NCBI RefSeq assembly: GCF_000014285.2
Contig: NC_008343.2
Location: 1,080,501-1,144,500, forward strand
Origin: Granulibacter bethesdensis CGDNIH1
Lineage (GTDB): Bacteria; Pseudomonadota; Alphaproteobacteria; Acetobacterales; Acetobacteraceae
Reading direction: 5' to 3'
Length of the DNA: 64,000 nt
The position numbers and the translations under genes are program-made. Numbering within the stretch: the stretch's first letter is position 1; the number at the start of each line of letters is the position of its first letter. The notes below the pieces were generated by a model. It was not told the DNA's origin. It made no database searches and saw only the letters and a list, made by a program, of their open reading frames with translations. Below, in pieces: positions 1-64,000 of this stretch.

Positions 1-1
1 A

Positions 2-1654
2 CTGCTTCGTCGCTTCTACCTCCAGAACGGCTATGTCGATTTCAAGGTACGCGACGCCCATGCGGAGCTGTCCCAGGATCGCAAATCCTTTTTCATCACC
101 TATGTCCTGGATGAAGGGGAACGCTACAAGGTCGGCAAGATTACGGTTGAATCGAAGCTGCGCCATGTAAAAGGCGATACGCTGCTGGGTGATATCTCCC
201 TGCGAAGCCATCACTGGTATGACGGCGATGCCGTGGAGCAGTCGGTTCAGGCCATCAGCGATGATGTGCAGAACCGTGGATATGCCTTCGTTCAGGTCAA
301 GCCGCGCATCCTGCGTCATCCTGAGACCCATATCGTTGATCTGGTGTTTGACGTGACCGAAGGGCCGCGTGTCTATGTTGAACGGATCGATATCAGCGGT
401 AATACGCGCACCAAGGACAAGGTCATTCGTCGTGAATTCCGCCTTGCGGAAGGCGATGCCTACAATGCCGCGAATGTTCGCCGCAGCCGTGCCAGGCTTG
501 AAAATCTTGGTTACTTCAACTCGGTTGATATCTCCCAGTCTCCCGGGAGTACGGCGGACAGGGTCGTGCTGAACGGACGTGTGTCGGAGAAATCCACGGG
601 TGAACTGACCCTTGGCGGCGGCTTCTCGACCACGGCCGGTGCATTGCTGAACGTGGGTCTGCGCGAGCGCAACTTTATCGGTTCAGGCATTGATGCGGGT
701 ATCAGCGGCGTCATCGCGCAGGCGCAGAGCCAGGCCAATTTGAACGTAACCGATCCATATTTCCTGGATCGTAATCTGGTCGCGGGGGTTGATCTTTATC
801 ATACCTCTCTTGATAACCGGTACACCGGTATCGCTTTGTATAGCGAGCGCAGGACCGGTGCTTCGGCTCGTATGGGGTATGCGTTCAACGAACATCTGCG
901 CCAAAGCTGGGATTACTCGATCACCACCCGCTCCGTTTATAACGTAGCGACCAATGCGAGTATTTTCATTCGCGATCAGGTTGGATCATCTCTGCTGTCG
1001 CAGATCGGACAGACTTTCACGATTGACTATCGCGATAGTGTGGTGAACCCGCATACCGGTTTCGTCGTGCGGTTTGGCCTTGATTATGCCGGTATCGGCG
1101 GTGGCGTGAATTATGTCCGTGGCAAGCTGGATGGCAGCTATTACATCCCGCTGGATTATTTCTCCGGCAATCACCTTTGGGGGATCGCTCTGACGGCCGG
1201 GGCGGGATATCTCTATTCTCCGGATGATAATGAACGCATCATTGACCACTTCTTCATGGGCGGCGCCAATCTCCGCGGCTTTATGTCGGGGGGTGCCGGT
1301 CCGCATGACTCGGTCTCCCGCGATAGCCTTGGTGGTCGTTTGCTGGTGACCCAGTCTACAGAGCTACGCTTCCCGCTCCCGATTTCTGCCGATCTCGGCC
1401 TGTCCGGTCGCGCTTTCGTCGATATCGGCAGTCTGACACAGGCGGCCAACAAGCGCACTGCTGCTGCGTTGGCCTCCATGGGCGGCACTCCCGGCGAGTT
1501 GAACGATGATGGCATCATCCGTGTGGGTGCCGGTGTCGGGGTGTCCTGGCAAACGCCTTTCGGCCTTATCAATCTTGACGTGGCGGCCCCAGTGTCTAAG
1601 GGACCCTACGATCAGACCCAGATTTTCCGCTTCGGTTTCGGCACGAGGTTCTAG
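2..1654 (+). CDS. bamA: Outer membrane protein assembly factor BamA, C-terminal part (cut by window edge)
   Basis: The frame is open from base 2 with no start codon, so the N-terminus lies left of the window; 550 residues are visible. BamA is the Omp85 core of the BAM complex, inserting beta-barrel proteins into the outer membrane. The first part shows POTRA-type sequence (VYVERIDISGNTRTKDKVIR). The second half is beta-barrel sequence with the conserved loop-6 Arg-Gly-Phe motif (NLRGFMSGG) and a C-terminal aromatic beta-signal ending in Phe (FRFGFGTRF). The TAG stop shares one base with the GTG start of the chaperone gene that follows, the usual bamA-ompH order in proteobacteria. Identification is secure; only the missing N-terminus is unknown. 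Confidence 0.95.
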   Translation: MLRRFYLQNGYVDFKVRDAHAELSQDRKSFFITYVLDEGERYKVGKITVESKLRHVKGDTLLGDISLRSHHWYDGDAVEQSVQAISDDVQNRGYAFVQVKPRILRHPETHIVDLVFDVTEGPRVYVERIDISGNTRTKDKVIRREFRLAEGDAYNAANVRRSRARLENLGYFNSVDISQSPGSTADRVVLNGRVSEKSTGELTLGGGFSTTAGALLNVGLRERNFIGSGIDAGISGVIAQAQSQANLNVTDPYFLDRNLVAGVDLYHTSLDNRYTGIALYSERRTGASARMGYAFNEHLRQSWDYSITTRSVYNVATNASIFIRDQVGSSLLSQIGQTFTIDYRDSVVNPHTGFVVRFGLDYAGIGGGVNYVRGKLDGSYYIPLDYFSGNHLWGIALTAGAGYLYSPDDNERIIDHFFMGGANLRGFMSGGAGPHDSVSRDSLGGRLLVTQSTELRFPLPISADLGLSGRAFVDIGSLTQAANKRTAAALASMGGTPGELNDDGIIRVGAGVGVSWQTPFGLINLDVAAPVSKGPYDQTQIFRFGFGTRF

Positions 1655-2559
1655 TGCAAACAAAACGTCAAACACTCGCCTCTGCCTTGTTGGCTGCGGC
1701 GATTATCCTGCCTTCCGCTCCGGTTCTGGCGCAGGGCTATTTTATACCGGGACAGCAGAAAGGGGCCGCAGCCGGACCCGGGCCTCGTGCCCGTCCCGCT
1801 GCCCCTCCTGTACAGGCTCCCCCTCCCTCTGACGAGATGGCCGGGCAGCCGCAGGAGCAGGGTGAACCTCCTCTGCCGCAGATCCCGCTGCCGCCGGTGC
1901 CGGAGCTTCCCAAGCTGACAAAGGGCGCTCAGCCCCCCGCCGCGATTGTCGGTGTGCTTGGTGTCCCGGAAGTCATGCGTGGCTCGACCGCTGCCCAGCA
2001 GGTGGAGCGGGTGATCGGTGGGCGCCGCAATGAACTGGCGGCTGATGCCCAGAAAGAACAGCAGGTGTGGCGACAGATGCAGCAGCAGATCCAGGCGGAT
2101 CGAGGCAAGCTGTCGGTCGATCAGCTGCGCAACCGTGAGCGTGCGTTGCAGGAACGTGTGCAGGAAGCCCAGCGGAAATTCCGTGACCGCAACCGCACCA
2201 TTCAGTTGGCTGCACAGGTTTCACTTGGCCAGATCGAGCGCACTCTGATTGCGGTCATCCGTCAGGTGGCAGAAAGCCGGAACATGAATCTGGTTCTGCA
2301 CCGTGCGCAGGTGGCGTTGAATGTGAATGAGTTCGATATCACCAAGGAGGTGATCGACCAGCTGAACAAGATTCTGCCGGAAGTGATCATCCCGCCGCCG
2401 GGTAAGGTACCGACGGAGGAAGACGCGAAGCTGCCGAAGAGCGTTCTGGATGCAGCTGTGAAGGTGAATGCGGCTGATCCGTCTGAGCCGGCGAAGCAGA
2501 CCGATCAGGCTGCGCCTGCATCGGCCCAGCCTTCCGCCAAGCCTCCGGCAAAGAAGTAA
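1654..2559 (+). CDS. OmpH/Skp family periplasmic chaperone, extended
   Basis: Skp/OmpH proteins hold unfolded outer membrane proteins in the periplasm and hand them to BAM. The GTG start overlaps the bamA stop. A signal peptide is visible (basic MQTKR, hydrophobic core, cleavage near VLAQG). It is followed by a long Pro/Gln-rich stretch (about residues 30-90), then a helical, probably coiled-coil region rich in Gln, Arg and Glu (about 115-190) and a C-terminal part typical of OmpH. At 301 residues it is nearly twice E. coli Skp; the excess is the proline-rich N-terminal segment and a Pro/Ala/Lys-rich tail. Its place between bamA and lpxD supports the call. The function of the extension is unknown. 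Confidence 0.8.
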   Translation: MQTKRQTLASALLAAAIILPSAPVLAQGYFIPGQQKGAAAGPGPRARPAAPPVQAPPPSDEMAGQPQEQGEPPLPQIPLPPVPELPKLTKGAQPPAAIVGVLGVPEVMRGSTAAQQVERVIGGRRNELAADAQKEQQVWRQMQQQIQADRGKLSVDQLRNRERALQERVQEAQRKFRDRNRTIQLAAQVSLGQIERTLIAVIRQVAESRNMNLVLHRAQVALNVNEFDITKEVIDQLNKILPEVIIPPPGKVPTEEDAKLPKSVLDAAVKVNAADPSEPAKQTDQAAPASAQPSAKPPAKK

Positions 2560-2567
2560 AGAATATC

Positions 2568-3593
2568 ATGAGCGTGCAGGAAGTTGTCGGCGATCCGCGA
2601 TTTTTTGCGCGGAGCGGTCCGTATGACGTCGCAGCAGTGGCTGAGGCAGTGGGTGCGTCTATCCCGGCTGACTGCACGCTATCCCTGACGGGCGTGGCTC
2701 CGCTTCAGATTGCGGGGCCTTCCGAAGTCAGTTTTCTGGATAACCGGCGCTATGCCGATGCGCTGGAGCAGACTCGTGCCGGGGCCGTGATCATCAAGGC
2801 GGATATGGTTGATCGGGTACCTGCCGGCGTGATTGCTCTGGTGGTACCGGAGCCTTATCTGGCATGGGCCCGTGTTGCAGCCCTGTTTTATCCTCTGCCG
2901 CCGGTGCAGCCAGGTATTCATCCCTCCGCCGTCGTGGATGAAACCGCGTGCATTGATCCCTCTGCCCAGATCGGGCCGCTCGCGGTGATCGAAGCAGGGG
3001 TGGAGATCGGCCCGGATTGCCGTATTGCCGCGCATGCGGTGATCGGGGCAGGCGTCAAGATGGGACGTAGTTGCCGCATCGGCTCCCATGCCAGCCTCAG
3101 CCATGCCATTCTGGGTGATCGGGTCTATGTTTATCCCGGGGTGCGGATCGGGCAGGACGGGTTCGGTTTTGCACCGTCCTCGGAAGGCTTCGTCACTGTC
3201 CCGCAGCTTGGCCGGGTGGTGCTGGAGAACGATGTGGAGGTTGGTGCGAACAGCACCATCGACCGTGGTTCCATGCATGACACCGTGATCGGTGCCGGGT
3301 CACGCCTCGATAATCTGGTGATGATTGCCCATAACGTCCGAATGGGGCGGGCCTGCGTAATCGTCTCCCAGGTTGGTATCTCCGGCTCGACGACTTTGGG
3401 TGATCATGTGGTTCTGGCAGGGCAGGCTGGACTGATCGGCCATTTGAAGATCGGCTCCGGTGCGCGTATCGGTGCGCAGGCCGGGGTGATGGCGGATGTC
3501 CCGGCAGGGGCCGAGATCGTGGGATCTCCGGCTCAGCCGGCAAAGGATTTCTTCCGCCAGATTGCGACGTTACGGCGGCTTGCCCGCAGATAA
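2568..3593 (+). CDS. lpxD: UDP-3-O-(3-hydroxyacyl)glucosamine N-acyltransferase LpxD
   Basis: LpxD adds the second 3-hydroxyacyl chain, from acyl-ACP, to UDP-3-O-acylglucosamine in lipid A synthesis (cytoplasm). The 341-residue protein has the N-terminal uridine-binding domain, with SEVSFLDNRRYADAL near residues 45-60. A long left-handed beta-helix of hexapeptide repeats follows (IGPLAVIEAGVEIGPDCRI and more). The catalytic His region is visible as NLVMIAHNVRMG. The gene starts 8 bases after ompH and lies directly before fabZ and lpxA, the standard lipid A cluster. No frame disruption or unusual composition is seen. Confidence 0.96.
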   Translation: MSVQEVVGDPRFFARSGPYDVAAVAEAVGASIPADCTLSLTGVAPLQIAGPSEVSFLDNRRYADALEQTRAGAVIIKADMVDRVPAGVIALVVPEPYLAWARVAALFYPLPPVQPGIHPSAVVDETACIDPSAQIGPLAVIEAGVEIGPDCRIAAHAVIGAGVKMGRSCRIGSHASLSHAILGDRVYVYPGVRIGQDGFGFAPSSEGFVTVPQLGRVVLENDVEVGANSTIDRGSMHDTVIGAGSRLDNLVMIAHNVRMGRACVIVSQVGISGSTTLGDHVVLAGQAGLIGHLKIGSGARIGAQAGVMADVPAGAEIVGSPAQPAKDFFRQIATLRRLARR

Positions 3594-3624
3594 GGCACAT
3601 AGACGTGCCAGGGAATTGAGGCTG

Positions 3625-4137
3625 ATGGACCAGAGCGTACCTTCCGAGAACCAGCCGGAAACCGGCGAAGGCCGGACTATTATCGACATTGCGGGTATCA
3701 TGAAGATGATCCCGCATCGTTACCCGTTTCTTTTGGTTGATCGGGTGATCGACATCGTCCGGGGCGAGCGTGGCATCGGCATCAAGAATGTCACAGCCAG
3801 CGAAAGTCATTTTGCCGGGCACTTCCCCAATCATCCGGTGATGCCAGGGGTGCTGATCATCGAGAGCATGGCGCAGACGGCAGCGGTGTTGGTGGTCGAT
3901 GCCCTGGGGACGGATGCTGAAGGGCGCGTAGTGTATTTCATGTCCATCGAGGGCGCGAAATTCCGCCGCCCGGTGGTGCCGGGGGACCAACTGCGTATTG
4001 AGTGCGAACGCTTGCAGCATCGTGGCAATGTCTGGAAATTCCGCGGCACAGCCCGTGTGGATGGGCAGATCGTTGCAGAGGCCAGTTTCGCAGCCATGAT
4101 CCTGCGGCCTTCTCCTGCCCAGCAGGCTGAGGCATGA
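3625..4137 (+). CDS. fabZ: 3-hydroxyacyl-[acyl-carrier-protein] dehydratase FabZ
   Basis: FabZ dehydrates 3-hydroxyacyl-ACP in fatty acid elongation and competes with LpxA/LpxD for the same substrate. The hot-dog fold signature is visible: IPHRYPFLLVDRV, then HFAGHFPNHPVMPGVLIIE with the catalytic His, then the Glu helix region QTAAVLVV. I chose the ATG at 3625; an in-frame extension upstream would overlap lpxD and has no family similarity. It gives 170 residues, near the family norm of 150. The stop overlaps the lpxA start as ATGA, so coupled translation is likely. Confidence 0.95.
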   Translation: MDQSVPSENQPETGEGRTIIDIAGIMKMIPHRYPFLLVDRVIDIVRGERGIGIKNVTASESHFAGHFPNHPVMPGVLIIESMAQTAAVLVVDALGTDAEGRVVYFMSIEGAKFRRPVVPGDQLRIECERLQHRGNVWKFRGTARVDGQIVAEASFAAMILRPSPAQQAEA

Positions 4138-4985
4138 TGAATCCAGTGACCGAGTTGAAGCCCGCCACGATCCACCCCACTGCGATCATATCCCCCTCGG
4201 CCAAAATCGGGGCAGGGGTGAGCATCGGACCATTCTGCGCCGTGGGACCGGATGTAGAGCTGTCGGATGGTGTGACCCTTGTCTCCCATGTGGTTGTGGA
4301 TGGTCATACGGTGATCGGGGAGGGGGCAACGCTCTGGCCGTTCTGCTCTGTCGGTCTGGCTCCTCAGGATCTGAAATACCGTGGAGAGCCGACCCGTACC
4401 GAAATCGGTGCTCGCACCCAGATTCGTGAACATTGCACCATTCACCGTGGCACGGTCACGGGCACCGGTCTTACCAAAGTCGGCTCCGACTGCCTGCTGA
4501 TGGCAGTGGCGCATGTCGCACATGATTGCGAGGTCGGTAACAACGTCATCATCGCCAATAATGTGGTTATGGGCGGGCATGTGACCATTGGTGACCATGC
4601 TGGCATTATGGGGGCAGCGGCGATCCATCAGTTCGTCCGCATCGGTCGCTGCGCCTGGGTGGGTGGTGTTTCCGGCGTTGAGCGTGACGTGATCCCGTTT
4701 GGCATGGTGATGGGTAATCGCGCATGGCTGGCCGGGCTGAATATCGTCGGTCTGAAGCGCCGGGGCTATGATCGCTCCGAAATTCACCGTCTGCGCGCGG
4801 CGTTTCGCATCCTGTATCGTGATACCTCAGTCGATGACGGGGTGTTTCAGGAGCGCGTGCAGCGTGTTGCCGCGGAATACGGCGAGGATCGTCTGATCGC
4901 GGAGATGCTGGCATTTATTGCGGCTCCCAGCCATCGTGGTCTGATTCGCAATGGCGTGCGTGATGACGGGGCTGAACCAGCCTGA
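4134..4985 (+). CDS. lpxA: UDP-N-acetylglucosamine acyltransferase LpxA
   Basis: LpxA catalyses the first step of lipid A synthesis, moving a 3-hydroxyacyl chain from ACP to UDP-GlcNAc. The 283-residue protein starts with hexapeptide repeats (IHPTAIISPSAKIGAGVSIG), has the catalytic-His segment MAVAHVAHDCEVGNNV, and the typical helical C-terminal domain beginning near GLKRRGYDRSEIHRLRAAF. Its ATG overlaps the fabZ stop. The length is slightly above E. coli LpxA (262), owing to a short N-terminal extension and a polar tail. Confidence 0.96.
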   Translation: MMNPVTELKPATIHPTAIISPSAKIGAGVSIGPFCAVGPDVELSDGVTLVSHVVVDGHTVIGEGATLWPFCSVGLAPQDLKYRGEPTRTEIGARTQIREHCTIHRGTVTGTGLTKVGSDCLLMAVAHVAHDCEVGNNVIIANNVVMGGHVTIGDHAGIMGAAAIHQFVRIGRCAWVGGVSGVERDVIPFGMVMGNRAWLAGLNIVGLKRRGYDRSEIHRLRAAFRILYRDTSVDDGVFQERVQRVAAEYGEDRLIAEMLAFIAAPSHRGLIRNGVRDDGAEPA

Positions 4986-5030
4986 TCCAGCCTTGCCCAT
5001 GTTGCTGAGGCTGGTCTTGAAGGAGGTCTC

Positions 5031-5915
5031 ATGGCTGGCTCTTTCGTGCCGGATATGAAGATGGCATTGGATGCGCCGCCGGCACTCGGCATCATTGCTG
5101 GCAGTGGCGATCTGCCGGGTCGCGTCGCCGCTGCTGCGATGCGTGCCGGTCGGGATGTTTTCATCATCGCTGTGGAAGGCCATGCCGAGCCTGAGGTGGT
5201 TGGGCCTTATCCTCATGCTTTTGTTCGTGTGGGAGCGGCAGGACGTATTCTGGCTCTGTTGAAACAGGCTGGATGCCGCGATCTGGTGCTGGTTGGACCG
5301 GTCAAGCGTCCTTCTATCCTGCAGTTGCGTCCGGATGCGGAAGGGGCACGCATTCTGACACGGATTGGCAAGGCTGCCTTTGCCGGGGATGATGGCTTGC
5401 TGGCGGCTGTGGTGAGGGTGCTGGCCGAAGAAGGCTTTCAGGTCATCGGTGCCCACGATGTGTTGACTGATATTGTCGGTCCGGCTGGTGTGATGACCAG
5501 AGTGGTTCCGGATAAAACCGCACAGCTTGATATTACCCGTGGAATCGCGGTGGTGCAGGCGCTTGGGGCGGTGGATGTCGGACAGGGCTGCGTCGTGCAG
5601 CAGGGGATTGCTCTGGCGGTCGAGGCCATTGAAGGCACGGATGCGATGCTGGCCCGCAGCGCGACGGTTGCCCGGCCGGGACCGGGTGGTGTTCTGATCA
5701 AGCTGGTCAAACCCGGTCAGGATCGCAGGGCCGATCTGCCGACCCTCGGCCCGCGCACGGTACGGGCAGCCACTGAGGCCGGGCTGCGCGGCATTGCGTT
5801 CGAGGCAGGGGGCACGATCCTGACTGCCCAGGCGGAGATGGTGCGTCTGGCGGATGAAGGTGGTCTTTTTCTGATCGGAATCGATCCTGCTGCGTTTAAA
5901 CCGGACATTGCCTGA
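5031..5915 (+). CDS. lpxI: UDP-2,3-diacylglucosamine pyrophosphatase LpxI
   Basis: LpxI (DUF1009 family) hydrolyses UDP-2,3-diacylglucosamine to lipid X and UMP, and replaces LpxH in many alphaproteobacteria. The N-terminal motif [14 protein letters not shown] and the C-terminal block (residues about 180-294), with [20 protein letters not shown] and [16 protein letters not shown], match the family. A strong ribosome-binding site AAGGAGG sits 4 bases before the ATG, 45 bases after lpxA. In most relatives lpxB follows; here a glyoxalase gene follows instead. Confidence 0.93.
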
Positions 5916-5928
5916 ACAGGAGACGCTC

Positions 5929-6324
5929 ATGCTGAAGGGCCGCATGCTTCACACGATGGTCCGTGTGCGCAATCTGGATGCCAGCGTTCGTTTTTATACG
6001 GACTTGCTGGGGATGAGGGTTTTGCGCCGCAGTGAGAATGAAGCCGGACGCTACACTCTGGTTTTCGTGGGATATGGGGCGACGCCGGATGATGGCAGTC
6101 TGGAGTTGACCTATAATTGGGGTCAGGATGAAGGCTACGATCTCGGCACGGGGTATGGTCACATCGCCATCGGTGTTCCGGATGTGGCGGCTGCGTGTGA
6201 GGCGATCCGCCAGGGTGGAGGCCGTGTCACGCGGGAGGCCGGACCGGTGAAAGGCGGCACGACCGTGATTGCGTTTGTCGAAGACCCTGACGGCTATAAA
6301 ATCGAACTGATCGAGCGGTCCTGA
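5929..6324 (+). CDS. gloA: Lactoylglutathione lyase (glyoxalase I)
   Basis: Glyoxalase I converts the methylglyoxal-glutathione hemithioacetal to S-lactoylglutathione. The 131-residue protein is close to E. coli GloA throughout. The metal ligands are all visible: His8 (MLHTMVRV), Glu in LELTYNWG, His in YGHIAIGV and Glu in YKIELIE. The active-site stretch [20 protein letters not shown] is intact. I chose the ATG at 5929 because AGGAGA lies about 5 bases before it; a TTG at 5908 inside lpxI is less likely. It lies 13 bases after lpxI and is probably in the same transcript. Confidence 0.95.
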
Positions 6325-6338
6325 CCGGAATAGTCGGT

Positions 6339-7766
6339 ATGGCGCTGTCCGGTTTCAGGCTTCCGGGCTGGGACGATATTGCCGGTCCGGCTCTGGGTGG
6401 TACATCGGTGGTACGGATCGGCGTCACTGGATTGGCCCGTTCCGGCAAGACTGCCTTTCTGACGTCGGTGGCGGCCAATCTTCTGGCGCAAGGGGCCGGC
6501 CTTGCCGCGCTGCCCGCTTTGCAGACTGCACTGCAAGGCCGTACTCTGAATGTGGCTATCGCCCCATCCGGCACGGACAGCATCCCCAGATTTGATTACG
6601 CCGCCCATATGGCGTCTCTTGCGATGGACCCGCCTGCATGGCCGGATCGGACCGATACTGTTTCCATGCTCGCGCTTGATCTGACGATCAGTCGCTCCGG
6701 TCTTGCCTCGATGTTGCCGGAGCGTCGTATCCGCCTCGAATGTCTCGATTATCCGGGCGAGTGGCTGCTGGATCTGCCGATGCTGGCGCAGGATTACGAG
6801 GAATGGTCCGGCGCGGTGCTGACGCGTCTGGAAGGGCAGGCAGAGGCCGCCGGATTTCTGGGCTTCGTCAAGGCGCTGCCGGTCTCGGCTTCTGCCGATG
6901 AGGCGATTGCGGAGGAGGGTGCGCGTCTGTATCGCGCCATGCTCCATCGCCTGCGGGAGCAGGGTCTGACCTTTCTTCAGCCGGGGCGGATGTTGATGCC
7001 TCCGCCGGGATTGGAGCCGCCATGGATGGGATTTTTTCCCAGCCTTGCCCGTGGCGGGCTGGGTGGACTGCTGAGCGGGCGTTACGACCGTTATCGTCAG
7101 GCAATCAGGGATGAACTGATGGCGCCTTCCTTCGGTCATGTAGATCGGCTGGTGGTGATGGCTGATCTGCTATCGGCACTCCATGCCGGACCGGATGCTT
7201 ATGCGGATGCGGCTTCTGCACTGGGCGCGGTGGCTTCGGCGTTACGCTGGCGCGGTAGCTGGGCTGATTCCATTCCGTTGCTGCGTGAGGCCGGACGATT
7301 TTTGCCGGAATGGCTCCGCTCGGCCCTGTTGCCCGGCGCGATCGCACGGGCTGCGTTCGTCGCCAGCAAGGCGGATCACGTCGCGGAGCGTCAGCGCGGT
7401 AATCTGGCGGCGCTGATGGGCTTGCTGACGGATAGCGTTCCGGAGCGCTTCCGGCAGGAAACGGCGCGTGGAGGGCGCACACGTGCCTTCGCCATGGCCT
7501 CGGTCCGTTGCACGGAAGATTTCGTGTGGACGCTGGATGGCCATCCTGTCTCTGCCGTGCGCGGGCGGCTGAACGGCAGTGATCGCATCACTCGGTCCTA
7601 TCCGGGCGAGGTGCCTGACCGGCCGCCTGAGCCATCATTCTGGGCGCACCGTTTTCTCGCTCCCCCGGATTTTGAGCCGATGCGTCTGCCGGCGGGTGGG
7701 CGGGCCGGCATTCCGCATCTTGGTCTCGATACACTCCTCGCATGGCTGCTGGAGGATGTGCTGTGA
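6339..7766 (+). CDS. ycjX: YcjX-family P-loop ATPase (DUF463)
   Basis: This 475-residue protein belongs to the YcjX family of P-loop NTPases, linked in enterobacteria to the phage-shock (Psp) envelope stress regulon. A Walker A motif is clear (GLARSGKTAFLTSVAANLL, residues about 30-48), and LECLDYPGEWLLDLP is a typical family block. The cellular role is not well defined. It is followed immediately by ycjF, with a GTGA overlap and GGAGG inside its own 3' end serving as the ribosome-binding site. No pspA or pspF is nearby. Confidence 0.88.
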   Translation: MALSGFRLPGWDDIAGPALGGTSVVRIGVTGLARSGKTAFLTSVAANLLAQGAGLAALPALQTALQGRTLNVAIAPSGTDSIPRFDYAAHMASLAMDPPAWPDRTDTVSMLALDLTISRSGLASMLPERRIRLECLDYPGEWLLDLPMLAQDYEEWSGAVLTRLEGQAEAAGFLGFVKALPVSASADEAIAEEGARLYRAMLHRLREQGLTFLQPGRMLMPPPGLEPPWMGFFPSLARGGLGGLLSGRYDRYRQAIRDELMAPSFGHVDRLVVMADLLSALHAGPDAYADAASALGAVASALRWRGSWADSIPLLREAGRFLPEWLRSALLPGAIARAAFVASKADHVAERQRGNLAALMGLLTDSVPERFRQETARGGRTRAFAMASVRCTEDFVWTLDGHPVSAVRGRLNGSDRITRSYPGEVPDRPPEPSFWAHRFLAPPDFEPMRLPAGGRAGIPHLGLDTLLAWLLEDVL

Positions 7767-8737
7767 GTGATCCGGTCACGCCCCGTCCCATTATTGCCCC
7801 ACGTGTGGAAACAGAGGGTGAGTCTCCTGCATCTGCCCCTTCCTCTGCGCGACTGAAGGAGCCGGTCTTCGCGGAGCCTGAAACCCCACCCTTCATCGCA
7901 CCGCGTGTGGAGACAGATCACCTTCCCGCCGAGCGTCTGGAACAGGCATTGCCGTCCATTCCGCTCAATCCCGGCCCTGCTCTCGGCACGCTGACGTTGA
8001 TGGCGTCCGGAGCAGGGCTGCTGGGAGTGGGGTTTGCGGCCCTGCTGGCGGTCGGTTTCGTGATGGATCAGTTCGCACGCAGTGCATGGCTGGGTGGAAT
8101 CAGTCTTGCGGTTTCGCTCGCCGGTTTCGGTCTGCTGGGGGCTGGGTTCTGGCGGGAGACACGCGGATTATTGGCTCTGAAGGCAGTTGATCAGGAACGG
8201 GCGGCCATTCTTGGCAATGATGTTGATGCCGCGCGGAAAGCAGCACGCCGTTGGTCGCGCCATGCGCGTCATGGGGCGGACGTTCTGCCTGCCATCGAGG
8301 AAGCGAAGTCTTCTGCCGCGATTGCCTCCCTGCTGCGGGCAGGCCCGGTCGCGGCGTTGCGAGAGGAGAGCGATGCGCTGGCCCGTGCCGCGGCGGTGCA
8401 GGTGTTCAGTGCCACGGCCGCGATTCCGTCGCCTGCGCTGGACGGTTTTTTTGTGGCCTGGCGTGGCGTGCGGCTGGTGCGTCAGGTGGCGGCATTGCAT
8501 GGGATGCGGCCCGGCCTGCTCGGTACGTTGGCCCTGTTGCGGCGGGTGACGCTTTCAGCGGCAGCGGTGGTGACGACGGATGTGGCACTGAATGCGGCCT
8601 TGCAGGCGCTGGGAACCCATCCATTGTTGCGCCACGTTGCGGGCGATATGGCGGGTGCCGGAGTCGCAGCCCGGCGTATGCTGGTGCTGGCGCGGGTTAC
8701 GGCGGCGGCGTGCGATCCGACGCAGCGTGAGAAATAG
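7763..8737 (+). CDS. ycjF: YcjF-family inner membrane protein (TIGR01620/DUF697)
   Basis: This membrane protein is the usual partner of YcjX. I chose the GTG at 7763, overlapping the ycjX stop, because GGAGG lies just upstream; an ATG at 7742 would extend the protein 7 residues. The N-terminus is cytoplasmic and proline-rich, and carries the block IAPRVET twice (near residues 10 and 45). Two adjacent hydrophobic segments follow (about 75-135), then a DUF697-like C-terminal domain (WRGVRLVRQVAALHGMRPG, and the LRRVTLSAA region). The 3' end overlaps convergent ruvX by 41 bases. Confidence 0.85.
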   Translation: MSDPVTPRPIIAPRVETEGESPASAPSSARLKEPVFAEPETPPFIAPRVETDHLPAERLEQALPSIPLNPGPALGTLTLMASGAGLLGVGFAALLAVGFVMDQFARSAWLGGISLAVSLAGFGLLGAGFWRETRGLLALKAVDQERAAILGNDVDAARKAARRWSRHARHGADVLPAIEEAKSSAAIASLLRAGPVAALREESDALARAAAVQVFSATAAIPSPALDGFFVAWRGVRLVRQVAALHGMRPGLLGTLALLRRVTLSAAAVVTTDVALNAALQALGTHPLLRHVAGDMAGAGVAARRMLVLARVTAAACDPTQREK

Positions 8738-9197
8738 GCGGCAACGCGTCCAGCGCTGATTGCAACATCACGGCAGCGGCCATTTTATCCACTACGGCAG
8801 CCCTTCTCTTGCGGCCAAGATCGGCGGAACTGATCAGAAGCTGATGTACCCGGCTGCTGGTTTCCCGTTCATCCCACAAAGCGGCCGGCAGGCCGGTCGC
8901 ATCAGAAAGTGCAATTGCCCAATCCCGCGCCGCCTGAGCCGCCGGCCCGAAGCTGCCATCCATCGACAAAGGCAGGCCGATAATCATGCCTCCGGCTTCT
9001 TCCTTGCGGGCGATCGCGGCGATTTCCTCTGCATTGACGCGGAGCTTGCCGCGTCTGATTGAACCGTATGGGCTGGCGATCCCCAGCAGGACGTCGGACA
9101 GCGCGATGCCGATAATCCGGCTGCCGGGATCGATTCCGAGCAGCCTTTGATTGCGGGAGAGTCGGCTTTGCAGATCGGGCACGTTGAACAGGGACAT
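8697..9197 (-). CDS. ruvX: Putative pre-16S rRNA nuclease / Holliday junction resolvase-like RuvX (YqgF)
   Basis: RuvX/YqgF is an RNase-H-fold nuclease needed for 16S rRNA 5' maturation in E. coli. The first catalytic Asp lies in [17 protein letters not shown], the second acidic residue in [12 protein letters not shown], and the third in [14 protein letters not shown], so all three are present. [18 protein letters not shown] is the usual central block. ATG 9197 is preferred over GTG 9203. It is divergent from gatC with about 49 bases between starts, and overlaps the end of ycjF. Confidence 0.92.
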
Positions 9198-9246
9198 GCG
9201 CACCGTTATGGTCCGCTGCTTCTGGGAAGAACAGGGTTTCGATCAA

Positions 9247-9570
9247 ATGGCATTGGACACCGGCGTCGTCCGGCGCATCGCCCGGCTGGCACGCATTCAT
9301 GTGGATGAGGCTGATCTGGGTGCGCTGCAAGGTGAATTGAACGCGATTCTTGGTTGGGTCGACCAACTGGAAGCGGTGGATGTCAGTGCGGTGGATGGAA
9401 TCGCGCCGATGACCGGCCCGGCGGATATACAGGCGGATGGCGAGACCAGCCTGGCCGTTGCGCCGATGAGGGATGATGTGGTGACGGAAGGCGATCTGTC
9501 GGACAAGGTTCTGGCCAATGCGCCGGACCGTGCCGGACCGTTTTTTGCCGTGCCGAAGGTGGTGGAATAA
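9247..9570 (+). CDS. gatC: Aspartyl/glutamyl-tRNA amidotransferase subunit C
   Basis: GatC is the small scaffold subunit of GatCAB, which amidates misacylated Glu-tRNA(Gln) and/or Asp-tRNA(Asn). The family N-terminus [20 protein letters not shown] and the middle block [17 protein letters not shown] are clear. The ATG at 9247 gives 107 residues, the normal size. The TAA stop overlaps the gatA start by one base, so the two are translationally coupled. Confidence 0.95.
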
Positions 9571-11069
9571 TGAGCGCGCTGACCGATCTGACCATTGCGG
9601 AGGCCCGGGACGGGCTGCGCGCAAAGCGTTTTTCAGCGCGGGAGCTGACCGATGCGCATCTCGGCGCGATCGAGGCTCTCAATCCGCGTCTGAATGCCTA
9701 TATCACCGTGACGCCGGATCAGGCGCGCGCACAGGCCGCTGCTGCCGACCGCGTTCTTGCCTCCGGTGAGGCAGGGGCGCTGACAGGTATTCCGGTCGCC
9801 AGCAAGGATATGTTCTGCTCCGAGGGCATCCGCACCACGGCAGGCAGTCGCATTCTGGAAAATTTCGTGCCGCCTTACGAAAGCGCGGTGACGGAGCGGA
9901 TGCTGCGTGACGGGGCCGTGATCCTCGGCAAGGCCAATCTGGATGAATTCGCGATGGGGTCTGCCAACCTGACCTCTGCTTATGGTCCGGTGGAAAATCC
10001 GTGGAAACGCCACGACGATGATGCGGTGCTGGTGCCGGGTGGTTCTTCCGGCGGTTCCGCGGCGGCTGTGGCCGCGCATCTGGCGCTGGGGGCAACCGGG
10101 ACCGATACGGGTGGCTCAATCCGTCAGCCGGCCAGCTATTGCGGTATTGCCGGGATCAAGCCGACCTATGGGCGGTGCAGCCGCTGGGGGATTGTGGCCT
10201 ACGCATCCTCGCTGGATCAAGCCGGTCCGTTTGCGCGCACAGTGAGGGATAATGCGATCCTGCTGCGTTCCATGGCCGGACATGATCCGCGTGACAGCAC
10301 CAGCGCCATGCGTGAGGTGCCGGATTTCGAGGCCGCCTGTCAGCGTGGCGTCAAAGGACTGCGGATCGGCCTGCCGCGCGAATATGTCGCTGATGGCATG
10401 AGCGAGGAAATCCGCACGCTTTGGCAGAATGGTGCCGCCATGCTTCGTGCCGCCGGGGCCGAGGTGGTGGATGTCAGCCTGCCGCATACAAAGCATGCTC
10501 TGGCTTCCTACTACATCATCGCACCGGCGGAGGCGTCCTCGAACCTCGCGCGTTATGACGGTGTGCGGTTCGGCCATCGCTCCAGCGATAACAGGGATCT
10601 GAACGATCTCTATGAGCGCAGCCGGGCTGAAGGATTTGGTGCCGAAGTGAAGCGCCGCATCATGGTCGGCACATATGTGCTCTCGGCCGGCTATTACGAC
10701 GCTTATTATCTGAAAGCGCAGAAGGTGCGTGCTCTGATCGCCCGCGATTTCGCGGAGGCTTTCCGCTCGGTCGATGCGCTGCTGACCCCGACCGCCCCGA
10801 GCGCGGCTTTCGCGCAGGGCGAGACTATCGACGACCCGGTGGCGATGTATCTGAACGACGTCTTCACCGTGCCGATCAATCTGGCCGGTCTGCCCGCCAT
10901 GTCCATTCCTGCCGGGTTGAGCACAACCGGGTTGCCGCTCGGTTTGCAGATCATCGGGCGGGCTTTCGATGAGGAAACGGTCTTTGCCGTCTCGGCCGCG
11001 CTGGAACAGGCGGCTGCCTTCACTCATCGCCCCGCTTTGCGCGCCGATACTCTGAATGCTGGAGCCTGA
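9570..11069 (+). CDS. gatA: Aspartyl/glutamyl-tRNA amidotransferase subunit A
   Basis: GatA is the glutaminase subunit supplying ammonia to GatB. This amidase-signature protein of 499 residues shows the Ser-Ser-Lys triad: Lys in VASKDMF (near residue 77), the glycine/serine loop [18 protein letters not shown], and the nucleophile region [13 protein letters not shown]. The C-terminal block [13 protein letters not shown] is typical. It follows gatC with a one-base overlap, and gatB starts 6 bases after it. Confidence 0.97.
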
Positions 11070-11075
11070 AACGAG

Positions 11076-12527
11076 ATGAGCTACACGATTGAGGGCGCAA
11101 CCGGCGCATGGGAACTGGTGATCGGGCTGGAGGTTCATGCCCAGGTCATCAGCCAGTCCAAGCTCTTCAGCGGCGCGGCAACGGCGTTCGGTGCGGAGCC
11201 GAACTCCCAGGTCAGTCTGGTGGATGCCGCTCTGCCCGGTATGCTGCCTGTGCTGAACAGGGAATGTGTCGCGCAGGCGGTCCGCACCGGGCTGGGCCTG
11301 AAGGCGCATATCAATCCGGTCAGCCGTTTCGACCGGAAGAACTATTTCTATGCCGATCTGCCACAGGGTTATCAGATCAGCCAGTTTGCACATCCGATTG
11401 TCGGCTCTGGCACGATCGAGATCGAATTGCAGGACGGCTCCACGCGCCAGATCGGGGTAACCCGGCTGCATCTGGAGCAGGATGCCGGTAAATCCCTGCA
11501 TGATCAGGATCCGACCCGCAGCTTCATCGACCTGAACCGCTCGGGCGTTGCGCTGATGGAGATCGTCAGCGAGCCGGATATGCGCAGCCCGGAGGAGGCT
11601 GGCGCCTATCTGCGTAAATTGCGGACGATCCTGCGTTACCTCGGCACCTGTGACGGCAATATGGAGGAAGGCTCCATGCGTGCCGACGTGAACGTGTCGG
11701 TGCGGCGTGCCGGAGAGCCATTCCGCACACGCTGCGAAATCAAGAACGTCAACTCGATCCGCTATGTGATGCAGGCGATCGAGGCTGAGGCGAAGCGCCA
11801 GATCGCGATTTGGGAAGAAGGGGAGGAGGTCGATCAGGAAACACGCCTGTTCGATCCGTCACGCGGCGAGACCCGGTCCATGCGCAGCAAGGAAGACGCG
11901 CATGATTACCGCTATTTCCCCGATCCCGATCTGCTGCCGTTGGTTCTGGATGAGGACTGGATCGAGGGGCTGAAAGCGTCCCTGCCGGAGCTTCCGGATG
12001 AAAAAAGCGCGCGCTTCGTCTCCGAATACGGGCTGACCCGGTATGATGCGGGCGTGCTGGTGGCGGAACAGGCCAGCGCCCATTTCTTCGAGACTGTGGC
12101 AAAGGGGCGTGATGCCCGTCTGGCGGCGAATTACATCACTGGCGATCTGTTCGCCGTGCTGAATCGCACCGGGCGCAGCATTACCGACAGCCCGATTTCA
12201 GCGGAGGCGCTGGGCGGTCTGCTCGATCTGCTGGCCGACAACACCATCAATGGCCGTATCGCCAAGGAAGTGTTCGAGGCCATGGCCGAAACCGGAGAGC
12301 ATCCGGCGGATATTGTCGAAGCCCGTGGGCTGCGTCAGGTGACTGATACCGGAGCGATCGATACGGCGGTGGCGCAGGTTCTGGAGGCCAATCCCGACAA
12401 GCTGGCGGAATATCGCTCCGGCAAGGACAAGCTGTTCGGCTTCTTCGTCGGTCAGGTGATGAAGGCCATGCAGGGCAAAGGCAATCCCGCTCTGGTCAAC
12501 GAGGCGTTGAAAAAGGCGCTCGGCTGA
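11076..12527 (+). CDS. gatB: Aspartyl/glutamyl-tRNA amidotransferase subunit B
   Basis: GatB binds the mischarged tRNA and performs the kinase/amidotransferase step. The family signature is intact: [20 protein letters not shown], then [17 protein letters not shown], then [14 protein letters not shown]-terminal YqeY-like helical domain ends the 483-residue protein ([22 protein letters not shown]). It is the last gene of gatCAB and is followed by a strong hairpin terminator shared with sodB. Confidence 0.97.
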
Positions 12528-12552
12528 ACAGGGATATCAGAGTCCGGATACA

Positions 12553-12582
12553 AAAAGGGCCGGTCATGAGACCGGCCCTTTT
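12553..12582. terminator. Bidirectional intrinsic terminator between gatB and sodB
   Basis: A perfect 13-bp stem (AAAAGGGCCGGTC with its complement) encloses the 4-base loop ATGA. The A-run on the left arm and T-run on the right arm allow it to end transcription in both directions, fitting the convergent gatB and sodB genes. Confidence 0.85.
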
Positions 12583-12606
12583 CCGTCTGGCGATGCCTGA
12601 TCGCGC

Positions 12607-13209
12607 TCAGCCCAGCTGGGCTTCAGCGAATTCGTAATTGGCCAGCTTGTCCAGATAGTTCTGGACGTAGTCCGGGCGGCGGTTGCGGAAATCGACGTAG
12701 TAGCTGTGCTCCCACACATCCAGCGCCAGCAGAACCTTGCCTTCATCGGTCGCGACCGGGTTTACGCCGTTCGGGCTTTTGGTCACTTTCAGCTTGCCGT
12801 CGGAACCCAGCACCAGCCAGGCCCAGCCGGAGCCGAACTGGGTGGTGGCAGCGGTCTTGAACTGTTCCTTGAACGTGTCCACGCTGCCGAAATCCGCGAC
12901 GAGCTTCTGTTCGAGTCGGGTAGGAATCCGGCCGCCATTCGGGCTGAGATTCTGCCAGAATACGATATGGTTCCAATGCTGGCCGGCATTGTTGAACACC
13001 GGGGCGACATCGGCCTTGTTATAGGTGGCCTTGATGATCTCTTCGAGAGATTTGCCCTGCAGTTCCGGGTTTTTCTCGACGAAACCATTCAGAGCAGTCA
13101 CATACGCCTGATGATGCTTGCCATGGTGCAGTTCGAGTGTTTCCTGCGACATGCCGTTGGCCGCGAGGGCATTCAGCGAATAGGGCAGGGAGGGAAGTTC
13201 AAAAGCCAT
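12607..13209 (-). CDS. sodB: Superoxide dismutase, Fe/Mn family (probably Fe)
   Basis: This enzyme dismutates superoxide in the cytoplasm. The 200-residue protein carries all four metal ligands: His28 (HHGKHHQAY), the His in AGQHWNHIVFW, and Asp and His in ALDVWEHSYYVDFRNRRPDY. Residues around QNLSPNGG and TTQFGSGWAWL look like the iron type, but metal choice is an inference. The gene stands alone and converges on gatB. No obvious Fur-type operator was seen upstream. Confidence 0.95.
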   Translation of the reverse strand: MAFELPSLPYSLNALAANGMSQETLELHHGKHHQAYVTALNGFVEKNPELQGKSLEEIIKATYNKADVAPVFNNAGQHWNHIVFWQNLSPNGGRIPTRLEQKLVADFGSVDTFKEQFKTAATTQFGSGWAWLVLGSDGKLKVTKSPNGVNPVATDEGKVLLALDVWEHSYYVDFRNRRPDYVQNYLDKLANYEFAEAQLG

Positions 13210-13307
13210 GTCCAGAGTCTCCGTTTTGTGTCTCTGATGGTCGAGCCAGAGCTATTGTCGCCGCTTTCCGCCGTCAAGCACACAGGCGACAGAAAGACAG
13301 GTCTTTC

Positions 13308-14129
13308 ATGTCCCCGTCACTGAATGAACCTGTTCTCAGCCCTGCTGCCCACGTTGTCAGGCGGTATGATCCGGATCGTTTTTTCGCGTCCTTGTTTGCC
13401 GCCCCGGACAGGCGTGAAAGCCTCATGCTTCTATACGCTTTGAACCATGAACTGGTTCGGGCAAGGGAAGTGGCCAGCACGCCGATTGTTGCGCTGATCC
13501 GTCTGCAATGGTGGCGGGAGGTAGTCGAAGGCGTGGAAAAACGCCACGAACTGGCGACTCCGCTGGGGGCAGCGCTGAAAGCGGGACAACTGGATCGGGA
13601 AGGGCTGCTGGCTCTGATCGAGGCGCGTGAAGCCGATACGGAGGAGTCTTTCCCCGATTCCCTGACGCTATGGCATTATCTGGAGCAGACAGCCGGACAG
13701 GTCGCTGTGCTGGCCGGGCAGATCCTTGGGGCAGGCAAGCAGGAACAGGTGCGCCTGCGCCGTCTGGGAGCCGTATATGGGCTGGCCGGGGTTGTGCATG
13801 GGGTCTGTGCCCATGCCGCGCAGGGGCGCGTTCTGGTACCAGTGGCAGAGCTGCATGCAGCCGGGCTGGAGCCGGAGGCGCTGACCAGCGCGCCGCATGA
13901 GGCAGGCAATATTGCTGCCGGCCCTTTGCAGGCATTGGCAACCGAGGGGCAGCGGCGATTGCGGCTATGCCGTGGCCGGGTGGGACGAGGCTGGATGGCG
14001 GCGGCTTTGCCCGCAGTGCTGGCCCGCCGTGATCTGGCCCGGCCCATTTTCGGTAGCATTAACCCATCGCAGCGAGGCCTTGGAGACCGCCTGGCGGTGC
14101 TGATGGCTGCGCTAAGCGGCAGGATTTAA
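13308..14129 (+). CDS. Squalene/phytoene synthase-like protein, probably non-catalytic (NDUFAF6-like)
   Basis: The 273-residue protein has the trans-prenyltransferase head-to-head fold, with RYDPDRFFASLFA and LIRLQWWREVVEG as typical blocks. Both aspartate-rich metal-binding motifs are missing. The first should be an Asp-x-x-x-Asp after the helix YALNHELVRAREV, and the second should lie in AVYGLAGVVHGVCAHAAQGRVLVP; neither carries the aspartates. This resembles the NDUFAF6 branch linked to complex I assembly, rather than hopanoid or carotenoid synthases. I chose the ATG at 13308; the longer reading frame from 13137 runs into sodB promoter sequence. It converges on the next gene with a 4-base overlap. 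Confidence 0.65.
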   Translation: MSPSLNEPVLSPAAHVVRRYDPDRFFASLFAAPDRRESLMLLYALNHELVRAREVASTPIVALIRLQWWREVVEGVEKRHELATPLGAALKAGQLDREGLLALIEAREADTEESFPDSLTLWHYLEQTAGQVAVLAGQILGAGKQEQVRLRRLGAVYGLAGVVHGVCAHAAQGRVLVPVAELHAAGLEPEALTSAPHEAGNIAAGPLQALATEGQRRLRLCRGRVGRGWMAAALPAVLARRDLARPIFGSINPSQRGLGDRLAVLMAALSGRI

Positions 14130-14533
14130 ACCTTAGCGGCTTCCTCATCCAGTCGGGCAAAGACGGCGCGGGCTGTTGCCAGACCATTCATGGCGGCTGG
14201 AAAGCCTGCATAGACAGCGATCTGCATAATGATCTCGATGATTTCCTGCCGTGTCAGCCCGATATGCAGTCCAGCGGCAATATGGGCGTCCAGCTGGGGC
14301 AGCGCATTGCCCATGGCGGCAAGGGCCGAGATCGTTGCAATCTGGCGTGACCGCAGGTCGAGGGCAGGGCGGTCGTAAATATCGGCGAATGGAAATTCAT
14401 AGATCATACGCGCGAAGTCAGGCGCGAATGCACCAAGCCCGTCGACGATGTCCAGGCCGTGCTGCCCATGCAGGGTGTGCAGCATTTTTCGCCCGCGCTG
14501 GTAACGCTGTTCTTTGTCGTCCTGATGAGTCAT
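14126..14533 (-). CDS. Carboxymuconolactone decarboxylase family protein
   Basis: The 135-residue protein resembles PcaC-type 4-carboxymuconolactone decarboxylases. The family core is LDLRSRQIATISALAAMGN, then AHIAAGLHIGLTRQEIIEII, then QIAVYAGFPAAMNGLATAR. It contains no cysteine, so it is not an AhpD-type Cys-x-x-Cys peroxidase. The ATG at 14533 has AGGA at good spacing; an ATG two codons earlier (14539) is also possible. No protocatechuate pathway genes lie nearby, so the substrate is unknown. Confidence 0.75.
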   Translation of the reverse strand: MTHQDDKEQRYQRGRKMLHTLHGQHGLDIVDGLGAFAPDFARMIYEFPFADIYDRPALDLRSRQIATISALAAMGNALPQLDAHIAAGLHIGLTRQEIIEIIMQIAVYAGFPAAMNGLATARAVFARLDEEAAKV

Positions 14534-14586
14534 GGCCATCAATTCCTGTGCATCTGAAATCTGGTGCAGCATGAAGCTGTATAACG

Positions 14587-14614
14587 AAAAAAGGGAGCCT
14601 TCCGGCTCCCTTTT
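14587..14614 (-). terminator. Intrinsic terminator after glnA
   Basis: An 11-bp perfect stem (AAAAGGGAGCC with its complement) has a 4-base loop. Read on the minus strand it is followed by a run of T, and it lies 27 bases after the glnA stop. Confidence 0.8.
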
Positions 14615-14640
14615 CCCATTCGCTCCAATCGCGCGGGCGA

Positions 14641-16071
14641 TCAGGCGGAGTAGTACATCTCGAACTCGACCGGGTGCGGCGTGTGTTCGAAGCGGTACAC
14701 TTCCTTCCACTTCAGTTCGATATAGCTCTCGATCTGATCCTTGGAGAATACGTCGCCCTGCAGCAGGAATTCGTGATCGGCTTCCAGAGCCTGCAGCGCT
14801 TCACGCAGCGAGCCGCAGACGGTGGGGATGTCTTTCAGTTCTTCCGGCGGCAGATCGTACAGATCCTTGTCCATCGGGTCGCCCGGATGGATCTTGTTCT
14901 TGATGCCGTCCATGCCCGCCATCAGCAGCGCGGAGTAGGCGAGGTAGGGGTTGGCGACCGGATCGGGGAACCGGACTTCGACGCGCTTCGCCTTCGGGCT
15001 GGTGGTGTACGGAATACGGCAGGAGGCCGAGCGGTTGCGGGACGAATAGGCCAGCAGCACCGGAGCCTCGAAGCCCGGGATCAGGCGCTTGTAGCTGTTC
15101 GTCGACGGGTTGGTGAAGGCATTGCACGCCTTGGCATGCTTGATGATGCCGCCGATGAAGTACAGACACAGCTCGGACAGGTCGGCATAGCCATTGCCGG
15201 CGAAGAGCGGCTTGCCCGCTTTCCACAGCGACAGGTGGGTGTGCATGCCGGAGCCGTTATCGCCATAGACCGGCTTCGGCATGAAGGTCGCGGTCTTGCC
15301 GTAGCTGTGGGCAGTGTTGTGCACGCAGTATTTGTAGATCTGCATGTCGTCGGCCATGCGGGTCAGCGTGTTGAACTTGGTGCCAAGCTCATGCTGGGAC
15401 TGCGCCACTTCGTGGTGGTGCTTTTCTATGACCAGACCCATCTCGCCCATGGCGGACAGCATCTCGGCGCGCAGGTCGCTGTCGCCATCGACCGGCGGAA
15501 CCGGGAAATAGCCGCCCTTGACACCCGGACGGTGGCCCATATTCCCTTCCGGATAGTCTTTCATGCTGGAGCCGGGGCCTTCGACGCTGTCGAGCTGGAA
15601 GGTGCCGAAATTGCCGCCCGTGCCGAAGCGCACGCTGTCGAAAATGAAGAATTCGGCTTCCGCACCGATGGAGACCGTGTCGGCCACGCCGGAAGTGCGA
15701 ACATACTGCTCGGCCAGCTTGGCGGTGGCGCGTGGATCACGAGCGTAGAACTGACCGGTGCTCGGCTCGATGATGTCGCAGAACAGGATCAGGGACGGCT
15801 TGGCGGCGAACGGGTCCATGACGGCCGTTTCCGGATCCGGCATCAGCACCATGTCGCTTTCATTGATGGCTTTCCAGCCGGCAATGGAAGAACCGTCGAA
15901 CATGAAACCGTCGCGGAACGAATCTTCGTCCACGGTGGAGATATGCTGAGCGGTGTGCTGCCATTTGCCGCGGGGATCGGTGAAGCGCAGGTCGACATAT
16001 TCGACCGCGTTTTCCCTGATCATGTCCATCACGCGAGAGACGCTGTCCGGCGTCGAGTCTTTTTCCGACAT
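14641..16071 (-). CDS. glnA: Glutamine synthetase, type I
   Basis: GlnA makes glutamine from glutamate, ammonia and ATP. The 476-residue protein has the beta-Grasp start ([17 protein letters not shown]), the signature [17 protein letters not shown], the ATP-binding block [20 protein letters not shown] and the glutamate flap [20 protein letters not shown]. The adenylylation Tyr lies in [15 protein letters not shown], so control by GlnE-type adenylylation is expected. It lies 181 bases downstream of glnB on the same strand, the usual glnB-glnA order, and ends at a strong terminator. Confidence 0.97.
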
Positions 16072-16252
16072 ACTCGCCCTGTTCCTCTGTTAGATTAGGC
16101 TTCTGATTGACATGCCCCGGCCATAGGGCCGACCGCATGCTTGAGACAGCCATAACCGGGTTTTGCGGGTTTGACGCGGGCAAACACGTCACCAACCTCC
16201 GTAAAACGCCAGGCTATGGTGAAAAATTAACCGGCAGGCAAGGCGTGCGGGA

Positions 16253-16919
<667 letters not shown>

Positions 16920-18080
16920 GTGAAGCCATTGAATGCCTTGATGTCCTCCCTTGAAACCACCGTATTCACGGTTATGTCGGCATTGGCGGCCAGACATGAT
17001 GCGGTGAATCTCGGGCAGGGCTTTCCGGATACGGAGGGACCGGATTTCATTGTGCGTGCCGCGTCAGAGGCTCTGCTGGACGGACGCAACCAGTATGCGC
17101 CCATGCCTGGAGTGCCTGAATTGAGGCAGGCGGTGGCGTCGTCGGAAGCCCGGCATTACGGCATCACGGTAGACCCCGATTCGGAGGTGCTGGTGACGGC
17201 AGGCGCCAGTGAGGCTCTGGCTGCCAGCCTGATGGCGCTGCTTGATCAGGGAGATGAAATCATCCTGTTCGAGCCGCTGTTCGATACTTACCTGCCGATC
17301 ATTCGCATGATCGGCGCGGTTCCCCGTATCGTCAGGCTGGAGGCCCCCGACTGGTCACTGCCGGAGCAGGCCTTGCGGGAGGCATTCGGTCCTAAAACCA
17401 AGGCGATCCTGCTGAACACGCCGATGAATCCATGCGGCAAGGTATTCGGTCCCGATGAGTTGGCACTGACTGCGGAACTGGTTCAGGCTCATGATGCCTA
17501 TGCGATCTGTGACGAGGTGTATGAGCATCTGGTGTATGCTCCATCGCGTCATATTCCTTTGCGCACCTTGCCTGGCATGTCTGATCGCTGCCTTCGCATC
17601 GGCAGTGCCGGCAAGACCTTCAGCCTGACCGGTTGGAGGGTCGGTTATGTGACCGGGCCGAAATCGCTGGTGTCGGTCGTGATGCGGGTGCACCAGAATC
17701 TGGTATTCGCGATTGCCCCCAATCTTCAACGTGCCGTGGCCGTGGGGCTGAATGCGCCTGACAGCTATTTTTCCGAACTGTCAGACAGTCTGCGACAGAA
17801 GCGGGACCGGCTGCATGATGGTCTGACCGAAATCGGATTTGACGTCATGCCCATACAGGGCAGCTATTTTCTGATCGCCGATTATCGTCGGCTGGGATTT
17901 GAGGCCGATGACATGGCGTTCTGCCGTTTGCTTGTAGAAAAGGCGGGGGTTGCGGCGATCCCTGTTGCAGCTTTCTATGACCGGGATGCACCTCAGGGAT
18001 TTGTGCGTTTCGCTTTTTGCAAGCGGAATGAGGTGCTGGATGAGGGAGTTGCCCGAATGCGCGCCTTTTTCAGTCGGTGA
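16920..18080 (+). CDS. Class I/II pyridoxal phosphate aminotransferase
   Basis: The 386-residue protein belongs to the fold-type I aminotransferases near the YbdL/kynurenine aminotransferase branch: MSALAARHDAVNLGQGFPDT at the start, the cofactor-binding Asp in AICDEVYEHLVY and the PLP Lys in SAGKTFSLTGWRVGY. The substrate cannot be fixed from sequence; methionine, aromatic or succinyl-diaminopimelate activities occur among relatives. GTG 16920 is chosen for its ribosome-binding site; an ATG at 16941 or an earlier start at 16857 is possible. It stands between divergent glnB and the tRNA-His gene. Confidence 0.85.
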   Translation: MKPLNALMSSLETTVFTVMSALAARHDAVNLGQGFPDTEGPDFIVRAASEALLDGRNQYAPMPGVPELRQAVASSEARHYGITVDPDSEVLVTAGASEALAASLMALLDQGDEIILFEPLFDTYLPIIRMIGAVPRIVRLEAPDWSLPEQALREAFGPKTKAILLNTPMNPCGKVFGPDELALTAELVQAHDAYAICDEVYEHLVYAPSRHIPLRTLPGMSDRCLRIGSAGKTFSLTGWRVGYVTGPKSLVSVVMRVHQNLVFAIAPNLQRAVAVGLNAPDSYFSELSDSLRQKRDRLHDGLTEIGFDVMPIQGSYFLIADYRRLGFEADDMAFCRLLVEKAGVAAIPVAAFYDRDAPQGFVRFAFCKRNEVLDEGVARMRAFFSR

Positions 18081-18127
18081 AGGCAGGTGTTCGGGACATA
18101 AATCGATCCTCTTCTGCTCAGGGGGCG

Positions 18128-18155
18128 TTGACGCGGGCGACGTGATCGGTCAAAT
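18128..18155 (+). promoter_or_regulatory. Candidate sigma-70 promoter for tRNA-His
   Basis: A TTGACG -35 box (18128-18133) is followed after 16 bases by TCAAAT (18150-18155). The predicted start is about 45 bases before the tRNA. The -10 box is only a partial match. Confidence 0.35.
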
Positions 18156-18209
18156 ACGCCCCGCCCCATCCGGTTGCGGTTGTAAACCGGGGGGTCAGCA
18201 CTGGGTCAT

Positions 18210-18286
18210 GGCGGGTGTAGCTCAGATGGTAGAGCGCCAGGTTGTGGTCTTGGATGTCGCGGGTTCGAGTCCCGTCGCTCGCCCCA
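18210..18286 (+). tRNA. tRNA-His (anticodon GTG)
   Basis: The cloverleaf folds by eye. The acceptor stem GCGGGTG (18211-18217) pairs with CGCTCGC with two G-T pairs, and the anticodon stem CCAGG/CTTGG encloses loop TTGTGGT with anticodon GTG at 18244-18246. The T loop is TTCGAGT between GCGGG and CCCGT. G-1 (18210) faces C73, the histidine identity pair, and the 3' CCA is encoded. Confidence 0.96.
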
Positions 18287-18358
18287 GTGCCCTTTCATGC
18301 TGCATCAGCAGCATAGTCCCGGCAATATCATCATTGATGGATGCGTGAGGCCTTACCG

Positions 18359-19222
18359 ATGCGTATCGCTGTGCTGGGTACCGGAATCATGGGGCGGTGG
18401 ATGGCCTGCCGTCTTGCCGATGCCGGGCATGAAGTCACAGTCTGGAATCGCAATCCTGTCCGAGCGGCTGAACTCGGTCTGCCGGTGGCCACATCAGCCC
18501 CTGATGCGGCACATGGGGCCGATGTCGCGTTGCTGATGGTGTCCGACGGTCCGGCCTGCGATGCGGTGCTGGAGACCGGGTTTGTCGATACTATGGCACA
18601 GAATGGCACCGTGCTGGTGATGAGTTCCATCGAGCCATGGCGTGCCCGTGCCCAAGCAAAGAAAGTATCGCCCCGGTTTTACGTCGATGCACCTGTTTCC
18701 GGCGGAGAGGGCGGTGCGCGGAATGGCACCCTCGCCATCATGGCGGGGGGAGAGGAGGCGGTGCTGAACCGTCTGGCTCCGGTTTTTGCCGCGCTGGGCC
18801 GCATGACCAGAATCGGTGATATCGGGGCCGGTCAGCTTGCGAAACTGGCCAACCAGTTGATCGTCGGTGTGACGATCGGGGCGGTGTCGGAGGCTTTCGT
18901 GCTGGCCGAAGCCGGTGGCGCTTCCCCTGCGCGGTTCAGGGATGCCGTGGCGGGCGGTTTTGCCGATAGCCGCATCCTGCGTGAACACGGGCAACGCATG
19001 CTGGATGAGAATTTTGTTCCGGGTGGAAAATCCGCGATCCAGCTCAAGGATCTGCGCATGATTCTGCAAGAGGCGAAAATGCTCGGGCTTTCACTGCCGA
19101 TGACGGAAGCGGCGGCCGCTCTCTACCGTGCTCTCTGCGAAGCGGGGGACGGCGATCTGGATCATGCGGGACTCATCCGGCAGATACGGCGCGACAGTGC
19201 ATTGCCGGGAACCGTTCAGTAG
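18359..19222 (+). CDS. NAD(P)-dependent 3-hydroxyisobutyrate/tartronate-semialdehyde reductase-type dehydrogenase
   Basis: The protein is a beta-hydroxyacid dehydrogenase of 287 residues. The Rossmann motif MRIAVLGTGIMGRWMA, the substrate block DAPVSGGEGGARNGTLAIMAGG and the catalytic Lys in GQLAKLANQLIVG are all present. Family members reduce tartronate semialdehyde, 3-hydroxyisobutyrate, succinic semialdehyde or glyoxylate; sequence alone does not decide. ATG 18359 starts the Rossmann strand directly; an ATG at 18341 would add six residues. A hydroxypyruvate isomerase gene ten kilobases away makes a glyoxylate/glycerate role conceivable. Confidence 0.82.
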   Translation: MRIAVLGTGIMGRWMACRLADAGHEVTVWNRNPVRAAELGLPVATSAPDAAHGADVALLMVSDGPACDAVLETGFVDTMAQNGTVLVMSSIEPWRARAQAKKVSPRFYVDAPVSGGEGGARNGTLAIMAGGEEAVLNRLAPVFAALGRMTRIGDIGAGQLAKLANQLIVGVTIGAVSEAFVLAEAGGASPARFRDAVAGGFADSRILREHGQRMLDENFVPGGKSAIQLKDLRMILQEAKMLGLSLPMTEAAAALYRALCEAGDGDLDHAGLIRQIRRDSALPGTVQ

Positions 19223-19707
19223 CGACGCCACGCGGCAGGTACATGCTGTTCCGCCTGTGCGTCCGGTTGGGATGCATCCAGATCATTCAGACATTGCCGC
19301 ATGATCGGTGCGCAATACGCATCCGGTGCCCCACGGGCATCTTTCTCGCCGCTATAGTGAATTTGCGTGACCCGGTCATGATCCAGCCGAAAGGTCGCAT
19401 GACAGTATCCACCGCCAGAGACGCTTAATCCACCCCCGATAATCGGGAGCGTGATATTGATGCCGCCATTGCCGGTAGAGTTGGCATAATATGTCAAAAT
19501 CGTGGTGTCGCCTGCGGTGTTTTTTTGATCCGGTGCGCCGAGACAGGTTTGCAGATCAACCGCCGAAAGACCGACAAATCGCGTTCTCGCCCGTTGCGCG
19601 GTGTGAGAATCAGACAGGGAACACCCCCCTGACAATAATAAAAGACCCAGACAGAAAGCCGGATGAAGAACGCGCAGCAGCGATGATGACAGCATTGATA
19701 AGATCAA
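19216..19707 (-). CDS. Small putative lipoprotein, function unknown
   Basis: The 163-residue protein has a signal peptide ending in a lipobox-like LLLLSGGCSLSD (Cys near residue 29), so it is probably a membrane-anchored lipoprotein. The mature part contains a short fold with LGAPDQKNTAGDTTILTYY, a glycine-rich segment and several cysteines, reminiscent of small outer-membrane assembly lipoproteins such as SmpA/BamE-like folds, but I cannot assign it to one. It overlaps the convergent dehydrogenase gene by 7 bases. Confidence 0.6.
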   Translation of the reverse strand: MILSMLSSSLLRVLHPAFCLGLLLLSGGCSLSDSHTAQRARTRFVGLSAVDLQTCLGAPDQKNTAGDTTILTYYANSTGNGGINITLPIIGGGLSVSGGGYCHATFRLDHDRVTQIHYSGEKDARGAPDAYCAPIMRQCLNDLDASQPDAQAEQHVPAAWRRY

Positions 19708-19816
19708 AATTTCTATCAGCCCGTTGGTAACAGACGGCTATGGTCGAAGCCGCCTGTTACCAGACGCATCAGTCCACGGAGCGTTGCGTATCGTTCCGCA
19801 TCCGTTGCAGTGCCGC

Positions 19817-21001
19817 TCAGGATGAAGGAGGAGGCTGGTTGGACAGCGGCAGTTCCTGCTCCACCAGTGTCACCCAGTAGGACGCCCCCAGCGGCAGGAT
19901 CGCATCGTTGAAATCATAGGCGGGGTGATGCAGACCGGGATCGGTCGTCGTCTTTCCACTGCCCAGCATGATGTAGCTGCCGGGTTTGACGTTCAACATG
20001 AAGGAGAAATCCTCTCCCCCCATGGAGGGAGCAGGCAGTTTCTCGGTTGTGGCAACGGCACTGGCGGCTTTCCAGGCGCGTTCCGTTGCATCAGCATCGT
20101 TGATGGTCGCCGGATAGAGCACGTCGAAGGTAAAGGAGACCTGCGCACCGAAGGCCGAGGCGATGCCGTTCACAATGCCCCGTGCCGCGGCTTCCATGGC
20201 TTCACCTAAGCCGGGCGTGAACCAGCGGGCGGTTCCTTTTAACTCCACACGTTCCGGGATGACGTTATAAGCGTTGCCGCCTGCGATCTGGGTGATCGAC
20301 AGCACGGCCTTGTCGGTTGGATCGACGATCCGGGAGACGACGGATTGCAACCCCGTCACGATATGGGCGGCCACGACCACCGGGTCTATGCCACGCTGGG
20401 GCTGAGCACCATGCGCACCTTTGCCGGTGACGATGATGTCGATATTGGCGACCGCGGCCATGACCGGACCGGGGGCCATCTGGAATACCCCTTCCGGAGA
20501 ACTCGGCCAGTTATGCAGGCCGTAGATACGCTCCATGGGGAAGCGGTCGAACAGCCCTTCTTCGACCATCATCCGACCGCCGCCGATCTGTTCTTCGGCG
20601 GGTTGGAAAATCAGATAGGCCGTGCCCGCGAAATTCCTTGTCGCGGCCAGATCGCGCGCAGCCCCCAGCAGCATGGCGGTATGGCCGTCATGACCGCAGG
20701 CATGCATCACACCGGGATTGGCAGACGCATAGGGTTTGCCGCTTTCTTCCTTGATGGGCAGAGCATCCATATCGGCGCGCAGGCCGATGGTTCCCCCCGC
20801 CGCACGGCCATGGATCACGGCAACCACGCCGGTTTCGGCGATCCCGGTGATGATTTCGTCCACGCCGAATTCCCGCAATTTTTGCTGCACGAAGGCGCTG
20901 GTTGCGGTTTCCTCCAGCGACAGCTCCGGATGACGGTGCAGATGATGCCGCCACTGCGTCATTTCATCCTGAAAAGCGGCGATACGGTCTTTGATCGGCA
21001 T
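19817..21001 (-). CDS. M20 family amidohydrolase (hippurate/N-acyl-amino-acid hydrolase type)
   Basis: The 394-residue metallopeptidase removes acyl groups from amino acids or related amides. The N-terminal HLHRHPELSLEE, the metal-binding GLRADMDALPIKEESG and MHACGHDGHTAMLLG, and the second metal block FQPAEEQIGGGRMMVEEGLF identify the M20D/HipO branch. The C-terminal His ligand is in LHHPAYDFND. No signal peptide is seen, so it acts in the cytoplasm. Its exact substrate cannot be read from sequence. It lies 28 bases downstream of the NAD(P)-binding protein gene on the same strand. Confidence 0.9.
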   Translation of the reverse strand: MPIKDRIAAFQDEMTQWRHHLHRHPELSLEETATSAFVQQKLREFGVDEIITGIAETGVVAVIHGRAAGGTIGLRADMDALPIKEESGKPYASANPGVMHACGHDGHTAMLLGAARDLAATRNFAGTAYLIFQPAEEQIGGGRMMVEEGLFDRFPMERIYGLHNWPSSPEGVFQMAPGPVMAAVANIDIIVTGKGAHGAQPQRGIDPVVVAAHIVTGLQSVVSRIVDPTDKAVLSITQIAGGNAYNVIPERVELKGTARWFTPGLGEAMEAAARGIVNGIASAFGAQVSFTFDVLYPATINDADATERAWKAASAVATTEKLPAPSMGGEDFSFMLNVKPGSYIMLGSGKTTTDPGLHHPAYDFNDAILPLGASYWVTLVEQELPLSNQPPPSS

Positions 21002-21029
21002 GGGGGTCTCTCCGTGGCCGGGCGGTGGA

Positions 21030-21947
21030 TCAGGCTTGAGCCGGGTTGAAGCTGCGCGTCAACCCATCTTTCAGGCTGATCGGCTCGATCCCCAGAATGT
21101 GGCGCATCGGTGTGATATCGAAAGAGCGATTTTCTGTCAGACGCTGAATTTCTCCTTCCAGCTTGCTCATGAAAGGGCGGCGGGCGAGGGCGGGAATGCG
21201 CTGCCCCAGCGCAAGGCCATGCAGCATCAGCGAAGCAGGCAGCGGCAGGATCAGGGGCGCACGCACTTTGGATATCCGGGCGATAAGGCGGATACACTCC
21301 GCGTAGGAGACCGGCTCCGGCCCCGCAATAACGAGTGTGGAGGCATTGTTCCATGGGTGCGACAGGGCGGCGATCAGGCAGCGTGTGACGTCATCCTGAT
21401 AAATCGGCTGTATCAGGGCGCGCCCGCCATCCGGTATCGGCAGAACGTGTGTTTTGTGGATCAGCCTTGCAAGGCGACGCAGCGTCTGTTCCTCTGGATC
21501 GCCATAGATCATGGTGGGATGCAGCATGACGCCGTGTCGCCCTGATTCCAGAAAAGCCTGTTCCCCTGCGCGAACCCCCGCGCAATGCGGGTCCGTGAAA
21601 GCAGAGAATTTCCTTGTGCTGCCCATCAGGATCAGGCTGGCCTGTTCAGGGGCCGCTTCGATGATGGTGGCGCTATGGCTGGCATGGCTGGTAGCGACGA
21701 TCGCGCTGACACCATCCAATGCATGACGAAGCTGATCCGGCCGGGTGACATCGGCCCCTCTGACCTGCACGTCATTTTCTGCATGGGCGGGTTGCGTGAT
21801 ACCGCAGGAAAGCCATTTGTCAGGGTTTCTGACCACGGGGCGGAATGGCATACCGGCGTCTGACAGAGCGCGGCAAAGCGCCAGACCGGTGCGACCGGTG
21901 GCGCCGATCACCGCCACCAGACCGGGGTTCAGGGTGTGTGGTATCAT
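21030..21947 (-). CDS. NAD(P)H-binding atypical SDR family protein
   Basis: The 305-residue protein opens with a dinucleotide-binding motif (LVAVIGATGRTGLALCRALS). It has the NmrA/NDUFA9-like layout: TSHASHSATIIEAA, then HPTMIYGDPEEQTLRRLARL, then a C-terminal region near LVIAGPEPVSYAECIRLIA. No Tyr-x-x-x-Lys pair typical of classical SDR enzymes is evident, so it may be a redox sensor or assembly factor. The proposed ATG (21945-21947) sits in the centre of a perfect 24-bp palindrome and lacks a ribosome-binding site; a GTG at codon 11 (21917) is an alternative. It is divergent from rplM. Confidence 0.75.
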   Translation of the reverse strand: MIPHTLNPGLVAVIGATGRTGLALCRALSDAGMPFRPVVRNPDKWLSCGITQPAHAENDVQVRGADVTRPDQLRHALDGVSAIVATSHASHSATIIEAAPEQASLILMGSTRKFSAFTDPHCAGVRAGEQAFLESGRHGVMLHPTMIYGDPEEQTLRRLARLIHKTHVLPIPDGGRALIQPIYQDDVTRCLIAALSHPWNNASTLVIAGPEPVSYAECIRLIARISKVRAPLILPLPASLMLHGLALGQRIPALARRPFMSKLEGEIQRLTENRSFDITPMRHILGIEPISLKDGLTRSFNPAQA

Positions 21948-21958
21948 GATACCACACA
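21935..21958. repeat. Perfect 24-bp palindrome covering the start codon of the NAD(P)-binding protein
   Basis: The half TGTGTGGTATCA is followed directly by its exact complement, without a spacer. The ATG of the minus-strand gene is at the dyad centre. It lies 10 bases upstream of the -35 box of the divergent rplM promoter, so it could be an operator for either gene or an mRNA hairpin that hides the start codon. Confidence 0.7.
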
Positions 21959-21967
21959 AAGAAATGC

Positions 21968-21996
21968 TTGACGTTCGGGGGATTGCAGGCCATAAG
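21968..21996 (+). promoter_or_regulatory. Probable sigma-70 promoter of rplM-rpsI
   Basis: TTGACG (21968-21973) is followed by a 17-base spacer and CATAAG (21991-21996). The expected transcript start near 22003 leaves a leader of about 50 bases. An 8-bp inverted repeat (CGTTCGGG at 21972-21979, CCCGAACG at 22003-22010) brackets the -10 box. Confidence 0.5.
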
Positions 21997-22053
21997 CCGC
22001 CACCCGAACGCATGCGGTTTTGTCCGCCACTGCCATTCTCGAGGACATCCTAG

Positions 22054-22518
22054 ATGAAGACCACCCTCTCGCTGAAACCCGCGGAGGTGAACAAAGACTG
22101 GGTATTGATCGACGCGGAAGGGCTGGTGCTCGGCCGTCTTGCCGTCATCATCGCCAACCGTCTGCGTGGCAAGCACAAGCCGCAGTTCACCCCCCATGTC
22201 GATTGCGGCGACAACGTTGTCGTGATCAACGCCGACAAGATCCGCGTGACCGGCAATAAAGCCGATCAGTCGGTCTTTTACTACCACACCGGTTATGCCG
22301 GTGGCATCAAGGGCCGCAGCATCCGCCAGCGTCTTGAAGGCAAGCATCCCGAATCCGTGGTCGAAAAGGCCGTGGAGCGCATGATTACGCGTGGTCCGCT
22401 GCAGCGTCAGCAGATGAAGCATCTGTACGTTTATGCCGGTGCATCCCACCCGCATGACGGCCAGCAGCCGAAGTCGCTGGATGTCGGCGCGCTCAACAGC
22501 AAGAACCGGAGGGTCTGA
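22054..22518 (+). CDS. rplM: 50S ribosomal protein L13 (uL13)
   Basis: The 154-residue protein has the complete L13 sequence: [39 protein letters not shown] and the signature region [20 protein letters not shown]. It binds 23S rRNA early in 50S assembly. A GAGGA ribosome-binding site lies 8 bases before the ATG. rpsI follows after 5 bases, the conserved rplM-rpsI operon. Confidence 0.98.
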
Positions 22519-22523
22519 CCTCT

Positions 22524-23024
22524 ATGTCCGATACACAGACCCGTACCCTGGCCGATCTGAAGGATCTCGCGGTCGCACAGGGTTCAACCGTTTCCGGTGA
22601 AGTCCCCGCTGCTTCCCGTGAGCCGAAGCGTGATGCACAGGGCCGTTCCTATGGCACTGGCCGCCGCAAGGATGCCGTCGCCCGCGTCTGGGTGAAGCCC
22701 GGCAAGGGCGACATTCAGGTCAATGGCAAGAAGGTCGGCACTTATTTTGCGCGCCCCGTGCTGCGCATGCTGATCACCCAGCCTTTCCTGGTCACTGATC
22801 GCTATAACCAGTTCGACGTGTACTGCACGGTGACTGGTGGCGGTCTGTCCGGTCAGGCCGGTGCCGTCCGCCATGGTATCAGCCGCGCTCTGGTTAACTA
22901 TGAGCCGGAACTGCGCAGTGTTCTCAAGGTTGCCGGCTTCCTGACCCGCGATCCGCGCGTCGTTGAACGCAAGAAATACGGTAAGGCCAAGGCCCGTCGT
23001 AGCTTCCAGTTCAGCAAGCGCTGA
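22524..23024 (+). CDS. rpsI: 30S ribosomal protein S9 (uS9)
   Basis: S9 reaches the decoding region of the 30S subunit with its basic tail. The core [20 protein letters not shown], the block [20 protein letters not shown] and the C-terminus [11 protein letters not shown] are intact. At 166 residues it carries an N-terminal extension of roughly 35 residues over E. coli S9, common in alphaproteobacteria. A terminator hairpin follows 20 bases after the stop. Confidence 0.98.
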
Positions 23025-23043
23025 GTTCCACTGGTTGGTGGGA

Positions 23044-23076
23044 AAAAGGCCGGGCAGCAATGTCCGGCCTTTTCTT
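23044..23076 (+). terminator. Intrinsic terminator after rpsI
   Basis: A 10-bp perfect stem (AAAAGGCCGG with its complement) extends inward by a G-T and a C-G pair around a short loop, and is followed by TTTTCTTT. Confidence 0.82.
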
Positions 23077-23144
23077 TATCTCGCCTCTTTTCTTTGCGGG
23101 GCGGGTGCCTATCCTGCAGCGGCGGATGGAAGGGCATGATCGAG

Positions 23145-24056
23145 ATGACACACAGCATTTTTATCGACGGCGAAAGTGGCACCACCGGCCTCGGCATCCG
23201 CGAAAGGCTGGGCGATCTGCCCGGTGTCTCCTTGCGCAGTCTGCCCGCAGAGCATCGTAAGGATCCGAAGGCCAAGCGTGCTATTCTGGCTGAAGTCGAT
23301 CTTGCCATCCTGTGCCTGCCTGATGAAGCGGCGAAGGAAACGGTTGCGCTGGCGGATTCTCTTGGAGGAAACGCCCCCAAATTGCTGGATGCCAGCACGG
23401 CTCATCGTGTGGCGGAGGGCTGGATATACGGTTTTGCCGAATTACAGGCCGATCAGGAGGCGCAGATTCGCAGCGCCGGAAAAGTCGCCAATGTCGGCTG
23501 TTACGCCGTCGGCAGCATTTCTCTGCTGCGTCCGCTGATTGATGCTGGGCTGATTGCGCCGGATCAGCCGCTCAGCATCAATGCGATCAGCGGTTATAGC
23601 GGCGGCGGCAAAAACATGATTGAGGCGCATGAGAAGGAAGGCGGTCCCGCTTTCGAGCTGTATGCGCTGGGGCTGGAGCATAAGCATTTGCCGGAGATCA
23701 TGGCCTATGCAGGGCTGACACGGCGGCCGATTTTCGTGCCTTCGGTCGGGCATTTTCCGCAGGGCATGCTGGTTTCCGTGCCGCTCCATCTCGATGATCT
23801 GCCGGGACGGCCCTCAGCGAGCGATCTTGAAGCCGCCTTGCGTACCCATTACAGCGCGGCGAGGCAGGTTCGGGTGCTGGACGTCGTATCGACCTTGCGC
23901 GCAGAAGATGCCTCCGGCTCGGATCATCTGGAACTGCGCGTTTTCGGCAATGAAAACAGGCGTCAGGCCGTGCTGGTGGCGAAGTTGGATAATCTGGGCA
24001 AAGGTGCCTCCGGTTCGGCGATCCAGAATGCACGCCTGATGCTGGGGCTGGAGTAG
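23145..24056 (+). CDS. argC: N-acetyl-gamma-glutamyl-phosphate reductase, type 2
   Basis: ArgC reduces N-acetylglutamyl phosphate to the semialdehyde in arginine synthesis. The short form starts [17 protein letters not shown] and has the catalytic Cys in [36 protein letters not shown] and the His region [16 protein letters not shown] are also typical. ATG 23145 is chosen by comparison with the family; an ATG three codons upstream (23136) is nearly as good. The 303-residue length fits type 2 ArgC. The next gene starts 8 bases after it. Confidence 0.93.
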
Positions 24057-24063
24057 GTATCGC

Positions 24064-24594
24064 GTGATTATCGCGTTTGAAGGCAAAACACCGATCATTC
24101 ATCCCTCGGCCTGGATTGCGCCGGGGGCTGTGATCATTGGCGATGTTGAGATCGGGCCGGACAGCTCGGTCTGGTATGGCTGTGTCCTGCGCGGCGACAC
24201 GAACCGGATCAGAATCGGTGCGCGCAGCAATATTCAGGATGGCACCATCGTTCATGTGAACCATGTCTGCTATCCGACTTTGATTGGCGATGATGTCACC
24301 ATCGGCCATGCCGCTATTGTGCATGCCTGTGAACTGCATGATGGCAGCTTTGTCGGCATGGGAGCCACGGTGATGGATGGAGCCGTACTGGGCCGCGGCA
24401 GCGTGCTGGGCGCACGGGCTATGCTGACGCCGGGCAAGATAACAGGCGAGGAAGAGTTGTGGATCGGCTCTCCCGCGAAACTCCAGCGCTGCCTCAGCGA
24501 GCAGGACAAGGCCATGTTCGCCGATACCGTACCCCATTACCTTGATCTGTCGAGACGTCACGCCAGAACTGCGAAACGCCTCGACGAGGGCTAA
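24064..24594 (+). CDS. Gamma carbonic anhydrase family protein
   Basis: The 176-residue protein is a left-handed beta-helix of the gamma carbonic anhydrase/PaaY type. Hexapeptide repeats run from IHPSAWIAPGAVIIGDVEIG onward. The three zinc-ligand histidines are present in GTIVHVN and TIGHAAIVHAC. The C-terminal helix KAMFADTVPHYLDLSRRH is usual. Activity as a carbonic anhydrase is not certain; relatives also act as assembly or acyl-CoA-linked proteins. It starts with GTG 8 bases after argC and converges on hisI. Confidence 0.88.
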   Translation: MIIAFEGKTPIIHPSAWIAPGAVIIGDVEIGPDSSVWYGCVLRGDTNRIRIGARSNIQDGTIVHVNHVCYPTLIGDDVTIGHAAIVHACELHDGSFVGMGATVMDGAVLGRGSVLGARAMLTPGKITGEEELWIGSPAKLQRCLSEQDKAMFADTVPHYLDLSRRHARTAKRLDEG

Positions 24595-24609
24595 GGGTCA
24601 GTTGTTCTG

Positions 24610-24996
24610 TCAGCTGCCGTAAAGTGTATGAGGGTCGATCAGTGGTTCTGTCAGGGTGGTGACGGTGCCATCCTTGCCCATAGCCCGATAGAAACAGCTC
24701 CGGCGTCCAGTATGGCAGGCAACCCCGGGCTGATCGACCAGCACCAGCAGGGCATCCCCGTCACAATCGACCCGTAACTCGATCAGCGTCTGTACTTGTC
24801 CGGAGGTCTCGCCCTTGCGCCACAGCCCGTTCCGGCTGCGGCTGAAATAGCAGACCCGACCCGTCGCCAACGTTTCCTCTATAGCTTCCCGGTTCATCCA
24901 GGCCAGCATCAGCACCTCGCCAGTGTCATGCTGCTGGGCGATAGCAGTGACGAGGCCCTGATCGTTGAAGCGAATAATGTCGAACACGTCGCTCAT
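24610..24996 (-). CDS. hisI: Phosphoribosyl-AMP cyclohydrolase
   Basis: HisI opens the purine ring of phosphoribosyl-AMP in histidine synthesis. The 128-residue monofunctional protein has VLMLAWMNREAIEETLATG, YFSRSRNGLWRKGETSGQVQ, the metal-site DCDGDALLVLV and the zinc cysteines in GVACHTGRRSCFYR. Its ATG overlaps the metC stop by 4 bases, so it is translated as the third gene of an sseA-metC-hisI operon, away from other his genes. Identification is secure. Confidence 0.96.
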   Translation of the reverse strand: MSDVFDIIRFNDQGLVTAIAQQHDTGEVLMLAWMNREAIEETLATGRVCYFSRSRNGLWRKGETSGQVQTLIELRVDCDGDALLVLVDQPGVACHTGRRSCFYRAMGKDGTVTTLTEPLIDPHTLYGS

Positions 24997-26207
24997 CGCT
25001 GCATGGCATCCAGAGCCCGTGTCAGGTCGGCGATCAGATCCTGCGGATCTTCCAGACCGATATGGATGCGTACGGTTGGTCCTTCGAGCGGAATGTCATG
25101 GCTGCGATGGATGGTGCCGTAGGTCGGCATGATCAGGCTTTCATAGCCGCCCCAGGAGGCACCCAGACCAAAAATCGAGAGAGAATCGATGAAACGGTCG
25201 CTCTGCTCTGTCGTGAAGGAACTCTTGAACTCCACACCGAACAGGCTGGGTGCACCCGTGAAATCCCGTTTCCACATCTCATAACCGGGATCGCCCGGCA
25301 GGGCTGGGTAGAGTACGCGCTGAATCTCGGGCCGTTCGCTCAGGAAGGTAGCGATATGCAATGCGCTCTGCATCTGGTGGTTCATCCGCACCGCCATGGT
25401 GCGCAGACCGCGCAGGGCCAGCCAGCAATCATCGGGGCTGGCATATTGCCCCAGCATCCCGGCCGTGCTGCGCACCCGGCGCCAATGTGCTTCGTCATTG
25501 ACAGTGATAGAGCCGAGCAAAAGATCACTATGGCCACCGACATATTTCGTCAGCGCCTGAATCGAGAGATCGATTCCATGCTGGAATGGCTGAAAGTGAC
25601 GAATGCCCCAGGTATTATCGAGCATTGTCACCGCCCCGTGCTGATGCGCCAGAGCGCAAAGCGCTGCAACATCCTGCACCTCGAAGGTGTGGCTGCCGGG
25701 GCTTTCCAGAAACAGCACTCTGGTTTCCGGCCTGAACAGAGGGGCGAGTTCATGTGCAGTCGCCGTAGCGGTATAGAAAGTTGTTTCTATACCGAATTGT
25801 TTGAGCAGACCTTCGCAAAAATCGCGTGTCGGGCCATAAACCATATCCGGAACCAGCAGGTGATCGCCTGCGCTCAGATAACCGAGTAAAGGCACTGTAC
25901 AGGCTGCCAGACCGGAGGATACGATCTGGCAATGCGTGCCGCCTTCGATTTCGGCGATGGCATTTTCCAGCGCGAAATGAGTTTCCGATCCGTTCAGCCC
26001 GTAGGTCAGGGACTGTTCCAGCCAGCGCTTTCCCTCACGACGTCGCGTCGCTGTATCGGGTTGCAGGACCGTCGATCCGCGGATGAGGGGTGGGTTCACG
26101 ACACCGGTGTATTTTGCCACCGGTCGGCCAGCCCGCACCAGTCTGGTATCGGGATGTTCATTGGGCGCATCAGATGGGGTGCGCGGTCCCGGACGATTAT
26201 ATTGCAT
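24993..26207 (-). CDS. metC: Cystathionine beta-lyase
   Basis: MetC cleaves cystathionine to homocysteine, pyruvate and ammonia. The PLP Lys sits in SIQALTKYVGGHSDLLLG, the cofactor-stacking Tyr and ring-binding block in VPDMVYGPTRDFCE, and the family N-terminus in NPPLIRGSTVLQPD. The 404 residues from ATG 26207 match the family; the upstream in-frame extension lies inside sseA. It overlaps sseA by 11 bases and hisI by 4. A cystathionine gamma-lyase role is less likely, given closer resemblance to alphaproteobacterial MetC. Confidence 0.9.
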   Translation of the reverse strand: MQYNRPGPRTPSDAPNEHPDTRLVRAGRPVAKYTGVVNPPLIRGSTVLQPDTATRRREGKRWLEQSLTYGLNGSETHFALENAIAEIEGGTHCQIVSSGLAACTVPLLGYLSAGDHLLVPDMVYGPTRDFCEGLLKQFGIETTFYTATATAHELAPLFRPETRVLFLESPGSHTFEVQDVAALCALAHQHGAVTMLDNTWGIRHFQPFQHGIDLSIQALTKYVGGHSDLLLGSITVNDEAHWRRVRSTAGMLGQYASPDDCWLALRGLRTMAVRMNHQMQSALHIATFLSERPEIQRVLYPALPGDPGYEMWKRDFTGAPSLFGVEFKSSFTTEQSDRFIDSLSIFGLGASWGGYESLIMPTYGTIHRSHDIPLEGPTVRIHIGLEDPQDLIADLTRALDAMQR

Positions 26208-27051
26208 CACGCTGCTTCTGAGTATCGGGGCGGCTGCCCCATTCCGACCATGAGCCATCATAAATGGCTGCTGCCTCCAGGCCCGCCACCGCCATAGCAA
26301 AGCTGAGCAGGGAGGCTGAAACGCCGCTTCCGCAGCTTGTAATCACTGGTTTGCTGCCATCAATACCGGCGGCAGCAAAACGCTGACGCAAAGTCTCGGG
26401 CGGCAACAGAGTACCATTGGCTGCCAGAACCTGATTGAAAGGCAGATTGAGACTGCCGGGAATCCGGCCGGATTCCACGCCCGGGCGCGGTTCCGCAGCA
26501 GCGCCGGCAAAGCGCTCCGCGCTGCGGGCATCCAAGACCAGCTCGGCCCCGGATATCAGATTATCCTTGATATCGCCGATGCCTCGTACGTATTTCGGGC
26601 GCCAGTCGGTCAACAAGGCAGATGCAGCGGGTAGGGGAGCAATCTCGCCACTTTCGGTCGGGCCACCGGCCCGAACCCAGGCATCAAGCCCGCCATCCAG
26701 TACGGCAGCCTCCAGACCAAACAGCCGGAACAGCCACCAGCCGCGGGCAGCCCACATCATGCTGTTCTGATCATAGAAAACGACCCTGCTGTTGTTGGAC
26801 ACGCCAAGTGCGCCAAGCTGGGCCGCGAACTGGCCGGGTGGGGGAACCATATGCGGCAGATTGGTCTGTTGATCGGCAATGGCGTCGATATCGAAATAAA
26901 TAGCCGTGGGAATATGGCTGCGCCTGTAGTCATCATGACCGTTGCGGCCCTGATTGGGTAAAAATTTTGTTGCGTCGAAAATGATCAGATCAGCCGCGCC
27001 CATCGACTCTCGTAGCCACTCAGCGTCGACCAAAACAGGCAGTGTTGCCAT
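26197..27051 (-). CDS. sseA: 3-mercaptopyruvate sulfurtransferase (rhodanese family)
   Basis: The two-rhodanese-domain protein of 284 residues transfers sulfur from 3-mercaptopyruvate. The N-terminal domain shows FDATKFLPNQGRNGHDDYRRSHI. The C-terminal catalytic loop reads SCGSGVSAS, the CGSGV-type loop of mercaptopyruvate sulfurtransferases rather than thiosulfate-specific rhodaneses. ATG 27051 starts at the usual place; its A overlaps the TAA stop of a decayed Nudix gene upstream (TAATG). With metC and hisI it forms a minus-strand operon. Confidence 0.92.
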   Translation of the reverse strand: MATLPVLVDAEWLRESMGAADLIIFDATKFLPNQGRNGHDDYRRSHIPTAIYFDIDAIADQQTNLPHMVPPPGQFAAQLGALGVSNNSRVVFYDQNSMMWAARGWWLFRLFGLEAAVLDGGLDAWVRAGGPTESGEIAPLPAASALLTDWRPKYVRGIGDIKDNLISGAELVLDARSAERFAGAAAEPRPGVESGRIPGSLNLPFNQVLAANGTLLPPETLRQRFAAAGIDGSKPVITSCGSGVSASLLSFAMAVAGLEAAAIYDGSWSEWGSRPDTQKQRDAI

Positions 27052-27590
27052 TACTCGTCCCTTCCGAGCCACTCGCGTATAATCCGGTCACGTTGTGCTG
27101 CCAGCCAGAGCAGGGCAACCGTCGTTACGACATTGCTGAACTGACCGGGGATGGCGGCCTCAATCGCCTGACGAGCATGAACGATTCGGATACGGATGTC
27201 CTCGTTTTCAGCTCTCAGACTTCCTGTCCTGGTATGGATCAGCCTTTTCAGGGTGACACCGGGCTCCTCCAGACATTCACAACGGGCGATTTCCGCCGGA
27301 ATGGCTCATACCGGCAGGAATTTCGGTCATGACCGGGTCAAGACTGGCGGACAGTGCCGCAATCCGTATCTATTCGATCAGAATGAGGGTATCGCCTGTG
27401 GGGATTATGGTCGAACTGCGGATGCCTTGCCACGTCGCCAGATTTCCCAATTCTGCAGGCTGAACCGTGCGCCATCGAAGCGCCGGTTGAGGAATGAGAT
27501 CGGCTCCACAGCATGGCGCCCTTTCCAGACGATACTGTGGAATTTAATTCTTGTATCCGCGTGGGAGGGTAGGCTGAGAAAATTGTCTGG
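27051..27590 (-). pseudogene. Nudix hydrolase (ADP-ribose pyrophosphatase type), degenerate
   Basis: Pieces of one Nudix protein are found in order but in different frames on the minus strand. FHSIVWKGRHAVEPISF, LNRRFDGA and NWEIWRRGKASA lie around 27420-27550. Then comes IPTGDTLILIE, stopped by TAG at 27370-27372 where a Gln is expected, and DPVMTEIPAGM (to 27307). After a frameshift follow PAEIARCECLEEPGV, a damaged Nudix box in which the conserved Arg before Glu is Cys, then ENEDIRIRI and the C-terminus IEAAIPGQFSNVVTTVALLW ending at the TAA that overlaps sseA. About 40 residues before ENEDIR seem to be missing. No usable start remains in the C-terminal piece. The gene probably once led the sseA operon. 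Confidence 0.85.
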
Positions 27591-27601
27591 CATGCCTTTG
27601 C

Positions 27602-27644
27602 TGACGAGAAAATCGCTTGGATGGGAATGGCGATTTTCTCGTCA
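27602..27644. repeat. Inverted repeat with 15-bp perfect arms and 13-base loop
   Basis: TGACGAGAAAATCGC (27602-27616) and its exact complement (27630-27644) flank a 13-base loop. It lies between the decayed Nudix gene and the end of the XRE regulator gene. No long T-run follows on either strand, so it is not a classical terminator, although it could stop or stabilise the regulator transcript. Confidence 0.7.
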
Positions 27645-27698
27645 TAGCGGATGGACAAATTCCACGTACAGTTCATGCAGGATGACGTTTGGCCAGGA

Positions 27699-28553
27699 CT
27701 ACCCCAGCATACTCCGAAGAATTTTAGCTCCCTCATGACCTTTGATTGAATTTTTCCAGCACATTTCGGCCATTTTTTGATGGGACACCACAATTTCCTC
27801 AGCAGAAGAAATGATCGCTACCCCTTCTTGAAGGTCGGGTGCGGTATCCGTGTGAAACGGATTGAGGACAAGCTGTATTGTTGAATGAGACCGTGCGATC
27901 ACCATACGGCTGTTGATTTCCCCAGGTGACAGTAGTCCGAACTGCAATCCCATTGGCTCCGTTTCCAGAAGGTTGGCCATGTGCTCAACTTCCCGTCTTG
28001 CCACGACAAGGGCGGATGCTTTCAGTTCTTCCGATAAATCGGGTCCGCCAATACCCTGTTGCAGCATAATAGAAATGGCAGAAGGGGATAACATTGCAAT
28101 GAGGTTGGGTCTTCGGGCGGCATAGGCTGCACGCCTTTCTTTCAGCGTCTTTACAAGCTGCTCCACGTAAAGCCGGTCTGCTTTCGATCGTCCGGCATGG
28201 CGGGATATGATGGATTCGGCCAGAAACGCTTCTGTTTCATCCAGCATCGTCAGATGGCACAGCGCATCTCCGACAAACTGCAATTGGGCAGCATTTTCCT
28301 CAATCTGGCGGGCACGTTCGAAATATCCGACAGGCCGGCTTTGATACTCAATGCTGACACCCAGCAGGGAAAGAGGAGAAACCTGCAGGAGTTCAGCCAG
28401 CCTCTGCACGGTATCCAGTTTGATGACTTCACCTTTTTCATATCGGTACAGCGCGGCTCTTGAGACACCCAGCCGTGCTGCTATCTCCTCTGCGCGTAAT
28501 CCAGACTCCAGGCGATAGGCACGCAGGCGCTGACCAATTTCCGAGAAACGCAT
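27699..28553 (-). CDS. XRE-family transcriptional regulator
   Basis: The 284-residue protein has an N-terminal helix-turn-helix (residues about 3-60): IGQRLRAYRLESGLRAEEIA, ARLGVSRAALYRYEKGEV, LAELLQVSPLSLLG. A long C-terminal helical/sensor region follows, with no recognised metal or ligand motif. ATG 28553 is preferred; a TTG two codons upstream is possible. It follows the hydroxypyruvate isomerase gene on the same strand after an AT-rich 225-base spacer with dyad symmetry, which suggests autoregulation and control of its neighbour. The ligand is unknown. Confidence 0.82.
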   Translation of the reverse strand: MRFSEIGQRLRAYRLESGLRAEEIAARLGVSRAALYRYEKGEVIKLDTVQRLAELLQVSPLSLLGVSIEYQSRPVGYFERARQIEENAAQLQFVGDALCHLTMLDETEAFLAESIISRHAGRSKADRLYVEQLVKTLKERRAAYAARRPNLIAMLSPSAISIMLQQGIGGPDLSEELKASALVVARREVEHMANLLETEPMGLQFGLLSPGEINSRMVIARSHSTIQLVLNPFHTDTAPDLQEGVAIISSAEEIVVSHQKMAEMCWKNSIKGHEGAKILRSMLG

Positions 28554-28632
28554 AATCAATGTCGGGTGTCCTGCTACGCTTTGAAAGAATAATGCTATAA
28601 AGAGCTAATAGGGGCTACAGAAAGATTTTAAA

Positions 28633-28658
28633 AGTATATCAAGTTTTAAAACTATACT
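28633..28658. promoter_or_regulatory. AT-rich dyad upstream of the XRE regulator gene
   Basis: AGTATA (28633-28638) and TATACT (28653-28658) form an inverted repeat with a 14-base gap, and a 12-bp palindrome AGTTTTAAAACT (28642-28653) lies inside. The site is 80-105 bases before the regulator start, a plausible place for an autoregulatory operator. AT-rich DNA produces such dyads by chance, so this is tentative. Confidence 0.35.
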
Positions 28659-28705
28659 AAAATACGATATAAAAAAATGAGATTTAAAAACCAAAATTGT
28701 AACAA

Positions 28706-28727
28706 AAATAAGATAAAATACTTATTT
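28706..28727 (-). terminator. Weak AT-rich hairpin downstream of the hydroxypyruvate isomerase gene
   Basis: Seven-base perfect arms (AAATAAG / CTTATTT) enclose an 8-base loop about 52 bases after the stop. On the minus strand TTGTT follows. The stem has one G-C pair only, so termination is uncertain. Confidence 0.25.
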
Positions 28728-28778
28728 GTTTAAGTGTCTCTGGAAAGAATACATTTCTTAAAAACGTGTCCATGAAGC

Positions 28779-29558
28779 TTAAATTTTATAATTATCCCGC
28801 CACATCAGGCCATCTACTGTCGATGTTAACGGATTATATTCGCAGCTAATCCAGCCATGGTAGTTTTCATTTCTGATGATTGAGAATATCTCTGTCCATG
28901 AGATATTTCCGGTTCCAGGTTCATGACGGCCGGGAGTATCAGCGATCTGGATATGCCGTGTTTGGGGAAGCCATTTTCTCAGTGATTGTTCCCACATAGT
29001 GTCCGTTAAAAATAAATGATACAGATCAAGCTGAAGGCCAATATTAGGCATTCCTGTTAAGGAAATTATTCTTGAAGCTTGGTCTGCCGTTTTTAGATAG
29101 TAATTATTAATTGTCTGGATGCTGATGGGCTCGATCGTTATTGTTATGTTTGACTCTGCCGCAAGGCGGGCAGCCCATATCAGGTTTGAGACATAGCACT
29201 GTTCCATGGCGACATTGTCGTGGCTGGTTTCAGACAAGCCCGCCATGCAATGAATAAACGAACAGTTCAGTGTTCTGGCATAGCGTAGAGCCAGCAAAAA
29301 ACCTGCTCTGAACTCCTCTTGCCGGTGAGGAAGAGCTGCAAGACCCCTTTCGCCCTTCTCCCAGTTTCCTGCCGGAGCGTTGATAAGCACCATCTTCAGT
29401 CCGGTTTTTTTCAATATCGAGCCGATATGATCCGCTGGTACAGAGTAAGGAAAAAGACATTCCACACCTGAAAAACTGGCTGAAGCAGCTTGCTGAAAGC
29501 GTTCCAGAAAATCAAATTCAGTAAACAGAAAAGAAAGATTGGCGCAGAGAGACAACAT
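28779..29558 (-). CDS. Hydroxypyruvate isomerase-like sugar isomerase
   Basis: The 259-residue TIM-barrel protein (AP endonuclease 2 superfamily) matches Hyi/OtnI: MLSLCANLSFLFTEFDFLERF, VLINAPAGNWEKGERGLAALP, a Glu ligand in ITIEPISIQ, QLDLYHLFLTD, HIQIADTPGRHEPGTGNISW and a final Glu in GWISCEYNP. These enzymes interconvert hydroxypyruvate and tartronate semialdehyde, or act on 2-oxo-tetronates. The coding sequence and both flanks are visibly AT-richer than neighbouring genes, suggesting acquisition. It precedes the XRE regulator on the same strand; no glyoxylate carboligase lies nearby. Confidence 0.85.
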   Translation of the reverse strand: MLSLCANLSFLFTEFDFLERFQQAASASFSGVECLFPYSVPADHIGSILKKTGLKMVLINAPAGNWEKGERGLAALPHRQEEFRAGFLLALRYARTLNCSFIHCMAGLSETSHDNVAMEQCYVSNLIWAARLAAESNITITIEPISIQTINNYYLKTADQASRIISLTGMPNIGLQLDLYHLFLTDTMWEQSLRKWLPQTRHIQIADTPGRHEPGTGNISWTEIFSIIRNENYHGWISCEYNPLTSTVDGLMWRDNYKI

Positions 29559-29680
29559 GTCAGAAAAACCGTACCAGGATTTTGATATGGATCAACAACG
29601 AATTTTTGTTGGGATTAAAATTAAAACATCAACTCGGATGATGCGTTAAGTAATGAAGCGTTTGTAATGAACCGATGAAT

Positions 29681-29699
29681 TGTGAAAATTTGTTTCACA
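29681..29699. promoter_or_regulatory. Operator-like dyad upstream of the hydroxypyruvate isomerase gene
   Basis: TGTGAAA (29681-29687) and TTTCACA (29693-29699) form a perfect 7-bp inverted repeat with a 5-base centre. It lies about 125 bases before the start codon at 29558, within a 203-base AT-rich spacer. Its size and spacing resemble binding sites of dimeric regulators, but the cognate protein is unknown. Confidence 0.4.
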
Positions 29700-29742
29700 T
29701 GCTAGTTTCAAATTTATCCGGTTGATTTATTTTTGTGACAAC

Positions 29743-29759
29743 AAGTATAATTAATACTT
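29743..29759. promoter_or_regulatory. AAGTAT dyad at the end of ggt
   Basis: AAGTAT and ATACTT with a 5-base centre lie just after the ggt stop. The half-site AAGTATA also occurs in the dyad upstream of the XRE regulator gene. It could be an operator for the isomerase gene or a weak ggt terminator. Confidence 0.3.
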
Positions 29760-29761
29760 CT

Positions 29762-31567
29762 TTATTCTCCGTAAGGAATACCATCCCGCCGTGGATCGGC
29801 TGCTCCTGTCAGATGCCCGTCTGCTTTTTTGATAATCATGGAGAGACCTGAATTGAGCCTTATGATCGCAGGATGATGACCATACTGGAGCAGGCGATCA
29901 GCCAGTAAGGTGGCTTCAGTCCCTGCTTCCAGATCGGATTTCAGACCCGTTGTGCCGATATGGGGAGCCGAGATGGCCTGGGCAGGAGACAGGTTCCATC
30001 GCATGGACAGCAGCATGGCCTGACTGACATAGCTGATAATGTGGCCACCTCCGGGCGATCCGGTAACCATGTCGAGCTTTCCATTCTGATCCAGCACAAT
30101 GATTGGCGCCATGCTGCTGCGTGGTCTTTTGCCCGCCTGAACCCGGTTGGCAACAGGCTTACCTGCCTCTTCAGGCACAAATGCGAAATCGGTCAGTTCA
30201 TCGTTCAGAATAAATCCGTCAACCAAAAGCTTGGAGCCAAATACGTCTTGCACCGTGGTCGTCATGGACACGGCATTACCTTGCGCATCGACGATGCTGA
30301 TATGACTGGTACCGTGCTCCGGTTTTGGTGGCTGTGTACCCTGGGCGGGGGGTAGGTCGGGCATGGACCATGATGGATTGCCCGCCTCTACCGTGGAGGG
30401 CGCATGGCGGGGATGGATCATTCTGGCTCTTTGCCGGAGATAGGCCGGGTCGAGAAGACCGCGGAGTGGTATCTTTACAAAATCGGGATCAGCCAGAAAC
30501 AGGTTGCGATCTGCAAAGGCCAGGTGTTCGGCCTGAATGATCAGATCGGCCGCTTCGGCGCTGTCGGGGCGCAGATGCCGCAGATCGAAGCCCTCCAGCA
30601 TCGAGAGTATCTGCAAGACGGCGACACCTCCGGAGGAAGGCGGTCCCATGCTGCACACTGTCCGCATTTTGACAGGCATGCACAGGGCCGGGCGCTGACG
30701 GGGTTGATAGGAGGCCAGATCATCCATCGTCATGGTCCCGGAGGCCGGGCTTTGCCGGATCGCTGTCACAATGTCGGTGGCGATCCGACCGGTCAGCAAG
30801 GCATCTGCCCCTTTCTCGGCAACGCTCCGCATCGTTTCTGCCAGAGCGGGATTTTTTAATATGTAACCCGGCTCAGGAACTGAGCCATTGGGCAGGAAAT
30901 AAGTCCTTGCGGCTTCCTGTACCATCAAGCTGTTCTGTTCTTCCCGGATTTCCCGGCTCATCAGTGCAGAAACCGGAAAACCGTTTTCCGCCTGGGTAAT
31001 GGTGCTGGTAAACAAATCTTTCCAGAGCAGCTGCCCATGCAGCTTGTGCACAGCTTCGAGCATTCTCAGCGCGCCAGGTACCCCGACGGCGCGTCCTCCG
31101 ATTCCGGCGCTGTCCAGCGGGAGCGGTTTGCCGGTCGCATCCTGGAAAATGGTGGGGGGGATGGCGGCAGGGGCGGTTTCCCGTCCATCCCAGCTGGTAA
31201 CCTGCCGGGTGGCTGCATCGTAGTACAGCAGGAAGGCGCCTCCACCCAGACCGGAAGACTGAGGCTCCACCAGTGACAACATCGCCTGTGCGGTAACCGC
31301 GGCATCAATGGCATTGCCACCTGCTTTCAGCACATCCAATGCTGCCCGGCTGGCGAACGGGTTGGCCGTTACCACCATCATATGGGCGGCGGTTACATCC
31401 CGGGCCAGCGGAGGAAACGAATGAGGGGCGGAGGGCCGATGTGCGGGTGTCTCGGCGGCGAGGGAAAAAGGCATTATGAAAGCCACGCAGAACGCGAGCC
31501 GTGCCAGGCTTTGTTTTGTGAAAAACAGCCTGTCCCATACCTGCCGCAGTTTCCGTGTGACTGTCAT
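29762..31567 (-). CDS. ggt: Gamma-glutamyltransferase (periplasmic)
   Basis: GGT cleaves gamma-glutamyl bonds, chiefly of glutathione, and autoprocesses into two subunits. The 601-residue precursor has a basic N-terminus and hydrophobic signal segment (LARLAFCVAFIMPFSLAAE). The large-subunit block is GGNAIDAAVTAQAMLSLVEP with GLGGGAFLLYYD, and the processing/catalytic Thr lies in EHGTSHISIVDAQGNAVSMT. The oxyanion Gly-Gly is in TGSPGGGHIISYV. The start is only 15 bases from that of divergent yraN. Composition is normal, unlike the isomerase gene downstream. Confidence 0.93.
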   Translation of the reverse strand: MTVTRKLRQVWDRLFFTKQSLARLAFCVAFIMPFSLAAETPAHRPSAPHSFPPLARDVTAAHMMVVTANPFASRAALDVLKAGGNAIDAAVTAQAMLSLVEPQSSGLGGGAFLLYYDAATRQVTSWDGRETAPAAIPPTIFQDATGKPLPLDSAGIGGRAVGVPGALRMLEAVHKLHGQLLWKDLFTSTITQAENGFPVSALMSREIREEQNSLMVQEAARTYFLPNGSVPEPGYILKNPALAETMRSVAEKGADALLTGRIATDIVTAIRQSPASGTMTMDDLASYQPRQRPALCMPVKMRTVCSMGPPSSGGVAVLQILSMLEGFDLRHLRPDSAEAADLIIQAEHLAFADRNLFLADPDFVKIPLRGLLDPAYLRQRARMIHPRHAPSTVEAGNPSWSMPDLPPAQGTQPPKPEHGTSHISIVDAQGNAVSMTTTVQDVFGSKLLVDGFILNDELTDFAFVPEEAGKPVANRVQAGKRPRSSMAPIIVLDQNGKLDMVTGSPGGGHIISYVSQAMLLSMRWNLSPAQAISAPHIGTTGLKSDLEAGTEATLLADRLLQYGHHPAIIRLNSGLSMIIKKADGHLTGAADPRRDGIPYGE

Positions 31568-31582
31568 GATTGAGCACTGCCA

Positions 31583-32059
31583 ATGAACAAAAAGAAAGAT
31601 GACTGTGGTGGTCTGTCATTACCTTCTGACAGCGTGTTTTGCAGCTTACATGCAAACGACAGTATCTGGCAGCATGATAAAAAGGTCCTCCGTGGCGGTA
31701 AGGCGAGCCGTGACGGCCTGGAGGCAGAGCGTATCGCTGCACAGGCACTGGAAGCAGATGGCTGGCAGATTTTAGGTCGGCGACTGCGTACATCCGCAGG
31801 CGAGATCGATATTCTTGCCGAGATGGACGGATTGCTGGCGATTGTCGAGGTCAAATACCGGCCAACCCTAAGCGAGGCAGCCCATGCGCTGGGCCCACGC
31901 CAGCGCAAACGTCTGATTGCTGCCGCCTCGTATGTGCTGGCACAACACCCGGAATATGGTACGGAAGGCGTGAGATTCGACGTTATTGTGGTTGATATGG
32001 CCGGGCAGGTGCGCAGGATTACGGATGCGTTCAGGCTGGATGAGGAGGGGTGGCCTTAG
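31583..32059 (+). CDS. YraN/UPF0102 family nuclease-like protein
   Basis: The family has a restriction-endonuclease fold of uncertain function. The conserved core is GLEAERIAAQALEADGWQIL with the putative active site GEIDILAEMDGLLAIVEVKY, followed by the basic block GPRQRKRLIAAASYVL. The 158-residue frame includes about 40 N-terminal residues beyond the family norm; a GTG at 31634 may be the true start, which would also leave room for the ggt promoter. It converges on comM with a 4-base overlap, and yraN and comM are often neighbours. Confidence 0.85.
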   Translation: MNKKKDDCGGLSLPSDSVFCSLHANDSIWQHDKKVLRGGKASRDGLEAERIAAQALEADGWQILGRRLRTSAGEIDILAEMDGLLAIVEVKYRPTLSEAAHALGPRQRKRLIAAASYVLAQHPEYGTEGVRFDVIVVDMAGQVRRITDAFRLDEEGWP

Positions 32060-33567
32060 CCACGCCATTGCCGGACGCGAAAATTGAGAGCTTCGGCCAG
32101 ATGCAGGCGGGAAATGTCTGCTTCCTGTGCCAGATCGGCGATTGTGCGGGCGACGCGGATCATGCGCGTCAAACCACGCGCCGATAATTTCAGGCGTAGG
32201 CTGGCCTGTTCTGCAAAAGCGGCTACCTCGGGGGACAGGGAAGGGTCTGCACCATTCTGCCGCTTGCCGGATTGGAGGCGTGCGGCTCGAAACTGTCGTG
32301 CTGCCTCGATCCGTACCGCCACGGAGGCACTGTTTTCACCAGGCGGAGCGCGCATCAACTCTGTCGGAGTGGCAGGTTGGACGGTGACGACGATATCCAT
32401 ACGATCCAGCAGCGGGCCGCTGATCCGGGCCTGATAGCCATCGCCGCAGGCGGGTGCGCGCACGCATTCACGATCCGGAGTGCCGAGATAGCCGCAGCGG
32501 CAGGGATTCATGGCGGCAATGAGCTGAAACCGTGCGGGATAGGTAATATGTGCCGCAGCCCGCGCCACTGTTGCCTGTCCGGTTTCCATGGGCGTTCGAA
32601 GGGCTTCCAGCACCTGACGGGAAAATTCCGGGAATTCGTCCATGAAAAGGACGCCATGATGGGCGAGGGAGATTTCGCCCGGTTTGGCACGCGGTCCACC
32701 CCCGGCAATGGCCGCCTGGCTGGCACCATGATGCGGTTCACGGAAAGGGGGACGGGTGATCAGCCTGCCATCCCGCAGCATGCCTGCGATACTGTGAATC
32801 GTGCTGACATCCAGAATCTGCGATGGCGTCAGGGGCGGCAGCAAGCCGGGCAGACGGGCGGCGAGCATTGATTTGCCTGCGCCAGGCGGGCCGATCAGCA
32901 GAAGGTTATGCTGTCCGGCGGCGGCGATTTCGAGTGCCCGCCTGGCTGTCTCCATCCCTTTGACATCGGCGAGGTCTGGGAGTGCCGATCCCTCCGCCTG
33001 ACCAGCCGGTTCTGGTCGGGGCAACGTCTGTGTGCCGCGAAAATGATTGATGATGGCCAGCAGGTTGGGTGCGGCAATGATGCGTTCCGCCCCGGACCAT
33101 GCGGCTTCTCCGCCCTGCCGTTCCGGGCATATCAGGCCGAGACCGCCTGCATGCGCACCGATGGCTGCTGGCAGCACCCCGTTCACCGGCTGCAAGGCTC
33201 CATCCAGTGAAAGCTCGCCAAGGCTGGTATATCCGGCACTATCGGAGGCTGGCAGGATATCCATTGCTGCCAGCACACCCAGTGCAATGGGCAGATCGAA
33301 ATGACTGCCTTCCTTGAGCAGATCGGCAGGCGCGAGATTAACCAGAATACGCCGTGGCGGCAGAGCCAGCCCCATGGAGGCAAGGGCTGCGCGTACCCGC
33401 TCCCGTGCTTCTCCCACCGCTTTGTCGGGCAGACCCACCACTTGAAAAGCGGGAAGGCCGGGTGAGATCTGGACCTGAATTTCCACAGGGATGGCAGTGA
33501 TCCCGGCAAAGGCAAAGGAGTGGGTGCGGACGACCTTGCTACCTTCACGATGGGGAGTCTGTGCCAT
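32056..33567 (-). CDS. comM: YifB/ComM family magnesium-chelatase-like AAA+ protein
   Basis: ComM is a hexameric AAA+ branch-migration helicase that promotes recombination of DNA taken up by natural transformation. The 503-residue protein has the N-terminal lon-protease-like domain (VEIQVQISPGLPAFQVVGLP), Walker A GPPGAGKSMLAARLPGLL, Walker B region HHGVLFMDEFPEFSRQVLEA and the zinc-type cysteines MNPCRCGYLGTPDRECVRAP. The C-terminal block LSARGLTRMIRVARTIADLA is typical. It is divergent from the CorC-type gene. Presence of ComM does not by itself show competence. Confidence 0.93.
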   Translation of the reverse strand: MAQTPHREGSKVVRTHSFAFAGITAIPVEIQVQISPGLPAFQVVGLPDKAVGEARERVRAALASMGLALPPRRILVNLAPADLLKEGSHFDLPIALGVLAAMDILPASDSAGYTSLGELSLDGALQPVNGVLPAAIGAHAGGLGLICPERQGGEAAWSGAERIIAAPNLLAIINHFRGTQTLPRPEPAGQAEGSALPDLADVKGMETARRALEIAAAGQHNLLLIGPPGAGKSMLAARLPGLLPPLTPSQILDVSTIHSIAGMLRDGRLITRPPFREPHHGASQAAIAGGGPRAKPGEISLAHHGVLFMDEFPEFSRQVLEALRTPMETGQATVARAAAHITYPARFQLIAAMNPCRCGYLGTPDRECVRAPACGDGYQARISGPLLDRMDIVVTVQPATPTELMRAPPGENSASVAVRIEAARQFRAARLQSGKRQNGADPSLSPEVAAFAEQASLRLKLSARGLTRMIRVARTIADLAQEADISRLHLAEALNFRVRQWRG

Positions 33568-33834
33568 TGAGAGAACCGATTTCCAACCAAAACAGGCCTG
33601 ACATACTTTCTTCGATCAGGCGATTTATTCTTCTTACAGAACAATTATGGCAGGAGAAAGATAAAGGATATCCCCTATCAGGCTATAAAGCGGTGCGGCT
33701 GACGACTCATTTTTATGATAATTTGGCAAATCCTGTTGCTTCCTGTCATTGGTAACATCGCCAAAATCGGATGAAGCGTTAAAATACGGCCCGATGAGAA
33801 TGCTACCCGCCTGGTAAGGATCTTTCCTCTCTTG

Positions 33835-35133
33835 ATGACCATTCTGGTTGAATTTCTGATTGTCCTGTTGCTGATCCTGCTGAACGGGTTATTTGCAATG
33901 GCGGAGCTGGCGCTGGTTTCCGCCCGTCGCGCCCGGCTGTCGGTTATGGAACAGAAAGGAATTCCCACCGCGACACTGGCACGGGAACTGGCGGAAGATC
34001 CCCACCGTTTTCTGCCGACCGTGCAGGTAGGGATTACGCTGGTGGCGATTCTGTCCGGCACGTTTGGCGGGGCGCGGATCGCTGATCATCTGGCCAGATA
34101 TCTGGACATGATCCCCGTTCTGGCCCGTTTTTCCAATGATATTGCCCTGCTGATCGTGGTGGTTGTCATCACCTATTTGACCATGGTGCTGGGGGAGCTG
34201 GTACCGAAGCAGCTTGCCCTGCTGGGGCCGGAGCAGGTTGCAGTCAGGGTGGCCAGGCCGGTGGCGTGGCTGGCGAAGGTGACGGGGCCTGCGGTGTGGC
34301 TGCTGGGTTATTCATCCTCTGTCGTCCTGAGCCTGTTCGGTCTGACCCGTTCTTCCCAGCCGCAGGTGACGGAAGAGGAGCTGAAAGCCCTTCTGGCGGA
34401 AGGCACGCAGGCAGGTGTACTGGAAACCGAAGAGCGTGCCATGATCGAGCGTGTGCTGCGCCTCGCTGACAAACCCATCCGCGCCCTGATGACGCCGCGA
34501 AACGAAATTGCCTGGATCGACCGGAGCGATACGGAGGCAGATATCATCGCCGCAGTGAAAGAAGCACCTCATTCCCGCCTGGTGGTCTGTGAGGGTTCGA
34601 TCGACAATGTGGTGGGCGTGGTGCAGGCCAAGCATATTCTCGATCGCCTTCTGGAGGGGCAGCCTTTGTCCATCGGTGCCTCCCTGCGTCAGCCGATGGT
34701 GGTGCCTGATACCGTGACAGCGCTGGGCGCGCTGGAAAGGCTGAAGAGCGATACTCTGGGTCTGGCGCTGGTCATGGATGAGTATGGCAGTTTCGAGGGG
34801 GTGGTCACTGCCGCGGATGTGCTGAAAGCCATTGTCGGTGAGGCCGGAGACAGCACCGGAACATCCTCCCAGACTCCTGATGCGCTGCCAGGTACGATGG
34901 TTCTGGACGGGATGATGGCGGCGGATGAGCTGAAATCCCGTCTCTCCCTGCCGGAACTGCCTGCCGAGGGCAGCTATCACACGGCAGCCGGGCTGGTGCT
35001 GGCGATCTTGCGACGGGTGCCCAAAACCGGGGACCGGATCGCCTTTGCCGGCTGGACGTTCGAGGTGCTGGAGATGGATGGTCGCCGGGTCGCCCGGCTA
35101 CGAGCCAGCCGCGATACGCTTGCTGAGGGATGA
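33835..35133 (+). CDS. CNNM/CBS-domain membrane protein (CorC/TlyC, hemolysin family)
   Basis: The 432-residue protein has an N-terminal DUF21 (CNNM) membrane domain with about four hydrophobic segments, starting VEFLIVLLLILLNGLFAMAE, then SARRARLSVMEQKG. Two CBS domains follow (from RALMTPRNEIAWIDRSDTEA), then a C-terminal CorC_HlyC domain (GSYHTAAGLVLAILRRVPKT). Relatives are implicated in magnesium or cobalt efflux; the hemolysin name is historical. The ATG at 33835 lies just after a TTG, and no strong ribosome-binding site is seen. The 267 bases before it hold no gene I can support. Confidence 0.88.
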   Translation: MTILVEFLIVLLLILLNGLFAMAELALVSARRARLSVMEQKGIPTATLARELAEDPHRFLPTVQVGITLVAILSGTFGGARIADHLARYLDMIPVLARFSNDIALLIVVVVITYLTMVLGELVPKQLALLGPEQVAVRVARPVAWLAKVTGPAVWLLGYSSSVVLSLFGLTRSSQPQVTEEELKALLAEGTQAGVLETEERAMIERVLRLADKPIRALMTPRNEIAWIDRSDTEADIIAAVKEAPHSRLVVCEGSIDNVVGVVQAKHILDRLLEGQPLSIGASLRQPMVVPDTVTALGALERLKSDTLGLALVMDEYGSFEGVVTAADVLKAIVGEAGDSTGTSSQTPDALPGTMVLDGMMAADELKSRLSLPELPAEGSYHTAAGLVLAILRRVPKTGDRIAFAGWTFEVLEMDGRRVARLRASRDTLAEG

Positions 35134-35271
35134 CGCTATCGGCCCTGTTGAGGCATCCCCGCTGTTTCATCAATCTGAAGGGCATGCGGCAAAGCCAGCC
35201 GGGCTGCGCAGCACCTTACATAAGCCTCCGAGTGCGTGCTTTCAGGAAGCACATCCAGCAGCTTCACGGTG

Positions 35272-36018
35272 TCAACAGGCTGAAGCGGTCTCCAACGCTG
35301 CTATCGTGACATCCAGAAGCCGATCGATCACATGCGGTTCCTGTGCGCCTGCAATGGCATGATGATGGTCGAACACAAAACAGGGTACGCCAGTGATGCC
35401 GAGCCGATGAGCCTGTGCCGTGGCAAGCTGAATTTCGCTGCGCCCTTCCGGGCCGCGCAGATAGGACAGGGCGTCGGTCCGGCTGAATCCGGCCTCGGCA
35501 GCGATATGCGCCAGTTCATCCAGATCCCCGATATCCCGCCCCTCGGTGAAGCAGGCGGCAAACAGGCGTTCTACCATGCCTCCGGCGGCATCGGCAGGAC
35601 GGGCGGAAAATGATGTGTTGAAATTACTCAGGCCCGCGCTGCTATGGGAGAGGTGATAAGCCGTGGCTTGCTCCGCGACCCATCGCACCAGCCGATGGGC
35701 ATCAAAACTGGATGGCAGGGTGTTGATCAGGTCGAAGCGAAAACTGATCCCTTCCCGACGCCCTAACGCGGTGATGGAGCGGTGCAGCCGTTGCGTGCGG
35801 TCTTCTGTGCCTGGTCTACGGATGATATGGTCGGCGCGTCCCGCGCTGCTGTGCTTCATGTCCGGATTGAGCAGGAAAGGCCTCCACTCGATCACGGGGC
35901 TGATATCCGCTCGTCTGGCAAGGCATTCACGAAGTCGCCTGACACCCAGATAGCTCCAGGGGCATATCAGATCGAACACGACGGCGATCGCCAGAAGTGC
36001 GCGGGGAGGGGCGAGCAT
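35272..36018 (-). CDS. DsbA-family (FrnE-like) oxidoreductase, single active-site Cys
   Basis: The 248-residue thioredoxin-fold protein resembles FrnE/HCCA isomerases: VFDLICPWSYLGVRRLRECL at the start and GITGVPCFVFDHHHAIAGAQ with the cis-Pro near the end. The usual Cys-Pro-Trp-Cys is Cys-Pro-Trp-Ser, so only one redox Cys remains; many FrnE-like proteins share this. No signal peptide is seen, so it is probably cytoplasmic. ATG 36018 is preferred to GTG 36024. It converges on the CorC-type gene across a 138-base spacer with only a weak hairpin. Confidence 0.82.
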   Translation of the reverse strand: MLAPPRALLAIAVVFDLICPWSYLGVRRLRECLARRADISPVIEWRPFLLNPDMKHSSAGRADHIIRRPGTEDRTQRLHRSITALGRREGISFRFDLINTLPSSFDAHRLVRWVAEQATAYHLSHSSAGLSNFNTSFSARPADAAGGMVERLFAACFTEGRDIGDLDELAHIAAEAGFSRTDALSYLRGPEGRSEIQLATAQAHRLGITGVPCFVFDHHHAIAGAQEPHVIDRLLDVTIAALETASAC

Positions 36019-36177
36019 GTTCACAGGAGTGAGTGTAACGCATTCCTCAGTCTGCTCAAAAGATATAATGCTCTCAGCAGATTGTTTTATATAAGATTTT
36101 TTAATAATCCGATGCTTGTTGTGCTGGCGTCAAAGCAGTCCGATACAGGACATTCTTCTAGCAGGGTTGATCACATC

Positions 36178-37137
36178 ATGACCGAATTTCCGCCTCGTCT
36201 GATTGGCGATATCGGGGGCACGAATGTCCGTTTCGCCCTGGCGATGGGGGAAGGCGTTATTGTGCATGAACACAAGCTGCCTGTCGCGGAATTCGACAGT
36301 CTGGAACTGGCGGCCAGAACCTATTTGCAGGCACGTGGTTCGCTCAGCCAGGAGGTGGAGGAAGCGGTGTTTGCCGTTGCGACACCGGTGAAGGGCGATG
36401 AAATCGCTTTTACCAACAATCCCTGGCGTTTCTCGATTCGTTCGACTGAAGCGGCACTGGGGCTGAAGAGGCTGGAAATCATCAATGATTTCGTAGCCCA
36501 GGCGGCCTCCATCCGGGTAACGCCTGATGAGGAAATGACGATCATCAAATCAGGTGAGGTCATGGAGCATCATCCCGCAGTAGTGATTGGGCCGGGGACC
36601 GGTCTCGGTATGGCCTTCATCCTGCGTCGCAAGGATGGAGAAGAGATCTTGGCCAGCGAAGGCGGCCACTGCACGTTCAGCCCGCGTGATGAAACCCAGA
36701 CCTTCATTCGCGATCAACTGGCGCGCGAATACGGCCATGTCTCGTCGGAGCGGCTGCTGTCCGGTCCGGGTTTGCTGGCTATGGCCAGAGCACTGGCGCA
36801 GCGTGCGGGCATTTCTCTGGCGCTTGGAAAACCGGCCGATGTCACAAGGCTGGCCGAGCAGGCGGCCTGTCCTGTCTGCCGGGAAGCAATCAAGGTTTTT
36901 TCTGCCGTGCTCGGCTCGGTGGCAGCGGATGCGGTGCTGAATTTAGTGGCTATTGGCGGGGTGTATCTGATTGGAAATGTCAGCAAAAGTCTGCGCGCCA
37001 TGATGGATTTCGATGCGCTGATTGAGGCGTTTCTGGAAAAAGGGCGGTTTCGTGCCCTGCTGGATGATGTACCGATCATGCAGGTAATGCGCTCCAACAC
37101 AGGTCTTCTGGGGGCGTCGGCCTGGCGCGGGCGCTGA
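36178..37137 (+). CDS. glk: Glucokinase
   Basis: Glk phosphorylates glucose with ATP. The bacterial ROK-unrelated glucokinase family is evident from LIGDIGGTNVRFALAMGEG, the substrate region FTNNPWRFSIRS, LEIINDFVAQAASI with the catalytic Asp, VVIGPGTGLGMAFI and ASEGGHCTFSPRDE. The C-terminal GGVYLIGNVSKSL is typical. ATG 36178 gives 319 residues, the family length; the frame is open further upstream but without similarity. It is monocistronic and divergent from the FrnE-like gene. Confidence 0.95.
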   Translation: MTEFPPRLIGDIGGTNVRFALAMGEGVIVHEHKLPVAEFDSLELAARTYLQARGSLSQEVEEAVFAVATPVKGDEIAFTNNPWRFSIRSTEAALGLKRLEIINDFVAQAASIRVTPDEEMTIIKSGEVMEHHPAVVIGPGTGLGMAFILRRKDGEEILASEGGHCTFSPRDETQTFIRDQLAREYGHVSSERLLSGPGLLAMARALAQRAGISLALGKPADVTRLAEQAACPVCREAIKVFSAVLGSVAADAVLNLVAIGGVYLIGNVSKSLRAMMDFDALIEAFLEKGRFRALLDDVPIMQVMRSNTGLLGASAWRGR

Positions 37138-37330
37138 AATCACAGACTCGTTTCAGATGGAGTCGAGGCGCTGGGTAATTTTATTGCGTGTTATTGGGTC
37201 AGGACGAATGTCCCATGCGGAAACTCAATAATAAATGAAACGCAATGCATGCATGAATTTTTGATATTGAATGCCTCTCCTAAATAGTCTCATGCTCCCC
37301 TTGTCGCTTCGTCCCGACCAGTGACGGAAC

Positions 37331-37354
37331 AGGGGAAGGAATATTCCTTCCCCT
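37331..37354. repeat. Perfect 24-bp palindrome upstream of a small membrane peptide gene
   Basis: The half AGGGGAAGGAAT is followed directly by its exact complement. It lies 48 bases before the ATG at 37403 in the 265-base spacer after glk. It could be an operator or, in RNA, a hairpin in the leader; no T-run follows, so it does not look like a terminator of glk. Confidence 0.65.
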
Positions 37355-37402
37355 ACTGCCACCGGACAAATGGATGAGGTTCCAGCAAGGGAGTGCCATT
37401 CG

Positions 37403-37579
37403 ATGGCCATGCAACTTTCTTCTTACGCTTCCGGTTTTATGCACAGCCCCGTGCGCAGCAGTGTGACAGCGTCTTCTCCGGAACAGAAAGACGCGCTGAA
37501 GCAAGCTTTGCTGTTTGTTTTTGCAATTCAGACACCGATATGGGCAGCTCTCTATTTGCTGTTCAGCGCTGGGCTGTAA
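37403..37579 (+). CDS. Small single-pass membrane peptide, unknown
   Basis: The frame encodes 58 residues: a polar, Ser-rich N-terminal half (residues 1-30, including SSPEQKDALKQ) and one C-terminal hydrophobic helix (ALLFVFAIQTPIWAALYLLF) ending three residues later. AGGGAG lies 9 bases before the ATG. No family was recognised. A longer frame from 37370 is possible. It lies between glk and the convergent nickel/cobalt permease gene, with an upstream palindrome. Its reality rests on the ribosome-binding site and the clean transmembrane helix. Confidence 0.45.
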   Translation: MAMQLSSYASGFMHSPVRSSVTASSPEQKDALKQALLFVFAIQTPIWAALYLLFSAGL

Positions 37580-37625
37580 GAGAAGAGAGAGGAAGACTTA
37601 TCTTTTCCCCCTTCGACCGGAGCTT

Positions 37626-38708
37626 TTAGTTGCCTGGCGATCTTTCCTGCCTGTGGGCAGAGTTATCGAGGTCGGCAAGACGGTAGGCCAGGGCAGAAAG
37701 AAGCCAGATCACAATAAAGACGCCAACGATGAGAAAGCCGAAATCGGCCAGATCATCGTTCAGGGATGCAATATCTTGCCAGATCGTCCCGCGGAGATGC
37801 AGATGCGCGCCGATCAGACCGAGTGTTTCAACCGATCCGATGAGCAGGGCTACAGTGATGGATATGGCCGTCATGGTAATATTGTACCATAGTTTCCGCT
37901 GCGGATTGCTGAAAGCCCATCCGTAAGCACCAGCCATCAAGCTGCTGTCGAGCGTATCGACCAGCGTCATACCGGTGGTAAACAGGGCTGGAAAGATCAT
38001 GATTTCCCAAGCCGGGATACCTCCCGCACGCTGTGTGGCGGTGATGCCGAGCAGCCCGATTTCGGTGGCGGTATCAAATCCCAGCCCGAACAGCACCCCC
38101 AACGGATAGAGGTGCCATGGCTGGCTGATGCGCTCGAACACCGGACGGCAGAGGCGGCTTAGAAGGCTGCTTTTGTCCAGCGCGTCATTCAATGCCGCCT
38201 GACTCATTGTTTGCTGGCGAGCGTTACGAAACTGCTGCCACAGCGTGCGCAGGATCATCAGATTGGCAACGGCAATACACAGCAGAAATACGGCCGAGGT
38301 CAGTGTGCCGACAGTGCCGCCGAAAAAGCGAATATTCTCCAGTAAAGTCTGAAATTGCTGTGCCGAGACTGCAATCAGCGCACAGGCCAGCACCACAATG
38401 GTGGAGTGCCCGAGCGAGAACCATAATCCTGTGCGGTGAGGCTGAATGCCCGCCTGCATCAGACGGCGTACGGTATTGTCGATGGCGGCAATATGATCGG
38501 CATCCAGCGCATGCCGCAGCCCGAAAATCCAGGCCAGGAATGCTGTTCCAAGCAGTACAGGTCGGGTGGCAAAAGCCTGCCAGGCGATCAGCCAGACCAG
38601 CCCGTTCACGGCGATCAAAGCGGTATGGAGCAGGAGAATGCTGCGCGGGATGGTACGAAGATAAAGAAAGAATGGCGGCATGGGGTCATGCAATGATCCC
38701 GCCGCCAT
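37626..38708 (-). CDS. NiCoT family nickel/cobalt permease
   Basis: The protein is a high-affinity nickel or cobalt permease (HoxN/NixA/NhlF family) with about eight transmembrane helices. The signature RHALDADHIAAIDN lies in helix 2, with SLGHSTIVVLAC, LGFDTATEIGLLG and LFTTGMTLVDTLDSSLM as further conserved blocks. The substrate cannot be told from sequence. ATG 38708 is chosen; TTG 38717 and ATG 38681 are alternatives. No urease, hydrogenase or cobalamin gene or riboswitch lies adjacent. Confidence 0.92.
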   Translation of the reverse strand: MAAGSLHDPMPPFFLYLRTIPRSILLLHTALIAVNGLVWLIAWQAFATRPVLLGTAFLAWIFGLRHALDADHIAAIDNTVRRLMQAGIQPHRTGLWFSLGHSTIVVLACALIAVSAQQFQTLLENIRFFGGTVGTLTSAVFLLCIAVANLMILRTLWQQFRNARQQTMSQAALNDALDKSSLLSRLCRPVFERISQPWHLYPLGVLFGLGFDTATEIGLLGITATQRAGGIPAWEIMIFPALFTTGMTLVDTLDSSLMAGAYGWAFSNPQRKLWYNITMTAISITVALLIGSVETLGLIGAHLHLRGTIWQDIASLNDDLADFGFLIVGVFIVIWLLSALAYRLADLDNSAHRQERSPGN

Positions 38709-38741
38709 TCTTGTCAACTATGGATGCAGAAAAGCGGCGCC

Positions 38742-39059
38742 TCAGCGCTTTCTGACAAACTCGGCGCGGAGCACCAATCCCTTGATCGTATCGTGTTTGC
38801 AGTCGATTTCCTGCGGGTCACCGGTCAGACGGATGGATCTGATCACGGTGCCGCGTGGCAGGGTCTGGTTGGCACCCTTGACTTTCAGATCCTTGACGAG
38901 CGTCACGCTGTCCCCATCGGCCAGAATATTGCCGACTGCATCTTTCACCTGAACCGTTTCATCCTGCACGGGGGCAGCAGCTTTCCGGGCGGCTTCTGCG
39001 GCACTGATCCACTCGCCGCTGGCCTCGTCATAGATATAATCTTCGTTCTGATCGGGCAT
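38742..39059 (-). CDS. PhnA/YjdM-like protein lacking the zinc ribbon
   Basis: The C-terminal 65 residues match the PhnA (YjdM) domain: VKDAVGNILADGDSVTLVKD, LKVKGANQTLPRGTVIRSIR, EIDCKHDTIKGLVLRAEFV. The family normally begins with a zinc ribbon of four cysteines; here that part is replaced by an acidic segment (DQNEDYIYDEASGEWISAAE) that keeps the spacing of aromatic residues but has no cysteine. ATG 39059 (105 residues) is chosen; a GTG at 39071 is possible. The role of PhnA is unclear even in E. coli. It lies between the NiCoT and opgH genes on the same strand. Confidence 0.78.
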   Translation of the reverse strand: MPDQNEDYIYDEASGEWISAAEAARKAAAPVQDETVQVKDAVGNILADGDSVTLVKDLKVKGANQTLPRGTVIRSIRLTGDPQEIDCKHDTIKGLVLRAEFVRKR

Positions 39060-39092
39060 CGTAAAATTCACTTCTTCAAAGACGGATAGGGT

Positions 39093-41237
39093 TCAGGACT
39101 GGCGATCCGGCAGGGAAACCAGGCCATCCAGAGCGTCAACATCATTCAAAGCAGCGCTTTTCTCTGCTCGACTGAGAGAGGTAAGCGCGTGAGTCAGTGT
39201 ATCGGCCTCCGCAATTTTGACGCGGGCCACCAGGATGTTGGCATCGACTGGATCAATGCGCGGTCGGCGCGGGGGGGGCAGCATTGCCCGATGTGCGGCC
39301 AGCAGGGTCTGGTCGGTACGGAGACGGATGACGGCTTCCATCTCCGGAGCATCGGCAAGGGAATGATAGATCTCTCCGGCGCGAACCAGAGCACGAGGAG
39401 GATTGCATTCCTCGGGGATCAGCAGCAGGCCCAGCCGACGCAGAGCCATCCCGGCGGCGCGGTTTCCGGTCAGGCTGACAAGGGGGATGGCCAGCGCCAT
39501 GCCGACCACAACCGGCGTCATCCACAGAAAAAGCGGGAAGGAGACGAGCATGGCTGCCCCGCCCAGCACCAGACCGAAGACGGTATGCTGCCAGTATGTC
39601 TGAATGACCACACGCAGGGGAATGCTGCCGTCGTCCCGTCTCTGTGCGTTCCAGCCGCTATCACGCCCGGCGAGAATGGAGGCGACACCCATGGACTGGA
39701 TCAGCATGGCAATGGGGGCGATCAGGCCGCCAATGACCGTCTCGATCAGCATACTGAGGACCAGACGGATCGCCCCGCCGCAGCCGCGTCGCTCGGAACC
39801 ATTCAGCATGGTGACGATGCAACCCAGAACTTTGGGGGCCAGCAGTAATCCCATGGTGCCGATGAACACATACATGGCCAGCACGGGGTCGACGGAAGGC
39901 CAGTGGGGGAACAGAGCCCGTCCCTGATGCGGGAAATACTCTGGCCGCACAAAAATACTCTCCAGGGAGATCAGAATGCCCAGCACCAGAAACAGCAACC
40001 ATAAAGGTGCCGTGATATAGGAGCCGATCCCCATTGCCATATGCACCCGGCTGATCCAGTGCAGATCACGGGCAGGCAGAATCTTGGCGTGCTGTAGATT
40101 CCCCTGACACCAGCGACGGTCACGAATGGCGATGTCGGTCAGGGAAGGCGGGCTTTCCTCATAGCTTCCGGCCAGAGCAGGCAGCATGTGAATGGCCCAG
40201 CCGCCGCGCCGCATCAGCGCCGCTTCGACAAAATCATGGCTCAGCACATGGCCGCCAAAGGGCTTGCGACCGCTCAGATGCGGCAGCCCTGCCTGTTCGG
40301 CAAAGGCCTTGGTGCGGATCACCGCATTATGGCCCCAGTAATTGCCTTCGGAGCCATGCCACCAGGCAATGCCATGAGCGATCAGCGGACCATAGACCCT
40401 GCCTGCAAATTGCTGCATGCGGGCGAAAAGAGTGCGGCCATTGACGATCACGGGCAGGGTCTGGATCAACCCGATGCGATCATGCTGTTCCATAGCGGCG
40501 GTCATGCGGACGATGGTGTCGCCTTCCATCACACTATCGGCATCCAGCACCAGCATCTGACGGTACGCACCGCCCCAGCGGCGGACCCATTCACCGATAT
40601 TGCCGGCTTTGCGCTCGATGTTTTTGGCGCGGCGGCGATAGTAGATGTTTTCGCCGCCGCCCACCCGTTGGCGCAGGGCCAGAAAAGCCTGTTCCTCCTC
40701 AATCCACACGTCAGGGTCGGTCGTGTCGCTCAGGATAAAAACATCGAAAGCCGCCATGCGTCCGGTGGCCTGAAGGCTCTCATAAATTCCCTGCAAGCCA
40801 GCGGTCACGCGGGCCGGGCTTTCATTATAGCAGGGCATCAGAATGGCGGTGCGATGGTGCAGCTCCGGCAACGGTCCATCACGATGTACGCCCAGTCCCA
40901 GCCCGCCATCGCGGCCCAGCATGGAGGCGAAACCACCCAGCGCACTCATGAAAGACAATGCGATCCAGGCGAACAGAATCACGAACAGCACGACCAGCAC
41001 GACACCGAGTGTGGTTGTAACACTGGCATTCAGCACGCGATTCATTTCATAGGCCGCGCCAATGGTCAGCAGCACTGTGCCGAGAAAAACGAACAGACGC
41101 CGCAGCGCCAGACCACGCGGTGCGGTCAGTGGCCTTTGCCCGGCCAGAGGGCCGGTTGCGGGTGAGTCCAGCCGTTGCACCGGCATATCAATGGGGGATT
41201 CTGACGGTAAGAAGGGGGGCGAGCCGATTGCCGACAT
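39093..41237 (-). CDS. opgH: Glucans biosynthesis glucosyltransferase OpgH (MdoH)
   Basis: OpgH is the inner-membrane family-2 glycosyltransferase that polymerises beta-1,2 glucan from UDP-glucose for osmoregulated periplasmic glucans. Two N-terminal helices (LFVFLGTVLLTIGAAYEM and VVLVVLFVILFAWIALSFM) precede the catalytic domain with ILMPCYNESPARVTAGLQG, MLVLDADSVMEGDTIV and the RDRRWCQGNLQHAKI motif. A multi-helix C-terminal part follows. ATG 41237 lies two bases after the opgG stop; a GTG overlapping that stop (41243) is also possible. opgG and opgH form one transcript. Confidence 0.94.
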   Translation of the reverse strand: MSAIGSPPFLPSESPIDMPVQRLDSPATGPLAGQRPLTAPRGLALRRLFVFLGTVLLTIGAAYEMNRVLNASVTTTLGVVLVVLFVILFAWIALSFMSALGGFASMLGRDGGLGLGVHRDGPLPELHHRTAILMPCYNESPARVTAGLQGIYESLQATGRMAAFDVFILSDTTDPDVWIEEEQAFLALRQRVGGGENIYYRRRAKNIERKAGNIGEWVRRWGGAYRQMLVLDADSVMEGDTIVRMTAAMEQHDRIGLIQTLPVIVNGRTLFARMQQFAGRVYGPLIAHGIAWWHGSEGNYWGHNAVIRTKAFAEQAGLPHLSGRKPFGGHVLSHDFVEAALMRRGGWAIHMLPALAGSYEESPPSLTDIAIRDRRWCQGNLQHAKILPARDLHWISRVHMAMGIGSYITAPLWLLFLVLGILISLESIFVRPEYFPHQGRALFPHWPSVDPVLAMYVFIGTMGLLLAPKVLGCIVTMLNGSERRGCGGAIRLVLSMLIETVIGGLIAPIAMLIQSMGVASILAGRDSGWNAQRRDDGSIPLRVVIQTYWQHTVFGLVLGGAAMLVSFPLFLWMTPVVVGMALAIPLVSLTGNRAAGMALRRLGLLLIPEECNPPRALVRAGEIYHSLADAPEMEAVIRLRTDQTLLAAHRAMLPPPRRPRIDPVDANILVARVKIAEADTLTHALTSLSRAEKSAALNDVDALDGLVSLPDRQS

Positions 41238-41239
41238 GA

Positions 41240-42775
41240 TCACGGCGTCCAACGGAACATCCAGCTTTCGGTCAGAGGCTGATTATCCTTGGATAATCTG
41301 GCGGTGACCTCGACCAGTTTCTCACCGCCGGGGACCAGCTCAAAACCGATCCGCCAACCGCCAATATCCGGATTGGGTTCAGAGAAGATATTGCGGATTT
41401 GTCCGGCAGAGGCATGCACCTCCACATTCGGCGGCTGGGCTGTGGTGAGGGATTTGACCGCATCGCCGGTGAAGTCGATCACATATTCGCGCCCCTGCTT
41501 GTCGTCGGCCAGGCCGGAACGTGTATCGGCAACCCGCGCCAGCTTGGTGGGCCAGGGCGTATCCCAGCCCCAATGCATGCGATAGGTGAAGTTATACTCG
41601 CCCTTGGCCGCCAGTTTTTCCTTGGGCCGCCAGAAGCTGACGATATTGTCGTTTACCTCATTCGGAGTAGGGATTTCGACCAGATCGATCGATCCCTGTC
41701 CCCAGTCACCGATGGTTTCGATCCACAGGCTGGGGCGCTTTTCATAGCGCAGGGCGAGATCCTGATAGTCGGCAAAGGCACGCTTCCGCTGCATCAACCC
41801 GAAGCCGCGTGTATTGCCATCGGCAAACGCACTGAACTGAAGATCACGGGGGTTCACCAAAGGACGCCAGATCTGATCCCCATTGCCGACCCAGATCGAC
41901 AGACCTTCGCTGTCATGCGCCGCCGGCCGCCAATCATCGACGCCTTCACGGTCGTCGAAGTCGAAATCGAACATGCTGGTCATGGTCGCCAGACCGGGCT
42001 CAGTAATATCGACGCGGGGATAAAGGGTGCTTTCCACATCGAACACCGTTGTATCACCCGGATGGATGGTAAAGCGGTAAGCCCCTGTGGTACTGCGTGT
42101 GTCAAGCAGCGCATGAACGACGATGCTGTGGCTGTCCGGGCGCGGCTTTTCCAGCCAGAAAGTGCGGAAGGCGGCGAATTCCTCGCCTTTGGGATTGCCA
42201 GTGCCGATTGCCAGACCACGGGCTGAAAGACCGTAAACCTGGCCTTTTGCGACCGCACGGAAATAGCTTGCCCCCAGAAACACCACGCATTCATCATAAT
42301 AATCCGGGCGGTTGATCGGGGCATGAATACGGAACCCGGCGAAACCCAGATTGCCGGTCACGCGCAGTTTCTGGTCTTCATACTCGAATAGGTCGGGATT
42401 GAACGCGACAGGGCGTGACTGCCCATCCGAGACCTCATTGATCTCGACCTTCTGCTCGAACAGGTATCCGCGATGGATCAGTTCTACACGGAACGGCAGA
42501 TTGTCGTTCCGCCACAGCGCGCGGTCTTTCTGAAAGCGAATGCTACGCCACTGGTCCCAGCTCAGCTTGCTGACAACAGTTGGAAGATTGGTCTCGGGGG
42601 GCTGATAGGGCTTTCGGCTCAGTTCCTGCGCAATCCGGCGTACAGTTGATGCATCGAACGGGGTGGAAGCGGGCTGATGAGGAGCGGATTCTGCTGCGGC
42701 GGGATTGGAATGGCTGCCGAGGGCGGCAATCATTGTAAGAGAGGCAGAGCCTTTCATCAGGGCACGACGCTGCAC
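41240..42775 (-). CDS. opgG: Periplasmic glucan biosynthesis protein OpgG/OpgD type, Tat exported
   Basis: OpgG/OpgD act in the periplasm on the glucan made by OpgH. The 511-residue protein has blocks typical of the family: FDASTVRRIAQELSRKPYQ, LSWDQWRSIRFQKDRALW, CVVFLGASYFRAVAKGQVYG and YNFTYRMHWGWDTPW. The start at GTG 42775 follows AGGAAG closely and gives the signal MQRRALMKGSASLTMIAALG, a twin-arginine type signal with Ala-x-Ala cleavage near residue 30; Tat export is known for OpgD. A longer start at 42808 would bury this signal. It overlaps or abuts opgH. Confidence 0.9.
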   Translation of the reverse strand: MQRRALMKGSASLTMIAALGSHSNPAAAESAPHQPASTPFDASTVRRIAQELSRKPYQPPETNLPTVVSKLSWDQWRSIRFQKDRALWRNDNLPFRVELIHRGYLFEQKVEINEVSDGQSRPVAFNPDLFEYEDQKLRVTGNLGFAGFRIHAPINRPDYYDECVVFLGASYFRAVAKGQVYGLSARGLAIGTGNPKGEEFAAFRTFWLEKPRPDSHSIVVHALLDTRSTTGAYRFTIHPGDTTVFDVESTLYPRVDITEPGLATMTSMFDFDFDDREGVDDWRPAAHDSEGLSIWVGNGDQIWRPLVNPRDLQFSAFADGNTRGFGLMQRKRAFADYQDLALRYEKRPSLWIETIGDWGQGSIDLVEIPTPNEVNDNIVSFWRPKEKLAAKGEYNFTYRMHWGWDTPWPTKLARVADTRSGLADDKQGREYVIDFTGDAVKSLTTAQPPNVEVHASAGQIRNIFSEPNPDIGGWRIGFELVPGGEKLVEVTARLSKDNQPLTESWMFRWTP

Positions 42776-42901
42776 GAATCTTCCTTTCGACAGATTACGA
42801 TGGACCATTTAGTCAGATACCATGGTCCTACACGAAACAGGAAGAAGAGGCATCAGCCCCCAATTTAAGTGGGGCCTCAGTTCGGGCCGTGCTGTCAAGC
42901 C

Positions 42902-43489
42902 TCAGCTGCGTTCTTCGTTTCCGCTGCCGCTGGCACGGGGTGCCCTTGCCCGCGGCTCCATCTGTCGCCGCGTGAAGAAGGTGGCGATATCGGCAAGCTC
43001 CAGAAATTCATCAGCCTGACGGCGGAGATCATCGGCGATCATAGGGGGGGAGGTTCGGATGGAGGAAACGACGGAAACCCGCACGCCCTTCCGTTGCACG
43101 GCTTCGACCACGCGTCGGAAATCAGCATCGCCGCTGAACAGGACGGCATGATCAATCCGGTCGGCGATTTCCATCATATCGACGGCCAGCTCGATATCCA
43201 TATTGCCCTTGATTCGGCGGCGACCGGAGGAATCCGTGAATTCTCTGGCCGGCTTGGTAACCAGATTATAGCCGTTATAAGCAAGCCAGTCTGTCAACGG
43301 CTTGAGGGGAGAATATTCTTCCGTTTCAAGAACAGCTGAGTAATAATATGCACGCACAAGTTGAGAGCGACTGCGGAAAGTTGACAGCAAATTGCGATAG
43401 TCGACCTCAAAGCCCAGGTTCCGGGATGCCGAATAGAGGTTAGCGCCATCTATAAAGAGCGCTATTCTCTCGGTCGGTAGGAAATGCAT
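42902..43489 (-). CDS. NYN domain protein (LabA/DUF88 family), putative RNase
   Basis: The PIN-like NYN fold binds metal and cleaves RNA in characterised relatives. Conserved acidic residues are visible: IALFIDGANLYSASRNLGFE at the start, KGNMDIELAVDMMEIADRID in the middle and AVLFSGDADFRRVVEAVQRKG towards the end. The tail is basic (RRQMEPRARAPRASG). The ATG at 43489 begins a family-typical N-terminus; ATG 43522 would add 11 residues. The cellular target is unknown. It is divergent from folK. Confidence 0.83.
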   Translation of the reverse strand: MHFLPTERIALFIDGANLYSASRNLGFEVDYRNLLSTFRSRSQLVRAYYYSAVLETEEYSPLKPLTDWLAYNGYNLVTKPAREFTDSSGRRRIKGNMDIELAVDMMEIADRIDHAVLFSGDADFRRVVEAVQRKGVRVSVVSSIRTSPPMIADDLRRQADEFLELADIATFFTRRQMEPRARAPRASGSGNEERS

Positions 43490-43648
43490 ACTCTTGAATA
43501 TCCTTGGCTTATAAGACGGCATGATGAGGTTCAGCCGTGTGGCGGAATCTTTACCATGTATCGGTGCTATGCTGACCTTTAAACGACAATGAGGGGCATT
43601 TACAATGCACAAGCCTGCAGCATACGGCGATTTGATGAGCATATAAAA

Positions 43649-44146
43649 ATGATTTTAATAGCACTCGGGGCAAATCTGCCGAATTCAGATGGTATGCCAG
43701 CCATCGAAACCTGCCGCCAGGCGGTGGCACGGCTGGGCGAGTTGCCCGGTCTGACTCTGGAAGCCTGCTCCCGTTGGTATCTGACGGCACCGATGCCGCC
43801 TTCCGGTCAGCCTGATTACGTAAATGGTGTAGCCCGCCTGTCCGGTGAAATCGATCCCGAGCGCCTTTTGGCATGGTTGCAGGAGATCGAGGCGCGCAAT
43901 GGCCGTGTCCGTACGGTTCCCAATGCTCCTCGCACACTTGACCTTGATATTATCGATATGGATGGGATGGTCAGGTCCGCCCCTGATCCTATTCTGCCCC
44001 ACCCAAGGGCGACAGAGCGTGCTTTTGTCCTGACGCCGCTGCGGGATGTGTGTCCAGACTGGATTGATCCCGTCAGTGGTAAAACGGTTGATGATCTGCT
44101 GGATGCGTTGCCGCCACAGGGAATAAGACCGGCTGATTCTGACTGA
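43649..44146 (+). CDS. folK: 2-amino-4-hydroxy-6-hydroxymethyldihydropteridine diphosphokinase
   Basis: FolK pyrophosphorylates the pterin in folate synthesis, using ATP. The 165-residue protein has ILIALGANLPNS, TAPMPPSGQPDYVNGVARLS and the signature RTLDLDIIDMDGM with the metal-binding aspartates, then LPHPRATERAFVLTPLRDV. ATG 43649 begins at the first strand. It precedes rpoZ by 121 bases. No other folate gene is adjacent. Confidence 0.94.
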   Translation: MILIALGANLPNSDGMPAIETCRQAVARLGELPGLTLEACSRWYLTAPMPPSGQPDYVNGVARLSGEIDPERLLAWLQEIEARNGRVRTVPNAPRTLDLDIIDMDGMVRSAPDPILPHPRATERAFVLTPLRDVCPDWIDPVSGKTVDDLLDALPPQGIRPADSD

Positions 44147-44194
44147 TCCGTTTCAGCGGAAAGGCTGATCCGCGTCAGCAGATGCCTGCTCCGG

Positions 44195-44223
44195 TTGCCT
44201 GGGAAGGGAGGCTGCTTTATAGG
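44195..44223 (+). promoter_or_regulatory. Candidate sigma-70 promoter of rpoZ
   Basis: TTGCCT (44195-44200), a 17-base spacer and TATAGG (44218-44223) form a reasonable promoter about 45 bases before the rpoZ start. Confidence 0.4.
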
Positions 44224-44267
44224 TAATCCCTTCGCTTCAGTAAGTTTGTGTTTTGGGAGGTCGCCGC

Positions 44268-44663
44268 ATGGCGCGCGTCACCGTTGAAGATTGCGTCGAA
44301 AAGGTGCCCAACCGGTTCGAACTGGTTCTGCTGGCCGCCCATCGTGCCCGCTGCATCAGCCGTGGCGAGGAACTGACCATTGATCGTGACAACGATAAGA
44401 ACCCGGTGGTCGCACTCCGTGAAATTGCTGATGAGACGGTGACCACCACTGGATTGCATCAGGATCTGATGAAGTCACTTTCCCGCGCGCCGGAGCCGGA
44501 ACCCGCGGATGAAGAAGTCCTCGATCTGATCCCGACCGAGCAGAATATCTTTGGCCTGCAGGATGTTTCTGCCGAGGAAGAAGCTCATTCCAGTGCGGCC
44601 GATCTCTCATCCGATGAGATGGAAGCTGCGATTGAGGCCGAACTTGGCGGTCGTCGTCGCTGA
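44268..44663 (+). CDS. rpoZ: RNA polymerase omega subunit
   Basis: Omega helps assemble RNA polymerase and forms part of the ppGpp site. The N-terminal half is canonical: [54 protein letters not shown]. The acidic C-terminal half (to 131 residues) is long, as in alphaproteobacteria. ATG 44268 has GGGAGG 7-8 bases upstream; an extension to 44253 is not needed. It lies directly upstream of the ppGpp synthetase gene, the usual order. Confidence 0.96.
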
Positions 44664-44725
44664 TTGATGGGCTGATTACGGCATTATTAACCCTGATTTG
44701 CTGAAATCATTGCGTCGCGTGCAAG

Positions 44726-44759
44726 GGACACCCTTATAATAAATGTTCAACGGGTGTCC
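44726..44759 (+). promoter_or_regulatory. Candidate promoter of rel/spoT inside an inverted repeat
   Basis: A perfect -10 box TATAAT (44735-44740) lies in the 18-base loop of an 8-bp inverted repeat (GGACACCC 44726-44733, GGGTGTCC 44752-44759). A possible -35 TTGCGT at 44710 is 19 bases away, longer than ideal. The repeat could be an operator or a leader hairpin. Confidence 0.4.
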
Positions 44760-44807
44760 TGAGTCGTACGGAGTCTCGTCCGGCCTGGGCCAGAGCGGGG
44801 CCACAGA

Positions 44808-47090
44808 ATGACGCAGAGCATGGGAGCCGGCTTTTTCAGCCGCCTGACGCGCCTTCCTGACGGCGTGGCGGGTGAGGTTGGGCAGCCGGCCCGTCCCCGT
44901 ATCGTGCGGCAGTTCGAGCTGACCGAAAAAGTCCTCAGTTATGCCCCCAATGCTGATACGGATCTGATCGACGCCGCCTATGTGCTGGCGATGCGTGCGC
45001 ATGGGCAGCAGGTACGCGACAATGGCGATCCCTATATTACGCACCCTCTGGCAGTGGCTGATATTCTGGCCGGATACCGGCTGGATGTCGGCAGCATCAT
45101 CACCGGGCTGCTGCATGACACGATTGAGGATACACAGCTAAGCCTTGCCCAGATCGAGGAGCGTTTCGGAACTGAAATCGCCGGCCTCGTCGATGGTGTG
45201 ACCAAGCTGACCCGGTTGGAACTCCAGTCCGACCGCACCAAGCAGGCGGAAAATTTCCGTAAGCTCGTTCTGGCCATGAGCAAGGATATCCGCGTGCTGC
45301 TGGTCAAGCTCGCGGACCGGCTGCACAATATGCGCACCCTGCATTTCGTGCGCTCCGACGCGCGCCGCCAGCGCATCAGCCGCGAGACGATGGAAATCTA
45401 TGCCCCTCTCGCCGACCGCATCGGTATGGAGGAGGTGAAGACCGAGCTTCAGACTCTGGCCTTCGCACAGCTGGAGACCGAAGCCTACGACACCATCATG
45501 GCACGGCTGAACTTCCTGCGTGGCCGCGGGGCCGATGTGATCGAGGAAGTGAAGGCCGAGCTTCGTCGTGTGTGCGAGGATCATGGCGTTACGGTGATCG
45601 AAGTCACGGGACGGGAAAAATCCCCTTTCTCGATCTGGGAAAAAATGCAGCGCCGCAGTGTGGCGTTCGAGCAGTTATCCGATATCATGGCGTTCCGCAT
45701 CGTCGTGCCGACGCGGGCGGATTGTTACGCCGCGCTGGGTGCGGTGCACGCGACCTATCCGGTGATTGCCGGACGGTTCAAGGATTATATCTCCACCCCC
45801 AAGGCAAATGGCTATCAAAGCCTGCACACCGGCGTCACCCTGCGGGAGCCGCGCAACCAGAAGATCGAGGTGCAGATCCGCACCCGTGATATGGATGACG
45901 TCGCGGATAACGGCGTGGCCGCGCACTGGGCCTATAAAGACGGGCAGGAGATGCTGCCCAGCGAAGTGCAGCGTTTCCGCTGGGTGCAGGATCTGCTCGA
46001 AATTCTCGACAATTCCGCAGCTCCTGACGAGTTTCTGGAGAATACCAAACTCGAATTATATCAGGATCAGGTTTTCTGCTTTACGCCCAAAGGTCAGTTG
46101 ATCCAGTTGCCACGCGGGGCGACCCCGGTGGATTTCGCTTATGCTGTGCATAGTCAGATCGGTGATACCTGTGTAGGCGCGCGTGTGAATGGCCGTCTGC
46201 TGCCGTTGCGGCACGAATTGCAGAATGGTGATCAGGTCGAAATTCTGACGGCCCGTGGCGGCACCCCCAGCCCGCAATGGGAACGCTTCTGCGTCACCGG
46301 CAAGGCGCGGGCACGCATCCGCCGCTATGTGCATCAGCAACAGAAGCAACTCCATGTGGATGAAGGCCGTGCCATGTTGGCCAAGGCCTTCCGGCAGGAA
46401 GGGTTGGATGGTAGCGAGAAGGTGCTTGATGCAGCCCTGAAAACGCTGAAGCAGCCTACGCTGGATGATCTTTATACCGCTGTTGGCAATGGCAATATCG
46501 GGCCGAAGGAGGTGGTGCATGCCGCCTATCCGGAATTGCGGCCCGCTGCGCGTGCGCCGCGTATGCTGCATGGCCTGCCGCCGCGTCCGTCCTCCCGTCC
46601 GGCTGGTCGTGCCGAGAGCGGTATGGCTATTACCGGCCTGGTCTCCGGGATGGCGGTTCATTATGCCGGATGCTGCCATCCTCTGCCGGGGGATCGTATT
46701 GTCGGCATCGTTGCCACTGGCAAGGGTGTGACCATCCATACGCGGGACTGTCCGACGCTGGAAAGTTTTGCGTCCACGCCTGAGCGTTTCATTGATGTGG
46801 ACTGGGACAGTGCCATGATGGAACGCGGCAATGAGGGCAAGCGCGGTGATCTTTATACGGGACGTATCAGCGTGATCGCCTCCAATGAGGGAAATGCTCT
46901 GGCCAATATCACCAACGCTATCGCCAAGCAGGACGGGGCGGTGATGAATTTAAAAATCGTTAATCGGCAGCAGGATTTCTTTGAAATTCTGATTGATGTG
47001 AATGTGCGTGATGTACGCCATCTTTCTCATGTGATTGCGGGTCTGCGTGCTGCGTCGAGCATCACCCAGGTCGAGCGTGCACGGAGTTGA
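44808..47090 (+). CDS. spoT: Bifunctional (p)ppGpp synthetase/hydrolase (Rel/SpoT)
   Basis: The 760-residue protein makes and degrades the stringent alarmone. The hydrolase HD domain is intact ([20 protein letters not shown] near 61-80; LLHDTIEDT with His103-Asp104). The synthetase domain has [12 protein letters not shown] and [17 protein letters not shown], then the TGS domain [20 protein letters not shown] and a C-terminal ACT domain ([20 protein letters not shown]). All parts look functional, so it is likely the single long RSH of this organism. acpS follows 19 bases downstream. Confidence 0.95.
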
Positions 47091-47109
47091 ATACACGGAT
47101 GATGACGGC

Positions 47110-47547
47110 ATGATCATCGGCATTGGCTCGGATATCTGTGACATCCGACGCATCGAAACAGTGCTGGAACGGCATGGGGAGCGGTTTCTGAGCCGGGTGT
47201 TTACCACGGCGGAAAGGGCCAAGGCCGAACGCCGTAATGGCCGTATGCGCATGGGAACCTATGCCAAGCGTTTCGCGGCCAAGGAAGCCTGCGCCAAGGC
47301 ACTTGGCACCGGTTTTGCCGGGGGGGTATTCATGTCTGATCTTGGGGTCGTCAACCTTTCTTCCGGCCAGCCGACACTGCGTCTGACAGGCGGGGCGGCG
47401 GCAAGGCTGAGTGCTATGACGCCGTCCGGTATGGGGGCGCAGGTCCTGCTGACGATGACGGATGAATACCCGTACGCCTATGCGCAGGTGGTGATTTCGG
47501 CTGTGCCTCTTCCGACCTCTCTCATTGGTGGCCGGGGGCTGCCTTGA
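47110..47547 (+). CDS. acpS: Holo-[acyl-carrier-protein] synthase
   Basis: AcpS transfers phosphopantetheine from CoA to acyl carrier protein. The family start [19 protein letters not shown], with its metal-binding Asp, and the second motif [18 protein letters not shown], with the Glu ligand, are intact. ATG 47110 begins exactly at the family start; 145 residues is slightly long. It lies between spoT and lepB, probably in one transcript running to recO and parC. Confidence 0.95.
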
Positions 47548-47620
47548 CAGGCGGGGAGGCGCCCGGCATCCCTTGCGCCCTATCCATGCGGCTTACAATA
47601 ATATCCGGACAACCATAACG

Positions 47621-48379
47621 ATGTCAGAACGCAAATCCGGCTTCTGGAGCAATGTAGTCGTGATCGTCTACGCAGCTCTCATTGCCATTGGTTTTCGGAC
47701 TTTCCTTTTCGAGCCTTTTAATATTCCCTCCGGATCGATGATCCCGACATTGCAGGTCGGTGATTATCTGTTTGTCTCCAAATATGCTTACGGGTATTCG
47801 CACTTCTCGCTGCCATTTTCGCCCGATCTTTTTTCCGGGCGCATTTTCGGCAGCTTGCCGCATCGCGGGGATGTTGTGGTATTCCGCCTGCCGACCGATA
47901 CGTCGACCAGCTATATCAAGCGCGTGATAGGGCTGCCGGGTGATACGGTGCAGATGCGCGAGGGCCACCTGTTCATCAATGGCACAGAGGTTCCGCGTAA
48001 GGAACATGGCGTTTACACCATTGAGGGTGAGGGCAGCTCTCCGGTACCGGAAGAAGACAAATTATATGTCGAGGATTTACCCGGTAAGAGCGGGCAAAGC
48101 GGGGTGGATCATTTGATCCTGAAACGCTCGGATCATGAAATGCTCGACAATACGCCGGAATTCAAAGTCCCGGCCGGGCATTTCTTTGCGATGGGTGATA
48201 ATCGGGATAACAGTCAGGACAGCCGGGTCATGTCGGTCGTCGGATTTGTGCCGGTAGAAAACCTGATTGGCCGTGCAGAGTTTATTTTCTTCTCCGTGCA
48301 TGCAACCGCCCCCTGGTATCAGGTGTGGGAATGGCCGTTGGAAATCCGCTGGAATCGTTTGTTCAGGAGCATCCACTGA
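47621..48379 (+). CDS. lepB: Signal peptidase I
   Basis: LepB removes signal peptides from exported proteins. One N-terminal membrane helix (NVVVIVYAALIAIGFRTFLF) is followed by the catalytic Ser in NIPSGSMIPTLQVGDYLFV and the catalytic Lys in SYIKRVIGLPGDTV. The conserved block MGDNRDNSQDSRVMSVVGFV is also present. The ATG at 47621 gives 252 residues. It precedes rnc by 31 bases in the conserved acpS-lepB-rnc-era-recO order. Confidence 0.96.
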   Translation: MSERKSGFWSNVVVIVYAALIAIGFRTFLFEPFNIPSGSMIPTLQVGDYLFVSKYAYGYSHFSLPFSPDLFSGRIFGSLPHRGDVVVFRLPTDTSTSYIKRVIGLPGDTVQMREGHLFINGTEVPRKEHGVYTIEGEGSSPVPEEDKLYVEDLPGKSGQSGVDHLILKRSDHEMLDNTPEFKVPAGHFFAMGDNRDNSQDSRVMSVVGFVPVENLIGRAEFIFFSVHATAPWYQVWEWPLEIRWNRLFRSIH

Positions 48380-48410
48380 ACGCCGTCCGGTCGGTTCAGA
48401 TGAGGCATCC

Positions 48411-49187
48411 ATGAGCGCGACATCAGCCAGTCAATCGAAATATGCCGGGATTGCTGACCGTTCCCTGGAGGCTGCTGAGGCTCTCCTGAGCCATCGCTTT
48501 GCCCGGCGTGATCTGCTGGCCGAGGCGCTGACACATCGCTCCGCCGTCAAAATAATGCATGGCCAAACGGGGCAGAGCCTGCCGCGTGGCGCCGGGTCCA
48601 ATGAGCGGCTGGAATTCGTTGGCGACCGGGTCCTGGGACTGGTGGTGGCCGAATGGCTGGTGGAGCGTTTTCCGTTGGAGCAGGAAGGCGAATTGGGGCG
48701 CCGTTTAGCGCATCTGGTATCCCAGCCGGTTCTGGCCGGGATCGCCGAACAATCCGGGCTGCCGCAAATCCTGTCTGTGGCGCCCGGTGAGGCAAAGGCC
48801 GGTGTCCGCAAGCTGGCAACTGTTTTGTCCGATGCGATGGAGGCTCTGATCGGCGCACTCTATCTCGATGCGGGCCTGGACCCGGTGCGGCAGTTTATCC
48901 GGCGCCATTGGGAGCCGGTGATGCAGCGGCAGACAGAACCGCCGAAAGATGCCAAAACAGCTTTGCAGGAATGGGCGCAGGGTCTTGGCCTTCATCTGCC
49001 CACCTATCGTCTGGCACGTCGCGAGGGACCGCCGCATAACCCGGTATTCTGGGTGGAGGTTTTGGTAGGTGATCATGTCGGGCAGGGGCAGGCGGGCAGC
49101 AAGCGTGCCGCCGAGCAACTGGCGGCGCAGGACTTGCTGGGCCGTATACGAGACAAGACAGGACCAGATCGGGATCGGAACGGATGA
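48411..49187 (+). CDS. rnc: Ribonuclease III
   Basis: RNase III cuts double-stranded RNA, including rRNA precursors. The catalytic signature NERLEFVGDRVLGLVVAEWL, the second acidic block LSDAMEALIGALYLDAGL and a C-terminal double-stranded RNA-binding domain (KTALQEWAQGLGLHLPTYRL to AAEQLAAQDLLGRI) are complete. ATG 48411 is chosen; the frame extends back into lepB without similarity. The stop overlaps era by 4 bases. Confidence 0.96.
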   Translation: MSATSASQSKYAGIADRSLEAAEALLSHRFARRDLLAEALTHRSAVKIMHGQTGQSLPRGAGSNERLEFVGDRVLGLVVAEWLVERFPLEQEGELGRRLAHLVSQPVLAGIAEQSGLPQILSVAPGEAKAGVRKLATVLSDAMEALIGALYLDAGLDPVRQFIRRHWEPVMQRQTEPPKDAKTALQEWAQGLGLHLPTYRLARREGPPHNPVFWVEVLVGDHVGQGQAGSKRAAEQLAAQDLLGRIRDKTGPDRDRNG

Positions 49188-50191
49188 GCGGCGGTAAAGA
49201 GAGTGCAGACGATATGAGCCCCCCTGATCCCACCCGGTCAGACCTCCATGAAGGGACATTTTCTGCTGAAAACAGGCTGGGCGGCTCTGGCAAGACACGG
49301 TGCGGTTACGCCGCTCTGCTGGGTGCACCGAACGCGGGTAAATCGACCCTGGTCAATGCACTGACCGGTGCCAAAGTGTCGATCGTCTCGCCCAAGGCGC
49401 AGACGACCCGCTTTCGCGTTCTCGGCATCGCCATGCACCAGACGGAAGCCGGAGAGACATCCCAGATTCTGATGGTGGATACGCCCGGTATCTTCACGCC
49501 GCGTCGCCGTCTGGATCGGGCCATGGTTGCCGCGGCATGGACCGGTGTTCAGGATGCCGATCTCGGTCTCTTGATGGTCGATGCCCGTGCCGGTCTGACC
49601 GAGGATGTGCGGGCGATTATCGAGCGTCTGGGCAACCGGCGCACCTGGCTTGTGCTGAACAAGGTTGATCTGGTTCCCGCGCCGAGCCTGCTCCCGCTGG
49701 CACAGGCGTTGAGCGATCTGGCCAAATTCGAGGAAACCTTCTTCATCAGCGCGGCGAAGCGGGATGGGCTGGACATGCTGCTGACAGCGCTGGCCCAGGC
49801 CATGCCGCCTGGTCCGCATCTCTATCCGGATGATGATCTGACCGATCTGCCGGACCGTCTACTGGCCGCCGAGATCGTGCGCGAGCAGATTTTCCTGCAA
49901 ACCCATGAGGAAATCCCTTATTCCGCCACTGTCGAGACGGAGGCGTTTCAGGAGCGTCCCGACGGCTCCGCCCGGATTGAGGCGACAGTTTATGTGGCGC
50001 GGCCCGGCCATAAGGCAATCCTGATCGGGGCGGGGGGCAGCCGCATCAAGCAGATTGGCGCACGGGCGCGGCAGGAATTGTCGTCTCTGCTGGATCGGCC
50101 GGTGCATCTGTTCCTCAATGTGAAGGAACGGGCTGGCTGGGATGAGGAAACCGCCCGGCTGCGTGCGATTGGCCTCGAAGATCCGGGCTGA
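49184..50191 (+). CDS. era: GTPase Era
   Basis: Era is a GTPase that binds the 3' end of 16S rRNA during 30S assembly. The P-loop GAPNAGKSTLVNALTG, switch region QTTRFRVLGI, DTPGIF, the NKVDL motif and a C-terminal KH domain (AILIGAGGSRIKQIGARARQ) are intact. The 335-residue protein has about 40 extra residues before the G domain, starting at the ATGA overlap with rnc; an internal ATG (MSPPDPTRS, 49214) would shorten the extension. Confidence 0.96.
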   Translation: MSGGKESADDMSPPDPTRSDLHEGTFSAENRLGGSGKTRCGYAALLGAPNAGKSTLVNALTGAKVSIVSPKAQTTRFRVLGIAMHQTEAGETSQILMVDTPGIFTPRRRLDRAMVAAAWTGVQDADLGLLMVDARAGLTEDVRAIIERLGNRRTWLVLNKVDLVPAPSLLPLAQALSDLAKFEETFFISAAKRDGLDMLLTALAQAMPPGPHLYPDDDLTDLPDRLLAAEIVREQIFLQTHEEIPYSATVETEAFQERPDGSARIEATVYVARPGHKAILIGAGGSRIKQIGARARQELSSLLDRPVHLFLNVKERAGWDEETARLRAIGLEDPG

Positions 50192-50232
50192 GTGTCTCTC
50201 CGGTTGCAGACCGGTTACAGAGGGATGGCCTG

Positions 50233-50985
50233 ATGGAATGGACGGCGCCCTGTATCGTGTTGAGTGCCCAGCCTTACGGTGAGGCAGACTGTTTGGCTGC
50301 GGTCTTTTCCGAGGATCAAGGACTGTATAGAGGACTGGTCCGTGGTGGTACATCGCGGCAGCGCGGCGGTATCTGGCAGCCGGGCAACCTCGTTATGGCA
50401 CGTTGGACGGCGAGGTTGGCCGATCAGCTTGGCTCCCTGACGGCGGAGTTGATCCATCCGGCTGCTGCGCTGGCCATGGATGATCCCCTTAATCTGGCCG
50501 TGCTGCGGTCCCTTTGCACCGTTGCGGAAGGCGCATTGCCAGACCGGGAGGCACATCCCGCCGCTTTTATACCCTTGCCCGGTCTGCTGACACGCCTCTC
50601 GCTTGGCGGGGGGCAGGTGGTTGAGGATGCCATACGATGGGAAGCGATCTTGCTGCGGGAGCTTGGCTACGGCCTCGATCTTCAGCGTTGTGCTGTAACG
50701 GGGCAGGTGAGCGGTCTGCATTACGTCTCGCCGCGTACGGGCCGCGCTGTCTCATCAGACGCGGCAGAGCCATGGCTGGACCGGCTTTTGCCGCTACCGG
50801 CTTTCCTGTTGCATCAGGCGGAAACCGACAGTGATCCGGTCGCCTGGCGGGACGGATTACGGCTCACCGGGTATTTTTTATCGCGGGATGTGTTCGGAAC
50901 CCGGCATCGCCCTCTTCCCCCGGCGCGCATGTCGCTATACGACCGTATCGCGGCACTGACGGAAACGGAACGTGAACATGCCTGA
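50233..50985 (+). CDS. recO: DNA repair protein RecO
   Basis: RecO loads RecA with RecR in the RecFOR pathway. The N-terminal OB-fold region [20 protein letters not shown], the block [20 protein letters not shown] and the C-terminal [20 protein letters not shown] identify it at normal length (250 residues). It lies 41 bases after era and overlaps parC by 8 bases. Confidence 0.93.
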
Positions 50986-53191
50986 CGACATGATAGGCCG
51001 GGTTGAGGATACCAGGCTGGCGGATGCCTTGTCGGAGCGATATCTGGCGTATGCACTGTCCACCATTATGGCGCGTTCCCTGCCGGATGTCCGTGATGGG
51101 CTGAAGCCTGTGCATCGGCGGCTGATTTACGCGATGCATCAGCTGCGGCTTGATCCCGATGCCGGCTTCAAGAAATGCGCCCGTATCGTCGGGGATGTGA
51201 TCGGTAAATATCATCCTCACGGCGATTCCGCGGCTTATGAGGCTTTGGTGCGTCTGGCCCAGGATTTCGCCTCCCGTTATCCGCTGGTCGATGGGCAGGG
51301 CAATTTCGGCAATATCGATGGCGATGGGGCGGCAGCCTATCGCTATACCGAGGCCCGACTGACCGAAGTCGCCCGCACCATGCTGGAAGGCATTGATGAC
51401 GATGCGGTTGATCTCCGCCCGACCTACAATGCTGAAGAAGTCGAACCGGCCGTGCTGCCCGCTGCTTTTCCCAATCTGCTTGCCAATGGGGCGGCAGGGA
51501 TTGCGGTTGGTATGGCAACGTCGATCCCGCCCCATAATGCCGGACAGGTCTGTGATGCCGCTCTGGCGCTGATCGAGAACCCACAGGCCGATACGGCGAT
51601 GCTGCTGGATCATCTGAAAGGCCCGGATTTTCCGACCGGTGGCATTCTGGTGGAAGATCGTGCCTCAATGCTTCAGGCCTACGAGACCGGGCGGGGTGGC
51701 TTCCGTGTCCGGGCACGCTGGCACAAGGAGGATGGTCGTCTCGGCAGTTGGCGTATCATCATCACCGAAATTCCCTATCAGGTGCAGAAGGCCCGGCTGA
51801 TCGAGCAGGTGGCGGCACTGATGGAGGAGAAAAAGCTGCCTCTGCTCGCCGATATCCGTGATGAAAGCACCGAAACCGTCCGTATCGTGCTGGAGCCTAA
51901 ATCCCGCACCATCGCTCCCGATGTGCTGATGGAAACGATGTTCCGTGCCACCGCGCTGGAAAGCCGTTTCCCGCTGAACATGAACGTGCTGGACGCCACC
52001 CGCACCCCCCGTGTGATGGGGGTGAAGGAGGTTCTGCGGCAATGGCTGGATCACCGGCATGAAGTGCTGATCCGCCGCTCCACCCATCGTTTGGCGTCGA
52101 TCGACCGGCGTCTTGAAATTCTGGATGGCTTCCTGCTGGTTTACCTCAACCTCGATGAGGTTATTCGCATCGTACGGGAGGAAGACGAGCCGAAAGCCGC
52201 GTTGATCGCGGCATTTTCCCTGACCGATATGCAGGCCGAAAGTGTGCTGAACATGCGCCTGCGCTCCCTGCGCAAGCTGGAGGAAATGGAGATCAGGCGT
52301 GAACACGCCAAACTCAGCAAGGAACGCAAGGATCTGGATGCGCTGCTGAAGAGTGAACCTCTGCGCTGGAAACGCATTGCCCATGAAGTGGCAGCGGTCC
52401 GGGATCAGTTCGGCAGTGGCAAGCTGGGTGATCGCCGCACGGATATTGCAGGCCCCCCCGCCACGGTCGAGGTTGCGGCCGAAGCCTTTGTGGAGAGGGA
52501 GCCGATCACCGTCATCCTGTCCGAAAAGGGCTGGATGCGGGCACTGAAAGGCCATATCGCGGATACGGTCGAGCTTCGTTTCAAGGAGGGAGATGCCCTG
52601 CGTTTTGCTCTGCCCTGCGAGACTACGGACCGGCTCTGTCTGCTCGCCACCAATGGCAAGGCCTACACGCTGAAAGCCGCCGATCTGCCGCGCGGGCGTG
52701 GTGACGGCCAGCCCGTGCGCCTGCTGGCTGGTTTCGGCAATGAGGATGACGTCATTGCCCTGCTGGTTCCGAAGGAAGAAGCACGCTACCTGCTGGTCTC
52801 GTCAGCGGGGCGTGGTTTTGTAATCCGTGGTGCCGATCTGCTGGCGGAGAAGCGCACCGGGCGCCAGGCGCTGAACGTCAAGCCGGGTGAGGAAGCCGCT
52901 TTCTGTGTGCCGGCAGAGGGTGATCATGTCGCTGTGATCAGCGAGAGCCGGAAACTGCTGGTTTTCCCACTGGAACAGGTACCGGAAATGGCCCGTGGGG
53001 CTGGCGTGATCCTGAACAAGGGCGGTGCGCCACGCGACATCATGGTGCTTACGCTGGCTCATGGGCTGAGCTGGATGTCCGGAGAAAAACAGCGGGTGGA
53101 GCGCGATCTTTCCTACTGGCTCGGGGCGCGGGGACAATCTGGGAAGGTTCCGCCCAACGGATTCCCGAAATCGGGCCGGTTCAGGAACTGA
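50978..53191 (+). CDS. parC: DNA topoisomerase IV subunit A
   Basis: ParC with ParE decatenates chromosomes. The N-terminal block [20 protein letters not shown] and the quinolone-resistance region [20 protein letters not shown] (with a susceptible-type Ser) are intact. The catalytic Tyr in [12 protein letters not shown] is also present, and the C-terminal beta-pinwheel repeats follow. It is ParC rather than GyrA because the 737-residue length and the C-terminal domain lack the GyrA box. ATG 50978 is preferred to GTG 50972. It converges on bpt with 3 bases between stops. Confidence 0.94.
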
Positions 53192-53194
53192 ATT

Positions 53195-53998
53195 TTATTC
53201 CTGACCGGTGGAAAACCCGGTGGCGGATGGTCTGAACAGTGGCCGGGTCTGTTCTTCCTGTTCCTCAATATCAGCCTGTGTGAGAGGTCGCCATGCTCCA
53301 CGGGACAGGATTTCTGCCGGTTGATAGGCTGATTTATAGGCCATTTTACGGCTGTTCGCGACCCAATAGCCCAGATAGAGATAGGGCAGTCCTTCCGCCT
53401 TCGTCTGTGCGACCATGGACAGGATGGCGTAGCTGCCCAACGAGCGCTGCGGCAGATCGGGATCGTAGAAGCTGTAGACTGCGGACAGCCCGTCATTCAG
53501 CCGGTCGGTCAGACAGGCACAGAGCAGGACATCATCCTGATCCCTGAATTCCAGAATGCTGGTCTGGATCGGCGTATCCTCGACCATGGCGCGGTAATCG
53601 GTAAAACCCATCGCCGCCATATCGCCATCACCGTGACGGCTTTTCTGGTAACGCTGGAACAGCATGAACTGCTCGTGTGTTGCTTGTGCGGGCACGTCGA
53701 ACATCTCGACTCCGGCATTGGTGCGGTTGATGCGTCGCCTTGTGCGGGTCAGACGGAAATCATTGACCGCGATCCGGATGGGAACGCAGGCATTACAGCC
53801 CTGACAGACCGGAGCATAAGCAATGTTGTGGCTGCGCCGGAATCCTGCACGCGACAGCCGGTTATGCAGAGTTTCCGCATCCGGGCCGGTGATTTCGGTG
53901 ACGACCTTCCGCTCCATGCGCCCGTCGAGATAGGGGCATGGCGAGGCACCGGTCGTATAGAAAAACTGCGGCCGATAGAGTGGTTTGCTGTCATTCAT
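53195..53998 (-). CDS. bpt: Aspartate/glutamate leucyltransferase (Bpt) of the N-degron pathway
   Basis: Bpt/ATE-family enzymes attach Leu (or Arg) from tRNA to N-terminal acidic residues, marking proteins for ClpAP. The cysteine-rich N-terminal motif YAPVCQGCNACVPIRIAV, the block QKSRHGDGDM and the C-terminal LYLGYWVANSRKMAYKSAYQ are typical. ATG 53998 overlaps the upstream acylase stop by 4 bases, so the two are coupled. Leucyl versus arginyl specificity is inferred from bacterial relatives. Confidence 0.92.
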   Translation of the reverse strand: MNDSKPLYRPQFFYTTGASPCPYLDGRMERKVVTEITGPDAETLHNRLSRAGFRRSHNIAYAPVCQGCNACVPIRIAVNDFRLTRTRRRINRTNAGVEMFDVPAQATHEQFMLFQRYQKSRHGDGDMAAMGFTDYRAMVEDTPIQTSILEFRDQDDVLLCACLTDRLNDGLSAVYSFYDPDLPQRSLGSYAILSMVAQTKAEGLPYLYLGYWVANSRKMAYKSAYQPAEILSRGAWRPLTQADIEEQEEQTRPLFRPSATGFSTGQE

Positions 53999-56349
53999 GG
54001 GGCATTGGCCGGGATCAGATGCAGAATGGCTTCTATATGGGATGGCTCCTGCCCGAGCGGGAGGGTCTGTCCATCCCGCCAAAGCGGAATGAAATCTCGC
54101 GCATGGGGGCTGAACACATTACCCGACTGTCCGGGGGCGGCGATGAAGCGGCTGCGCGTCAGATCAGCCAGATCGTAAACCCCGCGATAGGAGGCTCCAT
54201 GCAAGTCCTCAAAGTCACCATCAGCCAGAGTATGATCGGCGCCGATGGCATGGGATGTGCCGGCCCGTCCGACTGTACTGTCATCACCGCTGACCGAAGC
54301 GGAGGCCTGCCCGACCAGTTTCAGCACTGGAATGCGGCTGAGCAGAGGATGGCGGAATGTGACCTGATGAGCCTGCCCCCATTGCCACTCTGCCGCGCGA
54401 GGGCCGTAGAGTGCTTTCAACTGATGCACGGTCTCCTCCAGGGTCCGGGTGAGCTGTTGGGTGCAGTCTGATCCGTCGCACCAGTGGGCGCCGGCATCCG
54501 ACAACAGCCACGCGCTGAATTCCAGCGGGGGAACGGCAGCATCCGGCACCGGGACATTGGCCTTTGCGAGTACGGCGCTGCGGAAACGATCCATCCAGGC
54601 ATTGAAAATGAGTGGGGCAGGGCTGGACTCGGACATGGTGCCATCCCATCCGGCTAGCAATGACAGGGCCGTTTCGGTATCGCCTTCGGCCCGGATAAGC
54701 CGCAGGCGAGGTAACAGCGTCTGCGCAAACAGGCTGCGCCGATCGGTTTGCATCGTGACAAAATCATCCAGACTGGCCTTACCCGCTCCATCCAGCATTT
54801 GCCGGATACGGTTGGCCCGCCATTCTCCCAACCCGTCGCGGCCCAGAAAAGCCTGATTGCCGACCGGATCGGAAGTTCTCAGCCGTTCATTCGCGTTGAC
54901 CAACCGCCCGGAGGAGGGGGCGAGGCTGTGCGGCAGAGCATCTCCGCTGATTGTGCCGGTCCAGTCATGCGAGCCATCTGCACCGGGGACAGGCCAGCTG
55001 CCATCTCCCTCCTTGCGTAGCGGCAGGCGACCGGTTGTAAAGACCCCGATCGTGTCATGATCCGCAATCAGCAGGTTCTGTACCGGGCTGGAGATCAGCG
55101 GTGCAGCCAGCGATGCTTCCTGTACACTTTGTGCTTTGTTGAGCATGGCAAGCCCGGCAGAGGCCGTATCACCCCGCATCAATCCGGTTGCGGACAGGGC
55201 CATGACCGGACCCGACCGGCCAGCCAGATCGCTGATGACGGGGCCATGCCGGGTTTCTCGCACGGTCAGGGTTACATCGGTGGCACCGCGCACATGGATG
55301 ATCTCCTGTCGCGTTTCATAAGCCAGTTTTCCGTCCGGGCTGGCGTAATGTCCGGGATCGAGTTCGGTTTCGATGAACAGATCCTGCGTATCGGCGACGC
55401 TGGTGGTGAAGGTCCAGGCAATCCGGCCATTATGGCCGATGATCAAAAAGGGTGTTCCCGGTGCGGTCGCTCCGACCAGAACATGATCCGGTGTCTCGAT
55501 CCGGGCGAGATACCACAGACCTGGCAGACCAAACGACAAATGCGGGTCTCCTGCCAGAAGTGGTGCTCCGGTCGCGCTATGGGCGCCGTCCACGGCCCAT
55601 TCATTGGACGCGGTGGAGGGCAGGGTGAATCGCGCGCCCTCCTGTGGCAGCATAGCCAGAAGGTGGCGGGCAGCCTCCGCAAAGCGGGGAGACAAAAGCG
55701 CGGCATCAACAGGTTTTTCCGTGCTCCCTGCCGGCCATAGCTCCATGATGCGGTCTCTGGGTATGGTCGCTGCCAGTTCCGCACGCGCCAGTTCTGTCCG
55801 GTAATTGCCGGACAGATAGAGCATCATGCTCTTGCCCCAGAGCAGGCTGTCCACCGGAGACCACGGTTCGGGTGCACTGCTCAGCAGGAATTCAGGACTT
55901 GAGAAACGACCTTTTTCCTGAAAACGGGCATTAACCCCGTTCGCATAGGCAACCAGCAAAGCCTTCGTGGCAGGCGGCAGCGTCTGCAGATCGGCCTCGG
56001 CGCGATGGCGCAGCCCCAGCGTGCGCATCAGCCTGTCAAGTGGAAGTGTGGCCGTGCCAGCAAGCTCCGAAAGCCTGCCCGACGCGGCACGGCGCATCAG
56101 ATCCATCTGAAACGCCCGGTCACGCGCATGCACATAGCCGAGGGTGAAGGCGGCATCCTCATCCGACCCTGCCTTGATCCATGGAATACCGTGTGCATCA
56201 AACTGGATCAGGGCTTCCTTTCGCAGCAGGCCGGCTCTGGCCGTATGATCCTGTGCAGGCAGGGTAAGCCACACCGCACCAGCCACAAGACCGGCAGCCA
56301 GCGCGATCATCACGCCTGAAATGGCCAGAGTGCGGCGTATCATCCGCAT
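53995..56349 (-). CDS. Penicillin acylase family protein (peptidase S45)
   Basis: S45 N-terminal nucleophile hydrolases are exported precursors that cut themselves into two chains; members cleave beta-lactam side chains or acyl-homoserine lactones. The 784-residue protein has an N-terminal hydrophobic segment (LAISGVMIALAAGLVAGAVW), the alpha-chain block DEDAAFTLGYVHARDRAFQM, and the nucleophile Ser in STASNEWAVDGAHSATG followed by PLLAGDPHLSFGLPGLWYLA. The oxyanion Asn region GHNGRIAWTFTT is present. The substrate is unknown. The start ATG at 56349 precedes the membrane segment. The gene overlaps bpt by 4 bases and is divergent from an alpha/beta hydrolase gene. Confidence 0.88.
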   Translation of the reverse strand: MRMIRRTLAISGVMIALAAGLVAGAVWLTLPAQDHTARAGLLRKEALIQFDAHGIPWIKAGSDEDAAFTLGYVHARDRAFQMDLMRRAASGRLSELAGTATLPLDRLMRTLGLRHRAEADLQTLPPATKALLVAYANGVNARFQEKGRFSSPEFLLSSAPEPWSPVDSLLWGKSMMLYLSGNYRTELARAELAATIPRDRIMELWPAGSTEKPVDAALLSPRFAEAARHLLAMLPQEGARFTLPSTASNEWAVDGAHSATGAPLLAGDPHLSFGLPGLWYLARIETPDHVLVGATAPGTPFLIIGHNGRIAWTFTTSVADTQDLFIETELDPGHYASPDGKLAYETRQEIIHVRGATDVTLTVRETRHGPVISDLAGRSGPVMALSATGLMRGDTASAGLAMLNKAQSVQEASLAAPLISSPVQNLLIADHDTIGVFTTGRLPLRKEGDGSWPVPGADGSHDWTGTISGDALPHSLAPSSGRLVNANERLRTSDPVGNQAFLGRDGLGEWRANRIRQMLDGAGKASLDDFVTMQTDRRSLFAQTLLPRLRLIRAEGDTETALSLLAGWDGTMSESSPAPLIFNAWMDRFRSAVLAKANVPVPDAAVPPLEFSAWLLSDAGAHWCDGSDCTQQLTRTLEETVHQLKALYGPRAAEWQWGQAHQVTFRHPLLSRIPVLKLVGQASASVSGDDSTVGRAGTSHAIGADHTLADGDFEDLHGASYRGVYDLADLTRSRFIAAPGQSGNVFSPHARDFIPLWRDGQTLPLGQEPSHIEAILHLIPANAP

Positions 56350-56512
56350 CAAGGCTCTGCTCCCGGCGCTGTTTTTGTCCCGACACACACGGAAGCATTT
56401 CCCATGGTGCAGCGCCCCTCTTATAAGACGTTTCGCGCAAGGATGGACCGCGCATCGTCTTATGGGCAAGCAATCCCTTTCGAATAAGGATTCCGTACTG
56501 CGTGATTCCTTC

Positions 56513-57358
56513 ATGAACCAGCCGCAAACACGGTTTGTCCGCTATCTGCTCAAAGGTGCTTTTTACCGGCTCTCTTATCGTGCGTGGGGGAAGCCCGATC
56601 TGCCACCCCTGATATGTGTGCATGCGCTGACCCGGAATGCTCATGATTTCGATGTGCTTGCGCGCGCCATGTCGGATCGTTTCCATGTCATCTGCCCTGA
56701 TCTGCCGGGGCGGGGTGCCTCGGACTGGTTGCCGGATGCCTCCTTGTATGAGCCCCAGAATTATGTGACTGCGCTTGCGCATCTGTTGGGGGGGATAGAA
56801 CAACCGGTATCGTTTCTGGGGACTTCTCTGGGTGGTCTGTGCGGGATGCTTCTGGCCAGTTCGCTGGGTCATCCGATTGAAAAACTGGTGCTGAACGATA
56901 TTGGGCCCCTTATTCCGGGACGCTCTTTGTCACGAATTCGGGATTACATGCTGCGCGCAAGACCGGAATTCCCGGATATGTGCGGTCTGGAGGCCTATTT
57001 AAGACAGGTGCACGCAGGCTTTGGGCCTCTGACCGATCGCCAGTGGGAACGTCTGGCCCGTCACAGTGCCCGGACTTTGGCGGATGGGCGCGTCGCCTTG
57101 CATTACGATCCGGGCATCGCCCGGCCAATGCGCTCCATGCTGGCGATCGACACGAATCTCTGGCGGGTCTGGGAGAAGATCAGGGTGCCGGTCATGGTGG
57201 TGCGGGGGGAAAGCAGTGATGTGCTGCTGCCGGACACTGTCGAGCGTATGGTGCGGGGCGGTGCCACCAGTCTGGAGGTGCCGGGATGCGGTCATGCACC
57301 CGCCCTGATGGATCGGCCCAGCATTCAGGCGATCAGGCGGTTTTTGCTGGGATCCTGA
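56513..57358 (+). CDS. Alpha/beta hydrolase
   Basis: The 281-residue protein has the alpha/beta hydrolase fold: ICVHALTRNAHDFDVLARAM with an oxyanion-loop His-Ala, the nucleophile elbow FLGTSLGGLCGML with Ser, and the catalytic His in VPGCGHAPALMD. An acid residue is probably in VRGESSDVLLPDTV. No signal peptide is seen and the substrate cannot be inferred. ATG 56513 is chosen; ATG 56462 would add 17 residues. It is divergent from the S45 acylase gene. Confidence 0.85.
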   Translation: MNQPQTRFVRYLLKGAFYRLSYRAWGKPDLPPLICVHALTRNAHDFDVLARAMSDRFHVICPDLPGRGASDWLPDASLYEPQNYVTALAHLLGGIEQPVSFLGTSLGGLCGMLLASSLGHPIEKLVLNDIGPLIPGRSLSRIRDYMLRARPEFPDMCGLEAYLRQVHAGFGPLTDRQWERLARHSARTLADGRVALHYDPGIARPMRSMLAIDTNLWRVWEKIRVPVMVVRGESSDVLLPDTVERMVRGGATSLEVPGCGHAPALMDRPSIQAIRRFLLGS

Positions 57359-57521
57359 TGCTGACAGAAAACCCTCCTGACTGCGCTTCCGAAGTGCGGT
57401 GATCTGCTTTAGAGGGGGCATCCGTCGAGCGACACTTGATTTGTGACGTCAGGAGCCTGTGTTTCCGCGTTCATCACGGAATAAGAAAGGCCGGACCCTG
57501 CGGATACGGGAGAGAGAACGC

Positions 57522-57845
57522 ATGCCTGTTGCTATTTTCGTCAATGCTGCCGGGGCTCGTCAGGAAGTAGACGTCCCGAATGGTGTCAATCTGGTTGAGG
57601 CAGCGATTGATAAGGGTGTGCAGGAACTGGCAGCGATTTGCGGGGGGTATCTGCAATGCGCAACCTGTCATGTGTTTGTGGAGGAAGATTTTCTGAATCG
57701 TCTGCCGCCGCGTTCGGTTGATGAGGATTCCATGCTGGACAGTACAGCAGAACCAAGGCGGGAGAACAGCCGGCTGGCCTGTCAGATCGTGATGAATGAC
57801 ACGCTGACAGGTATTGTCGTGCATATGCCTGACCGACAGATGTGA
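57522..57845 (+). CDS. 2Fe-2S ferredoxin (adrenodoxin/putidaredoxin type)
   Basis: The 107-residue protein carries the cluster ligands in AICGGYLQCATCHVFVEEDF and RLACQIVMND, the pattern Cys-x5-Cys-x2-Cys and a distant Cys. ATG 57522 begins at the fold; the in-frame upstream part has no similarity. Such ferredoxins serve iron-sulfur assembly (Fdx) or cytochrome P450/oxygenase systems; no hsc, isc or P450 gene lies here to decide. It converges on the SMR efflux gene. Confidence 0.9.
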   Translation: MPVAIFVNAAGARQEVDVPNGVNLVEAAIDKGVQELAAICGGYLQCATCHVFVEEDFLNRLPPRSVDEDSMLDSTAEPRRENSRLACQIVMNDTLTGIVVHMPDRQM

Positions 57846-57861
57846 TCTGCCTGGCGTAGCT

Positions 57862-58191
57862 TTAATGCCCTGTGCTGGACAGCAGATTGATGGTCAACAC
57901 CCCGGCAATAATCAGCCCGATTCCTGCCAGCGCGGCGGCATCGAGTTTCTGGCCCAGAAACACGACGCCGATCAGGGCGATGGCTGCCGTGCCGATGCCC
58001 GACCAGACCGCATAAGCGGTTCCTACCGGCATCGTGCGCAGAGCCTGCGCCAGCATGAAAAAGGCTGCTCCGTAAGCGAGGGCGATCACTGCAATCCAGC
58101 CTGGTTTGCTGAAGCCTTCGGATTGTTTCAACCCGACCGTGCCAATCACTTCTGACAGAATAGCCAGAAGGAGCCATGCGCCTGCTGGCAT
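57862..58191 (-). CDS. SMR family multidrug efflux protein (EmrE/QacE-like)
   Basis: Small multidrug resistance proteins are dimers of four-helix subunits exporting cations by proton exchange. The 109-residue protein has the essential Glu14 in LLLAILSEVIGTVGLKQSEG. Further family blocks are YGAAFFMLAQALRTMPVGTA with YAVWSGIGTAAIALIG, and the final helix GIGLIIAGVLTINLLSS. The TAYAVWSGIG helix favours the EmrE-like branch over guanidinium exporters. It lies one base after hemB on the same strand. Confidence 0.9.
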   Translation of the reverse strand: MPAGAWLLLAILSEVIGTVGLKQSEGFSKPGWIAVIALAYGAAFFMLAQALRTMPVGTAYAVWSGIGTAAIALIGVVFLGQKLDAAALAGIGLIIAGVLTINLLSSTGH

Positions 58192-58192
58192 G

Positions 58193-59251
<1,059 letters not shown>

Positions 59252-60247
59252 CTAAAAATGCTGCCATCCTTTCCGTTCGAATGGCATGACGCTTCCATCC
59301 GATGCAAGAACATGCACGCCGGGTTTTTGACCGGAGCGGGCATGGAACCGTCCAATCCTCTGTACCGGAATACCGAGAGAGTCTGCGCGTTGCCGCAGCG
59401 GGACCGTGCAGGAGGGTGAAACGGCCATGACGAGTTCATAATCATCCCCGCCGGAGAGGCAAAGCGGCAGATATTCCGGCATGTGCCTACGCGCCGCATC
59501 GGAAAGGGGAACAGTGTCGGCCTCGACCAGCGCATCAAGACCCGATGCCGTGCAGAGATGGCCAAGATCCTGCAACAGCCCGTCAGAAATATCGGCGGCG
59601 GCCTGCACCAGACTCTGATCAATCAACCCCAGTCTGGGGCTTGGCAGGTGATAGCGCCCGGCCAGAAAATCATCCGGGTCGGCCAGCCCCTCTGTCAGTG
59701 CCAGCAGCCCGAGTGCGCCATCGCCGATAGTACCGGTGACCCATATCTCATCATCCGGGCAGGCCCCCTGACGCCTGACTGCCTTACCCGGTTCGACCGT
59801 ACCGATGACGGTCAGGGACAGACAGGCCGGGCCCTTGATGGAGGTGGTGTCCCCGCCCAATAAAGTGATACCGAATATGCCCTGATCTTCAGCCAGCCCG
59901 GCAGTAAAGGCTGTGAACCATGGGGCCGGATCGGTCCCGCGCGGCAGTGCCAGCGTCATCAGATAGTGCAGCGGTGCGGCCCCCATCGCCGCCAGATCGG
60001 ACAGATTGACCCGCAACAGCTTGCGGGCAAGCAGATGAGGATCGGTGCCTGGCAGATAATGCACCCCCTCCACCATCGCATCGGCAGCCAACACAAGGGA
60101 GAGGCCGGGGGGTGGTTGCAGCAGGGCTGCATCATCGGTGAGGTTCAGCCCCCCCGCTGCGGCAAGCGGTGCCAGATAACGGGCGATCATGCCGAATTCG
60201 CCGTTATCCGGAGGGCTGCCGTAGAAGGATGGGGGAGGGGCTGTCAC
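59252..60247 (-). CDS. thiL: Thiamine-monophosphate kinase
   Basis: ThiL phosphorylates thiamine monophosphate to the active pyrophosphate. The ATP/metal-binding start LNLTDDAALLQPPPGLSLVL, the block DAMVEGVHYLPGTDPHLLAR, NLSDLAAMGAAP and LLGGDTTSIKGP, and DISDGLLQDLGHLC with GGDDYELVMAV, fit the AIRS-fold family. It starts 3 bases after nusB, the common nusB-thiL arrangement downstream of rib genes. Confidence 0.94.
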   Translation of the reverse strand: MTAPPPSFYGSPPDNGEFGMIARYLAPLAAAGGLNLTDDAALLQPPPGLSLVLAADAMVEGVHYLPGTDPHLLARKLLRVNLSDLAAMGAAPLHYLMTLALPRGTDPAPWFTAFTAGLAEDQGIFGITLLGGDTTSIKGPACLSLTVIGTVEPGKAVRRQGACPDDEIWVTGTIGDGALGLLALTEGLADPDDFLAGRYHLPSPRLGLIDQSLVQAAADISDGLLQDLGHLCTASGLDALVEADTVPLSDAARRHMPEYLPLCLSGGDDYELVMAVSPSCTVPLRQRADSLGIPVQRIGRFHARSGQKPGVHVLASDGSVMPFERKGWQHF

Positions 60248-60250
60248 CGT

Positions 60251-60742
60251 TCAGCCTTGCTGACGCTCTCCGGCAAACTCTTCCGGTCGCAACTGGCGGG
60301 CCAGTGCGTTGAGGATGCCATTGACCATGCGTGGCTCCTCCCCCTGAAAAAAGCCGTGGGCGATATCCAGATATTCGTTGATGACGACACGCGGCGGTGG
60401 ACCGTCTTTCATTCGTAATTCGCAGGCACCGGCGCGCAGCAAGGCGCGCAGCACCGGATCAAGTCGCGCCAGCGGCCATTCGGCAGGCAGCGCGGTGATC
60501 AGCAATGGATCGATCACGTCCTGTTCTTTGGTGGCCGCACGGACGATGCGTGAGAACAGTGGTACCTCGGCATCCGGAATACGGCCATCCTCGAAACCAT
60601 CCTGACCCGGCAGCGCGCCAAGGCGGAAACGAACAAACTGCTCAATGACGGCTTCAAGGCTTTCCTGAGCCTGCTCGCCCTGAAACAGGGCCTGAACAGC
60701 TGCAACGCGAGAGGCCGTGCGCGGACGTGTGCGACGGTTCAT
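60251..60742 (-). CDS. nusB: Transcription antitermination factor NusB
   Basis: NusB binds boxA RNA with NusE/S10 during rRNA antitermination. The 163-residue protein has the N-terminal Arg-rich motif RPRTASRVAAVQALFQGEQA and the C-terminal block PPRVVINEYLDIAHGFFQGE. It overlaps ribH by 4 bases and is followed by thiL. Confidence 0.94.
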   Translation of the reverse strand: MNRRTRPRTASRVAAVQALFQGEQAQESLEAVIEQFVRFRLGALPGQDGFEDGRIPDAEVPLFSRIVRAATKEQDVIDPLLITALPAEWPLARLDPVLRALLRAGACELRMKDGPPPRVVINEYLDIAHGFFQGEEPRMVNGILNALARQLRPEEFAGERQQG

Positions 60743-61245
60743 AAAGACTTCTCCACGCGACGGCGCAGGGAAATCTGCTTCAGGGCTGCAACGGCGGCCT
60801 CGGCACCTTTGTTATGGCTGTGCATTGCGCTGTCAGAAGGAGGCGCGGAACGGTCCAGAGCCTGCTGTAGGGTCGAGACGGTGAGCAGACCATTGCCCAG
60901 CGCCAGCACATCATCCAATGCCACGCGCATCAGGCCGGCCATCGCTTCGCGGCAGATATGGTCGTAATGGTCCGTATCGCCTTTTACCACGCAGCCAAGC
61001 GAGATATAGCCATCGTAGCGGTTATTGGCAGAGCGCTGCACGATCGCGATTGCCTGAGGTAACTCGTAGGCTCCCGCCACATCGGTGATCTCGTAGGTGG
61101 CTCCCGCTTCGGTAAGAATACGTGCCGCGCCTGCGGTCAGCCCGTCCACGACATCGGTATAGTAAGGCGCACGCACGATCAGCACATGCGGAGGCGCTCC
61201 GTCGATGACGGGTGCGGTGGGAAAGGGGGCGTCCTGGGTGCTCAT
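60739..61245 (-). CDS. ribH: 6,7-dimethyl-8-ribityllumazine synthase
   Basis: RibH condenses the pyrimidinedione with dihydroxybutanone phosphate. The substrate-binding DVAGAYELPQAIAIV, the catalytic-His segment LGCVVKGDTDHYDHICREAM and the C-terminal block SHNKGAEAAVAALKQI are intact in 168 residues. It overlaps ribBA by 4 bases upstream and nusB by 4 bases downstream, so tight translational coupling is likely. Confidence 0.95.
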   Translation of the reverse strand: MSTQDAPFPTAPVIDGAPPHVLIVRAPYYTDVVDGLTAGAARILTEAGATYEITDVAGAYELPQAIAIVQRSANNRYDGYISLGCVVKGDTDHYDHICREAMAGLMRVALDDVLALGNGLLTVSTLQQALDRSAPPSDSAMHSHNKGAEAAVAALKQISLRRRVEKSL

Positions 61246-62402
61246 CCGCCGTGATGGTCCTTCAGATGGCGCTGTTCGACGATATTCAAACCGTATCCTT
61301 CCAGCGCGACGATGTTCAGATGGGTATTGGATAGCAGAATCATGTCCTTGACACCCAGATCACTCAGAATCTGCGCACCGATTCCATAGCTGCGCAGGGA
61401 GGCTGTGGGGCGCCCGGAGGAGGCAAGCCCGGCGACACGGGCCGACAAACCTGTGGAACTGGTGTTCCGTAAAAGAACAACCGCGCCCTCGCCGAGATCA
61501 GCGATCATCTGCATGGCGCTGTGCAGGGAGGAGCTATGCGGTCCGCCCAGCACATCATCCACCAGATCGACCGCATGCATGCGCACAGGGAACGGCCGAC
61601 CAGGCTCCGGAGAACCTTTGACCAGCACAAGATGTTCCTCATACTCCACCGTATTGGCATAGACGATGATCCGCCACGTGCCGCCGATTTCGTGGTGCAG
61701 GGTGTTTTCAGACACCTGGCGCACGAGTTTTTCGGTGTGATGGCGGTAGGAAATGAGATCGGCGATCGTGCCGAGCTTCAGATTGTGATGCTGTGCGAAG
61801 GAGACCAGATCTGGCAACCGGGCCATGGTGCCGTCATCGTTCATGATTTCGCAGATGACGCCAGACGGGTAGAGTCCGGCCAGCCGGGCGATATCCACCG
61901 CAGCTTCGGTATGGCCTGCCCTCATCAGCGTGCCGCCCTCGCGGGCCATCAAAGGAAACACATGGCCAGGGGTCACGATGTCATCCCGGGTGGTTTCCGG
62001 ATTGATCGCGGTGGCCACGGTATGGGCGCGGTCATGCGCGGAGATACCGGTGCTGACGCCATCCCTTGCCTCGATGGAGACGGTGAAGGCCGTCTGGTGA
62101 CGCGTGCCATTGGATTGGCTCATCAGCGGCAGACCGAGCTGTTCCACACGGCGTCTGGTCAAGGCGAGGCAGATCAGGCCGCGTGCGTAACGCGCCATGA
62201 AATTGATGGCATCCGGTGTTGCGAACTGGGCCGGAATAACCAGATCGCCTTCATTTTCCCGGTCCTCATCATCCACCAGAATGAACATCCGGCCCGCGCG
62301 GGCCTCTTCGATGATTTCACTGGCCGGGCTGATATAATCGGTCAGGCTGGCACGGGCGATGGAGGCGGTGGCCACTTGGCTGGCCTGCTGTACGTTCGTC
62401 AT
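61242..62402 (-). CDS. ribBA: RibBA: dihydroxybutanone phosphate synthase with degenerate GTP cyclohydrolase II domain
   Basis: The N-terminal domain (residues about 25-230) is a complete 3,4-dihydroxy-2-butanone 4-phosphate synthase: [20 protein letters not shown], a phosphate-binding region [20 protein letters not shown] and [20 protein letters not shown]. The C-terminal domain has the GTP cyclohydrolase II fold ([15 protein letters not shown]) but lacks the three zinc cysteines: where they should follow, it reads [14 protein letters not shown]. The second reaction is therefore probably absent, and a separate ribA would be needed elsewhere. It starts 15 bases after ribE. Confidence 0.92.
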
Positions 62403-62417
62403 AAAGCGGCTTTCAGT

Positions 62418-63041
62418 TCATCTTCCTTCCGTCCCGAGGTCATGGGTAACGCTCAGGCGGTCAACATAGCGTGCAAGCATGTCGATTTCGATATTCACGC
62501 GGCTTCCTGCCACCAGTGTTCCGATGGTCGTGACGGAGCATGTATGCGGAATGACATTGACGCCGAAAACGTCATTCTCAACCTCGTTCACGGTCAGGGA
62601 AACCCCGTCGACCGCAATGCTGCCTTTCTGCGCGATATAGCGCGCAAGATGGGATGGGGCACGGAAGCGCATTCTGGTGGAGCCGTGTTCCGGCAGAACG
62701 AAGATAACCTCCGCCACCCCGTCCACATGGCCGGAGACGATATGGCCTCCCAACTCATCCCCGATTTTCAGGGCGCGTTCGAGGTTGATCATGCTGTTCT
62801 GGTGCCAGCTTCCCAGCGTTGTTTTGGAAAGCGTTTCCGCCGATACCTCCGCTACGAAAGCGGTATCCCCGGCAAACTCAACGACTGTCAGGCAGCAGCC
62901 GGAACAGGCAATGGAAGCACCGGTAACCGCCCCCGTCAGAAATCCTTCCGGCGTGGTGATGGTCAGCCGCATATCCGAACCGCCTTCCAGCGGGCTGATC
63001 GTGGCAACCGAGCCGAGACCGGTTACGATGCCGGTGAACAT
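62418..63041 (-). CDS. ribE: Riboflavin synthase alpha chain
   Basis: Riboflavin synthase dismutates two lumazines to riboflavin. The 207-residue protein begins MFTGIVTGLGSVATISPLEG and contains two lumazine-binding repeats, with ASIACSGCCLTVVEFAGD in the first and GSIAVDGVSLTVNEVENDVF in the second, plus GHIVSGHVDGVAEV. The ATG at 63041 is fixed by the conserved MFTGIV. It overlaps ribD by 19 bases. Confidence 0.95.
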   Translation of the reverse strand: MFTGIVTGLGSVATISPLEGGSDMRLTITTPEGFLTGAVTGASIACSGCCLTVVEFAGDTAFVAEVSAETLSKTTLGSWHQNSMINLERALKIGDELGGHIVSGHVDGVAEVIFVLPEHGSTRMRFRAPSHLARYIAQKGSIAVDGVSLTVNEVENDVFGVNVIPHTCSVTTIGTLVAGSRVNIEIDMLARYVDRLSVTHDLGTEGR

Positions 63042-64000
63042 GTCTCTTCCTTTCTCAATTCTGTCACCATATCTGTGCCGACAGCCTTGGTCGATACGGC
63101 GTGGAAGCGCGGCATGACCGAAAGGGTGGGTAGGCTGAGCGCTCCCGTAGCGGCGTATCCGTCTGCGCCTATGATGGCAGGGGCATGATACCAGACGATA
63201 TCGTCCACATGCTCCTCGCGTAGCAAGGAGGCGGCGATTTGCCCCCCCCCTTCTACCAGAATCCATGTCAGCCCGGCTTCACCCAATTTTTGTAGTGCGG
63301 TGCGCATGATCAGCCGCCCTGTTTCAGGGGCAACTGGCACTGGCAGGACTTTCGCCCCCGCTTGCTCCAGCGCGGCACGCCGAGCCGGATCGGCGTCATC
63401 GGCACAGAGAATCCATACTGGTCCCGCTCCATCGTGCAGCATGCGGGCATTCAGGGGCATCCGCAGCCGGGAATCGGCAACCAGTCGTAACAGCGGAGTC
63501 TGTCGTGCCCCGGTGAGGCGGCAGGTCAGGCTGGGATTGTCGGCCAGAACTGTCCCGATACCAGTCAGGATTGCATCATGGCGTGCCCGTACCGCCTGAA
63601 CGTGATGCCGGGCCTGTACACCGGTGATCCATTGACTTTCTCCACTGGCGGTGGCGATGCGTCCATCCAGTGTTGACGCGAGTTTCAGGGTAACGCGGGG
63701 ACGCCCATAGCGTAAACGATGCAGAAACCCTGCCGTCACCTGTGCGGCTTCTTCTTCCAGAACGCCTGTGCGTACCTCAATCCCGGCTTCCCGCAACCGG
63801 GTGATGCCGCCACCATCCACGCGCGGATCAGGATCACGGAGTGCTACGACGACTCGCGCTATACCGGCTGCAATCAGCGCATCGGAACAGGGTGGGGTGT
63901 GTCCGTGATGGCAGCAGGGTTCAAGAGTGACATAGGCAGTGGCACTCTGCGCCAGAGTTCCGGCCTGAGCCAGCGCCTGCGGCTCTGCATGGGGTCTGCC
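63023..64000 (-). CDS. ribD: Bifunctional riboflavin deaminase/reductase RibD (cut by window edge)
   Basis: RibD deaminates the pyrimidine intermediate and reduces its ribose. The frame stays open to base 64000, so the N-terminus is outside. The deaminase zinc site is visible: HAEPQAL at the edge and LEPCCHHGHTPPCSDALI. The reductase domain starts near RPRVTLKLASTLDGRIATAS, with GESQWITGVQARHHVQAVRA and the end block GLTWILVEGGGQIAASLL. It is the first visible gene of ribD-ribE-ribBA-ribH-nusB-thiL; any FMN riboswitch would lie further right. Confidence 0.95.
   Translation of the reverse strand, partial: GRPHAEPQALAQAGTLAQSATAYVTLEPCCHHGHTPPCSDALIAAGIARVVVALRDPDPRVDGGGITRLREAGIEVRTGVLEEEAAQVTAGFLHRLRYGRPRVTLKLASTLDGRIATASGESQWITGVQARHHVQAVRARHDAILTGIGTVLADNPSLTCRLTGARQTPLLRLVADSRLRMPLNARMLHDGAGPVWILCADDADPARRAALEQAGAKVLPVPVAPETGRLIMRTALQKLGEAGLTWILVEGGGQIAASLLREEHVDDIVWYHAPAIIGADGYAATGALSLPTLSVMPRFHAVSTKAVGTDMVTELRKEETCSPAS

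Follow-up and report, generated by a model that had tools for sequence, protein, structure and literature searches.

The window considered here is a stretch of 64,000 nt from Granulibacter bethesdensis CGDNIH1 (Acetobacteraceae), in which an AT-rich segment carries a gene for a hydroxypyruvate-isomerase-like protein (hyi), followed by the gene of an XRE regulator. A preliminary description took the AT-richness as a sign of acquisition, and the question that the locus raises is whether the segment is a foreign island or a part of the inherited genome. The explanation that we regard as probable is that the region was inherited and is the partly eroded remainder of a gene neighbourhood common to the family, from whose operon the reductase gene has been lost and whose regulator would control itself through a box in its own promoter, and that it is not an acquired island. 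This reading is built on synteny, base composition, selection, motif enrichment and a predicted fold, from which we infer binding of the box, sensing of a ligand and autoregulation.

The isomerase gene and its base composition

The hyi gene (28779..29558, minus strand) is intact and AT-rich, and its product of 259 amino acids belongs to the hydroxypyruvate isomerase/2-oxo-tetronate isomerase family. In profile searches the protein matches AP_endonuc_2 and is hydroxypyruvate-isomerase-like, with scores below the curated cut-offs of both TIGR03234 (hydroxypyruvate isomerase; 292.3 bits, cut-off 353.45) and NF043033 (2-oxo-tetronate isomerase; 291.9 bits, cut-off 325). For two relatives with the operon, L070 and L074, the scores of hyi are 366.4 and 332.4 bits with the former model and 393.7 and 378.3 bits with the latter; the gene of L070 lies above both cut-offs and that of L074 above one. 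Residues E143, D178, Q204 and E240 of Hyi are invariant in an alignment of 24 sequences. We take these residues to be catalytic in TIM barrels of the Hyi/OtnI type, and the conserved acidic and metal residues of such barrels are present in the window protein, whose relatives in the PDB are 3ngf and 1k77. Within the window genus the dN/dS of hyi is 0.12 and 0.15, and the gene is under purifying selection.

The GC content of hyi (0.445) is the lowest among 39 long open reading frames of the window (mean 0.597, sd 0.037), and so is its GC3 (0.444; mean 0.658, sd 0.063); the XRE gene is second lowest, with 0.516 and 0.507, respectively. The set consisted of open reading frames, not confirmed genes, of at least 200 amino acids, taken longest first with overlaps below 100 nt. 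The GC content is 0.279 in the 219-nt spacer between hyi and XRE (28560..28778, minus strand) and 0.310 in the spacer between ggt and hyi (29559..29761, minus strand). The preliminary description was thus right that hyi and both spacers are richer in AT than the window and that the regulator gene follows the isomerase gene on the same strand. A search of Rfam gave no match between 27600 and 31600, promoter-like sites occurred at chance level and no terminator-like site was found.

The window genus is represented by three genomes, namely the window genome (G000), one closer to it (G157) and a sister genome (G100), and the AT bias is common to all of them. In these three loci the GC content of hyi is 0.106 to 0.145 below that of the locus; all 99 operon loci together give a mean difference of −0.011 (sd 0.026), and no locus outside the genus falls below −0.051. 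The AT bias of hyi is real and, among the loci examined, confined to the window genus. The hyi-XRE spacers of G000 and G100 agree in 86.6% of 201 aligned positions, compared with 65.5% of 177 aligned positions for the ggt-hyi spacer, the best-conserved part of which, within the genus, is the hyi-proximal one. This difference suggests constraint on the XRE promoter region, which the hyi-XRE spacer probably represents.

A neighbourhood common to the family

Synteny was studied in a sample of 200 genomes of the Acetobacteraceae, of which 156 gave a match to the XRE regulator and 155 a match to hyi. The counts refer to pairs on one strand and no more than 20 kb apart, taken from the 150 matches listed per query (XRE from 149 genomes, hyi from 139). 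Among these listed matches, at least 105 genomes carry hyi and XRE on the same strand of the same contig and at most 20 kb apart, and at least 104, that of the window included, have same-strand hyi-to-XRE pairs less than 3 kb apart. The conservation of the pair elsewhere, which the preliminary description had put forward as a check of its proposal, is therefore found. The gap between the two genes is about 1.0–1.3 kb in most pairs and 157–297 nt in 14, those of the window genus among them.

The surroundings of 148 XRE genes were surveyed, a partial match in G096 being left out. The tally comprises the 106 loci with at least 4 kb on both sides of XRE, each scored by its best match per query; 42 of the 148 loci stand outside it because a contig ends within 4 kb of the XRE gene. 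In 78 of the 106 loci hyi lies upstream of XRE and on its strand, and in none on the opposite strand. A tartronate-semialdehyde-reductase-like gene occurs on the XRE strand in 69 loci, sseA in 43, the gene for cystathionine beta-lyase (CBL) in 43 and a NUDIX gene in 18, and none of the four is ever on the other strand. All 69 loci with the reductase also carry hyi, and among the 78 with hyi the reductase is missing from nine, three of which are those of the window genus. With TIGR01505, the reductases of three relatives score 374.1, 388.8 and 395.8 bits, all above the cut-off of 340.75. Census and profile scores together point to a wider unit of hyi, tartronate semialdehyde reductase and XRE, with sseA and the cystathionine beta-lyase gene downstream in 43 of the 106 loci. 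On the strand opposite XRE, a gene for an AI-2E-type transporter is present in 71 of the 106.

The genes hyi and XRE belong together, and the pair is real and old. No empty site such as would mark an acquired island was seen, hyi occupying the same place in those 78 family loci. Acquisition, which the preliminary description had deduced from the AT-richness, is not supported, since the two genes are neighbours across the family and only this genus shows the AT bias.

Probable erosion in the window genus

Downstream of XRE, and like it on the minus strand, the window carries a broken NUDIX gene (27054..27593), an sseA-like gene for a 3-mercaptopyruvate sulfurtransferase (26197..27051; 233.9 bits, below the cut-off of 250) and the cystathionine beta-lyase gene (24993..26246; 438.9 bits, cut-off 365.9). 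Situated between XRE and sseA, the NUDIX gene is whole in G100 (216 amino acids) and broken in G000 and G157. Upstream of hyi, again on the minus strand, lies ggt (29762..31567), the gene for gamma-glutamyltransferase; it stands directly upstream of hyi only in the window genus (three of 106 loci). In two other loci of the 106, a ggt match is found farther from hyi.

The reductase gene is missing beside hyi in the window genus, and no match over the reductase cut-off of 340.75 bits was found in the genome of the window itself. The best match there, at 235.9 bits, is a tartronate-semialdehyde-reductase-like paralogue (18341..19222, plus strand), which does not adjoin hyi; it could supply the missing reductase. 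Some 9.5 kb separate the paralogue from the locus; next to it is a tRNA-His gene (18211..18286), at a distance of about 10 kb, and ARAGORN detected no other tRNA gene in the window. For glyoxylate carboligase, the best match in the same genome reached 319.7 bits, compared with a cut-off of 711.2.

The regulator and its predicted fold

The XRE gene (27699..28559, minus strand) encodes a Cro/C1 HTH (residues about 1–65) and a predicted phospholipase-D-like (PLD-like) C-terminal domain; its ATG at 28553 agrees with the start in relatives. A score of 51 bits with PF01381 (HTH_3; gathering cut-off 23) places the protein among the XRE (Cro/C1 HTH) regulators, and across 33 sequences the HTH (the first 65 residues) hardly varies. 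None of the 23 Pfam families listed for this protein is specific to the C-terminal part, and the TrmB models are absent from these 23 as well as from the best 25 of 44 for the alignment.

The AlphaFold model of the regulator (mean pLDDT 86.5, pTM 0.74), in which the C-terminal domain was not predicted separately, matches PLD-fold chains over residues 62–284. With Foldseek the best E-value for a PLD chain was modest, at 3.5e-04 (SauUSI; TM 0.41 by query length). VIA-align gave Z values of 12.0 for SauUSI, 11.9 for NucT, 10.9 for Nuc, 10.4 for TrmBL2 and 10.1 for TrmB, all above the best Z of 7 to 8 that is usual for models lacking a clear match. The catalytic motif of PLD enzymes, HxKxxxxD (HKD), occurs in none of the 33 sequences. 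The C-terminal domain, which is fused to the Cro/C1 HTH and lacks the HKD motif, is predicted to be PLD-like. Since the modelled protein joins a PLD-like fold to an HTH, it may work like TrmB, in which an HTH is combined with a PLD-like sensor.

Outside the family, homologues of the regulator were detected at 1e-20 in seven of 288 other genomes of a class sample that contained at least three further genomes of the window's family. Among the matches listed for nine stretches around these homologues (9–12 kb; one flank below 1 kb in L104), none was to hyi, sseA, CBL or the reductase. In another family of the class, there are two regulator homologues per genome (L098/L099; L101/L102) with differing neighbours. 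A search for related loci with XRE as the query found none.

Candidate operators

In the preliminary description, dyads of AAGTATA/TATACT before both genes had been read as a shared signal. On both strands of the window, AAGTATA occurs twice (28632 and 29743), once per spacer; 0.94 occurrences are expected, and two were reached in 21 of 100 shuffles. The dyad upstream of XRE (28632..28658) is not above chance in its spaced form AGTATA-N7-TATACT, with two matches elsewhere at three mismatches and 2.55 expected. The second dyad (29743..29759) is a short palindrome adjoining the ggt stop codon, 2 nt beyond it and about 185 nt from the start of hyi. Of inverted repeats within 30 nt, the two spacers have in common the 5-mers AGTAT and AACAA and no 6-mer; among 1000 shuffled spacer pairs, 392 shared an inverted 5-mer and 14 an inverted 6-mer. 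Both dyads are kept in G157; in G100, an 18-nt gap deletes one half of the XRE-side dyad and the palindrome at 29743 is not conserved. On the grounds of chance-level counts and of this loss of the dyads in G100, AAGTATA operators were rejected.

An unsupervised motif search in 136 XRE upstream regions of the family (137 after thinning, less the window genus) returned a different motif, the box GTCTCAgAAt, with a log-likelihood of 310.8; two shuffled sets gave 40.8 and 56.6. With a threshold of 11 bits, the box is found in 83 of 148 XRE upstream regions, compared with 2.2% of 740 shuffles; the site counts err on the high side, since most of these regions had also served to train the matrix. From the other 65 family loci the box is absent at that threshold. 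Its median position is 67 nt before the XRE start. The box is asymmetric, one orientation being favoured in 64 of the 83 cases, and a palindromic form, which reached no more than 132.9 and 113.9 where the asymmetric one reached 310.8, was discarded. It precedes XRE in 55 of 89 regions with hyi and the reductase upstream, in 7 of 15 with hyi alone, in 20 of 41 with neither and in one of three with the reductase and no hyi match. Upstream of the neighbours themselves it is rare or absent (hyi 1/98, reductase 0/89, sseA 0/37, CBL 0/14, ggt 0/2). The transporter gene has it in 7 of 47 upstream regions, and these sites may lie in a divergent spacer common with XRE. None of nine upstream regions of outside-family homologues reached 11 bits (best 10.1), and the best matches in the three spacers of the window genus fall short of significance (shuffle p 0.29, 0.23 and 0.17).

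We regard the box as a candidate autoregulatory operator of XRE or else as the site of another factor. Its occurrence upstream of XRE and hardly ever of hyi would fit autoregulation and does not fit dyads common with hyi. Of the self-controlled module of the preliminary description a weaker version is left: across the family a box precedes XRE but is scarcely seen before hyi, and in the genus of the window it falls short of significance.

Several individual sites were also considered. A match in the window, GTGTCTCTGGAAAGAATA (28734-28751), fell from 9.3 bits with an early matrix to 5.3 bits with a better one and was dropped; ATATCAAAAT, which stands before hyi and is kept in the genus, was too weak to be accepted as a drifted box. 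The exact sequence GTCTCNGAATC has two matches in the genome of the window, neither of them near hyi or XRE (reversed control, none), and no regulon was deduced from exact matches to the box. One exact GTCTCTGAATC (C1:891919; L313, about position 1500) occurs in that genome in a spacer upstream of an open reading frame whose product resembles MtdB; nothing was concluded from this one site.

Origin of hyi and competing explanations

The branch that leads to the hyi genes of the window genus is very long, at 1.54 and 1.75 changes per column, and the composition of these genes is odd. A quick tree of 94 rows, for which 96 operon hyi were thinned to 48 (45 used) and the named loci to 46, places them outside the operon clade; a tree in which they are constrained to join that clade gains 17.9 log units over the free quick tree, a difference that is not significant (AU p 0.805). 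A careful tree of 45 rows omitted 15 outgroup and three operon rows that were long or misplaced, together with six named Acetobacteraceae rows, and kept the first 16 remaining outgroup rows and 26 hand-picked operon rows. In it, the hyi of the window genus branches off between the operon group and the outside group and sides with the outside rows (support 94/76); a placement nested in the larger operon subgroup improves the tree by 4.2 log units, again not significantly (AU p 0.665). In the XRE tree, the genus lies 1.55 from the nearest row, the largest such distance among other rows being 0.89; the corresponding values are 1.20 and 1.20 in the SSEA tree and 1.19 and 0.90 in the CBL tree.

These branches can be read in two ways. 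If the segment 28560-29761 were foreign, the ancestor of the genus would have exchanged its original hyi, or hyi and the reductase gene together, for a distant hyi at exactly the same place upstream of XRE. Such an event would account for the lowest GC content in the window and for a bias limited to the genus, and it agrees with the position of the long branch in the free trees, with the careful-tree support and with an identity to Pseudomonas hyi (up to 47%) that is as high as that to the hyi of the family. However, the position and orientation of hyi are those of the family, the constrained and nested trees are the better ones (although neither significantly so), and the bias is common to three genomes. 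Moreover, hyi is not alone in its divergence, as in their own trees the XRE and CBL sequences of the genus likewise lie beyond all other rows and SSEA equals the farthest. Given the synteny, drift in place is the simpler of the two readings, and we consider replacement unlikely.

As to regulation, control of hyi and XRE together by XRE bound to AAGTATA dyads upstream of both genes is hardly credible; the occurrence of one site per spacer and the retention of both dyads in G157 are outweighed by chance-level counts, by the loss of the dyads in G100 and by the near absence of the family box upstream of hyi. A promoter or activator site for another factor, with XRE not being the binder of GTCTCAgAAt, is a better candidate, though still a somewhat unlikely one. 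The asymmetry and preferred orientation of the box would suit such a site, as would the lack of an 11-bit match upstream of the nine outside-family homologues and its lack of significance in the window genus despite a conserved HTH. On the other hand, the box precedes XRE with and without the hyi and reductase genes and hardly ever precedes the neighbours, and the HTH is nearly invariant, all of which speaks against this alternative.

Under the preferred reading of an inherited neighbourhood with an autocontrolled regulator, the ancestral order would have been [hyi - tartronate semialdehyde reductase] - XRE regulator - (NUDIX) - [sseA - cystathionine beta-lyase]. The operon of the window genus lacks the reductase gene, the NUDIX gene is broken in two of the three genomes, and hyi would have drifted to low GC while retaining the residues that are invariant in its relatives. 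The XRE protein would bind DNA through its nearly invariant Cro/C1 HTH, and the PLD-like C-terminal domain, lacking the PLD catalytic motif, would sense a small molecule. In much of the family, XRE would control its own promoter through the GTCTCAgAAt box, about 50–120 nt upstream of its start.

Relation to known systems and significance

In E. coli, gcl-hyi-glxR constitutes the glyoxylate pathway. The operons of the family likewise place hyi beside a tartronate semialdehyde reductase (all three reductases tested score above the TIGR01505 cut-off); unlike in E. coli, the window genome has no glyoxylate carboligase over the cut-off and the reductase is absent from the operon. The regulator, as modelled, resembles archaeal TrmB and TrmBL2 in combining a DNA-binding domain with a PLD-like C-terminal domain, and its fold matches PDB 2f5t, 3qph and 5box with Z values of 10.1, 9.6 and 10.4, respectively. 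It differs from them in having a Cro/C1 HTH in place of the DNA-binding domain of TrmB and in being bacterial rather than archaeal. TrmB binds sugars, according to a review of TrmB (PMC4158304). A paper on BzdR describes an XRE HTH fused to a C-terminal sensor with an enzyme fold, that of shikimate kinase (PMC3602430); the window regulator would follow the same plan, its predicted fold being PLD-like where that of BzdR is of the shikimate-kinase type.

In the literature, among the matches listed and with few subscription papers covered, no XRE regulator with a PLD-like domain is described, nor is hyi with XRE in Acetobacteraceae or sseA/CBL with XRE. The regulator family may be undescribed, a negative result of this kind being weak evidence of novelty.

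The neighbours of the regulator act on hydroxypyruvate (hyi and tartronate semialdehyde reductase), on its sulfur analogue 3-mercaptopyruvate (sseA) and on cystathionine. A speculative idea, which we think has only a slim chance of being correct, is that the Acetobacteraceae possess a regulator family in which a Cro/C1 HTH is joined to a catalytically dead PLD-like sensor that responds to 3-substituted pyruvates; if true, the regulator would balance keto acids derived from serine and cysteine. The locus illustrates that a striking island of base composition can be an old, eroding neighbourhood, and its interest lies in the regulator family and the box rather than in the island. The fold predicted for the sensor is unusual, and a candidate operator and metabolic neighbours that are conserved come with it, so that the ligand of this family of one-component regulators can be put to the test.
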